36,016 nucleotides of DNA from Luteitalea sp. (lineage in GTDB: Bacteria > Acidobacteriota > Vicinamibacteria > Vicinamibacterales > Vicinamibacteraceae): NCBI GenBank assembly GCA_009377605.1, contig WHTT01000066.1:1-36016 (forward strand), written 5' to 3'. Positions within the stretch are counted from its first letter, which is position 1. Each line of letters begins with the position of its first letter. Below, one piece after another: positions 1-36,016 of the stretch. The position numbers and the translations under genes were made by a program. Under the pieces are notes generated by a model, which was given only the letters and a program-made list of their open reading frames with translations, ran no database searches and was not told the DNA's origin.

Positions 1-43
1 CAGGGCATTTCGCCTCGCGTTTCATGCAACTGACGGAGGCTGA

Positions 44-1260
44 ATGGCGCGCGCTTATCAGGATACGCCGTATCGACTGCGCCGCTCGGGCGGATTACTC
101 ACCGTGAGCCGCACAGGCGTGTGCGCCGCGATCATCGCCAGCGCGATGCTCTCGGCCGTTTCCGGACAGGAATCGTTGGCCCGTATTGATGTGCGGGTCG
201 CCGTCGCGCCAATACCCTTCAAGGGCAGCGATGGTGAGACGCATCTCGCTTATGAACTGGTCCTCAATGACATTCCGCGAATGGGCGCTCAGATCGACCG
301 CATCGAGGTGTTTGCGGAATCAGCTGCGAAGCCACTGATCGCGTATGCGGGCAAAGACCTGGATCAGCGCGTTATGCGTCCGGCGGCGGACCCCAAGTTC
401 GCTATGGGCGAGCGATTCCCAGCGGCACTACCGCCCTCATCCACGTGTGGATCACGCTCGCGAAGGATCAGCTGGTGCCACGTGTACTCCGGCATTCATT
501 CCAGGTTTCAACTGAAGGCGGCCAGCCGCTGGTCGCGGCCAATGTACGAGTGGATGTTCGCTCGGCGCCGCCGATCGTTGTGGGATCGCCGTTTCGTGCG
601 GGTATGTGGCTGGTGCATAACGGACCTGGGCAACACCGGTCCGCGCACTGGGGAAGCGCGCTTGTGGATGGGCGAACGACCTGGATTCCGCAGCGATATG
701 CAATCGACTTCATTGGGGTCGACGACAACGGGAGAGCCGTTCGCGGGGACTTCCGGAAGTCTTCAAACGACGACTGGATTGGCTTTGGCCGTGAAATACT
801 TGCGGTGCTCGATGGCACCGTCTACGCAGCACGCGATGGCATAGTCGACAATCAACCACTGGTTGAACCACCGCGCCCATCGTCTCCTTCAGCTGCAAAC
901 ACGTACGGAAACTACGTGATCATTAGAGCAGGCGACGGCACATTCGTTCATTATGCACACCTGCAGCGGAACAGTGTCGCCGTCAAAGCGGGGGAAGCCG
1001 TACGGCGGGGTCAACTAATTGGTCGCCTCGGGAACTCAGGCAACACGAACGGGGCGCATCTTCATTTCAACATTACCGACGCCCCAGAAGCGGGGACGAC
1101 GCAAGGGATTCCGTTCGTGTTCGATACCATCGAATCACTCGGCAGCACAACGGCCGCCATTGCGTTGGGCGCGGAACCGTCAGCGGGCCCGACTCCGGTC
1201 TCGTCCGCGACGCAGGAAAGGATTCTCCCTCTCGACGGGGCGGTCGTGCGTTTCCGGTGA
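44..1260 (+). CDS. M23-family metallopeptidase (LytM/peptidoglycan endopeptidase-like), one frameshift
   Basis: Likely exported zinc peptidase acting on peptidoglycan crosslinks. The start at 44 has a good ribosome site (GGAGG, 5 bases upstream). Residues ~24-41 form a hydrophobic export signal ending near SAVSGQ. The frame changes near 405-412: the first part reads in the frame of 44 and the rest in the frame of 445. Adding one G to the GGG run at 406-408 gives a continuous 405-residue protein. The C-terminal third carries the M23 signature: NYVIIRAGDGTFVHYAHL and GNTNGAHLHFNI, with the HLH zinc/catalytic pair. The usual first ligand motif HxxxD is replaced by QRYAIDF, which keeps Asp but has no His four residues before it. 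Either another residue binds zinc or activity is reduced. Fold assignment is firm; substrate is inferred. Confidence 0.85.
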
Positions 1261-1281
1261 TTGAGCCGCAGGCGCTGCGGT

Positions 1282-1560
1282 TTAGTGCGACAGGCCGGCC
1301 GGCAGCATTGCGTTCACCGACCTCAGCCATGCTGAAACGCGGTTCCAACTAGCGATGCTCTGGTCCACCAGCTCCCCCAGGTCTATTCCGAACACATGGG
1401 TCTTGAAAGGCCGTTGATCCGACGGCACAAATCTTGTGCCCAACTCGCCGCGCGGCCAGTTGAGAAACGGCACTACGCGATCGACCACTGATTGGCAATC
1501 CTTTCCTACGCCATAACCGACGACTAATGGTCGGTCGGGCAAAATAGCACACGAAGGGTT
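1282..1560 (-). pseudogene. C-terminal fragment of an unrecognised protein (LVDQ-tail family)
   Basis: A minus-strand reading frame ends at 1282 and looks protein-like only over its last ~90 residues (RPLVVGYGVGKDC, VVPFLNWPRGEL, then ELVDQ--ASWNR--AWLRS). Upstream, the same frame is only the shadow of the plus-strand fragment at 1588-1946, so the N-terminal part is absent. The tail matches, at both protein and DNA level, a second shorter fragment on the minus strand at about 4516-4605 (KLVDQ--ASSNQ---WLR). I do not recognise the family and infer no function. It sits among other fragments, consistent with gene debris. Confidence 0.35.
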
Positions 1561-1587
1561 CGGCGCAGGATCGCCGCGCGTGAACTC

Positions 1588-1946
1588 TTGATTGAGTTTC
1601 AGAACATGTTGTCCCGCGCTCTCGCTGTCAGGGCACTTACACTTGCACACGTCGAGTCGAACCTGGAAGCCGCCATGCCGTTCGTTCGCAGTATGCCGAG
1701 TACTGAGGTCTCGATGGAGATCAAGACCGCCTGGTATCGGAACAGCGATAAGCGCTGGACGCCCAACGACATCGACGCGCTGTCCCTGGCGGTGCCGTAC
1801 TGTGACATCGTCGTTACCGAGAAGGTTGTCACCATCTGCTGAATGCTGCTCGAATCGGTGAGCCAATGCACACGACGATTCCCCGACGACTGGAAGATCT
1901 TCCTGCAGCAATCGAGCGGTGGGCTCCACCGGCGGCTGACGGCTGA
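1588..1946 (+). pseudogene. PIN-like hypothetical protein, C-terminal part, one frameshift
   Basis: The frame from TTG 1588 to TGC-TGA at ~1842 has strong protein character (NDIDALSLAVPYCDIVVTEK), the style of uncharacterised PIN-like proteins whose C-terminus carries a D-x2-A-x2-PYCDVVVT block. Past 1828 the natural continuation lies in another frame (HHLLNAARIGEPM, then RRLEDLPAAIERW) and stops at 1944-1946. Adding one C to the GTCACC context near 1829 joins both halves into 119 residues. The family is normally longer at the N-terminus. Upstream sequence belongs to the oppositely oriented fragment at 1282-1560, so this is probably a truncated gene even if the frameshift is a read error. Function as a nuclease is inference only. 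Confidence 0.55.
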
Positions 1947-2008
1947 GTTGTTCCGGTGAGCGATTACATTTACCGGCGTGCCGCTAGCGCTAGCTGAAGA
2001 GCATTGCC

Positions 2009-3343
2009 GTGAAGATCGAGGACCTGACACAGACCGCGTCTGAGGCGAAGCCGCCGGAACAGCTTAGCGTCATCTTCATGCCGTTCCTACGGATGAAGCG
2101 CGGGTACACAGTGGCCGGCGGCGTCGAGTTTCTGCCGTTGCGTGACGGTACTGGAAAAGTGCCACCGATTCTACAATCCGTGGTTCCACCCCTGGATCGA
2201 ATTCTGTCTGGATACGTGGATCGGCGTGGTAAGCCCTTCACGAACTGTGTGGTCGCCACGGTTCCTGGCAAGGGATGGAACCTGACGGACGATGACTTCA
2301 GCTCAGTGGAATGGGCGGCGTCGCTCCTCTTTCTGGTGTCATGGGCCTGCAACGAATACTTCCCGCGATTCGGCGGCACGTATGTCAACTCGACCAACTT
2401 TAGAGTCGTGGGGCAACGGTTCATGGGTCCTTTGCCCACGTATATCTCGGTCTGGGCTCGACGCCGTGATGGCCACTCGATGGATGGTGGCTACAAACAC
2501 GGAGACCTGACGTTCAACTTGCCAATCCAATGCTCGATCCGAGATGACGCGAACGTTGACGAGGCGTTTCTCCAAGCACTCGATGCGGCGAGCGCGAATG
2601 GCGCAACGACCATCAACCGCCTGAGCGCGGCCTTGCCATTTGTGCAGCTTGCGAATACGGACGACGACTTTATGATGGGAACGGCTGAAGCGATCCTCAT
2701 GGGGTCCGCGTTCGAACAGTTGTTGCGCGCTGACGCGAGCGCGTACAGGCTCTCGCGGAAGTTCGGCAATCTCTTTGGACAGTTTGGCAGCGTTCGCGTC
2801 GCCGACGCTCAGAAAGGGCGACCGAACATCTTAATCGACGCAAGCCCTCACGATAGCGTGGCTTGGCGCGCCTGGAAGTGGGTGCAACGATCGGTTCCTC
2901 GACGCCGGATCACACAGCGCATCGATCATTTCCTGGCATCGCGTCTCCAAGCCGCCCACTTGAACTGGTGGGTACACCGAAAGTGGATCGAAGAGCTCTA
3001 CGACCTGCGCAGCAAGGTCGTTCACAAAGGACACCACGCCAGCCGTAAGTGGGGATGGAGCATATTCGAACATTTGGTGATGGCGGCCCACATATTTCCG
3101 CGGACGGTGAAGCTGCTGCTTGTTGAGAATGGGCACTATCAGTTGAGTGACAACGATCGCATCGGCTGTCTCGCCGTGGACAAGCTTCTCTCTTCCACGC
3201 GATGGGTAGAGAGTCGTGATATGGGCGAGGAATCGTCGGATTCGTGGACTGCAATCACCTCGAAAATTAGACGGGATCTCGACTGGGACAAAGCGTGGGA
3301 GGCGGTGCGGAAGAAGTACCCGGACAGGTTCGGCGGGGGATGA
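2009..3343 (+). CDS. HEPN-domain (Apea-like) hypothetical protein, 444 aa
   Basis: A soluble 444-residue protein. The C-terminal half resembles the Apea-like HEPN arrangement: a helix with MGSAFEQLL around residues 232-240, a helical stretch, then ELYDLRSKVVHKGHH with R334 and H339 forming the Rx4H motif of HEPN ribonuclease-type domains. The N-terminal ~200 residues (KPFTNCVVATVPGKGW, GGTYVNSTNFRVVG) are not recognised and may be a sensor or binding part. No adjacent co-directional partner is present: the upstream neighbour is a fragment and the downstream gene (RES toxin) is convergent. HEPN proteins commonly act in RNA cleavage in defence or toxin systems; that role here is inferred. Base composition is somewhat less GC-rich than the metabolic genes, compatible with transfer. 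Confidence 0.6.
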   Translation: MKIEDLTQTASEAKPPEQLSVIFMPFLRMKRGYTVAGGVEFLPLRDGTGKVPPILQSVVPPLDRILSGYVDRRGKPFTNCVVATVPGKGWNLTDDDFSSVEWAASLLFLVSWACNEYFPRFGGTYVNSTNFRVVGQRFMGPLPTYISVWARRRDGHSMDGGYKHGDLTFNLPIQCSIRDDANVDEAFLQALDAASANGATTINRLSAALPFVQLANTDDDFMMGTAEAILMGSAFEQLLRADASAYRLSRKFGNLFGQFGSVRVADAQKGRPNILIDASPHDSVAWRAWKWVQRSVPRRRITQRIDHFLASRLQAAHLNWWVHRKWIEELYDLRSKVVHKGHHASRKWGWSIFEHLVMAAHIFPRTVKLLLVENGHYQLSDNDRIGCLAVDKLLSSTRWVESRDMGEESSDSWTAITSKIRRDLDWDKAWEAVRKKYPDRFGGG

Positions 3344-3535
3344 TCAACTGGACTGCAGCCGCACTGGGAGACCGTCCAGTCAGGTCACGAATGCCAGGCG
3401 GCTCCAGTCAATTGACCACAGCTTCCCGGCGTGCCGACTTGCCCCCACAGTGTCATCGTGCGATTCGCCGATCGCCTTGACTGAAGACACCAGAGCCCGA
3501 CCGGCAAGCATGCGACTCACGAGGCTTCGGGTACG

Positions 3536-4072
3536 TCACTCATCAGCTGGAAACCAACTGGATTGATCCTTCGGCAGCCGATGCTCCAGGTCATAGGCCT
3601 CTATAAGGTCGCTGGCGGAGAAAAGGTCGGGAAAGAGGGCCACATTGGTCCCGCCCGGAGAGGCGAGACTCGGAAAGACGATTCCGCCGTGGCCTGCACG
3701 GCGCACGATATCGCCCAGCACCCAACTCGGTGGTTCTATATGCAAGTCGAATGCGAAATGGCGCCAGTCCGTCGGCCAGTCCAGCCACAAGGGATCCCAT
3801 GGCGGGCCTTTGTGGAGCTGGCGCACGTCCACAACACTGCTGACCGTGACCTTGTACGAGCAGATGGTGCATGGCGGGAGGAGGGGCGACGTCTGCTGGT
3901 ATTCGCGAAGCGCCGTCACGTCCTCCAGCGACAGATATAGCGCTTCAATGCCCGGCTGGTTGAATCGACCTCCTGCCCTAGCCGCACCCGCTCCGCTCGT
4001 CGGCGCGATCGCCCATTTTGGGTCGTGCGCGCGATACGCAACGGTCCCCTCCGCCAGCTCCGAAAGGATCAA
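3536..4072 (-). CDS. RES-domain toxin (NAD+-degrading type)
   Basis: A 178-residue RES-family toxin, the second gene of a two-gene toxin-antitoxin operon. The family is named for conserved Arg, Glu and Ser residues and characterised members deplete cellular NAD+. Here R14 lies in AYRAHDPKWA, GGRFN (34-38) follows, then ALYLSLEDVTALREYQQ with E57, and the C-terminal part contains LFPDLFSASD. Length and motif order fit a complete member. Its ATG overlaps the antitoxin stop by four bases (4069-4072), implying translational coupling. A deleted relic of the same locus lies at 28415-28552. Family assignment is confident; the exact reaction in this host is taken from the family. Confidence 0.9.
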   Translation of the reverse strand: MILSELAEGTVAYRAHDPKWAIAPTSGAGAARAGGRFNQPGIEALYLSLEDVTALREYQQTSPLLPPCTICSYKVTVSSVVDVRQLHKGPPWDPLWLDWPTDWRHFAFDLHIEPPSWVLGDIVRRAGHGGIVFPSLASPGGTNVALFPDLFSASDLIEAYDLEHRLPKDQSSWFPADE

Positions 4073-4416
4073 CCGACGTACCCCGATCGAATCGATTCGA
4101 AGTACCGAATCACGTCGTCGGTTCGGCCCTCGCTGACAAGTTGGTAAGCGGTCTTGTGCTCAAAGGCCACGATCGGGGCGTTCTTCAGGAAGAAAATGGT
4201 GCGTTCGAGATCGGGTTGAATCGTCGCGGCGGCCGACAGCACACGCACCAGATTGCGTAGGTAGTCCTGCAGCTTCGGCGACTCAGGGTGCAATCGCACG
4301 GTGTTTCTGTGCACCCCGGCGAGGGCGGCGAGCTCTTGGAGCTGTATGGAGAACCTCTCAGCGATTCTCGTCGGGGACAGGTTCGGCGTCCCCTCCTCTT
4401 GGAACTCTTCGAGCAC
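4069..4416 (-). CDS. Xre/MbcA/ParS-type antitoxin of the RES pair
   Basis: Antitoxin partner of the RES toxin, first gene of the operon. It has an N-terminal HTH-like segment (LSPTRIAERFSIQLQELAAL, then AGVHRNTVRL) and the C-terminal antitoxin domain (VAFEHKTAYQLVSEGRTDDV, then IRYFESIRSG) typical of MbcA/ParS antitoxins that block the toxin active site and repress their own promoter. Start choice is uncertain: GTG at 4416 is the first standard start but has no ribosome site, whereas a perfect AGGAGGTGA (plus strand 4445-4453) sits six bases before an in-frame ATA at 4438-4440. The intended start is therefore probably that codon, adding eight residues; ATA may be a mutated ATG or a rare start. 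Confidence 0.85.
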   Translation of the reverse strand: MLEEFQEEGTPNLSPTRIAERFSIQLQELAALAGVHRNTVRLHPESPKLQDYLRNLVRVLSAAATIQPDLERTIFFLKNAPIVAFEHKTAYQLVSEGRTDDVIRYFESIRSGYVG

Positions 4417-4458
4417 AGCATCAAAGGCGACGGCGGGTATGGCTCACCTCCTCAGGTG

Positions 4459-4487
4459 ATGCACATTATACGCACACTACATGCACA
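4459..4487 (-). promoter_or_regulatory. Promoter and three-repeat operator of the RES/Xre operon
   Basis: On the minus strand three TGTGC(A/G)T heptamers occur at exactly 11-base spacing (plus-strand 4459-4465, 4470-4476, 4481-4487). A consensus TATAAT box (4465-4470) is embedded between two of them and the ribosome site follows. Helically phased repeats over the -10 box fit autorepression by the Xre antitoxin. The arrangement is visible; binding is inferred. Confidence 0.6.
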
Positions 4488-5142
4488 GTGCCAAGAGCCA
4501 TGTGGAGTGGTCCCTCTACGCTGCGCGTCTCAAGTGATCCAAGTGCCGCAGCCAACTCATCAGTTGGTTCGAACTGGCGCAAATCTGGTCCACTAGCTTC
4601 CTCGCTTCGCTCGGTCGCCGGCGGACCATCCGCGTTTCAGGCAAACGGCTTTGCCTTCGGCTCGACAGCCGGCTCGAATCCCGTCTGGTCCACCAGCTCC
4701 AAGTCGTTGATTCTAAACGGCTGAAGATTCCCACCCACGCCGGAGTTCGAACCACCACGGTCGGATCGGCTCGTCTCGCCAGATCCGCGACGTCGCGGGT
4801 CACGATGACGTCATCGTACAGCTCGAAACTTCAGCGGGAACTCTGGATCTGGCTTCGGTTACGACGGCGCTGCTGTTGTCGTTGATCGTCATGGTGATGA
4901 TGATGATGAAGATGGCCACCGCTGTGTAGCGCACGGCGGAACAATCACGCTCAGGAGGATCGGCAAGTTCATGATGACATCCGCCAGAAGATCGGCCTCG
5001 CTGCGGAGTAGCGAGTCATCTCGCCGGCACGCTTACCCGCCGCGGTAGGTTCATCGATCTTTCGTGGGAATCTGATCGCAAGGGCTGCTCCCATCCGCTG
5101 AACGCGGGTGAGCCGCCTGCCATCTGTCAGCAACGCCTTGAA
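4488..5142. other. Gene-poor debris stretch
   Basis: No intact gene is seen. From 4516 to about 4605 the minus strand repeats the LVDQ tail found at 1282-1420. A tRNA-like 3' end lies at 4623-4695. From 4830 back to about 4720 the minus strand reads LYDDVIVTRDVADLARRADP and continues in frame with plausible coding character, probably the end of a lost gene. A short GAT run is at about 4890-4907. I see nothing recognisable from 4910 to 5142. Confidence 0.4.
4623..4695 (+). other. tRNA-like remnant, not a functional tRNA
   Basis: This 73-base segment ends with CTCGAATC, CCGT, CTGGTCC, A, CCA. Its first seven bases GGACCAT pair with six of the seven acceptor bases, the length is right and the T-loop is nearly canonical. 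However, positions 8-9 are CC instead of TA, the T-stem has one mismatch, and no acceptable anticodon stem forms. It looks like a decayed tRNA or a repeat carrying a tRNA 3' end. Part of its 3' end recurs at 8933-8952. Confidence 0.35.
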
Positions 5143-6038
5143 TCAGGCGGCAACGCCGCGTGCCAGTTTCTCCCAGAGATCGCGTTCGCGCTGGTGGGGA
5201 TCGGCAGCCAGAGTGCGTTCTTCTTCGGTCAGGTCGAGAAGAAACCGGAAGCCGCGCGCACAATCGGCGGTGATTCTGTCCTTGTCTATCGTGACCGTCC
5301 GGCGCACAAGCTGGCCCAGGTCGTTCCAATCGAAGTCACGGCCATCCTCAAGTTTCCGCAGCAGGCGCTCGGGATCGAAACTGTCCCGCGCCTGTCAGAG
5401 CTTGAGCACGACAAGCCTGCGCACGAGCGGCTGATCGAGCGGTCTTGTTGCGAACATCCCGAGGTCGTAGATATCACGCGCCTTGCTGCGCTGATAGCAG
5501 GCGCGAATCTTTTCGGCGAGGACTTCAGGAAGGCTGAGACAGACGACCTCGGCCGGTGCGAACGGCAAATGGCCGAAGTAGCTCTGTTCAACCTGCGCGC
5601 GCCGTTCGACGGCCAGCGTTGGCGTTTCGCGGCGGCTGATCTGTGCTTGATCTCGCTGCCCGCGGCATTCCAGTCGTGGAGGTAGGCGGCGTTGACGCCC
5701 CAGGACAGGCCGTCCTGCGTCTCGTAGTAGCCCTCATCGGGGATCGAGAACTGAATGCCGTGAAACGGGGGCTCGAATGCCTCCATCATCGCGAGGATGA
5801 TGTCTTCGTGGTCGTGCTCCTGGACTCCTGTGAAATCCAGATCTGTCGAGAATCTGCCCTGGCTGCCGACGAACATCTTCCGCAGGCACGTTCCGCCCTT
5901 GAAGGCGAGCCGGGCGAGAATCCCGCGCTCGGACAGGAGCTGCAGGAGGGAGGTCAGGATGATCTCTTTCTCCGCGATCATGATGTCGCGAAGCCCGGAT
6001 TCCATGGCGTAGCGCTGGACCTGCGGGCGTGTGAGCAT
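5143..6038 (-). pseudogene. abiEii: AbiEii nucleotidyltransferase toxin, broken by frameshift and stop
   Basis: Toxin component of an AbiE-type toxin-antitoxin system. The N-terminal half reads cleanly: ILARLAFKGGTCLRKMFVG (nucleotidyltransferase KGGT-type motif) then GRFSTDLDFTGV with the DxD acidic pair. Near 5650 the frame slips; adding one G to the GGG run there restores continuity into SYFGHLPFAPAEV, LPEVLAEKIRACYQRSKARD (the ExxxxKxxAxxxRxxxRD-like C-terminal motif) and IYDLGMFATRPL. A second defect is an in-frame TGA at 5395-5397 where the family would have Trp (LKL*QARDSFDPERLLRKL), after which the frame is open to TGA 5143-5145. Corrected length is 298 residues, normal for the family. 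The frameshift may be a read error, but the stop is a substitution. Its start lies five bases after the abiEi stop. Confidence 0.85.
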
Positions 6039-6042
6039 TCGT

Positions 6043-6909
6043 CTAGCGATCCTTCCTGATCGTCTTCCGCTGTCCCAATCCCGCGCTGCCGCGCAGTTCC
6101 TCCGCGCTCACATTGACGAACAGCCGCCAGGTCTCGTCGAAGCCGATCGCGTGCTGCGCGCGCGCGCGCGCCGGATCTGGCCCGAGCCACGTCTTGCGCG
6201 TGCGCGTCGAGACATCGAGCAGGTGCGCGCGCACGTTCTGCGGCACGTCAGCCTTGACGTGATCGAGCAGCCAGCCGACACGGTGCGGCAAGGGGCTTGA
6301 GGCGAACCGGTCGACATAGCTGGCCGCCTTCGTCCAGTCGAACCGGCGGCTGGCGTTCGCGAATATCGCGGTGGCCTCGCCGATGCCACCGGCGAGCTCG
6401 GGATGGTCGACGCAATCAAGGGCTGTCTTTTCGCGGTCGGACATCATGACCTCTTGGCCGAGCACGTCGGCGGGCTTGAAGCCAAAGAACTTCTTGGCCG
6501 TTTGATTGACGATGCGCACGCGCGCCTCTCCGACGCTCCTGTTGCGCAGCTTTGAGGGGGTCACCAGGAAAATGACGTTGCGATGCTGTGTCGTCAGACC
6601 GTAATGCGAGGCGGCCGTGCCGAAGCCGATGTAGTAAGGGTCTGCGACGCGGCTTGCGAGCGCGAGCAGATTACTGTCGCCGAGCGCGTCGGGACCCTGC
6701 TCGGGGGGAACGAGCAGGTACTTGCCCCAGGTCGCGCGCTCCAGCCAGCCCTTTTTCCGTAAGCCGTCGATTACCGCATCCGCGGCTTTGGGGGTGCTTC
6801 CGAGGAGGTGGATGATCTCCTCGCGTGTGGTGTCGCGGCGGCCTTGCTCGGTCAGAGCAAGGACGACGCGGCTTTCCTGTGGCGACAGTGACCGGGTTGG
6901 GACTCCCAT
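6043..6909 (-). CDS. abiEi: AbiEi antitoxin/transcriptional regulator
   Basis: A 288-residue AbiEi-family protein. The N-terminal winged-helix part (residues ~10-60, TTREEIIHLLGSTPKAADAV then LRKKGWLERATWGKYLLVP) is followed by the long antitoxin domain with YYIGFGTAASHYGLTTQ, VNQTAKKFFGF and the MSDREKTALDCVDHPELAGG block typical of the family. It lies directly upstream of abiEii. AbiEi proteins neutralise AbiEii and repress the operon by binding paired inverted repeats. Two strong inverted repeats precede this gene, the first ending only eight bases from the ATG, which fits autoregulation. There is no evident ribosome site before ATG 6909. The protein appears intact even though its toxin is broken as read. 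Confidence 0.92.
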   Translation of the reverse strand: MGVPTRSLSPQESRVVLALTEQGRRDTTREEIIHLLGSTPKAADAVIDGLRKKGWLERATWGKYLLVPPEQGPDALGDSNLLALASRVADPYYIGFGTAASHYGLTTQHRNVIFLVTPSKLRNRSVGEARVRIVNQTAKKFFGFKPADVLGQEVMMSDREKTALDCVDHPELAGGIGEATAIFANASRRFDWTKAASYVDRFASSPLPHRVGWLLDHVKADVPQNVRAHLLDVSTRTRKTWLGPDPARARAQHAIGFDETWRLFVNVSAEELRGSAGLGQRKTIRKDR

Positions 6910-6916
6910 TGCAATG

Positions 6917-6957
6917 TGACCATCAAAACCCCCTTTAACAGAGGGTTTTGATGGTCA
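6917..6957 (-). promoter_or_regulatory. AbiEi operator IR1 (15-bp perfect arms)
   Basis: TGACCATCAAAACCC (6917-6931) is the exact reverse complement of GGGTTTTGATGGTCA (6943-6957), with an 11-base spacer. The site abuts the abiEi start codon. It is too close to the start to be a terminator of another gene and matches the known paired-repeat operators of AbiEi regulators. Confidence 0.75.
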
Positions 6958-7007
6958 TTATGCACGATCCAGGAATGCCCTCGAAACAGCCTGGTCGATT
7001 TATTCGA

Positions 7008-7034
7008 CAAAACCCTCTGAATTGGAGGGTTTTG
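7008..7034 (-). promoter_or_regulatory. AbiEi operator IR2
   Basis: CAAAACCCTC (7008-7017) and GAGGGTTTTG (7025-7034) are perfect arms around a 7-base spacer and share the CAAAACCC half-site with IR1. The centre-to-centre distance to IR1 is about 84 bases, so the two sites could cooperate or loop. Confidence 0.7.
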
Positions 7035-7493
7035 ACGGTTAGTTTGCTATCTGATGGGCGTGGTTCGACGACGGTGATCCCTGAACCTGAGCCGTTTGGC
7101 GGCCGGACTGCCACTGTTGTGAAGAACGCTGATGCTGCCTCCATCCAAGTCGAGGAGAAGGGCGGGCCCGTCGTCGCCGTCCTTGCCGGGCACGGCGATC
7201 TCGAGATGCAGGCGAACTGCAGCCCAGACGCTTTGGTCTTCCTGAGCGCCCTCTCGATCTCAGGCTTTCGGATGATTCGCGTGCCACGAGTCTGGGACAG
7301 CCTCGAGCGTCGCACGGCGGAGGCGGACTCGCACCGAGAGTTCAGTCAGTTGGCGCGAACATTCAAGACGGCTCCCCTCGAAGGTTGTTCGCGATTCACG
7401 CTTGGCCCTCGCCGACTCATCCAGGCTTGTTGCGGAGAAACGGCGACCGTTGAGCAATTTCGCTCGCCTCCGAAAGCGTGTCCGCGCGAATGA
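7032..7493 (+). CDS. Possible hypothetical protein, weakly supported
   Basis: A plus-strand frame from TTG 7032 reads with mostly G or C at third positions and protein-like composition (VIPEPEPFGGRTATVV, KGGPVVAVLAGHGDLEM, LSALSISGFRMIRV). No family is recognised. Against it: the start lies inside operator IR2, no ribosome site is clear, and the last 77 bases overlap the YCII gene on the other strand, so the real end, if it exists, may be a truncation. It divides two well-supported minus-strand genes and might be a remnant. Confidence 0.22.
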   Translation: MTVSLLSDGRGSTTVIPEPEPFGGRTATVVKNADAASIQVEEKGGPVVAVLAGHGDLEMQANCSPDALVFLSALSISGFRMIRVPRVWDSLERRTAEADSHREFSQLARTFKTAPLEGCSRFTLGPRRLIQACCGETATVEQFRSPPKACPRE

Positions 7494-7739
7494 CGGAGAA
7501 GCCACCAATCAACTCCTTCACTTCCGCCATCGCTGCATCGGTCTTGACCTTGGTGCCGTTCTTCGTCAGCACCACGCCCTCAGGTGTCAGTGCCGCTCCG
7601 GGGTTGCGCAGGTTCCCCGACGCCTCAAGCGCCTTGAACCACGCTCCCACTCCTGCATCACGGTCTGAATCTCCTCGGGAGAGCGGTTCTCCATCCAGGC
7701 TGGATCCCCGCCTTGATAGATCAATAGGAAGTCCGCCAT
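7417..7739 (-). CDS. YCII-related (DGPF-type) protein, one frameshift
   Basis: Small cytosolic YCII-domain protein, a family often encoded beside sigma factors or stand-alone and of uncertain enzymatic role. ATG 7739 has a ribosome site (GGAGG, 8 bases upstream) and begins MADFLLIYQGGDPAWM, the classic YCII start. At ~7650 the frame slips: EIQTVMQEW continues as GAWFKALEASGNLRNPGAAL in another frame. One G added to the GGG run restores a 107-residue protein ending in QRSPFLRNKPG. The full length fits the family. The single defect in a homopolymer suggests a read error rather than a dead gene. Confidence 0.8.
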
Positions 7740-7826
7740 CGTACTGCCTCCTTACGATTCGATGTGGACAACACCGTTGGTCTCACCATCATGACGCACG
7801 AGAACCTCGAAATAGGACATGGCGGA

Positions 7827-8384
7827 TTAGGTTCTGCGGCGATAGCGGAGGAAGACGACGCCGTTGCTGAAGCGGCGCTCGTTCAGCAACTCGAGCTCGA
7901 CGCGGGTGTCGTGGGGGAGGTACGACGTGCCACCACCTACGGCGATGGGATTGACGAACAGGTGGTACTCGTCGACCAGTCCGGCCTTGATGGCGTGGGC
8001 CGCGAGGTTGGGACCGCCCACGCTGATGTCGCGTTCGGCAGCCGCCTTCATCCGCCGGACAGCATCAGGGTGGAAGACCGTTTCGATCCGCGTCCTGGCG
8101 CTGGACGCGGTCGCCAGCGTGGTGGAGTACACGACCTTGTCGGTTGTCCGCCAGATCTCGGCGAAGTCCTTGGTGACGGGCGGCTGGTCGGCGACGTCCA
8201 GGCTCTCCCAGGCGACCAGCACCTCGTACATCCGGCGGCCCAAAAGGAAGGTGCCGACCGACCGTGTGAGGTCGTTGATGACGGTGTGCACCTCCGTGTC
8301 CGGCACACTCCAGTCAAACTTGCCGGCCCGGTCGGCGATGTAGCCGTCGAGCGATACGATCCCCGAGTAGATCAACTTGGCCAT
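7827..8384 (-). CDS. Dihydrofolate-reductase-fold/RibD C-terminal family reductase
   Basis: A 185-residue protein of the RibD C-terminal/YyaP-YwjB type, predicted NAD(P)H-dependent reductase with unknown substrate. Visible motifs are KLIYSGIVSLDGYIAD at the start, FLLGRRMYEVLVAWE, then DKVVYSTTLAT, RDISVGGPNLAAHAIKAGLV with the nucleotide-binding GGP, and VDEYHLFVNPIAVGGGTSYL. All major blocks are present and the length is normal. The ATG at 8384 has GAGGTAATCAAAGC just upstream. It is followed after ~90 bases by the YCII gene on the same strand, a plausible loose operon. These proteins are often mobile in soil bacteria; no resistance role should be assumed. Confidence 0.9.
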   Translation of the reverse strand: MAKLIYSGIVSLDGYIADRAGKFDWSVPDTEVHTVINDLTRSVGTFLLGRRMYEVLVAWESLDVADQPPVTKDFAEIWRTTDKVVYSTTLATASSARTRIETVFHPDAVRRMKAAAERDISVGGPNLAAHAIKAGLVDEYHLFVNPIAVGGGTSYLPHDTRVELELLNERRFSNGVVFLRYRRRT

Positions 8385-8517
8385 GCTTTGATTACCTCAT
8401 GCCGCCGACAGGATCGGAGCATCAACCCGTTACTGGACACGGGCCAGCAGCAGCGCCCGATGCGCCTGCCGAGATACCCTCTGAAGACTTCGACGTCGGG
8501 CAATTCCGGCACGCTCG

Positions 8518-8800
8518 TCACTCGTCTGTCATCCTGACGAGGCGGAGGGTCACACGCTCTTCCTGGAGTGGCGCCATACCGACTCCCGTGCCCTCACCCG
8601 AGATTTCGTTGAGCACCTCCGCGTCGAACTGGTGGAGCGGCGTGTCGACGGCCACCGCGACGTAGCGGCCAGGCAGGACCTGTTCCACGACGACTGTGCC
8701 ATCGGCTGCGACAGACGCGGAACGGAACGAGACCTCGTAGGGCGTGGGACCGGCACCTCCTGGAGGCCAGGGTCGAACAGCATGACGTATGCCTCCGCGG
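8518..8800 (-). pseudogene. C-terminal tail of a carboxypeptidase-regulatory-like domain protein
   Basis: The minus strand from about 8800 reads AEAYVMLFDPGLQEVPVP and, after a slip near 8744, PYEVSFRSASVAADGTVVVE, QVLPGRYVAVAVDTPLHQFD, ending VTLRLVRMTDE with stop at 8518-8520. This is the Gly-Tyr beta-sandwich pattern (DGT--V--VLPGRY-AVAVD) of carboxypeptidase-regulatory-like repeats common at the C-termini of acidobacterial surface proteins. One extra C in the CCC run at the slip joins the halves. Upstream of ~8800 the frame has a stop and no recognisable start of such a large protein, so this is a remnant. Confidence 0.55.
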
Positions 8801-8854
8801 CCTAGCGGATCGCATCAGGACGGTCTTCGTCGAACGGTTACCGCTCGCCTGCAT

Positions 8855-9289
8855 TTCATCAGCGAGCTACGCGCAGCTGGGCGGGCCCGATCCACGCACC
8901 GACCCCTTCAAGGCGTCACGACAGACGGGACGTCGGATCCCGTCTGGTCCACACCAACCCTTGCATAGCCAGCGGGCTTCGGCTAGGCAGGCCAACAACC
9001 GAAGGAGGACCTTCCCTCGCGTCGCGTGGTTGCCGGCGCGCCGTGCTTTCGCGCAAAGCCGGAGCCGTCTTCGCCTCGTGGTTCTCGGCCTGAATGGTCG
9101 GCGCAACTATTGTGCCAGACTGGTCCCGGAACGAGTTGATGCAGATAGCGCATACGAAGCGACAAACCAATTCGCTCGCGTTCTATCAATCCCGACAGGC
9201 GTCCGTCATGGCAGGATCAACATATTTTCGTCTTGCATCCCTTCATGGTCCCGCACCTTTTGCTCTATGCTTTCGCACGAGGCGTTTAG
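8855..9289. other. Stretch without a recognised gene
   Basis: No reading frame here shows convincing family motifs. It contains the second copy of the tRNA-3'-end-like repeat (8933-8952) and a short GAAGG/CCTTC inverted repeat near 8999-9013. The last ~60 bases precede the gene at 9290 and probably hold its promoter. Confidence 0.3.
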
Positions 9290-9607
9290 ATGGGCATACT
9301 CAGTCTCGGCGCGCTCCTGGGGTGCTCGACGACGGACGCGGTACGACAGGCGCGCGGAACGCGCGTCAAGTGCTCCGTTCTTCCCGCACTCGGCATTTTC
9401 CTCGCGGTTATTGCCGCACCAGCGTTCAGCGCGGTCGAATCGGAAGCCCGAGGCGATACTGCTCGGGCGCACGTCGAGGGCGTGGCGGAGACCCACATCT
9501 TCGTTCTCACGCTTCTCCTGGGGTGGAGTGTTCTTGGCTGGATCGCCGCGCTCGTATGGTCGTGCACGGCCGTTCACCGTTCCGACCGCGGCGGTGAAAC
9601 CGTCTAG
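9290..9607 (+). CDS. Superinfection-immunity-family small membrane protein
   Basis: A 105-residue protein with two hydrophobic segments (residues ~29-50 and ~72-92). The second contains FVLTLLLGWSVLGWIAALVW, which matches the LGWTxLGWxxALVWA signature of the superinfection immunity family named after phage T4 Imm. Chromosomal members are widespread small inner-membrane proteins whose role is often unknown. It carries extra residues between the helices (VESEARGDTARAHVEGVAET). No phage genes are near. Start 9290 could be replaced by a downstream codon, as the first ten residues are weakly supported. Confidence 0.65.
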   Translation: MGILSLGALLGCSTTDAVRQARGTRVKCSVLPALGIFLAVIAAPAFSAVESEARGDTARAHVEGVAETHIFVLTLLLGWSVLGWIAALVWSCTAVHRSDRGGETV

Positions 9608-9664
9608 ACTTAAGCTGCGTTGAGTGCCATTCGATAGCTCGTCAGTTTCCTCAGCGCGGCTTGG

Positions 9665-9930
9665 TGATGGCGACGATCGACAGGCTCAGCGCGAGCTGGA
9701 CCTCGCCCGGCCTCGAGGTCGAAGTCGCGAAGCTCCGCTGCCATGAACGGGTGGAGCGTCCGGAGCACCGCGCGTCCCGCGAGCAGATCGACGCCGCCAC
9801 GCCGCAGCTTGCGCGCGCTCGAGCCGGTCAGGACGAAGCGACGGCGCTCCTTCGATTCGATCAGCGCGTGGACGACATTGAGGAGCTCAGGAACACGCTG
9901 GACCTTGTCCAGCACAACCGTCGACGTCTT
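9665..9930 (-). pseudogene. Internal fragment of a DUF4143-type AAA ATPase
   Basis: Minus strand reads STVVLDKVQRVPELLNVVHA, then LIESKERRRFVLTGSSARKL, RRGGVDLLAGRAVLRTLHPF. This is the Walker B to sensor-I stretch of the large ATPase family with a C-terminal DUF4143 domain. The normal DExQ is DKVQ here, a changed catalytic Glu. The Walker A region is missing because the sequence switches at about 9930 to a Fic fragment on the opposite strand, and the C-terminal DUF4143 domain is also missing. This is a dead piece left by recombination. Confidence 0.8.
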
Positions 9931-9935
9931 GGGCG

Positions 9936-10492
9936 CCCCGCTGGCACACGTCCAGTTCGAGACCATTCACCGGTACCTCGACGGCAACGGGCGCATTGGG
10001 CGCCTTCTCATCACGCTCCTGCTCGAGCACTGGAAGCTGCTCTCCGCGCCGCTTCTCTACCTGAGCCTCTTCTTCAAGCGGCACCGGAACGAGTACTACC
10101 GACTGCTCGCCGACGTCCGGCGGCACGGCGACTGGGAGGCCTGGACGGACTTCTTCCTCGAGGGCGTGGCCACCATCGCGGACGACGCGGTAGCCACGGC
10201 CCGTGACGTCTTCGCGTCGGTGAATGCCGATCAACAGCGGCTGCTAGCGACGTCCGGCGCGTCGGTCGTCGTGGTCCGGCTCTTGCAGCAACTCCCGGTC
10301 CATCCCGTAGTTACTATCCCGGGCATCGTGAGGCTCTTGAAAACAACCAAGCCCACGGCAAGTAAGGCCGTTCAGCTTCTCGAGCGCCTCGGCGTCCTTG
10401 TCGAGACGAGCGGAAAGCAGCGCGATCGAACCTTCGCGTACAAGAAGTATCTGGAACGCCTTCGCGCGGGCACCGACCTCGAGGACCGATGA
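9936..10492 (+). pseudogene. Fic-family protein, N-terminally truncated
   Basis: The frame encodes the back half of a Fic (AMP-transferase-type) protein. HVQFETIHRYLDGNGRIGRL carries the HxFxDGNGRxGR catalytic loop; His, DGN and both Arg remain, but the usual HPF/HPY is HRY. Then come LLEHWKLLSAPLLYLSLFFK, YYRLLADVRRHGDWEAW and a C-terminal winged helix (TIPGIVRLLKTTKPTASKAV then LLERLGVLVE) typical of Fic proteins with a DNA-binding tail. The N-terminal ~180 residues of a normal ~370-residue member are absent and no start codon with a ribosome site precedes the catalytic loop. The junction with the ATPase fragment is at 9925-9940. Almost certainly not functional. Confidence 0.85.
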
Positions 10493-10700
10493 CGATGGTG
10501 CTTGCCGGCGAACAAGCGGACGTAGGAAGAGCCTGTCCCGTCGAGCCCAGGCGGCGAGCGCCAAGGTTCATACGATATTTCGGAGGGAGCAGAACGTCAG
10601 CCGACGGCCCCAGGCTCCGGTCTTCCTCGTCTACCTAGTCATTGCCAGTTTGGTTGTGCGGTTCTGTACACCACGAACAACCGTGCTAGCGTCTAGGCTC

Positions 10701-11099
10701 ATGGACGAATCGCAGAGTGTAATCCGAGCGGCGATGCAGATAGCGGACGCAATCGCGCGGAGGGACACAGACGCGATCGTGGCTCTGCTTGCCCCGGGCT
10801 TTCTCCATCGCACTCCAGGTCGAGAAACACGAGACGCCGACGCCTTCGTCAGCGGAATCCGAGAGATCCCCGGCGAGATCATCTTCGTCAGAGTCGGCAG
10901 TCTCGAGGTCGACCTGTCCAACGCCGGCGCCCTCGTGACTGGTATCCAGCACGCCCAAGTACGGATCGATGGGAAGGACATCGATGACCGCCGCGCGTTC
11001 GTCGATTGGTTCGTCAAGCACGGCGGAGAATGGCGGATACGAGTAGCCGTTGACTTACCCGCAGCGCAGGGAGTCTCGGCAGTCTCAGAAGGTGGCTAA
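10701..11099 (+). CDS. SnoaL/DUF4440-like NTF2-fold protein
   Basis: A 132-residue small protein. The frame is open far upstream, but ATG 10701 begins the recognisable NTF2-like pattern: VIRAAMQIADAIARRDTDAI, VALLAPGFLHRTPGRE (the ADxxxL--D--F-H pattern), then VTGIQHAQVRIDGKDIDDRR, AFVDWFVKHGGEWRIRVAVD at the end. Such proteins are small cone-shaped folds serving as isomerases or as accessory subunits; no specific activity can be inferred. The preceding 200 bases hold no other gene. It is complete in length. Confidence 0.7.
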   Translation: MDESQSVIRAAMQIADAIARRDTDAIVALLAPGFLHRTPGRETRDADAFVSGIREIPGEIIFVRVGSLEVDLSNAGALVTGIQHAQVRIDGKDIDDRRAFVDWFVKHGGEWRIRVAVDLPAAQGVSAVSEGG

Positions 11100-11214
11100 C
11101 CGCCCATGCGGCTCGGCCACATGGTCGTGAGCCCTGCGTTCACTCGCGAGAACGCCGCACTGCTTACCGCGGGCGTACAACGGTCGAGCGACCGTCGTCG
11201 GCAACAGTTGATCA

Positions 11215-11400
11215 TCATTCCGATCCGTCTGCGCGTGTCACATGGACGACCCGATCGTCGCCTCGACCAGACACGTGGACGCGCCATGGATTGCAGCAGA
11301 CCTCGCAGTCCTGAACGAAGCTGCCGTTGACGTCAGGCTCGACGTAGATTTCCAAGCGCTCGCCGCAAAACGGACACGTGACCAAGAACTCGTCTGGCAT
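11215..11400 (-). CDS. CPXCG-motif cysteine-rich zinc-binding small protein
   Basis: A 61-residue protein with VTCPFCGERLEIYVEP near the start and VQDCEVCCNPWRVHV in the middle. The CPxCG and CxxCC clusters are the hallmark of this conserved small family and should bind one zinc ion. The role is unknown; it is usually a single gene in diverse Gram-negative bacteria. Length and motif spacing are canonical. It is divergent from the alpha/beta hydrolase at 11653, with ~250 bases between them. Confidence 0.88.
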   Translation of the reverse strand: MPDEFLVTCPFCGERLEIYVEPDVNGSFVQDCEVCCNPWRVHVSGRGDDRVVHVTRADGSE

Positions 11401-11652
11401 TTCCTGGCAATCCTACTGCAATGCTGATCGACCAGCGATGCATTGCACGTGTCCTGTCGGTCGACGTGGCTCGGCGAAGGGCCGCGCCGTTTAGTTGGGC
11501 TCGCCGATGCTCGACCGCTGGCACGCAGCGATACGATGGTCGGCTCCTGGATCGGTAGACACTGGGCGACACGGGACCAATCGGCATTGGGCCGCGCTGC
11601 TGATCGGCTTACTATTGGCCAGATCACGCCAGCGCTTACCCAAGGAGGGGAG

Positions 11653-12630
11653 ATGCAAGACGACCGCATCCGGTGTTGCGCGCTCGCGCTGACCGTACTC
11701 CTACTTCTCAGCGGCTCAACTGCGGCACGAGCACAGGACGCTCCGACTTCGCCGCCGCTTCCTCCACCGGGCCGGTTAGTCGATGTCGGCGGCTGGCGCC
11801 TGCATCTGAACTGCGTGGGCGAGGCACGCACCTCAGGGCCGATTGTCATCCTGGAGGCCGGCGCCGGCGATTTTTCAGTGGATTGGAGTCTGGTACAGCC
11901 AAGCGTCGCTCGCTTTGCGCGCGTCTGCTCGTATGACCGCGCCGGATCCGGGTGGAGCGATCTTGGTCCGCAGCCGCGGACCATGCACCAAATCGTCTAT
12001 GAGCTGCACACGCTGCTCGAGAAAGCTGGCGAGCGGTCCCCGTACGTCCTCGTCGGACACTCATACGGCGGCGGGTTGGTGCGCCTGTATCAATTCACGT
12101 ATCCCGCCGATGTCGCCGGCGTACTGCTCGTCGAGGCGGGCGCTGATAATCCGTGGCGACAGACGCCCGACAAAGGATTGGTCCGTTCGTCCGACCTCGC
12201 GACCGGGAAGCCGATTCCTGAGGTGAAGACCTCGGACCCGCTACGCAACAGCGAGATTCCCCCACGGTTCGTGACAATGATCAGAGACCAGGTGCGGCAG
12301 CTCAGTCCTCACGCAAACGATCCGCCTCGCGACACACTGCCTGCCAATGCGCAACGCATGCGGACCTGGTCGTACGCGCAGGTGAAGATGCACATCTCGA
12401 ACGACAATCCCTTCGAGGCTGAGGAGCTTGGAATACTGCGCGCCGAGCGGACCCGAACAGCGCATGTGCTGGGCGATCTACCACTGATCCTGCTGTCGCG
12501 AGGACTTCCAGAAGACTCGAGTCAGGCCGGTGAAGAGGAGCACAACAGAGATCAGGCGGCGTTGGTCGCGCCAGCCGCCACTTGGCATGGCCTGTCTAGG
12601 AAAGCGCAGCTTCGAGGATCGCGGCCTTGA
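11653..12630 (+). CDS. Exported alpha/beta-fold hydrolase, C-terminally truncated
   Basis: ATG 11653 follows an excellent AAGGAGGGGAG. Residues 1-29 are a signal peptide (CALALTVLLLLSGSTAARAQ). GRLVDVGGWRLHLNCVGE and IVILEAGAGDFSVDW give the first strands and oxyanion region, VCSYDRAGSGWSD follows, and VLVGHSYGGGLVRLYQFTYP carries the nucleophile elbow GHSYGG. The protein continues to LILLSRGLPEDSSQ, after which family members have an acid/base region with the catalytic His. Here the reading changes to unrelated sequence (APAATWHGLSRKAQL) and stops at 12630, overlapping the end of the opposite gene. The catalytic His block appears lost, so activity is doubtful. No single-base repair restores it; about 50-60 residues seem deleted. 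Confidence 0.8.
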   Translation: MQDDRIRCCALALTVLLLLSGSTAARAQDAPTSPPLPPPGRLVDVGGWRLHLNCVGEARTSGPIVILEAGAGDFSVDWSLVQPSVARFARVCSYDRAGSGWSDLGPQPRTMHQIVYELHTLLEKAGERSPYVLVGHSYGGGLVRLYQFTYPADVAGVLLVEAGADNPWRQTPDKGLVRSSDLATGKPIPEVKTSDPLRNSEIPPRFVTMIRDQVRQLSPHANDPPRDTLPANAQRMRTWSYAQVKMHISNDNPFEAEELGILRAERTRTAHVLGDLPLILLSRGLPEDSSQAGEEEHNRDQAALVAPAATWHGLSRKAQLRGSRP

Positions 12631-13000
12631 GAGGATCGGCTGGCTTCCAGTGTCTCTCGTGAGCAATTCGTCGTCGAGAGAAATGGGCTCGCGCGTCAAG
12701 TGTCCGGTGTGTCGCCCCCCGCAGTGGGGTGTGACTGTCGAACGCTCGCGCGGCAGCAACCAGGCTCGCGTTGAGATCATGCGTTCCATCAGGGCCAATA
12801 TCGAGTATGCCCCACTCAACGTGAGTGACCGCTATGGCTCGACGCTGCGCGGTCTCGACAAAGATTAGCGCATACCGAATGCGCTTGGCGGCGAAGGCCG
12901 GCACTGGCTCCCCATGAACGACTCGATCGAATCGGGTGTAGGGCCAGCGTTCGAACGTTCCATCGTCGTTCACCACAAAGGTCCGGAGGCCTGTCCCCAT
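12596..13000 (-). CDS. Conserved hypothetical protein, 134 aa
   Basis: ATG 13000 is preceded by GAAGGTGAAGG. The protein begins TGLRTFVVNDDGTFERWPYT and contains KRIRYALIFVETAQRRAI and a C-terminal RRIAHERHWKPADPLKAAIL, an arrangement I associate with an uncharacterised acidobacterial family ending in W-P-------A-I--A. No enzymatic motif, signal or membrane segment is visible. Its stop lies inside the aberrant end of the hydrolase gene on the other strand, so the two genes now overlap tail to tail by 35 bases, probably through the deletion that truncated the hydrolase. Confidence 0.6.
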   Translation of the reverse strand: MGTGLRTFVVNDDGTFERWPYTRFDRVVHGEPVPAFAAKRIRYALIFVETAQRRAIAVTHVEWGILDIGPDGTHDLNASLVAAARAFDSHTPLRGATHRTLDARAHFSRRRIAHERHWKPADPLKAAILEAALS

Positions 13001-13052
13001 TCCTTCACCTTCATTCGTGTTCGCCGAACACTGAGCCTGCCGTGTCAGGTAG

Positions 13053-13365
13053 TCACATCGGCTCGGTGTCTGGTGGCTCCCGCGCGGCCCCGCCGAGTAG
13101 CGCATTCAACAGCGCGTGTCGTTTGGAGCCAAACGGATTAGTGACGCTCACCCCACGCCAGGTGAATCCGTCTTGGAGGTCCTCCGAGAGCAGCAGACGA
13201 CAATCAGATTCCGCCGCCACCGACAACATTACGGCGTCCCAGACCTTCAGGTGGTGATCGGTGGAGAGATCGACAGCATTAACCATCACAGTCGCCGATG
13301 TATCGCTGACCGCGTAAGCATCCCTCCAGGTCAGTGCCTGTCTCAGTTGTGTGATGCGCATATTC
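13053..13365 (-). pseudogene. PIN-domain toxin (VapC-like), N-terminal part missing
   Basis: The C-terminal half of a PIN nuclease: AYAVSDTSATVMVNAVDLST, then DHHLKVWDAVMLSVAAESDC and RLLLSEDLQDGFTWRGVSVT, ending in a typical NPF tail. The WDA and SED acidic positions of PIN domains are present. The first strand with the DTN/DTS aspartate and the conserved Glu are not found in any frame upstream; the sequence there leads into the SDR promoter region. No antitoxin gene is adjacent. It is therefore a remnant of a VapBC locus. Confidence 0.75.
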
Positions 13366-13472
13366 GACATCAACAGTATGCATTTGACGTATGCGACTGG
13401 CCAGCGCATTCTTTGGCTGTGAGCGGCCGCCGGGCAGGAAGAACCTGAGCTGCCACAGAAGGAGAAATCATC

Positions 13473-14201
13473 ATGTCGGGCACTGCAATCGTCACGGGAG
13501 CATCGGGAGGAATCGGCCGCGCGGTCGCACGTCGGCTCGCTCGAGACGGCTTTGCCGTTGTCGTCAGCTACGCCGGCAGCGCGAGCAAGGCCGAAGAGAG
13601 CATCGCCGAGATCGTCGCGACCGGCGCACGCGCAACGGCCGTCCAGGCCGATGTGGCGAGCGCGCCGGATGTCGAGCGCCTCTTCAAGACAACGGTCGAC
13701 GGGTTCGGATCGGTGGACGTCGTCGTGAACTGCGCGGGCATCATGCCCCTGCGCCCGATCGCCGGGGGCGATACGGATGCCTTTGACAAGGTGATCGCCA
13801 CCAATCTGCGCGGCACCTTCCTGATGCTCGCGCAGGCGGCGCAGCACGTACGCGCCGGCGGACGCATCATCGCATTCTCCACCAGCGTCATTGCGAAGGC
13901 GTTCCCCACGTATGGCCCGTACATCGCCTCAAAGGCCGGCGTCGAAGGGCTGGTGCACGTGCTCGCCAACGAGCTACGCGGCCGCAACATCACAGTCAAC
14001 GCCGTTGCGCCCGGACCGGTCGCAACGGAGCTGTTCCTGTCAGACAAGAGCGAGGCACAGATCGAACAACTGCGCAAGCTTCCGCCGCTCGAGCGCATCG
14101 GTGAACCGGACGACATCGCCGGCGTGGTCTCGTTCCTTGCCGGTCCGGACGGGGCGTGGGTGAACGCGCAGGTGCTGCGCGCGAACGGGGGCTTCGCTTG
14201 A
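13473..14201 (+). CDS. SDR-family oxidoreductase (FabG-like)
   Basis: A 242-residue classical short-chain dehydrogenase/reductase. TGASGGIG (residues 8-15) is the cofactor loop, NCAGIMPL is the NAG motif, IIAFSTSVIAKAF has the Ser, YGPYIASKAGVEG has the Tyr-xxx-Lys, and VNAVAPGPVATELF is the PGPVxT loop. Gly-rich ends without an acidic residue after strand 2 (VVVSYAGSASKAEE) suggest NADPH. Close FabG-like family members reduce varied carbonyls; the substrate is unknown. ATG 13473 has an AGAAGGAGAAATCATC leader. It precedes another SDR by 29 bases, so the two probably form an operon. Confidence 0.93.
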   Translation: MSGTAIVTGASGGIGRAVARRLARDGFAVVVSYAGSASKAEESIAEIVATGARATAVQADVASAPDVERLFKTTVDGFGSVDVVVNCAGIMPLRPIAGGDTDAFDKVIATNLRGTFLMLAQAAQHVRAGGRIIAFSTSVIAKAFPTYGPYIASKAGVEGLVHVLANELRGRNITVNAVAPGPVATELFLSDKSEAQIEQLRKLPPLERIGEPDDIAGVVSFLAGPDGAWVNAQVLRANGGFA

Positions 14202-14230
14202 TTCGAACGGGCCCGGCTGAAGAGGAGATC

Positions 14231-15184
14231 ATGAACAAAGTCATCGTCATCACCGGCGCGTCGAGCGGGTTCGGCGCGCTGACCGCTCGTGCACTTGCCC
14301 ATGCGGGCCACACTGTCTATGCCACCATGCGAGCCACGACTGGCCGCAACGCACCGCAAGTGGCCGAGGCCGCACGCTACGCCTCCGAGCAGGGCGTCGA
14401 TCTCAGAACCCGGGAGCTCGATGTCGCGTCGACGGAGTCCGTGGAACGCGGGATTGCGACAATCGTGGCCGAGAGCGGGTGCATCGACGTGGTGATCCAC
14501 AACGCCGGCCACATGTCCTTCGGTCCTGCGGAGGCGTTCACGCCCGAGCAGTTCGCAGAGCTCTACGACATCAACGTCCTCAGCACCCAACGGATCAACC
14601 GGGCGGTGCTGCCGCAGATGCGCAAGCGGGGCGAGGGGCTCGTCGTATGGGTGTCGTCGAGTAGCACACGGGGCGGAACGCCACCGTTTCTGTCACCGTA
14701 TTTCGCCGCCAAGGCAGCCATGGATTCGCTCGCGGTCAGCTACGCGAGTGAGCTGACGCGCTGGGGGATCGAGACCTCAATCATCGTCCCCGGAGCCTTC
14801 ACCAAGGGTACCAACCACTTCGTCCACGCAGGGGCTCCGGCCGATTCGGCACGCGCGGCCGAATACATCGATGGGCCCTACGCAGGCGTACCTGAGCGGG
14901 CGTTGGAAGGCCTGGCCGCGCTGGAACCCGCGGACGCGGACGTCCGCGCTGTCGCGGAAGCCATCGTGAGGGTCGTCGACACGCCGTTCGGCAAGCGCCC
15001 GTTCCGCACGCATATCGATCCCTCTCAGGACGGCGCGGAGATCGTCAACGGCGTCGCTGATAGAGTCCGTGCAGAGCTGTTCCGGCGCATCGGCCTCGAG
15101 GATCTCCTTTCGCCGCGGAAGGTGCCAGAGCGCCTGGCTCAACACGCGAGAAACGATGAGCGGTGCCTATATCGAACAGGGTGA
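14231..15184 (+). CDS. SDR-family oxidoreductase, extended type
   Basis: A 317-residue SDR downstream of the FabG-like gene. TGASSGFGAL (8-17) is the cofactor loop, VVIHNAGHMSFGPAEAF the NAG block, VVWVSSSSTRGG holds Ser, YFAAKAAMDSLA the Tyr-xxx-Lys, and IIVPGAFTKGTNHF the substrate loop. About 70 extra C-terminal residues (IDGPYAGVPERALEG to the end) follow the common core. ATG 14231 sits behind AGAGGAGATC, preferred over earlier in-frame starts that overlap the first SDR. The last ~15 residues (NDERCLYRTG) look unlike the family and may be readthrough of a lost stop. Substrate unknown. Confidence 0.92.
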   Translation: MNKVIVITGASSGFGALTARALAHAGHTVYATMRATTGRNAPQVAEAARYASEQGVDLRTRELDVASTESVERGIATIVAESGCIDVVIHNAGHMSFGPAEAFTPEQFAELYDINVLSTQRINRAVLPQMRKRGEGLVVWVSSSSTRGGTPPFLSPYFAAKAAMDSLAVSYASELTRWGIETSIIVPGAFTKGTNHFVHAGAPADSARAAEYIDGPYAGVPERALEGLAALEPADADVRAVAEAIVRVVDTPFGKRPFRTHIDPSQDGAEIVNGVADRVRAELFRRIGLEDLLSPRKVPERLAQHARNDERCLYRTG

Positions 15185-15348
15185 CGGCGTGTACATGGTT
15201 ACGGGGAGCCGCGTATCCCTCGACTCGATCGTGTCCTCTTTGTGTCCGGTCAGTCAGCCGAAGCGATCGCGCAGGCATTTCCGGTCCTGCGCCTAGCGTG
15301 GATGCTCCGCAACGACGCATCCACGCGAGATGATAGGCGGCGACAGAC

Positions 15349-17082
15349 TCACGACTCAGAGGACAGTTCGCGATGCGCGCGTGCACGTTCTCGATCGATT
15401 TGCTCTGGCGTTGCGCCGAGCGTCTCAAGAATGTTCTCAATGAACGCAAGGGCGACTTCCCCTTCACCTGAGTACACGGTGTCGGCGCCGGCTGCCTTCA
15501 GAGCTCCGACGTCTCGCAGATACGATGCGCGCGCCAGGACGCGCACCTCTGGGTTCAGCCCGCGCGCGGCGCGGATCACCTCGGTGCTGTTGGCCATCCT
15601 GGCAGAACCAAGAATGAGGTTGCTTGACGCGGGAACGCCTGCCGCAACGAGCGTCTCAGGACGAGTCGCATCGCCGTATACGGCGTCGATCCCACGGTCG
15701 CGAAGCGCCCGCACAGTGTCGATGTTGAGTTCGATGACCGTCGGCTCGATGCGGTTGTCACGCAGCAGGTCGACCACCGTGCGACCCGTTGGGCCGTACC
15801 CGATCACCACCGCGCGATGACTCGGATCGGGTGGACGACGTGTCCCTGGAGATTTCGCGTCGATCGCTGTTGCTGGTGCGCGATCCATCAACTTTCGGAT
15901 CCGTGGCCGGGCGGCGATCCATCGCTCTGCGGGTCCAATCGCCCGGTACAGCAAGGGGTTGAGCACAATTGACACGATCGACGTCGCGACGAGTACATTC
16001 GCCGCGGCTGACGTCAGCACACCAAGTTCTCTGCCGAGCGTCGCGAGAATGAACGAAAACTCGCCGATCTGCGACAGCGCGATGGCGACCGTGAGGGCCG
16101 CTCTCACCGGGTACCCCATCGCCCACACAATCAGCAACGCGACGAGCGGTTTTCCGAGCAGCACGACCATCAACGCGCCGATGACGAGGCCCGGTGCTTC
16201 CCACAGAGAGCTCGGATCGAGCAGCATCCCAACAGAGACGAAGAACAGTACGGCGAATGCATCTCGCATGGGCAGTGCTTCCGAGGCAGCGCGCAAGCTG
16301 TACTCAGATCGACCGACGATCATACCCGCGAGAAATGCGCCAAGCGCCATGGAGACGCCGAAGATCAACGCGGAGCCGGTGGCAATCCCCAGCGCGACAA
16401 CCAGCACGGTCAACGTGAACAATTCTCGTGACTTCGTTCCTTCGACGTAGTCGAGCACCCGCGGAATCATACGAGTGCCGACGACTGCCGTGAACGCCAC
16501 AAGCGCGAAGACTTTAACGGCGGTCAACCCCAAAGCGGCCCAGAGCGGCGTCTCCGCATCGGTTGTGCCGAACAGTGCTGGGAGCAGCACCAACGCGAGA
16601 ATGGTGAAGAGATCTTCGACCACCAACCACCCAACGGCGATGTGGCCGGCCTCCGTATGCAGGTCGTTATTGTCCGCGAGCACGCGTACCAGGACGACAG
16701 TGCTGGCGACAGCCAGCGCCATGCCGAAGATCAGCCCTGCTGACCAGTCCCAACCAACAGTGACCGCGAGGAGAGCGCCCAACGCTGTCGCCACCGCGCT
16801 CTGCGCAACAGCGCCAGGTATGGCAACACGCCGGACCGCGAGCAGCTCGTCGAGGTGAAACTGAAGCCCCACACCGAACATGAGCAGAATCACGCCGATT
16901 TCTGCCAGTTGCTCCGCTAACGAGGCATCGGCGACGAAGCCGGGCGTGTGCGGGCCGACAAGGGTACCCGCGAGCAAATAGCCAACGATGGGAGACAGAC
17001 CGACGCGCTGGGTGATGTAGCCCAACACCAACGCCGCACCAAGCCCGCCGGTCAACGTGAGGATCAGCTCGTAATCGTGCAT
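15349..17082 (-). CDS. Monovalent cation:proton antiporter, KefB/YbaL type, with RCK domain
   Basis: A 577-residue inner-membrane transporter of the CPA2 family. It starts LILTLTGGLGAALVLGYITQ and has about 12-13 hydrophobic helices over residues 1-390, including VILLMFGVGLQFHLDELL and IAVGWLVVEDLFTILALVL; the latter carries the Glu-Asp pair in place of the Asp-Asp seen in some antiporters. A TrkA-N/RCK NAD-binding domain begins HRAVVIGYGPTGRTVVDLL and continues through VYGDATRPETLVAAGV. This is the architecture of KefB/YbaL potassium or sodium efflux systems. The glutathione-regulated Kef subfamily usually needs an ancillary KefG/F subunit, and none is adjacent. It is complete. The ion specificity is inferred from the family only. 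Confidence 0.93.
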   Translation of the reverse strand: MHDYELILTLTGGLGAALVLGYITQRVGLSPIVGYLLAGTLVGPHTPGFVADASLAEQLAEIGVILLMFGVGLQFHLDELLAVRRVAIPGAVAQSAVATALGALLAVTVGWDWSAGLIFGMALAVASTVVLVRVLADNNDLHTEAGHIAVGWLVVEDLFTILALVLLPALFGTTDAETPLWAALGLTAVKVFALVAFTAVVGTRMIPRVLDYVEGTKSRELFTLTVLVVALGIATGSALIFGVSMALGAFLAGMIVGRSEYSLRAASEALPMRDAFAVLFFVSVGMLLDPSSLWEAPGLVIGALMVVLLGKPLVALLIVWAMGYPVRAALTVAIALSQIGEFSFILATLGRELGVLTSAAANVLVATSIVSIVLNPLLYRAIGPAERWIAARPRIRKLMDRAPATAIDAKSPGTRRPPDPSHRAVVIGYGPTGRTVVDLLRDNRIEPTVIELNIDTVRALRDRGIDAVYGDATRPETLVAAGVPASSNLILGSARMANSTEVIRAARGLNPEVRVLARASYLRDVGALKAAGADTVYSGEGEVALAFIENILETLGATPEQIDRERARAHRELSSES

Positions 17083-17235
17083 GTGAGAAAAACGACGACA
17101 GGACCGCCATTGGCCTCAGCAGCTGACGGAGCGTCGAGGGCATCAATTGCCACCGGGTACCGGTTCGCAGTGGGCTCGTTGCTGGGTGCCACGAGGTTGC
17201 TCCAAGTGCCCAGCGCCGGTCTTTGGACGATCGTG

Positions 17236-17472
17236 TTACCCGCGTTTCCGCCGGCGCTCTGAGCGTGCGGCTGCATTGGGACGAGTCGTCATTTCAGGCG
17301 GCGGCTGCCCTGCGGGCGCTCGCTGCTGCTTGTGAGATGGTCGATCCTCTGTCGTGTCCTCTTGTGTTGCGCTTTGTGGAGGCTGCACCACCTGCACGCG
17401 TCGCCCAACGATCGCGACAATAACAACAATAACCGCCAGAACGCCAAACGTGATGAGTTCCCCTGTGTCCAC
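17236..17472 (-). CDS. Small single-pass membrane protein, hypothetical
   Basis: GTG 17472 follows GGGAGGCAC. The 78-residue product has one N-terminal membrane segment (LITFGVLAVIVVIVAIVGRR) followed by a hydrophilic Pro/Gln/Arg-rich tail. No family is recognised. A second minus frame at 17064-17276 (ALGTWSNLVAPSNEPTANRY) runs between it and the antiporter start and is less convincing. The gene could be co-transcribed with the antiporter. Its membrane segment and ribosome site are the only support. Confidence 0.4.
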   Translation of the reverse strand: MDTGELITFGVLAVIVVIVAIVGRRVQVVQPPQSATQEDTTEDRPSHKQQRAPAGQPPPEMTTRPNAAARSERRRKRG

Positions 17473-17564
17473 ACGTGCCTCCCGCCTGGAAAACGTGATT
17501 AAACACGCCCACGACGACCATCACGGCAGAGCCGCTGGTGTCGGTAACGCGATCCGCAAGCGTG

Positions 17565-17900
17565 TCAGGCGAGAGGGGGTGGTCGAGAGGCTAAAGGTAA
17601 GCGGCGAAGCGCATCTTTGAGCGGCCCTGACAGCGGCGGGACACGCTGGCCTGGCAGGACGACTGGAGGGTGAGTCCAAGGGCGGGCGGTCCGATGGCCG
17701 GGAACGAGGCCGAGTGTGTCGCTGTCTTTCGCTCGGATCCCGTGTGCGCAGTTCGTTACCGGCGAATACAGCGAGACGTACGGTCGGCCACTGCCGTCCG
17801 TCCGCTGTTCCGTGGCGTTGTCCAGGCCGATGCCGCCCAGGCAGGGAACGGCTGACAAGGCTACAACCGCAAGCAGGTGGACGAGTCGCCAGCTTCGCAC
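17565..17900 (-). CDS. Possible small exported or lipoprotein, weakly supported
   Basis: GTG 17900 starts RSWRLVHLLAVVALSAVPCL, a possible signal peptide with a lipobox-like ALSAVPC before Cys20. The rest (ATEQRTDGSGRPYVSLYSPV and on) is not recognised and ends in a Pro/Leu/Arg-rich tail typical of non-coding GC-rich DNA. No good ribosome site precedes it. It may be real over the first half only. Confidence 0.25.
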   Translation of the reverse strand: MRSWRLVHLLAVVALSAVPCLGGIGLDNATEQRTDGSGRPYVSLYSPVTNCAHGIRAKDSDTLGLVPGHRTARPWTHPPVVLPGQRVPPLSGPLKDALRRLPLASRPPPLA

Positions 17901-18385
17901 GGCCCGCAGTATATCGCGGCAATAAGGCGAGTGTGGTGCGCGGCCCTACAGTGTGGTCCACCGCCCTTGCTCCTGCATAGGCCGTGACCTACCCTTTTAC
18001 GCCCTGCCGTCATACGTCCAGACGCCAGCACGCGCTGACACACAGCGGAGAATCTCATGCTTGAGGTCCGGGGATGGACCTCGCCCGCGAGCTGGCATGC
18101 CCGACATTTCGGACAAATGCCTGGGTGTCAGGGACGATTTTCGCAACTGTCGACAGGGGCCTGCAGCCCGCGAACGCTCATGAAAATCGACCCCTGAGGA
18201 TGATTTTCGACCCTGGCGGATTACCGCTGCATGATCATTGCGCCTCTGTCGTAGACGCTCGACGCGCCGCAGCCAATGCACGAGGTTCGACCTGGCGACG
18301 ATTGGGGCCACCAAGCTCCAGTGACGCGCGAGAGGGCTGCACCGGCGAGGAACAACAGCGGGCGCCCTCCCTCTCCTTCGCGCAA
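17901..18385. other. Intergenic region with inverted repeat
   Basis: Apart from the repeat at 18121-18217 I see no gene here. The minus strand from 18385 upstream is the 3' flank of paoC. No poly-T terminator hairpin was found after the paoC stop. Confidence 0.3.
18121..18217. repeat. BIME/MITE-like inverted repeat
   Basis: TCAGGGACGATTTTC (18128-18142) is the near-exact reverse complement of GAAAATCGACCCCTGA (18182-18197), with one indel and one mismatch. A palindrome CTGTCGACAG lies between them, and a further half-copy GATTTTCGACCCTGG follows at 18203-18217. The first 29 bases (18121-18149) recur with two changes at 26851-26879, so this is a dispersed repeat family, possibly ends of a REP-like or miniature element. 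Confidence 0.6.
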
Positions 18386-20593
18386 TTATCCTGCTTCCGG
18401 CAGCCGGTCGAGAAGCTTGTCAAGCGTGATCGGATAGTCGCGCACGCGCACGCCGGTGGCGTTGTAGATCGCGTTGGCGATGGCCGCGCCGACGCCGCAG
18501 ATGCCGAGCTCACCCACGCCCCTGGCCTTCATTGGCGACGAGATCGGATCGGTCTCATCGAGGAAGATCACCTCCTGGTGCGGAATGTCGGCATGCACGG
18601 GTACTTCGTAACCGGCGAGATCATGGTTGACGAAGAAGCCAACGCGCGTGTCGACCGCGAGCTCCTCCATCAGCGCCGCGCCGGCGCCCATGGTCATCGC
18701 GCCGATGATCTGGCTACGCGCCGACTTCGGGTTGAGGATGCGGCCCGCGGCACACACGGCGAGCATGCGTCGCACGCGGACCTCGGCGGTGGCGGCGTCG
18801 ACGCCGACTTCCACGAAGTGCGCGCCGAAGCTCGATTGATGATACGTCTCCGCGAGGTCGCCGAACTCGATCGCATCCTCGGCGACGATGCCGCGTCCGC
18901 CTGCGGCCTCGGCGAGCGACACGCTGCGATCGCCCTCACGGACACGGCCGTCCTCGAACACCGCATCGGCGGGGTTGAAGCCGAGTCCTTGTACCACCGC
19001 TTCGCGCAGCTTGACGCAGGCGGCATACACGCCGGAGGTCGAACTGTTCGCGCCCCATTGGCCGCCCGAGCCCGCCGACACCGGGAAGGCGGAGTCACCC
19101 AGGCGCACGACCACGTCGCGCAATGGTACGCCCATCATCTCGGCCGCCGTCTGCGCGATGATCGTGTAGCTGCCAGTGCCGATGTCGGTCATGTCGGTTT
19201 CGACGGTGACGATGCCGCGACTGTCGAGGCGCACGCGCGCCGCCGACGTCGTCACCGGACTGTCGCGGAAGGCAGTGGCAACGCCCATGCCGATCAACCA
19301 TTGCCCGTCGCGCGTTCTGCCAGGCTGTGGATTGCGCTTGCTCCAGCCGAAGCGTTCCGCGCCGGTGCGCAGACACTCGACGAGACGACGCTGCGAGAAC
19401 GGGCGCTGCGGACGCTCGGGATCGACCTGTGTGTCGTTGAGGATGCGAAACTCGATGGGATCGAGGTGGAGCTTTTCCGACATCTCGTCCATGGCGACCT
19501 CAAGCGCCATCGATCCCGGTGCCTCGCCCGGCGCACGCATCGCATTGCCTTCGGGGAGGTCGAGCACGGCAAGCCGCACCGCCGTCATGCGGTTGGCGCC
19601 GGCATAGACCCTGCGTGTCGATCTGGCGGCGGACTCCGGTTTGCCGCCAGCCAGGTCGCCGGACCAGCTCTCATGGCCGATCGCGGTGATCTTGCCATCC
19701 CGGGTCGCGCCCAGCCGGAGCCGTTGAATCGTCGCGGGCCGATGGGGCGTGTTGTTGAACATCAGGGGCCGCGGCAGCGCCACCTTCACGGGCCGTCGCG
19801 CGGCACGTGCGCCAAGCGCGGCCAGCAGCGCATCAGCCCGTACGAAGAGCTTGCCGCCGAAGCCGCCGCCGATGTAGGGGGAGATGATGCGGACATTCTC
19901 CTTTGGCAGCCCGAGCGTCGTCGCCAGGTCGGTCGCGCCCCAGTCGATCATCTGGTGCGACGTCCACAGCGTCAGCGTGTCGCCCTTCCACGCTGCGATC
20001 GACGCCTGCGGCTCCATCATCGCGTGGGCCTGATCGGGCGTGGTGTACGTCACATCGAGCTGGACCGGCGCCGCGGCAAACGCACCGGCAAAGTCGCCCA
20101 CGGCCGTGTCCGGCGCGCCCCCGACGATGCGTTCGGGCGTGATCGCAGTGTCCTTGGCTGCGGCTAGGTCGAACGCGCCCTCGGCGCGGACATACTTGAT
20201 GCGGACCAGTTGCGCGGCGGCGCGTGCCTGCTCCAACGTCTCCGCGACCACCAGCGCGATCGCCTGGTGATAGTGCTGAATCTCCGGACCGCCGAGCAGC
20301 CGGGCGGTGTTCCGGTCGGCCTTTTCGAGCGAGCCGGCCGTCTTCGCCGTGACGATCGCGAGCACCCCGGGCGCGGACCTGGCATCGCTCACATCGATCG
20401 ACGCGATCCGTCCCTTGGCGATCGCCGAACCGATGACGTGCCCATACGCCGCATTGCGCACGACATCGTGCCGCTCATAGGCATACGGCGCGGAACCCGT
20501 CGTCTTCAACGGTCCGTCGATCCGATCGGTGGGTTTGCCGACCACCTTCAACTGATCGATCGGATTGGCGGTGGCGGGCCTGTCGAACTTCAT
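18386..20593 (-). CDS. paoC: Aldehyde oxidoreductase molybdenum-binding subunit (PaoC-like)
   Basis: A 735-residue large subunit of the xanthine-oxidase family, PaoC/YagR type, oxidising aldehydes to acids with a molybdopterin cytosine dinucleotide cofactor. ATG 20593 overlaps the paoB stop by four bases. The domain order is the hammerhead region ([19 protein letters not shown]), [18 protein letters not shown] with GGGFGGK at 242-248, [20 protein letters not shown] with R353, [16 protein letters not shown], and the C-terminal [16 protein letters not shown]695 in GVGELG is the expected catalytic base, close to E692 of E. coli PaoC, and total length agrees (E. coli 732). The last gene of the operon. 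The cofactor-inserting chaperone paoD is not in this window. Confidence 0.93.
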
Positions 20594-21548
20594 CGCGGTG
20601 CTCCCTTCGCCTGCGCCAGCACCGCGCCGAGCGTGCGCTCGACCAGCGTCAGCTTGAAGGTGTTTTCGCGCGTCGGCCTGGCGCCGGCGAGCAACCGTGT
20701 CACGACCGCCTTGGCACCGCGCGGCATGTCGGCCTCGGCCGCTTCGACGCGCCACGGCTTGTGCGCGACGCCTCCCAGTGCCACGCGTCCCGTGCCGTCG
20801 CGCTGCACGACGACGCCCACCGAGACGAGCGCAAAGGCATAGGAGGCGCGATCGCGCACCTTGTGATAGATCTGCGTGCCGCCAATCGGCTTGGGCAGCG
20901 TGACCGCGGTGATCAGCTCGCCAGCTTCCAGCGTGGTCTCGACATGGGGCGTGTCGCCTGGCAGGCGGTGGAACTCGGCAATCGGAATGCGTCGCGTCGA
21001 GCCGTTCGGCCGCACCGTCTCCACCGTCGCATCGAGCGCACGCATAGCCACCGCCATGTCGCTGGGGTGTGTGGCGATGCACGCCTCGCTCACACCGACG
21101 ACCGCATGCTGTCGGCTGACGCCGCCGATCGCGGCGCAGCCGCTGCCCGGCTGGCGTTTGTTGCAGGGCTGGTTCGTATCGTAGAAATAGGGGCAGCGTG
21201 TGCGCTGAAGCAGGTTACCGGCGGTGGTCGCCTTGTTGCGCAACTGACCCGAGGCGCCGGCGAGCAGCGCGCGCGAGAGCAGGCCATAATCGCGCCGTAC
21301 ACGCGGATCTGCCGCGAGATCCGTGTGCGGACCAGCGCGCCGGCGCGCAGCCCGCCCTCGGCCGTCGGTTCGATCTTGTCGAGCGCCAGGCCGTTCACGT
21401 CGATCAGATGCGTGGGCGTTTCGACGTCCAGCTTCATCAGGTCGAGCAAGTTCGTGCCGCCCGCGATGAACTTCGTGTCCCGGCTGCGGGCGGCGGCGGC
21501 CGCCGCCTGCGCGGGCGATTGCGCACGCTCGTAGGTGAACGGTTTCAT
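20590..21548 (-). CDS. paoB: Aldehyde oxidoreductase FAD/4Fe-4S subunit (PaoB-like), one frameshift
   Basis: Middle subunit that passes electrons from the iron-sulfur clusters to FAD. ATG 21548 overlaps the paoA stop by four bases. It starts [17 protein letters not shown] and has [20 protein letters not shown], the FAD-binding GGTNLxDLMK motif. Near 21326 the frame slips (GALVRT), and the expected [20 protein letters not shown] lies in another frame; adding one A to the AC-A context (CGCACACG to CGCAACACG) repairs it and gives 319 residues. After that come [20 protein letters not shown] and the inserted [18 protein letters not shown] 4Fe-4S cluster motif unique to this subfamily, then [17 protein letters not shown]. 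The one-base homopolymer repair makes a read error likely; the operon may well be functional. Confidence 0.9.
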
Positions 21549-22180
21549 GTTCCCCTCCCGGCGACCTCGGTGATGGCGTCGACGATGTTGGAATAGGCGC
21601 CGCAGCGGCAGATGTTGCCGCTCATGCGCTCGCGGAACTCGGCGGCGGTCGCTTGCGGCTGCGCGATGAGGTCGGCCTTGACGTGGCTCGTGATGCCGGC
21701 CTTGATCTCGTCGAGCATCGCCACCGCGGAACAGATCTGCCCGGGCGTGCAATAGCCGCACTGGTACCCGTCATGCTTCACGAAGGCGGCCTGCATCGGG
21801 TGCAGGTTCGCAGGCGTGCCCAGGCCTTCGATCGTGGTGATGCGGTCGCCTTCGTGCATCACCGCGAGCGTCAGGCAGGCATTGATCCGACGCCCGCCGG
21901 CGATCACCGTGCACGCGCCGCACTGGCCGTGATCGCAGCCTTTCTTGGTTCCCGTGAGATGCAGGTGCTCACGCAGCGCATCGAGCAGCGTGGTCCGCGT
22001 ATCGAGCTCGAGCTCGCAGGCCTTGCCGTTCACGTCAAAGGACACCGTCGAGAGGACGGGCGCCTCTGTCGCAGGCGCCTGGTCCTTGGCAAATAGCGGG
22101 ACTGCGGTCGCCGCCACGGACGCGGCGCCGACCTTCAACAACTCACGCCGAGTCATGTCGAGGCTGCCGGGACGTTTCAT
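21545..22180 (-). CDS. paoA: Aldehyde oxidoreductase 2Fe-2S subunit with Tat signal (PaoA-like)
   Basis: A 211-residue iron-sulfur subunit, first gene of the operon. ATG 22180 has GGAGAACACGAC upstream and is preferred to an earlier in-frame start at 22216. [20 protein letters not shown] is a twin-arginine signal, so the complex is exported folded to the periplasm with its partners. The plant-type 2Fe-2S motif is [10 protein letters not shown], followed by INACL, and the second cluster domain has [12 protein letters not shown] and [12 protein letters not shown]. Length and cysteine pattern match PaoA/YagT. Only this subunit carries a signal, the normal hitchhiker arrangement. It is divergent from the AraC regulator at 22405. 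Confidence 0.93.
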
Positions 22181-22404
22181 GTCGTGTTCTCCAGCCGATG
22201 TCCGCTCAAAAGCCACAGGATTCTGGAAGCCGGGCCCCTTGGGTTGCGTTCATCGGGAATCTTCCTTCTGTTGGCTGCTTGAACGCACCTCCAGCAGTCT
22301 GCTCTGGCGAGGCCGGCGGGCGGTATGAGGATCGTGCGAATTCGTTGTACGATTCTGCAGGCTCGAATCGTCGATCGGGCGAGGGCGAAAAACGGGGGGC
22401 CACC

Positions 22405-23382
22405 GTGCTATCGAAGTCTCGAGCGGAAGAACGCGAACTCGAGCGGGCGCAAGCGAGCAGGGACGAGCTCGCCGAGCGGATCGCGCGTCATCTTGAGGAG
22501 GACGGGACCATCGAGGCGGCTCCAGGCCTCTTCCTCTCTCGCGCCTCGGTGCCGACCAGGCCCATCTACCGCGTCACTGAGCCGTCCTTCTGCGTCATCG
22601 CCCAGGGAAGCAAAGAGGTGCTCCTCGGCAAAGAACGTTACCGCTACGACGCTTCCCACTACCTGCTCATCTCAGCCGGGTTGCCTCTGGCGGGCCACAT
22701 CGTCGAAGCGTCGAGGGAGCGACCGTACCTCGGCGTGCGCGTCGTGCTTGACCCCGCCGTGATCACGGCGGTCCTGATCGAGGCCGGCCTCGTCACCTCG
22801 CCGGCAAGTGGCACCGTCAGGGCCTTGTCCGTCAGCCGGCTCGGCACGAGCCTGCTCGATGCCGTGGTCCGGCTCGTCGACACGCCGAGCGACTACGGAG
22901 TGCTCGCGCCACTCGCCGTCCGAGAGATCGTGTACCGGCTATCGCTCGGAGAGCAGGCCGGGCAGCTTCGCCAGATCGCCGTCATCGGCGGCCGTGCGGA
23001 CCGAATCGCAAAGGCGATCGAGCTGCTTCGCAAGGACTACGACAAGCCTCTCCGCATCGCCGGCCTCGCCCGGAAGCTCGGGACGAGCATTTCGGGCCTC
23101 CACCACCACTTCAAGAAGGTCACCGGGATGAGCCCGTTGCAGTTCCAGAAACAGCTCCGGCTGCAGGAGGCCCGGCGGCTCCTCCTGGGTGGTGGTGATT
23201 CCGACGCCGCGACCGTTGGATACCGGGTGGGCTACGACGATCCGTCGCACTTCAGCCGGGAGTACAAGAGGCTCTTCGGCGAGCCGCCGGTGCGCGACGT
23301 CGAGCGGCTGCGAGGCGCGGTCGCGAGTCGGCTCGAACCCGCGGTGGAGTCTGAGCCACGTCCTGTGATGCCCACTCTCTGA
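22405..23382 (+). CDS. AraC-family regulator (AraC_N type), divergent from paoABC
   Basis: GTG 22405 after GGGGGGCCACC gives 325 residues; an open frame extends upstream to 22198 without a better start. The N-terminal effector domain has the AraC_N pattern (PTRPIYRVTEPSFCVIAQGS, KEVLLGKERYRYDASHYLLI, LPLAGHIVEASRERPYLGVR). The C-terminal DNA-binding part has RIAKAIELLRKDYDKPLRIA, the first HTH (LARKLGTSISGLHHHFKKVT) and the second (ATVGYRVGYDDPSHFSREYK). It is divergent from paoA with 224 bases between starts, so regulation of the aldehyde oxidoreductase in response to an aromatic or aldehyde effector is a reasonable inference. The direct ligand is unknown. Confidence 0.92.
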   Translation: MLSKSRAEERELERAQASRDELAERIARHLEEDGTIEAAPGLFLSRASVPTRPIYRVTEPSFCVIAQGSKEVLLGKERYRYDASHYLLISAGLPLAGHIVEASRERPYLGVRVVLDPAVITAVLIEAGLVTSPASGTVRALSVSRLGTSLLDAVVRLVDTPSDYGVLAPLAVREIVYRLSLGEQAGQLRQIAVIGGRADRIAKAIELLRKDYDKPLRIAGLARKLGTSISGLHHHFKKVTGMSPLQFQKQLRLQEARRLLLGGGDSDAATVGYRVGYDDPSHFSREYKRLFGEPPVRDVERLRGAVASRLEPAVESEPRPVMPTL

Positions 23383-23512
23383 GCTCCTTCGCTGACGAGC
23401 CAGGGTCGAGAGTTGTCCAGACTGTTGGGGGTGCAACCGGTCGGGCGCGCTCTGAGCTTGCGCGCGTGCTGGATCTCTGGAGCACACGGGACAGAGACGA
23501 GGAACGACTGTC

Positions 23513-24343
23513 GTGCTGTACCTCTCCTACACCCCACGACCGCCACTGAGCGAGTTCGTGGAGCGGATCTGGCTGGCCGTCGACGGTCAGTTGCCACGCA
23601 AAGACCGAATCCTCCCGAGCGGGACGATCGAGCTCGTGGTCAATCTGCGCGAGGACCGTGTGCGGATTGATGGCGCGACTGATTCCACACGCGCCAGGAT
23701 GTTTTCCGGCGTGGCCGTTTCCGGAACATATTCCGGAGTGTTTATCGTCGATGCGATGCAGCACGCGGCGATGATGGGCGTGCACTTCAGGCCGGGCGGT
23801 GCCTTTGTGGTCCTGGGAGTGCCGTCTGGTGACTTGACGGATATGCATGTCGATCTGGCGGCGCTCTGGGGCGAAGCCGCCGCTCGTGAGCTGCGCGAGC
23901 GCCTGTGCGCAGCCGCGACACATCGGGAGCGCTTCCAGCTCCTGGAAGCGGTGCTTGTCGGGCGACTCCGGTCGACCGTCCGGCGGCATCCCGTCGTTCC
24001 ATTCGCGCTCGAGCGCTTCGGACCGAGCGGCTTGGGTGCGTCCGTTCGAGAGGCCGCACGGCAGGCAGGTCTCAGCCATCGGAGGTTCATTACTGTCTTC
24101 ACCGCCGAAGTGGGTCTCACGCCGAAGCTGTTTTGCCGCGTTCTCCGCTTCCAGCGCGTCCATGCGCTGGCTCAACGGACAGGACATATCGACTGGGCCC
24201 AGATGGCCCTTGCCTGCGGGTATTTCGATCAATCACATCTGGCGAATGAGTTCCGCACGCTCTCAGGTCTGAGCCCGACGGAATATCTGCGGGACGTCCA
24301 GGACACACTCAACCTGTTGCGCAATCACATCGCGATCCGCTGA
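23513..24343 (+). CDS. AraC-family helix-turn-helix regulator (DUF6597-type N-terminus)
   Basis: A 276-residue regulator. GTG 23513 has GAGGAACGACTGTC upstream. The N-terminal domain (PPLSEFVERIWLAVDG, RILPSGTIELVVNL, MMGVHFRPGGAFVVLG) is the DUF6597 fold common in small-molecule responsive regulators. The C-terminal HTH pair is SVREAARQAGLSHRRFITVF with FTAEVGLTPKLFCRVLRFQR and WAQMALACGYFDQSHLANEF with FRTLSGLSPTEYL. It is followed by a VOC protein on the same strand after 92 bases, a pairing often seen where the regulator controls a glyoxalase-like or bleomycin-resistance-fold protein. Confidence 0.92.
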   Translation: MLYLSYTPRPPLSEFVERIWLAVDGQLPRKDRILPSGTIELVVNLREDRVRIDGATDSTRARMFSGVAVSGTYSGVFIVDAMQHAAMMGVHFRPGGAFVVLGVPSGDLTDMHVDLAALWGEAAARELRERLCAAATHRERFQLLEAVLVGRLRSTVRRHPVVPFALERFGPSGLGASVREAARQAGLSHRRFITVFTAEVGLTPKLFCRVLRFQRVHALAQRTGHIDWAQMALACGYFDQSHLANEFRTLSGLSPTEYLRDVQDTLNLLRNHIAIR

Positions 24344-24435
24344 GAGTTCAATTTTTTCCAAGAAGGTTGCTTACTGTCTCTGCAGAATGGATCCTGAAGG
24401 GCGGACGCCCACGTCCCCAACAAGGAGTCACGCTC

Positions 24436-24852
24436 GTGAACAGTACCGCCGACGTGTGTTTACCACAGAGGCAGCCAGAAACCACCGTGATCGTTCGCTA
24501 CATCGTCAACGACGTGCCGGCCAGTCTGGAGTTTTATACGAAACACCTTGGATTCACGGTCACCCGCGATGCGAGTCCCGGCTTCGCCTTGGTGGCGCGA
24601 GGGCCGTTGCGGCTCGCGTTGAGTGGCGTGACGGGCCCGGGGGGCGGGGCGCGGGCGATGCCCGACGGGCGCATGCCCGAGCCCGGCGGATGGAACCGCA
24701 TCCAGATTGCGATCGGCGACCTGGCCGCCGAGGTCGCGCGCCTGCGCGCAGCCGGCCTCCACTTCCGCAATGACATCGTGCGAGGGACTGGAGGCTCGCA
24801 GATTTTGCTGGATGACCCGTCGGGGAACCCGATTGAGCTGTTTCAAGCGTAG
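24436..24852 (+). CDS. VOC/glyoxalase-fold protein
   Basis: A 138-residue vicinal-oxygen-chelate protein. GTG 24436 follows AAGGAGTCACGCTC; the longer open frame from 24367 lacks a site. The fold is shown by TVIVRYIVNDVPASLEFYTK (first beta-alpha unit), HLGFTVTRDASPGFALVARG and the C-terminal SQILLDDPSGNPIELFQA, where Glu of the PIELF motif is a usual metal ligand. The His in the first unit of glyoxalase I is not evident, so it may be an isomerase, dioxygenase or binding protein rather than glyoxalase I. Probably co-transcribed with the AraC gene before it. Confidence 0.9.
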   Translation: MNSTADVCLPQRQPETTVIVRYIVNDVPASLEFYTKHLGFTVTRDASPGFALVARGPLRLALSGVTGPGGGARAMPDGRMPEPGGWNRIQIAIGDLAAEVARLRAAGLHFRNDIVRGTGGSQILLDDPSGNPIELFQA

Positions 24853-24970
24853 TGAGATACGCGCATTCCTCGCCTGAGCTGCGAGCTCGAGTCCGAGCGG
24901 GTTGCCGAGCTGTTGATATCGCAAAGGTCAGTACGATACTCATGTGTCATCCCCAAAGGAAGCGCGGCGG

Positions 24971-25969
24971 TCATACGGCGATCCAATCCGAACCGTCGCG
25001 CGAGACCCGGCGCGAGCGAACGGTGATCCAGACGAGGACGAGCATGGTGACCACGCCCCAGATCACGATCGATGCGAGCGTCGTCGCATCGGGCGCCAGG
25101 AGGCTCTGTCCTCGCAGCGCCTCCCAGAGCAACAGCAGAAACAGCGACGCATAGCTTGCCGCTGCAGCCAGCAGTGCCCTGACGCGAACGGCCGCAGGCC
25201 GACGCCACCGCCGTAGGCCGAGCGCGATGAGCGCGAGCATCTGGATCGCGTGCAGACCGATGAAGTGTGGAACACGCAGATCGCCATGCTCCCGGCTCCA
25301 CGCCGTCACCGGCATGCCGGGACCGCCGTCCACGCCGCCGACCGAGTGCGCGCCCGAAATCGTCATGCGGCTTCCGGCACGGGCGTCCGCAAGCTGCGCG
25401 GCCGTTGGACGAGTCATGAGCGGGCCGGTCAGCGCGCCGGCGATGGTGAGCGTCATGCCGAGACGCAGGGCCCATCCGAGCGCCCTGTCAGTGAATCGCT
25501 GCCGCCACAGCGCGACGGCGACCGCCACGCTCACCAGCGTCTGCAGGAGGATCGCGCCGCCCATGATGAAAAACAGCGCCGCATCGAGCGGCGTCGACAC
25601 GTTGAAATGGCTCGTCGTCCCGCGCCAGGCCTGTGTGTCGATGATGGCGACCTCGAGCACGAACACGATCGCGGTCATCCAGCCCACGACGCGGCGGACG
25701 CGCGGCCAGTCCGACAACGATCCGTAGATCCACGCGAGCGTCAGGCTGTAGATGGCAGTGGAGACCGCGAACTTGAAAGGCTTGAGCCAGGCGGGCGCCC
25801 CGGTGATGATTCGCGGATCGACGAGCATGCCCACCAGTGAAGCGCCGGCCACGACGAGCATCAGCGCTCCCACCGCCGTCAGCGGCGGGCTGGCACGCCA
25901 CAGGCGATCGAGCAGGGCGGCGGCTCGAAGCCCCGCAGTAGACCGGGAGGCGCGTGGTGTCGAATCCAT
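24971..25969 (-). CDS. Polytopic inner-membrane protein, hypothetical
   Basis: ATG 25969 follows AGGAGCCTTTC, preferred to 26002. The 332-residue protein has about eight hydrophobic segments (for example AVGALMLVVAGASLVGMLVD, AIYSLTLAWIYGSL, AALFFIMGGAILLQTLVSVA, LASIVIWGVVTMLVLVWITV). Between them is a conserved-looking TSHFNVSTPLDAALF and a VPHFIGLHAIQMLALIALGL stretch with His that could be functional. I recognise the type as an uncharacterised family in soil bacteria but no activity is known to me. It is divergent from a TetR regulator across two matching palindromes, so it is probably the regulator's target. Confidence 0.75.
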   Translation of the reverse strand: MDSTPRASRSTAGLRAAALLDRLWRASPPLTAVGALMLVVAGASLVGMLVDPRIITGAPAWLKPFKFAVSTAIYSLTLAWIYGSLSDWPRVRRVVGWMTAIVFVLEVAIIDTQAWRGTTSHFNVSTPLDAALFFIMGGAILLQTLVSVAVAVALWRQRFTDRALGWALRLGMTLTIAGALTGPLMTRPTAAQLADARAGSRMTISGAHSVGGVDGGPGMPVTAWSREHGDLRVPHFIGLHAIQMLALIALGLRRWRRPAAVRVRALLAAAASYASLFLLLLWEALRGQSLLAPDATTLASIVIWGVVTMLVLVWITVRSRRVSRDGSDWIAV

Positions 25970-25983
25970 GAAAGGCTCCTCTG

Positions 25984-26035
25984 ATGTTGTCAGCGTCAAC
26001 ATAGAGATATCTCACAATGTTGACGATGTCAACAT
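25984..26035. promoter_or_regulatory. Twin TetR-type operators between divergent genes
   Basis: Two 19-base palindromes share ATGTTG(A/T)C-N3-GTCAACAT: 25984-26002 (one mismatch in the arms) and 26017-26035 (perfect 8-base arms around GAT). Centres are 33 bases apart, about three helical turns. They lie between the membrane-protein start and the TetR start, so both promoters would be controlled by the TetR dimer. Confidence 0.8.
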
Positions 26036-26056
26036 CTGCCAGTAAGATGAGGTCGT

Positions 26057-26716
26057 ATGGCGCGATTGACACGGGCGGCCAGCAAGCCGGACCGTCCCTA
26101 CCATCACGGCAACCTCCGCCGCGCCCTCCTCGACGAGGCGCTCGCCACCATCCGCGCGGAAGGCGTCGACGGTCTGACCCTGCGCGAAATCGGGGCCCGG
26201 CTAGGCGTCTCGCGTACCGCGCTGTACCGACACTTCGCCGACAAGCGGGCGCTGCTCGCTGCCGTCGCCGCCGAAGGGTTCCTCACGCTGCGCCAGCAAC
26301 TTGTCACAGCCTGGGAGGAAGGTGGCCGCGAACGCGCGGCGTTCGAGGCGATGGGGGTTGCCTACGTGCGCTTCGCGGTCGCCAACCCGTCGCACTATCG
26401 CGTGATGTTCGGCGGCTTCGTCGACCGGAAGGCGTCCGAGCCCGAACTGGACGCCGAGGCCGCGGGCGCCTTTCAGGCGCTCGTGGATGCCCTCGCCGCG
26501 CTGCAGCGTGACGCGGCCGTGCGGGGCGACGACACCGTGACGATGGCCAGGTTCGTCTGGGCGGTCGTGCATGGCGTAGCCATGCTGGGCATCGATGGCC
26601 AGCTGCGCGAGCCGGGTGGCGTCGAGGAGCTGATGCGATACGCGATCGAGCGGCTGCGGACCGGAGTCGGAGTCGACACTCGGCCTCCTCACCAGAACCT
26701 TCGCGGTACGGTCTAG
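26057..26716 (+). CDS. TetR/AcrR-family regulator with WHG domain
   Basis: A 219-residue repressor. The start at 26057 follows AAGATGAGGTCGT. The HTH spans ATIRAEGVDGLTLREIGARL with GVSRTALYRHFADKRALLAA, the standard TetR signature. The C-terminal domain carries FVWAVVHGVAMLGIDGQL, the WxxxHG (WHG) motif of the TetR_C subfamily, and YVRFAVANPSHYRVMFGG. It is divergent from the membrane protein and preceded by twin palindromes, so autoregulation and control of that protein are likely. Ligand unknown. The C-terminal tail (VDTRPPHQNLRGTV) is unremarkable. Confidence 0.93.
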   Translation: MARLTRAASKPDRPYHHGNLRRALLDEALATIRAEGVDGLTLREIGARLGVSRTALYRHFADKRALLAAVAAEGFLTLRQQLVTAWEEGGRERAAFEAMGVAYVRFAVANPSHYRVMFGGFVDRKASEPELDAEAAGAFQALVDALAALQRDAAVRGDDTVTMARFVWAVVHGVAMLGIDGQLREPGGVEELMRYAIERLRTGVGVDTRPPHQNLRGTV

Positions 26717-26805
26717 CCGTTGGAGCCTCGGGCTCAATTCGTTGAAGAGGCGCTCTATGGGGTTGTCCGCCTCCGCCTTTCCGTTACTCGCTTCGACTTG
26801 GCCGG

Positions 26806-26879
26806 CTCCGCCGGCCTAGCCGAAGCTCGCCGAAGGCGAGCGAAGGCTGGCTGGGTGTTAGGGACGATTTCCGCAACTG
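26806..26879. repeat. Hairpin-rich dispersed repeat
   Basis: This segment has a hairpin (CTCGCC-GAA-GGCGAG) flanked by AGCCGAAG/GAAGGCT-type half-arms, then CTGGGTGT and TAGGGACGATTTCCGCAACTG, which matches 18121-18149 with two changes. It lies between the TetR gene and the VapBC promoter. The 269-base interval has no gene that I can support. Confidence 0.5.
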
Positions 26880-26954
26880 GATGGTGGGCGCTGCGTGACG
26901 CAGAGCGCGTCAAGGCCGCGGGCAGCGATTGCGGGCAGCGGGCCCATGAACTTG

Positions 26955-26984
26955 CATCATGTCATCATCTTTGTAATCATGATG
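26955..26984 (+). promoter_or_regulatory. Operator of the first VapBC pair
   Basis: CATCATG (26955-26961) and CATGATG (26978-26984) form a perfect inverted repeat around 16 bases, ending one base before the antitoxin ATG at 26986. No Shine-Dalgarno sequence separates them, so the mRNA may be leaderless. Such palindromes are typical sites for ribbon-helix-helix antitoxin dimers. Confidence 0.6.
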
Positions 26985-26985
26985 T

Positions 26986-27234
26986 ATGGTTCGAACACAG
27001 GTTCAGTTGACCGACAAGCAAGCAGAGGCGCTGCGTCGGCGATCGAAGCGCGAGAACACCTCCCTTGCCGAGCTTGTACGTCAGGCTATCGATGCGTTCA
27101 CTCGCACGGAGCCGCCAAGCGGGCGGGAGCTTCGTCATCGCGCGATTCGCGCTGCTGGCCGGTTTGCGTCTGGCGTGCATGACACGTCGAGCCACCACGA
27201 CGAGACGCTCGTGGAAGCCTTCCAGTCGCGATGA
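26986..27234 (+). CDS. vapB: Ribbon-helix-helix antitoxin (CopG/VapB type)
   Basis: An 82-residue antitoxin. The N-terminal MVRTQVQLTDKQAEALRRRS, followed by a helix with NTSLAELVRQAIDAFT, is the RHH/CopG DNA-binding dimer motif. The C-terminal half (AAGRFASGVHDTSSHHDETL) is the flexible toxin-wrapping tail. It overlaps the next gene by four bases (27231-27234), the usual antitoxin-first arrangement. It lies right behind a palindrome, so it probably represses its own promoter. Confidence 0.9.
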   Translation: MVRTQVQLTDKQAEALRRRSKRENTSLAELVRQAIDAFTRTEPPSGRELRHRAIRAAGRFASGVHDTSSHHDETLVEAFQSR

Positions 27235-27674
27235 TCCTGGTCGATACGTCCGCGTTGTACGCCGTACTTGACCGCGATGACCAGAATCATCCTGTCGCTA
27301 AGGCCACGTGGGGCAGGTTACTCGAGACAGACGATACCCTGCTCGTAACCAACTATGTCGTCGTCGAGACGACTGCCCTTGTGCAGCATCGGCTCGGCAG
27401 GGAGGCAGTCCGAGTGCTGTGTGGGGACATCCTCCCCGCCCTCGACGTGCATTGGATTACCGAAGCCGATCATATGCACGCGCAGACTGCGCTGCTCGCG
27501 ACCGATCGTCGAAGGCTGAGCCTCGTAGATTGCAGCAGTTTCCACGTCATGAGGAACCGCGTGGTGCGCACCGCGTTTGCCTTCGATCCACACTTTCGCG
27601 AGCAGGGCTTTGACGTCTTGCCCGGTGCCATCGCTCGCGGCAAAGAGGCGGCTCCAACCAAGTCCTCCGAGTAG
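27231..27674 (+). CDS. vapC: PIN-domain ribonuclease toxin (VapC type)
   Basis: A 147-residue PIN nuclease with intact acidic residues: D5 in ILVDTSALY, E46 in VVVETTAL, D100 in SLVDCSSFHVM, and D119 in AFDPHF. The cleft coordinates Mg or Mn and cuts RNA, commonly tRNA, in characterised VapC toxins. Its start overlaps the antitoxin stop. It is complete. It is convergent with a second VapBC pair, whose toxin ends 46 bases away. Confidence 0.92.
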   Translation: MILVDTSALYAVLDRDDQNHPVAKATWGRLLETDDTLLVTNYVVVETTALVQHRLGREAVRVLCGDILPALDVHWITEADHMHAQTALLATDRRRLSLVDCSSFHVMRNRVVRTAFAFDPHFREQGFDVLPGAIARGKEAAPTKSSE

Positions 27675-27720
27675 CATCGCGGTACGCGACATGCCTCGAG
27701 TTGATCGATATGAGGCGTCG

Positions 27721-28146
27721 TTACGTCTCGTCCTCAACCTGATCGCTCTTGGCGTTCTCCCGCGCAGCGTCCGGCGGCGCGACCTTCGCAATCTGGTCGA
27801 AGTCGCCGTCGGCATGTTCGAGCGCCGCGCCGTGACACCGTGCGCAGGCGTCGATAAGCAGATCGGTGGCCGGCACGGTCACGCCGGCCGTTCGGCAGCG
27901 CCGGGCTAACTCGTACGCATCGTTCCAGACCTCTGGAGTGATGCCGAGTTCCGGGACGTGCCGTTCGAAATCCCGCAGAATCCTCTTCTCGCGGTCACCG
28001 CCCGCGCCGTTCCAGAGCTCCAGTCGGACGAGCGAGCACCAGCGGGCAGAGCCGGCATGGAGCGCGGCCTCGACCCTTCCGCGAACAATGGCGTCGCCAT
28101 CGGGACGCAGGAAGTGAATCCAGGAGGAAGTGTCAACCAGAACCAT
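27721..28146 (-). CDS. vapC: PIN-domain ribonuclease toxin (second VapC)
   Basis: ATG 28146 begins MVLVDTSSWIHFLRPDGDAI; an open frame extends upstream but overlaps the antitoxin gene. The 141-residue protein has D5, E43 in VRLELWNG, D95 and D99 in VPATDLLIDACA, and D115/D117 in HADGDFDQI, the full PIN set. It differs clearly from the first VapC at 27231 in the middle region, so the two pairs are not a recent duplication. The antitoxin is immediately upstream with no gap, giving a coupled operon. Confidence 0.92.
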   Translation of the reverse strand: MVLVDTSSWIHFLRPDGDAIVRGRVEAALHAGSARWCSLVRLELWNGAGGDREKRILRDFERHVPELGITPEVWNDAYELARRCRTAGVTVPATDLLIDACARCHGAALEHADGDFDQIAKVAPPDAARENAKSDQVEDET

Positions 28147-28148
28147 CG

Positions 28149-28352
28149 CTAAGCTCGGCGACGCATCTGCTGCAGTGCGTCGACAGTCATCAGGTCGGGA
28201 CACGTTCCCGCCAACTTCGCCAGTTCGGCCATGCGTCGACGACGGTTGAACTCCGTAATGGCAGTCACGATCGCCTCACGCTTGGTCCGGGCCCGAGTGA
28301 ACCGCATGGCATCCTCCAACTCGCCATCAGGAATATCAACTGTGGTCTTCAT
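28149..28352 (-). CDS. vapB: VapB-type antitoxin (second pair)
   Basis: A 67-residue protein. ATG 28352 begins MKTTVDIPDGELEDAMRFTR, the VapB (DUF2191) RHH-like start, with the second helix KREAIVTAITEFNRRRRMAE and a toxin-binding tail (CPDLMTVDALQQMRRRA). The longer open frame to 28403 has no matching start. The gene ends three bases before the toxin start. It belongs to the KTTV-DIPD branch of antitoxins, different from the CopG-like antitoxin at 26986. Confidence 0.88.
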   Translation of the reverse strand: MKTTVDIPDGELEDAMRFTRARTKREAIVTAITEFNRRRRMAELAKLAGTCPDLMTVDALQQMRRRA

Positions 28353-28414
28353 GAATCTACTGTAGGCTAGTTTGGATTCTTCGGCAACCAATACCCGCAT
28401 CATGAGTCAGGCGA

Positions 28415-28552
28415 CCACCCAACTCGGTGGCTCTATGCGCAGGTCGAATGCGAAATGGCGCCAGCATGGAGAACGTCTCGGCGATTCGCACCGGGGAGAG
28501 GTCCGGCGTTCCATTCTCGTGGAACTCTTCGAGCACAGCATCAAAGGCGACA
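28415..28552 (-). pseudogene. Deleted relic of a RES/Xre toxin-antitoxin locus
   Basis: About 50 bases (28415-28464) match the middle of the RES toxin gene (3717-3767). They are directly followed, from 28466, by ~87 bases matching the N-terminal coding region of its antitoxin (4346-4434). The 578 bases between the two parts in the intact locus are absent. The copy differs from the intact locus at many positions, so it is an old second copy that suffered an internal deletion, not a fresh duplication. It encodes nothing functional. Confidence 0.8.
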
Positions 28553-28740
28553 GGCGCACATGATCAACGAATTCCGCACGTTCGCTTCCGCCCGCACGGC
28601 GGCGCGATCGACCCGCGCATGTCCAACTCCGTGGTCGCCCCTGCGAGTGGTTGCGACGGTCGGACACGGCCCCAACAGACGCGCTCCCAGACTAGGAATC
28701 CGCTAGACTCCTGCTCACGGCATCTCTTGGGAGGTGGATC

Positions 28741-28965
28741 ATGGAGACGAGGTACCACACGCTTCGCCTGATCGGCAGCATCTACAAGGTGCTTGGCGTG
28801 ACCGTGGCCATCGTGACGGTCTTGGTGGTCGTGCCCGGCGGACACGCGAACGCACGCGAGACGATGTTCCAAGAGGCGCAACACGCATGCCGAATTGGCC
28901 GCACGGCCAGTTCGTGCGGGAACGGGCGCAAGATCGCACGGATGCGGATGAGAGGGACGACATGA
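28741..28965 (+). CDS. Small membrane protein, possibly shortened
   Basis: ATG 28741 has a good GGGAGGTGGATC site. ETRYHTLRLIGSIYKVLGVT with the hydrophobic VAIVTVLVVV segment resembles the N-terminal helix of small acidobacterial membrane proteins that begin E-KYP-LR-IA-IYK-LG. After residue ~32 it becomes a Cys/Arg-rich tail that does not look like the family, so the end may be altered. It overlaps the following gene by four bases (28962-28965), which supports translation. Function unknown. Confidence 0.45.
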   Translation: METRYHTLRLIGSIYKVLGVTVAIVTVLVVVPGGHANARETMFQEAQHACRIGRTASSCGNGRKIARMRMRGTT

Positions 28966-29558
28966 AAACGATGACGGTGGCGATGCTGGTACTCGTGGCT
29001 TCCGGCGCAACGGTGCGGAACGTGGCCGCGCAGGAGGCGCGCTCGGCGGAGCGGCAGATGGCGGCGGCCGTGCTCGCGGCCCCCGAGGACCGCCGCGGCG
29101 ATGCCGCGGTGCTCGGCTACGACGACAGAGGGGCGGTGGTCACGCTGCGCGAAGGGTCCAACGATCTCGTCTGCCTGGCCGACGACCCCGAGAGTGACGA
29201 GTTCAGTGTCGCGTGTTATCACAAAGACCTGGAGCCGTTCATGGCGCGCGGCCGTGAGCTGCGCGCGGAGGGCGTGGAGAGAGAACTGCTCGGGCCAACC
29301 CGCTGGAAGGAAGTGGAGGCCGGCACCTTGCCGATGCCCCGGGAGCCACGCACGTTGTACGCGCTGACCGGCAAAGGCTACGACGCGGCCAGCGGTGAGG
29401 TCACCGATTCGTACCTGCGCTGGGTGATCTACGTCCCGTTTGCCACAGCCGAGTCGACGGGTCTGGCCACCACACCCAACGCGTACGCACCCTGGCTGAT
29501 GGACGCGGGCACCGCCGGCGCCCACATCATGATCAACCCGCCGCGCCAGAAAGAGTGA
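28962..29558 (+). CDS. Secreted hypothetical protein, 198 aa
   Basis: ATG 28962 follows GAGAGGGACGAC and starts a signal peptide (MTVAMLVLVASGATVRNVAA, then Q). The mature part includes LREGSNDLVCLADDPESDEF, VACYHKDLEPFMARGRELRA, TLYALTGKGYDAASGEVTDS and PWLMDAGTAGAHIMINPPRQ, which look like a conserved family of exported proteins in acidobacteria. No enzymatic motif is recognised. It overlaps the small membrane gene before it by ATGA. Complete reading. Confidence 0.7.
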   Translation: MKTMTVAMLVLVASGATVRNVAAQEARSAERQMAAAVLAAPEDRRGDAAVLGYDDRGAVVTLREGSNDLVCLADDPESDEFSVACYHKDLEPFMARGRELRAEGVERELLGPTRWKEVEAGTLPMPREPRTLYALTGKGYDAASGEVTDSYLRWVIYVPFATAESTGLATTPNAYAPWLMDAGTAGAHIMINPPRQKE

Positions 29559-29580
29559 GAGGACCGGCAGTCTGTGGCGT

Positions 29581-29802
29581 TTACTGCTTCACAAGCTCCA
29601 CCCGGCGGTTCTTGGCGCGGCCTTCCTCGGCGTCGTTGGACGCCACGGGCACCAGCAGGCCGACGCCGGCGGGCGCGGCGGCCTGAGCGCTTTCCGTTTC
29701 TGCCTCGGCTGCCGGCGACCGGTTCGCCTCCGGGCTCCCGCTGCAACCGCCTGCGAACAGAGACGCGCAAGCGAGCGCTCCCAAGACTTCGCTGATTGAC
29801 AT
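29581..29802 (-). pseudogene. OmpA-family lipoprotein, most of the OmpA domain deleted
   Basis: ATG 29802 with GGAGGGAATC upstream begins a lipoprotein signal (MSISEVLGALACASLFAGGC, lipobox Cys20) and an Ala/Glu/Ser linker. It then reads LLVPVASNDAEEGRAKNRRV and ends ELVKQ, the C-terminal residues of the OmpA peptidoglycan-binding domain, where Asp and Arg bind diaminopimelate. The linker is followed almost at once by these last ~25 residues, so some 80-100 residues of the OmpA fold are missing, with the frame kept. A precise internal deletion is the simplest reading. It can be exported as a short lipoprotein but cannot bind peptidoglycan as usual. Confidence 0.7.
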
Positions 29803-29852
29803 GATTCCCTCCATCAGTGCGTTACTGACCGCAATTGATATGGTCACCGTAC

Positions 29853-29946
29853 GATGCACGGAAGAGTAACTACGGCGGCAACCGTGAAGCCAGGACTGCG
29901 ACGCAGCAGCCGCAGCGCGTAGCAGACATCCTGCCAGACACTGTGG
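29853..29946 (-). pseudogene. Remnant of an ADOP-type FtsX permease N-terminus
   Basis: Minus strand reads WQDVCYALRLLRRSPGFTVA followed by AVVTL, the hallmark start of acidobacterial duplicated orphan permeases (WQDLRYALRxLRRSPGFT). The frame stops right after. Neither the rest of the ~800-residue permease nor a partner is present. The flanking sequence toward 30120 has protein-like minus-strand pieces (LVHLEPVDDGVFQVDRGSM) that I do not recognise. Confidence 0.7.
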
Positions 29947-30134
29947 AGCTCGGCCTTCCGCCCGACATCACGCGTGTGGTCCTTCACGGCTTCCATGCTG
30001 CCCCTGTCGACCTGGAACACGCCATCGTCAACCGGCTCGAGGTGCACCAATGCGGCGCGCTGTGCATCGCTTCGAGCGCGACACCCAGGTCGGGCGGGTC
30101 GGGTTCTCGCGGACCACAAGGATCTATTGGGACA

Positions 30135-30935
30135 TCATCGCGATCGGGCAGCAGAATCGGGCAATTGCCATTCCGCTTGAAGGCGGGTGTACTCGCGCTC
30201 CGGCAGCAGCACGAAGATCGGGTGCTCCTCGGGTCGCAGCCAGGCCAGCAGGTCGAGCATCGCGGGCTCGGCCATCGCCGTGCATCCGACCGTCGGCGCT
30301 CCGGCGGTCCTCCAGAGGTGCGCGAAGATGCAGCTGCCCGCCCCGGCCCGTGCGTCCGCGTTGTGCTCGATGACGAAGCCGTGCTTGTAGAGCTGATCGC
30401 CGTCGACATGAAGGTCGCGCCGCATCGGCTCGGTGGAGCCTGCGATCGCCGCTTCACCGACCTCGCGGGCATCGACGATGCGGTTGTAAAGCGGGGACGC
30501 GGTCACATCCATGCAGTAATGCGATGCGTGCATGGGCGCGTAGGGCAGCGCCGTGCGCGCCGAGTCGGCGTAGCCGAACGCCTCGCCGATCCGGAACACG
30601 CCGGCGGGACTGCGGCCGTCGCCCTCGCGCTTGACCGGACCCGGCCGATCGGGATGCAGGCCCGCGCCCCAGGCTGAACCCGAACGACCGATGGTGACCG
30701 GGACAGCGGCAGCGGCGGCCTGCCATCCGCGTTTCGTCCGGACGAAGGTGCGCATGACCCCGTGGTCGGCGTCCCAGTCGGCGGTCGTCACCAGCACGAG
30801 CTGGCGTGCCCCCTTCCACGGGACATCGATCGCCTGGGCGGCAATGCCGTCACCTGAGACCGCGGAAAGCATCATCGCCAGCTGCGCGATCAGCAGCCGC
30901 AGGACGACGCGCCGGATGTTGGCTGGGTTGGACAT
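30135..30935 (-). CDS. L,D-transpeptidase (YkuD-like) family protein
   Basis: ATG 30935 gives 266 residues; the frame is open to 31169 through the miniature element, so the later start is preferred. The N-terminal hydrophobic segment (LRLLIAQLAMMLSAVSG) is a signal or anchor. The catalytic block is CIFAHLWRTAGAPTVGCTAM, with His and the SxGC-like TVGC carrying the nucleophilic Cys, and it is preceded by SPAGVFRIGEAFGYADSART and YCMDVTASPLYNRIVDA. This is the COG3786 branch of L,D-transpeptidase-like proteins, periplasmic and acting on peptidoglycan peptides. The Ser usual in SxGC is Thr-Val here. Likely functional. Confidence 0.88.
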   Translation of the reverse strand: MSNPANIRRVVLRLLIAQLAMMLSAVSGDGIAAQAIDVPWKGARQLVLVTTADWDADHGVMRTFVRTKRGWQAAAAAVPVTIGRSGSAWGAGLHPDRPGPVKREGDGRSPAGVFRIGEAFGYADSARTALPYAPMHASHYCMDVTASPLYNRIVDAREVGEAAIAGSTEPMRRDLHVDGDQLYKHGFVIEHNADARAGAGSCIFAHLWRTAGAPTVGCTAMAEPAMLDLLAWLRPEEHPIFVLLPEREYTRLQAEWQLPDSAARSR

Positions 30936-31021
30936 GGCGATGCCCGATCGTTTCGGATGCCCGGATGCAGTCACGATATGAACATCGGCTGCATCCGATC
31001 CAGATTGTCGTCGAGCCGTGC

Positions 31022-31184
31022 TAGTGTCCCGCAACAGTGATTCGTTGCATAAGTCCCGGAGCGCGGCGTTCGCCTGGCAAGGCGCGAGGAAGGAGAATAC
31101 AGGCCGTATTTGACTGACGAGCAACGTCGCCAGGCGGGCGCCCCGCCCGGGAATTATGTGACGAATCACTGTTACGGGACACTA
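31022..31184. mobile_element. 163-bp miniature inverted-repeat element (IS630-like MITE)
   Basis: Terminal arms of 31 bases at 31022-31052 and 31154-31184 are inverted copies with three mismatches, beginning TAGTGTCCCG. Inner sequences also pair in part, so the whole element is nearly palindromic. The outer TA at both ends fits the TA target duplication of IS630/Tc1-mariner elements. No coding capacity. The end resembles that of the IS630 element at 35232 (TAGTGTCC-G, then TTCG, then ATAAGT). It lies between the L,D-transpeptidase and the kinase-fold gene. Confidence 0.85.
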
Positions 31185-32864
31185 CGGCAGTCTGTCCTCG
31201 CCCACGAGCCTCCATCCGTTCGCGCGGGGCCGGAAGTAGGCAACTACGGGCCTCTCCCATGCGGCGTGGGTCTCCTCCCCGACAGCGCTGATGGCCACAC
31301 ACACGAAGTCCCCTGGCGCGCGCGAGAGGTGCGCCGGCGCCGGGAGGTGCGGACCGGATCCGCTGGTGCTGCCAATCGGACGTGTCTCGCCCGTCTGATT
31401 GTCGAACCAAGACCACTCGGCCCGATACCCCTTGGGCTCGGGCGCCACACCGGCGCCGGACGCAGCGTTTTCGAACCGCAGCACGCCCGCGTCATCAAGC
31501 GCTGGATTCACGACGGGATTGATCGCTGGAAGATAGCGCCGCACGATCGCGTCGCGGCGCTCGATGAGCATCCGGATAAGCGCCGCCTCGGCATCCGGGT
31601 CGCCGAATTGGCCAGTCGCGACCGCCGCACGGATCACATCGTCGCTGATCGCCGCGACCTTACGCGCCGCCCAGAACTTGTCGTCGAGCCGGGCTCGGAG
31701 GAATGCCGGGTTCGGCACGCGCGGCTTCCACAGCTCGGGATCCCAGTGCGTGTGGTCGGCTGGGATACGTCCGACGGCGGGCGCTTCATACACGCGGTTC
31801 GTCCGCCACGGGCGCCGATAGAAGCCGAGCCCGAGAATGCCCTTGCCGATCTCCTTCGGCTCGACGAGGTACTCGTGGCCCTCCCAGTATTCACGAGGCA
31901 TGACAGCGGCACTCCCGAGCGTGGAGCCGAAATCCAACAGGTAGTGCTGTACGAACGCGTGTCCGTCCTCGACAATCAGGGTATCGAGGGTGTTGGCACT
32001 CTTGGCATCGACGTGGTTCAGCCAGGCGGCGAAGGTGCCGTATCCGCGCAGCTCACGACGATGCTCGTGGGGGAAGACGTCGTTCGGATCGTCGGGCCGC
32101 GTGCTGTAAAAACGAAACCCTCCGAGTGGCCGGCCTGGGAGCATCTTGCTGGCGCTTACGCGGTAAGAGCCATCCGCGTCACGGTCCGCGCGCTCGAGCA
32201 GCCACTCGATGTCACGCCGCTGCATCTCACGCGGCTCGGCGCCGGGCGGAGAAATCTGAGCACCGGGCTCGATCACGAGATCGTCGACGCGGAGGTTCGC
32301 CACGTAGTACTCGGGCACGTGATAGCCGAGTGCCCAGAACAGCCGCGACACGACGGTCTCGGTGCCGGTTGCCATGCCTCGCCAGCCCGGTGGATCGAAC
32401 TTGATGAACCACGCCACACCGCGTGCGTCGCGCACGGTGAAGCCTGGCGTGATCCCATCGCTCTTCGCGGAGACGATCGTCCAGCGACCTGGTGCCGGTC
32501 CGAGCCCATCGCCGCCGCCACGCGCGACCTCGTCGGGCGTGAGCGGGCGCGCTCCGGCACGATTGGTGAACCACGGACCGTCGGGTACCTCGCCGACGGT
32601 ATTGATGTTCATCGCGCGCCTGTCGAGGTCGGGATCGCCCGGCTTTCCGAACAGGTTCTCCACGAGGTCCCAGTTCAAGCTCACCGCGCCGGCCCGCACT
32701 CCGGAGGCGTCCTGCGTGCTCGCCTCCTCCCACAATGGGTCATCACCATAGAAGTGCGGCGAGTCGGCCAGACGTGTGGCGGATACCAATGCCGCACTCG
32801 AGACGAGGGCCGCCGCCACCGCCAAGCTGCGCCGCGCGAATCGCAGGACCGCTCTGTTGGACAT
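31182..32864 (-). CDS. Exported protein-kinase-fold protein, 560 aa
   Basis: Unnamed exported protein with kinase hallmarks. Residues ~10-30 form a signal peptide (SLAVAAALVSSAALVSA). In order: GVAWFIKFDPPG with K155 (ATP-binding Lys position), GTETVVSRLFWALG with E169 (helix-C Glu position), a hinge-like VPEYYVANLRVDDLVI, LNHVDAKSANTLD with H284, D286, K288 and N291 (the HxDxKxxN catalytic loop), and YLLDFGSTLG with D311-F312-G313 (the DFG metal motif). The C-terminal ~200 residues (WDPELWKPRVPNPAFLRARL, AAVATGQFGDPDAEAALIRM, RRYLPAINPVV) are a conserved all-helical-looking region of unknown role. ATG 32864 has GGAG 12 bases upstream; 32885 is an alternative. It follows the Omp85-like gene after 32 bases, and its TAG stop lies on the end of the MITE. 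Substrate and location beyond export are unknown. Confidence 0.75.
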   Translation of the reverse strand: MSNRAVLRFARRSLAVAAALVSSAALVSATRLADSPHFYGDDPLWEEASTQDASGVRAGAVSLNWDLVENLFGKPGDPDLDRRAMNINTVGEVPDGPWFTNRAGARPLTPDEVARGGGDGLGPAPGRWTIVSAKSDGITPGFTVRDARGVAWFIKFDPPGWRGMATGTETVVSRLFWALGYHVPEYYVANLRVDDLVIEPGAQISPPGAEPREMQRRDIEWLLERADRDADGSYRVSASKMLPGRPLGGFRFYSTRPDDPNDVFPHEHRRELRGYGTFAAWLNHVDAKSANTLDTLIVEDGHAFVQHYLLDFGSTLGSAAVMPREYWEGHEYLVEPKEIGKGILGLGFYRRPWRTNRVYEAPAVGRIPADHTHWDPELWKPRVPNPAFLRARLDDKFWAARKVAAISDDVIRAAVATGQFGDPDAEAALIRMLIERRDAIVRRYLPAINPVVNPALDDAGVLRFENAASGAGVAPEPKGYRAEWSWFDNQTGETRPIGSTSGSGPHLPAPAHLSRAPGDFVCVAISAVGEETHAAWERPVVAYFRPRANGWRLVGEDRLP

Positions 32865-32896
32865 GACTCGAAACTCCGCGCCCATGCCTCGACCTT

Positions 32897-34141
32897 TCAA
32901 AAAGCGGTCCCCCCGCCGATGTTCAGCACCCATCCCTCGCGGCTTCTGGCAAGATCCAGCCGTAGAGCCGTGAACGAGGGGCCATGGACGCGGAGTCCGA
33001 TTCCGTAGTTCTTCTTGAGCCCCTGTAGGTCGAGATCACGATGCCGCGCCACGACCTTCCCGGCATCCACGAAGATCGCCATGTCGACGAGCTGTCCGGG
33101 CGTCCAGCGGTACTCACCGGAAAGGAGCAGGCGATGTCGATCGCGGAAACGCCAGCTCGGATAGCCGCGGAGGGACGAGCTGCCACCCAACGCCGGCAGC
33201 ATGAAGACCGGCACCGTCTCGGCGTCGCCAACCTCCGTGGTGGTCACCAACCCTCTGAAGCCGAGCACCCAGTTGGCTCGCATGAGCGGCAGCAACTGGA
33301 CGATCTCGGCCTCCGTTTGCCGGAAGCTGAACATTCCCGTGTCGCGGTCGCCGTAGCTCGCCCATTCAACGCGGTATTGGCCGCCTCGCTGGCTGTAGCC
33401 TGGCTCGTCCCGCCAATCGACATCCAGGAAGATCCGCCCGACACCATACGAGACGTCCTCGCCGAAGCCCGCCGCCGTCACAGGGGGCGGATCGAGCGAC
33501 GCGTCGAGCCGGCCGGCATCGCTGCGCACGTCGAGGTATTCTGCTCCGCCACCAAGCGCAAGCCATTCCATGATCTGAAGCCTGCCGGTCACCGCGAGTG
33601 TTGTAGGGGTGTAGGTATACGTCGTTTCCTGATCCGGGTCGCTCTCATTGCCGATGCCGTAGAAGGCCACTGACGGTGCGTCGAGCCACTGGACCCGTGC
33701 GGTCATCGCGAGGCGGTGCCGGACGAGCTCCGGAAGGTCCAGGTCCGCCTGAAGGAGCTTGTAGTTTCGCGCCGACCAGGCGCCGCGTGCGTTGAATCGG
33801 CCGGTGTCCGCGACGCTTCGCTGATAGCCGCCGCCCAGCCCCAGCCACGCACCTGGGTAAATGCTCCCGATCCAGGGATACACCGAGCTCGTTGCCAGGA
33901 CGAGCTCTTCCGCCGTGTCCAGGATCTGCTCACCTGTGGAGTTCTCATACGGTCTGAGCTGTTCCGCCTTCTTCGCCTGCATCATGGCGAGCGCGTCCGC
34001 ACGGGAGCTCTGTGCGAGCGTCGCGCTGGGCCACGCGAGCCATGCAAGCGCCACCGCAGAGACGCGAGCCACGCGCACGACCGTCCCGCACAAGCTCTCG
34101 AGATTCACGCCGATGATCACTGTCTCGTGTTCCATGATCAC
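32897..34141 (-). CDS. BamA/TamA (Omp85)-family outer-membrane beta-barrel protein
   Basis: A 414-residue protein, GTG 34141 or ATG 34135. A signal peptide runs to about residue 43 (SAVALAWLAWPSATLAQ). The rest is strand-rich with alternating aromatic residues and ends in Phe (NIGGGTAF), the outer-membrane C-terminal signal. SSSLRGYPSWRFRDRHRLLL contains the LRGY/RGY motif of the Omp85 barrel, and EYRWTPGQLVDMAIFVDAGK is the last-strand pattern of D15/surface-antigen domains. There is no room for POTRA domains, so it is a barrel-only member rather than BamA itself. It is the first gene of an operon with the kinase-fold protein, suggesting export, display or lipid/protein handling at the outer membrane. 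Function unknown. Confidence 0.85.
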   Translation of the reverse strand: MIMEHETVIIGVNLESLCGTVVRVARVSAVALAWLAWPSATLAQSSRADALAMMQAKKAEQLRPYENSTGEQILDTAEELVLATSSVYPWIGSIYPGAWLGLGGGYQRSVADTGRFNARGAWSARNYKLLQADLDLPELVRHRLAMTARVQWLDAPSVAFYGIGNESDPDQETTYTYTPTTLAVTGRLQIMEWLALGGGAEYLDVRSDAGRLDASLDPPPVTAAGFGEDVSYGVGRIFLDVDWRDEPGYSQRGGQYRVEWASYGDRDTGMFSFRQTEAEIVQLLPLMRANWVLGFRGLVTTTEVGDAETVPVFMLPALGGSSSLRGYPSWRFRDRHRLLLSGEYRWTPGQLVDMAIFVDAGKVVARHRDLDLQGLKKNYGIGLRVHGPSFTALRLDLARSREGWVLNIGGGTAF

Positions 34142-34235
34142 AAAGCAACACTTTCCCCTACTTTACGCTACTGTGTGGAGACGTCGCGTCGCTCTGTGAC
34201 CTGGCGACGGAGAACGCGAGCATGACGATACGTTC

Positions 34236-34298
34236 ATGCCAGATGAGTTGGTGAAGTTCGACACCAACACAAAACGTTTGGAGGTGTTGGCGAACTAG
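34236..34298. repeat. Hairpin between Omp85-like and HepT genes
   Basis: GTTCG...CCAACAC (34256-34272) pairs with GTGTTGG-CGAAC (34284-34295), an imperfect stem with a bulge and an ~11-base loop. The plus strand also holds a 20-codon frame from ATG 34236 to TAG 34298 (start PDELVKFDTNT); no ribosome site supports it. There is no T run, so it is not an obvious terminator. It lies between hepT, which ends at 34325 on the minus strand, and the promoter side of the Omp85-like gene. Confidence 0.35.
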
Positions 34299-34324
34299 CG
34301 GCGAGAGCGCAGCTGGCGCTGACG

Positions 34325-34741
34325 TCAGCCGACCGTGTTCAGAATAGCGTCTCGGAATTCTTGCACGTCGCGCACGTCCGTACGGATTGCGCGAAGCACG
34401 AGAGACGGATCGAGTCGTGCATAATCGTGCACAAGGATGTTTCTGAAGCCAACCATCCGTCCAAGAGAATCGGCCAGCGGGCGAGCGAGTACGCCGGCCT
34501 CGGCCAGGATGTCGAATGTTGCGGCTCCTGTATCAGGTACACGCAGTTGTCTGTCGGCCACAATGTGGTCAGCGACATCCATACAGACCTCGATGACGAG
34601 ATGAAGCGTGCGCTCGACGATGCGTTGCGTCTTCCAGTCGGCGCGGTAAGCATCCAGCTCGACCTCGCGATAAGAGCGCAATTGCTCCAAGTACAAGTCG
34701 ATATCCGCGATTTTTCGCAGGATCAGATCGCGATCAACCAT
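34325..34741 (-). CDS. hepT: HepT-type HEPN toxin (type VII TA)
   Basis: A 138-residue DUF86/HepT protein. ATG 34741 begins VDRDLILRKIADIDLYLEQL and overlaps the mntA end by 8 bases. FRNILVHDYARLD contains R100-x4-H105-x-Y107, the RX4HXY motif: R and H form the RNase site, and Tyr is the residue AMPylated by the partner in characterised pairs. Helices and length are canonical and nothing is missing. An open frame extends further upstream through mntA but is an artefact. Confidence 0.95.
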   Translation of the reverse strand: MVDRDLILRKIADIDLYLEQLRSYREVELDAYRADWKTQRIVERTLHLVIEVCMDVADHIVADRQLRVPDTGAATFDILAEAGVLARPLADSLGRMVGFRNILVHDYARLDPSLVLRAIRTDVRDVQEFRDAILNTVG

Positions 34742-35159
34742 GCCCGTACCGAGCCGTGAGAAGTCGATGCTCACGAACGCGGAAGTCCTGAAACATGCGA
34801 GCGATTCGCGATTCATACCGATGACGTGCGAACGGCTTTCGGTCCAGTACGACACGACGATCGACGAGAACCCGACCGGCGAGAGAAATGGGAGCCGTGT
34901 TCAGAAGCACGACGTCAATGGCATCGGTACTCAGGTGCTTCGCCGCGGCGCGCGCGACCTCGAGCCGCGCGAATTGGCCATCGATACCCTCGGCGGCGTG
35001 GATGGCGATGTCCACGTCGCTGCGCGTCGACCGCCGGTTCGTGCTCACGCTGCCGAACACATACGCGAAGTCGATACCTGCAGAGGCACGGGCGATGGCG
35101 TCGCCAAGGCCAACCAGCCGCTGGTCGATGTCGTCCGGAACAATCAGCCTGAGTGGCAC
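34734..35159 (-). CDS. mntA: MntA-type nucleotidyltransferase antitoxin
   Basis: A 141-residue minimal nucleotidyltransferase that in characterised pairs adds AMP to HepT Tyr and disarms it. GTG 35159 starts PLRLIVPDDIDQRL. The active site is YVFGSVSTNRRSTRSDVDIA with G36-S37-x10-D48-x-D50, and the third Asp is D82 in DAIDVVLL. All residues are intact. No Shine-Dalgarno precedes the GTG; a TATACT box lies about 12 bases upstream (plus strand 35166-35171), so the transcript may be leaderless. A perfect GGCACAA/TTGTGCC palindrome sits further upstream. Confidence 0.93.
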   Translation of the reverse strand: MPLRLIVPDDIDQRLVGLGDAIARASAGIDFAYVFGSVSTNRRSTRSDVDIAIHAAEGIDGQFARLEVARAAAKHLSTDAIDVVLLNTAPISLAGRVLVDRRVVLDRKPFARHRYESRIARMFQDFRVREHRLLTARYGHG

Positions 35160-35210
35160 GCAATCAGTATATACCTGCGATGGCCGCGGAGCTCGCCCCG
35201 GGGCCGGTTC

Positions 35211-35227
35211 GGCACAATTGTTGTGCC
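35211..35227. promoter_or_regulatory. Palindrome upstream of mntA
   Basis: GGCACAA-TTG-TTGTGCC, 7-base perfect arms, about 52 bases before the mntA start and ~40 bases before the TATACT box. It could be an operator or -35-proximal site for mntA-hepT. It lies four bases from the IS630 boundary, so its regulatory context may have changed on insertion. Confidence 0.45.
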
Positions 35228-35231
35228 ACTC

Positions 35232-36016
35232 TAGTGTCCTGACCGCGTGGTTCGCGCAATAAGTGGCGCGGCCTGAAAATCGAGTGTTCGCTGGGCGAAG
35301 CGCGCAATGCTGGCGAGGATCTCGTCGGCGCTCTTGGTCCAGATGAACGGTTTCGGATTCGCATGGTGCGCAGCGATGAACTCGCGAATCGCCGCCTTCA
35401 GCTGCACGACGCTGCGATGGACGCCGCGCCGCAGTTGTTTGTTCGTGAGCTCGGCGAACCAGCGTTCCACGAGGTTCAGCCATGAGCCGTACGTGGGCGT
35501 GAAATGGACGTGAAAGCGCGGGCGCTTGGCGAACCAGTTCCGGATCAACGGGGTCTTATGCGTGCCGTAGTTGTCCATGATCAGATGCACGTCAAGGTGT
35601 CGAGGGACGGCAGAGTCCACCGCATCCAGGAACTGCCAGAACTCGGTCGCGCGATGCCGTTGATGAAACTGCGTGATGAGCTCACTGGTCTTCACGTTGA
35701 GCGCCGCAAACAACGTGGTCGTACCATGCCGACGATAGTCGTGCGTGCGCCGTTCGACCTGTCCGGGCCGCGTCGGCAGCACCGGTTGTGTGCGATCCAA
35801 CGCCTGAATCTGCGATTTCTCGTCCACACAGAACACCACGGCATGCGTCGGCGGATGCATGTACAGCCCGACGATGTCGCGGACCTTCTCAATGAGCAGC
35901 GGAACGGTCGACAGCTTGAACGTCTCGGTGCGATGCGGCTGCAACCCAAACGCGCGCCAGATGTGTTGCACCGTTGTGCGACCCAATCCGCTCGCTTTCG
36001 CCATGCCGCGGCTGCT
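35232..36016 (-). mobile_element. IS630-family transposase and left end of the element, cut by the window
   Basis: The transposase ORF covers 35231-36016 and is open at the window edge, so its N-terminus lies outside. The DDE catalytic residues are visible: [20 protein letters not shown] (first Asp), [18 protein letters not shown] (second Asp), and [19 protein letters not shown] (Glu). The helix-turn-helix starts [20 protein letters not shown]. The stop codon TAG (35231-35233) is formed at the very end of the element, where TAGTGTCCTG begins, so the last residues (TTRSGH) are encoded by the terminal repeat. This matches IS630 architecture with TA target. It separates the mntA-hepT operon from whatever lies beyond. 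Confidence 0.92.

Follow-up and report, generated by a model that had tools for sequence, protein, structure and literature searches.

The abiEi antitoxin gene of this Luteitalea genome is preceded by two closely spaced inverted repeats, hereafter IR1 and IR2, and the locus raises the question of whether these repeats form the operator through which AbiEi represses its own operon and, with a broken abiEii toxin gene alongside, whether the antitoxin has been kept as a stand-alone regulator. The window analyzed is the whole stretch of 36,016 nucleotides, contig C66 of a genome of 6,786,431 bases in 382 contigs. The start-proximal dyad, IR1 (6917-6957), has two arms of 15 bp (6917-6931 and 6943-6957) that are complementary at 15 of 15 positions and are separated by an 11-nt spacer. 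Seven bases (6910-6916) lie between IR1 and the abiEi ATG (6907-6909, minus strand), the last base of the arm being the eighth upstream, as stated in the first-pass annotation, which had reported perfect 15-base arms ending eight bases from the start codon. The promoter-distal dyad, IR2 (7005-7037; like IR1 not assigned to a strand), has arms at 7005-7017 and 7025-7037 that are complementary at 12 of 13 positions. Its distance of about 84 bases and its common half-site, also claimed in that annotation, are borne out by a 27-nt core, CAAAACCC-N11-GGGTTTTG, which recurs in IR1 (6924-6950) and IR2 (7008-7034) with a start-to-start spacing of 84 bp.

Exact 15-bp arms with a spacer of 0-20 occur once in the window and in none of 200 dinucleotide shuffles; the three occurrences of 13-bp arms are all nested in IR1 (shuffle mean 0.05). 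The longest exact arm of IR2 is 10 bp, and the window has seven such arms (shuffle mean 2.2, maximum 8). Since a 10-bp arm alone is within chance expectation, the weight given to IR2 comes from the core it shares with IR1 and from its conservation, the dyad being kept in seven of eight relatives.

The gene behind these repeats (6043-6909, minus strand) encodes a 288-residue antitoxin and putative autorepressor, recognized by Pfam, PADLOC and a structure model, and is a genuine AbiEi antitoxin of the COG5340 type with a winged helix at about residues 1-71 and the AbiEi C-terminal domain at about residues 75-219. The latter matches Pfam AbiEi_1 (PF09407; 30.8 bits, cut-off 22.2), a family to which no other protein of the genome is matched, and the protein scores 205.9 bits against the PADLOC AbiEi profile. 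An AlphaFold2 model (18 aligned sequences, mean pLDDT 82, pTM 0.68) gave two Foldseek matches with E values of at most 0.001, namely Rv2827c (1zel, 9.6e-8) and Streptococcus agalactiae AbiEi (6y8q, 8.3e-6). A second aligner matched model residues 75-219 to 6y8q (Z 13.9, rmsd 2.5, 135 aligned) and aligned 255 residues with 1zel (Z 12.1), on which the model cannot be superposed as a whole (rmsd 12.8); domain orientation may account for the misfit. The N-terminal winged helix is indicated by a predicted H-E-H-H-E-E succession at residues 10-66 and by matches to winged-helix regulators over residues 1-71. By sequence, its helix-turn-helix (HTH) matches are weak (best E 0.0063); when PDB sequences were searched with a profile, the better matches were weak ones to HTH regulators, and neither 1zel nor 6y8q was retrieved.

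We then examined the distribution of the repeat, since the first-pass annotation had considered that a mobile palindrome, found in many unrelated intergenic regions, would speak against an operator. A dispersed element that landed by chance beside abiEi could leave two similar copies close together, as observed here. The exact 27-bp core is present in the whole genome only at IR1 and IR2, and no further place was found among its 6,786,431 bases with up to two mismatches; at three mismatches there are five other places, compared with three for the reversed control pattern. This absence of close copies excludes a dispersed mobile palindrome in this genome, and together with the nearly constant distance between palindrome and start codon across nine loci (see below) it leaves a chance landing with a negligible probability. 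Across a sample of 396 genomes of the phylum, the looser pattern CAAAACC-N13-GGTTTTG has exact matches in 11 genomes (reversed control, 4), and two exact matches within 100 bp of each other occur only in the genome of the window. A degenerate operator pattern applied to eight genomes matched 10 places when no more than one mismatch was allowed, all 10 at abiE promoters, and with exactly two mismatches 4 places at abiE and 12 elsewhere, the reversed control giving 9 matches with up to two mismatches; the IR1 of loci L008 and L054 escaped this pattern because of a 19-bp offset. A wider regulon was considered and rejected, given that the 12 matches outside abiE are at about the level of the control (9). 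No regulon beyond abiE is therefore visible, there being no other close match to the operator in the genome.

Searches with AbiEi retrieved seven relatives with a complete gene (L008, L049, L050, L051, L052, L053 and L010; about 63-86% identity), and an N-terminal abiEi fragment at a contig end (L089; 79% identity over 28 residues). With the window these make up nine operator loci. L054, whose upstream stretch is identical to that of L008, was counted once with it, and L056/L090 and L032 were left out of the count, lacking the abiEi N-terminus and hence a usable upstream region. A scan of viral contigs yielded no relative of AbiEi, and the plasmid search returned 50 records, all below 60% identity.

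Eight of the nine loci carry two dyads, with half-sites near CRAAACMCC, flanking a promoter-like segment, the ninth (L050) having one hybrid dyad. The start-to-start offset of the half-sites is 18 bp in 16 of the 17 dyads and 19 bp in the other, and in every one of the nine loci the distance from the beginning of the left IR1 half-site to the likely start codon is 41-43 bases (the value of -40 given by the script for L010 is measured from a projected start one codon ahead of its ATG). Within the half-sites (n = 30, L089 left out) position 3 is always A and position 5 always C, while position 7 is C in 29. The dyads of L051 are close to perfect. In the comparison with the 86% relative, identity is 78-82% in the dyad cores but falls to 43% in the DNA between the dyads and to 35% upstream. 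The automatic dyad scan, which relied on mononucleotide shuffles and required seven of eight matching bases, missed the imperfect dyads of L010, which were read by hand. The dyads are spaced, start to start, by 84, 74, 73, 76, 77, 75 and 73 bp, and by 58 bp in L089. These spacings had hinted at whole helical turns, with the dyads phased on the same face of the DNA, an idea that was dropped in view of the 58 bp (5.5 turns) of L089. In L050 the single dyad (1444-1482) resembles the IR2 of other loci on its left and their IR1 on its right, the promoter-like segment being absent; it looks like the product of a recombination between two dyads that deleted the promoter.

Between the dyads, and separated from the IR1 core by exactly six bases, lies a hexamer that matches TATAAT at four or five of six positions in all eight two-dyad loci, at a position chosen by eye from the inter-dyad sequences. 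In the window the candidate -10 hexamer is CATAAT (6957-6962, minus strand), with TATATT in L051 and TATGAT in L089. A consensus scan found no sigma-70 promoter in the window, at this candidate included, and the -35 element of the window is indistinct. If the hexamers are indeed -10 boxes, transcription would begin roughly where the IR1 core has its edge, and a protein bound to IR1 would lie over the start site. The inverted repeats stand directly upstream of abiEi, and the segment that they enclose is its putative promoter. As to translation signals, no clear Shine-Dalgarno sequence could be discerned by eye in the stretch that leads from IR1 to the abiEi ATG, either in the window (6900-6960, minus strand) or in L008, and GAGA-type sequences, also noted by eye, lie between IR1 and the start in L049, L051 and L052.

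The arrangement just described very probably represents a two-dyad operator of AbiEi autorepression, in which IR1 and IR2 provide four half-sites. The N-terminal winged helix of AbiEi would bind the half-site CRAAACMCC; bound to IR1, the protein would lie over the predicted start of transcription, which follows closely on the -10-like hexamer, and bound to IR2 it would occupy the -35 region or the DNA upstream of it. With both dyads occupied, RNA polymerase would be blocked and AbiEi would repress its own operon. What the sequences themselves show is the anatomy of the dyads, the conservation of their half-sites, geometry and position, their restriction to abiE promoters and the predicted fold of AbiEi; the binding, the promoter, the repression and any cooperation between the dyads are predictions of this model. 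The operator reading is based on phylogenetic footprinting, on the genome-wide specificity of the sites for abiE promoters, on their fixed placement with respect to the -10-like hexamer and on the DNA binding published for two AbiEi proteins, and on these grounds we consider the autoregulatory operator proposed in the first-pass annotation to be strongly supported.

Dyads of this kind may also function as RNA, IR1 acting as an attenuator or translation-blocking stem in the 5'-UTR and IR2 as a terminator that insulates abiE from upstream transcription. IR1 is indeed terminator-like on both strands, the layout AAAACCC...GGGTTTT resembling a bidirectional terminator, and the predicted RNA folds are stable for IR1 (-30.7 kcal/mol, z -7.25) and IR2 (-17.6, z -6.27) of the window and for IR1 of L008 (-14.9, z -3.38). 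Moreover, the outer arms match each other within dyads at 56 of 102 positions (permutation mean 37.9), and the cores at 131 of 153 (permutation mean 126.6; 6.4% of permutations reach 131). The excess in the outer arms is, however, explained by locus, because half-sites of different dyads in the same locus match equally well. In the eight two-dyad loci (L050, with its one dyad, being left out), outer similarity is 3.19 of 6 within a dyad, 3.19 between dyads of the same locus and 2.00 between loci, the corresponding values for the core being 7.69 of 9, 7.75 and 7.46. Half-sites that resemble those of the other dyad as much as their own partner would be expected if all four answered to one protein, but not if they formed two separate hairpins. 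Furthermore, in 12 of the 17 dyads the core includes one or more positions where neither a Watson-Crick nor a G-U pair can form, the RNA fold of the L010 IR1 is no more stable than those of its shuffles (z -0.59) and IR2 lies upstream of the putative promoter. Hairpins are consequently an improbable explanation of the dyads, which are better interpreted as binding sites of a protein.

Whether that protein is AbiEi itself can be judged from the distribution of the motif among AbiEi clades. Other winged-helix proteins bind similar dyads, and the array could belong to another regulator, for instance a global factor of the host, with AbiEi as a mere passenger. The confinement of sites with at most one mismatch to abiE promoters in eight genomes is unlike the behaviour of a global regulator, and the motif tracks the AbiEi clade across families. 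In this clade the region of the recognition helix reads KAAD-x-VI-xx-LR. Three homologues with 33-35% identity (L055, L012 and L013) differ in both respects, since they have YARYLAHRLV in this region and another dyad near the start codon, roughly GTTWGTA-xx-ATMCAAAC as read by eye, which was not seen in L011. It fits these observations that the specificity of the operator has changed along with the recognition helix, and binding by a different regulator is accordingly very unlikely, even more so than the hairpins. At the distant loci L013, L015, L019 and L037 we found a dyad pair reached by fewer than 5% of mononucleotide shuffles, and none of these pairs contains the CRAAACMCC motif.

The AbiEi operator that we propose has precedents in two characterized systems. 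In S. agalactiae, AbiEi binds inverted repeats in its own promoter and represses abiE (PMC3985639). The operator described there is a single dyad of 23-3-23 bp with 11-bp perfect ends, N27 and the half-site TGTTGCTTTTA (Dy 2014, PMC3985639), and its authors noted that other abiE loci, too, are preceded by repeats of this kind (PMC3985639). The locus studied here is comparable in having a winged-helix AbiEi upstream of AbiEii and inverted half-sites over the putative promoter, and in its proposed autorepression. It differs from the S. agalactiae operator in that the 23-3-23 arrangement is not found in the window, whose clade has two dyads with 27-bp cores, an 18-bp offset, CRAAACMCC half-sites and a promoter-like segment in between. 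In Mycobacterium tuberculosis, Rv2827c likewise binds inverted repeats in its own promoter and acts as a repressor (Beck 2020, PMC7319586). The 23-bp repeats of the Rv2827c-Rv2826c promoter form two pairs, all within 131 bp of the start codon, with a gap of 13 bp inside each pair and the pairs 4 bp apart (PMC7319586). Four half-sites in two inverted pairs lying within about 130 bp of the start codon and a modeled AbiEi fold matching that of Rv2827c bring the window close to this case, and similar binding may be expected; the half-sites of the window clade, on the other hand, are conserved stretches of 9 bp set 9 bp apart, in dyads spaced 58-84 bp start to start. Rv1044, also of the AbiEi family, was able to bind DNA, though not the region upstream of its own gene (PMC7319586), so that membership of the family does not guarantee autoregulation. 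Among other bacteria, altered expression of many other genes has been reported for an AbiEi mutant of Mesorhizobium huakuii (PMC8436566), which makes a role of AbiEi in trans conceivable, and autoregulation of AbiE was considered likely in Serratia (PMC7725324). No description of the present operator was found in the titles and abstract openings of the open papers searched. On the best reading of the sequences, the mechanism is one already known, and it is the geometry and the half-site sequence that are new.

The state of the toxin gene bears on whether AbiEi has become a stand-alone regulator. The abiEii remnant (5161-6038, minus strand) starts four bases beyond abiEi and matches the toxin in two frames (5586-6038 and 5161-5649). 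The frameshift that separates them falls between about 5586 and 5649, a lesion absent from the first-pass annotation, which had correctly reported an in-frame TGA (5395-5397). The AbiEii nucleotidyltransferase toxin of an AbiE type IV toxin-antitoxin operon is encoded directly downstream of abiEi; in the window its gene is in place, although broken, and it is complete in L008, L049, L052 and L090, where the contig begins inside abiEi. Of the eight loci in which abiEi is complete, three (L008, L049 and L052) also have a complete abiEii and five have a broken one, the window and four of the seven relatives (L050, L051, L053 and L010). In L050 it is broken by a frameshift, and in L051, L053 and L010, the last lying near a contig end, homology is lost after about 38, 29-43 and 50-65 residues, respectively. 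The reverse search with AbiEii, in 443 genomes (250 + 193) from the same groups as the AbiEi searches, showed, among matches of at least 60% identity, no instance of a decayed abiEi accompanied by a complete abiEii, one close match (G679) having its abiEi cut by the contig start. L085/L091 carry an abiEii remnant, and no abiEi was detected in the 3 kb extracted there; L032 has kept remnants of both genes. Loss of the toxin with retention of the antitoxin is therefore recurrent, in a count biased towards complete abiEi by the use of AbiEi as the main bait, and the antitoxin can decay too.

In the window the inactivation of abiEii looks recent, since its pieces still appear constrained when compared with L008, the relative of 86% identity (dN/dS about 0.12 and 0.17 for the pieces, 0.11 for abiEi). 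For most pairs of loci such estimates are weak evidence, dS being close to saturation or past it. The break may also be an assembly error. With a loss that looks so recent, the intact operator of the window says little about selection after the toxin was broken. The suggestion that AbiEi is kept as a stand-alone regulator consequently stands in part: it agrees with the five broken toxins out of eight loci and with the lack of the reverse situation among the AbiEii matches of at least 60%, but not with the apparently recent decay in the window, the absence of a second close operator match or the abiEi remnant of L032. That the toxin has repeatedly been lost while AbiEi and its autorepression were kept as a self-limiting, toxin-free module, perhaps directed against incoming AbiEii of mobile elements, is a speculative and rather unlikely extension.

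The surroundings of the operon include, upstream of the operator, YCII-related and RibD_C-domain genes (7417-7650 and 7827-8384, both minus strand). Further along, an AAA_14 ATPase fragment (9610-9966, minus strand; 48 bits), apparently a remnant, is overlapped by the C-terminal part of a Fic protein (9743-10492, plus strand; PADLOC SoFic, 190.7 bits over residues 63-240), and the two remnants suggest a decaying mobile or defence region.

For the AbiE family, the comparison of nine loci adds an AbiEi operator, as predicted here, whose sequence and geometry are unlike those of the two characterized cases. Pairing each operator with the sequence of its recognition helix would make a DNA-recognition code of AbiEi testable, and the relatives with and without a working toxin form a natural series of AbiE loci in which selection on the antitoxin may be told apart from the mere order of decay.

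Follow-up and report, generated by a model that had tools for sequence, protein, structure and literature searches.

An exported kinase-fold protein, its POTRA-less Omp85 barrel partner and recurrent ATP/ADP translocase neighbours in Acidobacteriota

What might a protein with the fold of a kinase do outside the cytoplasm, next to a barrel of the outer membrane? The question is raised by two adjacent genes in the window, the whole stretch of 36,016 nucleotides that was analysed, which is the entire contig C66 of a 6.8-Mb genome; the closest named relative, 77% identical, comes from a Luteitalea MAG (Vicinamibacteraceae, Acidobacteriota), which makes an origin of the window in this phylum very probable. 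Outside the bacterial cytoplasm, phosphorylation by kinases is generally regarded as limited, there being, to our knowledge, no known supply of ATP.

Both open reading frames lie where a preliminary description of this DNA had placed them, the barrel gene first and the kinase gene 32 bases on, in an operon-like arrangement on the minus strand (Table 1). The 32-base gap follows from the end of the barrel gene at 32897 and the ATG at 32864, the likeliest start of the kinase gene, two in-frame ATGs further upstream, at 32885 and 32933, being possible alternatives; with ATG 32864 the residues K155, E169, D286, N291 and D311 fall exactly on the numbers first given to them. A HepT/MNT pair and a transposase are found upstream of the pair, and the kinase gene takes its TAG stop from the end of a 163-bp MITE-like repeat. 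A second, paralogous kinase-barrel pair is present in the same genome, on contig C80.

Table 1. Positions in the window of the two genes and of the features discussed in the text.
Feature	Position	Strand	Basis or conservation
Predicted exported kinase-fold protein, 560 aa, start MSNRAV...	31182..32864	-	ORF, AF2, fold match, 63 homologues
POTRA-less Omp85-family outer-membrane barrel protein, 414 aa	32897..34141	-	PF01103, NF047779, BamA fold match
Predicted Sec-type signal peptide, about residues 1-30, just before the FYGDDP motif	32775..32864	-	Sequence; leaders in complete homologues
K134, Lys of the glycine-rich (beta1-beta2) loop	32463..32465	-	54/59 homologues
K155, position of the beta3 ATP-Lys	32400..32402	-	44/59 K, 8 E, 3 Q, 3 S, 1 A
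E169, position of the helix-C Glu	32358..32360	-	45/59 E, 7 D
Family signature DDPND..HEHRRELR, residues 258-273, between hinge and helix E	32046..32093	-	
Catalytic loop HVDAKSAN, residues 284-291	31992..32015	-	D286 57/59, N291 57/59
DFG motif, residues 311-313	31926..31934	-	D311 59/59
C-terminal FN3/Ig-like beta-sandwich, residues 448-560	31185..31523	-	AF2; FN3 matches
16-strand beta-barrel, barrel protein residues 87-409	32915..33883	-	AF2 pLDDT 86.6
Two short helices (residues 47-61, 69-83) replacing POTRA domains	33893..34003	-	AF2
RGY (R325-G326-Y327), Omp85 L6 loop motif	33161..33169	-	R 57/57, F/Y 57/57
MITE-like repeat, 163 bp, 38-nt terminal inverted repeats	31022..31184		

Regarding the kinase-like protein, searches of Pfam, NCBIfam and PDB sequences gave no useful match, and it was the AlphaFold2 model (pLDDT 93.7, pTM 0.91, built on a 59-homologue alignment) that revealed a two-lobed kinase fold of the HipA/CtkA/Fam20C/PI4K2 type, followed by an FN3-like domain. 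The top solved match was CtkA (Z 15.4 over 242 residues at 4.2 A), which Foldseek alone also ranked first (2.7e-4), and the score of Fam20C was near to it (Z 14.2 over 259 residues at 4.0 A, spanning residues 43-448 and including the N-terminal region), with further matches to PI4K2alpha (Z 13.1, 243 residues), CotH (Z 11.8) and HipA (Z 11.6), so that the leading solved matches over residues ~43-452 are all kinases of one superfamily. Residues 448-560 resemble FN3/Ig-like domains (Z 7.5-8.5 over 85-88 residues). The structure prediction and structural comparison proposed in the preliminary description have thus borne out its kinase fold, and the window protein has the beta3 Lys, helix-C Glu, catalytic Asp and Asn and metal Asp (K155, E169, D286, N291 and D311). 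The sequence link to named kinase families lies below the Pfam cut-offs: HipA_2 was weakly matched by 16 of 59 members (best 6e-4), on the N-lobe in the members inspected, and HipA_C by two of 59 (best 8e-5), the scores seen being below the Pfam cut-off, while Fam20C (PF06702) had no match at E 0.1 in the window protein or the 59 members.

A hydrophobic leader stands directly ahead of an F-x-x-DDP motif in the complete homologues, as sequence inspection showed, from which we infer that the kinase-like family is exported; the signal peptide first noticed in the window protein is thereby upheld. The ARRSL of the window protein was considered as a Tat signal and rejected as a family trait, since the twin Arg is missing from most homologues.

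The kinase-like gene was present in 62 of 396 genomes drawn from Acidobacteriota, often in more than one copy, and 63 homologues were examined, all from Acidobacteriota and with identity down to about 35%, of which 59 entered the residue counts; one close relative came from a single scan of genome contigs, and a search of plasmid records for relatives found none. A few members bear C-terminal extensions of 300-600 aa without Pfam domains. The most conserved block of the family is the signature between hinge and helix E, in which D258, D259, N261, D262, H266, R270 and R273 are invariant (59/59). The alignment proposed at the outset gave a divided answer: free variation is not seen, D286, N291 and D311 being almost invariant, yet two well-supported clades carry other residues at K155 and E169, and a single member is fully degenerate. 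Replacement of K155 affects 15 of the 59 sequences, mostly within these two clades; in the tree, the members with Glu at this position form one supported group of ten rows, including two rows that retain K155, and the paralogue from the same genome (L042) falls in it, while in the second clade both K155 and E169 are lost. The separate degenerate member, L054, lacks K134, K155, E169, D286 and N291 and has kept the signature and the barrel. The family thus contains active-looking members as well as others that are possibly non-catalytic, and the two clades lacking K155 leave room for non-canonical or non-catalytic members. A Lys at either 134 or 155 is found in 58 of the 59 sequences. K134 might stand in for K155 in the manner of WNK kinases, which is suggestive only, the joint absence of both in one of 59 not being significant.

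The partner protein matches the Omp85 family PF01103 (E 1.4e-8, above the cut-off) and NF047779 (4e-20), and its AF2 model has two short helices before strand 1 and agrees with the barrel of BamA (Z 27.6 over 303 residues), the TamA and Sam50 barrels also matching strongly. A Pfam search of this protein detected no domain beyond Omp85 and no POTRA. In the L6 motif, R325 is invariant across 57 barrels and position 327 is always Tyr or Phe. The protein is thus the POTRA-less Omp85 barrel with an RGY motif that was originally proposed, and it fits the 'noNterm' group of Omp85 proteins (PMC4104836). The gene-neighbourhood search likewise confirmed that the pair is conserved across Acidobacteriota: the barrel gene is directly upstream and on the same strand in 61 of 63 loci, the remaining two being cut by a contig end, and is therefore adjacent in 61 of the 61 testable loci. 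Distances among barrels and among kinase-like proteins co-vary (mirror-tree r 0.87, compared with 0.12 for the largest of 2000 permutations). Because the barrel is adjacent wherever this could be tested and the distances co-vary, the pair is obligate and co-evolving, far beyond chance. Among the predicted neighbours of the remaining Omp85 barrels in this genome no kinase-like partner was apparent, and no description of the kinase-barrel pair was found in the open-access literature. Long 'open frames' at some loci were considered as fusions of the two genes and rejected, being out-of-frame read-through.

Clustering of the neighbouring genes revealed a recurrent family that Pfam identifies as TLC (NTT) ATP/ADP transporters, with PF03219 matches from E 1.8e-17 to 2.8e-5, several of them above the 21-bit cut-off, and a profile of these neighbours matched solved ADP/ATP carriers at 4.5e-34 (9j3n_A). 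In plastids and in intracellular bacteria, NTT proteins swap ATP for ADP, and we know of no proven substrate for the TLC transporters of free-living bacteria. At 24 of 60 loci a TLC gene is found no more than about 4 kb from the pair, with none within the flank read in the other 36, and it occurs in four arrangements, namely co-directional downstream, co-directional upstream, divergent and convergent. In L062, L068, L072 and L100 kinase stop and TLC start share a four-base overlap, while L073 has its TLC gene immediately behind the kinase gene; these are marks of one operon. In an exhaustive search of ten genomes, 15 of 41 TLC genes were at most 5 kb from a kinase gene, compared with 0.16 expected, and a TLC gene is present in 59 of the 62 genomes with the kinase gene and in 96 of the 334 others (odds ratio 49), the Fisher and binomial values for these associations ignoring relatedness. 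Presence of the TLC gene flips at least 11 times along the kinase tree. The four-base overlaps, the four arrangements and these changes on the tree point to a repeated association of TLC genes with the pair, and gene order strongly suggests that in many loci the TLC gene is part of the same unit.

Some members in which K155 or E169 is replaced also adjoin TLC genes, so the link does not track the canonical Lys. Three kinase-bearing genomes have no TLC gene at all; that of the degenerate L054 is among them, an anecdote in the same direction as the link between TLC and kinase genes. In the flanks read, no TLC gene was found beside the pair of the window or that of its close relative L011; the genome containing the window has five TLC genes elsewhere, one of them adjoining the paralogous pair. 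In genome G269 a TLC gene and an Omp85 barrel lie within a single open frame with an apparent internal signal peptide; either a gene fusion or the loss of a stop could account for this. Some loci have PAP2-type phosphatase genes next to them, as checked in L046 and L049, and at L052 the neighbour is a second exported kinase-like gene. The preliminary description had seen no standard explanation for a kinase-like enzyme outside the cytoplasm, where ATP is scarce, and this objection is weakened by the TLC genes beside many homologous pairs, the paralogue of the same genome included.

The fold, the export signal, the pairing and the TLC association rest on computation, and together they suggest, as yet short of proof, that these soil bacteria phosphorylate a component of the cell envelope with ATP from the cytoplasm. 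We see an even chance that the pair works as an envelope phosphotransferase module, in which the enzyme is docked on its Omp85 barrel and an NTT supplies the ATP; here ATP export, catalysis, substrate and docking are what we infer. The translocase would work in the inner membrane, sending cytoplasmic ATP out in exchange for periplasmic ADP, and given an ATP excess in the cytoplasm it would thereby deliver ATP to the periplasm; the chief argument against an exported kinase would then fall away. The kinase itself would cross by Sec, fold in the periplasm and either dock on its barrel or be passed through it, and with the exported ATP it would phosphorylate a protein or a lipid of the outer membrane or the cell surface. 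For the copy in the window, the translocase would be encoded elsewhere in the genome, which has five TLC genes. That all this amounts to a dedicated system of ATP-driven envelope phosphorylation, with an NTT exporting ATP, a Fam20/HipA-like kinase using it and the barrel positioning or passing the kinase, is possible and put forward tentatively.

The family could instead consist of pseudokinases, kinase-fold scaffolds or binding partners of the barrel (a plug, chaperone or sensor) that transfer no phosphate and whose function is carried by the signature. Such a role would suit the position of the signature as the most invariant part of the protein, the loss of K155 and E169 in two clades and the case of L054, where signature and barrel persist in a genome without TLC; retention of D286, N291 and D311 in 57-59 of 59 members, of a Lys at 134 or 155 in all members except one, and a TLC neighbourhood that speaks for nucleotide use make it unlikely. 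Chemistry other than protein phosphorylation, either AMP transfer (SelO-like or another nucleotidylation) or phosphorylation of lipids or sugars, would agree with a fold near the lipid kinase PI4K2 as well as protein kinases, with the departure of the Glu155 clade from canonical ATP binding and with the PAP2 genes beside some loci. No specific sequence evidence of a SelO-like inverted binding was found, and we consider such other chemistry rather unlikely, noting that it narrows the chemistry of an envelope phosphotransferase and does not contradict one.

It is also conceivable, if doubtful, that the barrel is a translocon of the two-partner type that passes the kinase-fold protein to the surface or the medium, much as PlpD displays its lipase domain, and that the targets there are other cells or components of the surface. 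Fusions of Omp85 proteins with enzymes, namely the patatin PlpD and metallo-Omp85, are known (PMC4104836), and the pair is obligate and co-evolving; however, the barrel lacks the POTRA domains of known translocating Omp85/TpsB proteins, the kinase-like protein has no recognised secretion domain, and a TLC exchanger would bring ATP to the periplasm, not past the outer membrane. We think it improbable that the TLC genes have nothing to do with the pair beside which they lie, being common accessory nucleotide importers brought near it by shared genome islands or phylogeny: TLC genes do occur in 96 of the 334 genomes without the kinase and are absent beside the pair in the window, but the excess of TLC genes at such short distance (5 kb or less) from a kinase gene, together with the overlaps, arrangements and tree changes described above, stands against coincidence.

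Eukaryotic secretory-pathway kinases depend on import of ATP into the lumen, and the envelope phosphotransferase proposed here would, if true, be a bacterial counterpart of these kinases, in parallel to the Golgi with its Fam20 kinases. In free-living bacteria, NTTs and noNterm Omp85 barrels would thereby receive a first function. With an exported kinase fold, a barrel and an ATP/ADP translocase in one set of genes, periplasmic ATP would become a testable question, and the set offers a handle on NTT/TLC transporters and POTRA-less Omp85 barrels, whose roles in free-living bacteria are left open by the papers cited here.

Regarding known systems, the CtkA/HipA kinases (HipA_2 PF20613, HipA_C PF07804) share with the window protein the fold, the catalytic positions of the HxD-N-DFG-like type and a weak similarity of sequence in the N-lobe, whereas the window protein has in addition a signal peptide, an extra N-terminal region and the C-terminal FN3-like domain. 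It is itself unmatched by the HipA families, to which its relatives score below the cut-offs, and while HipA toxins are cytoplasmic with a HipB-type antitoxin beside them, every testable locus here has an Omp85 barrel as the partner. Fam20C, the casein kinase of the Golgi, acts outside the cytosol and needs imported ATP; its fold match includes the N-terminal region, but identity is about 10%, Pfam gives no Fam20C match, and the present protein is bacterial and has a barrel as partner. The neighbouring TLC and TLC-HEAT genes belong to the NTT/TLC family of free-living bacteria, whose roles there were described as unknown and for which no link to an exported kinase fold was mentioned (PMC5381601). 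The noNterm subfamily likewise has an Omp85 barrel without N-terminal extension, and a role in the assembly of membrane proteins was proposed for it with no kinase mentioned (PMC4104836), while the barrel described here is the obligate partner of an exported kinase-fold protein. As in PlpD and metallo-Omp85, an enzyme-like protein is tied to an Omp85 barrel; in contrast to these fusions, and to the type Vd (PlpD-type) architecture of enzyme, POTRA and barrel on one chain, the tie is made here between two genes, without POTRA domains and with a kinase fold in place of a patatin or PF00149 domain.

At the end of the kinase gene lies a MITE-like element of 163 bp with inverted repeats of 38 nt (89%), the right end of which contributes the TAG stop of that gene. 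Several other full-length copies of this element are present in the same genome (85-91% identity), and its inner part (element bases ~36-128) is also found alone many times. The protein encoded downstream of the kinase/barrel pair has a sub-threshold match to YkuD (L,D-transpeptidase). The genes immediately upstream of the pair are of the HEPN/MNT toxin-antitoxin type, and the same 36-kb contig carries several further toxin-antitoxin type genes: those for a RES-domain protein and its likely antitoxin, for AbiEii/AbiEi, and for two proteins with PIN domains.

Features in the window and at homologous Acidobacteriota loci (L-numbers)
Feature	Sequence	Coordinates	Position
Further toxin-antitoxin type genes	window	3536-4416; 5286-6909; 26986-28403	
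YkuD-match protein	window	30135-31169	downstream of pair, same strand
MITE-like element	window	31022-31184	end of kinase gene
HepT-like RNase, Polbeta nucleotidyltransferase	window	34325-35483	immediately upstream of pair
DDE_3 transposase	window	35231-36004	upstream of pair, beyond HepT-like/Polbeta genes
TLC/Omp85 open frame	L045	1865-4342	
Same frame	L124	6799-9342	
Smaller kinase-like protein	L052	5723-6559	near pair
Smaller kinase-like protein	L046	6758-7615	near pair
Smaller kinase-like protein	L043	1591-2436	near pair

Regarding the homologous loci, the second, smaller kinase-like proteins near some pairs have apparent leader peptides, and that of L052 gives weak matches to PI3_PI4_kinase (3.5e-4) and HipA_2. 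The kinase-like homologues of L094, L097, L092 and L117 carry C-terminal extensions of 300-600 aa that lack Pfam domains.

In L045, one open frame spans the TLC (NTT/TLC-family) ATP/ADP transporter and the Omp85 barrel, with an apparent signal peptide inside the frame and a possible GTG restart. In L062, L069, L072, L074, L076 and L100, a single-domain TLC gene lies downstream of the kinase, convergent with a longer TLC gene; the two types are also paired away from the kinase, on contig C25 of genome G037.
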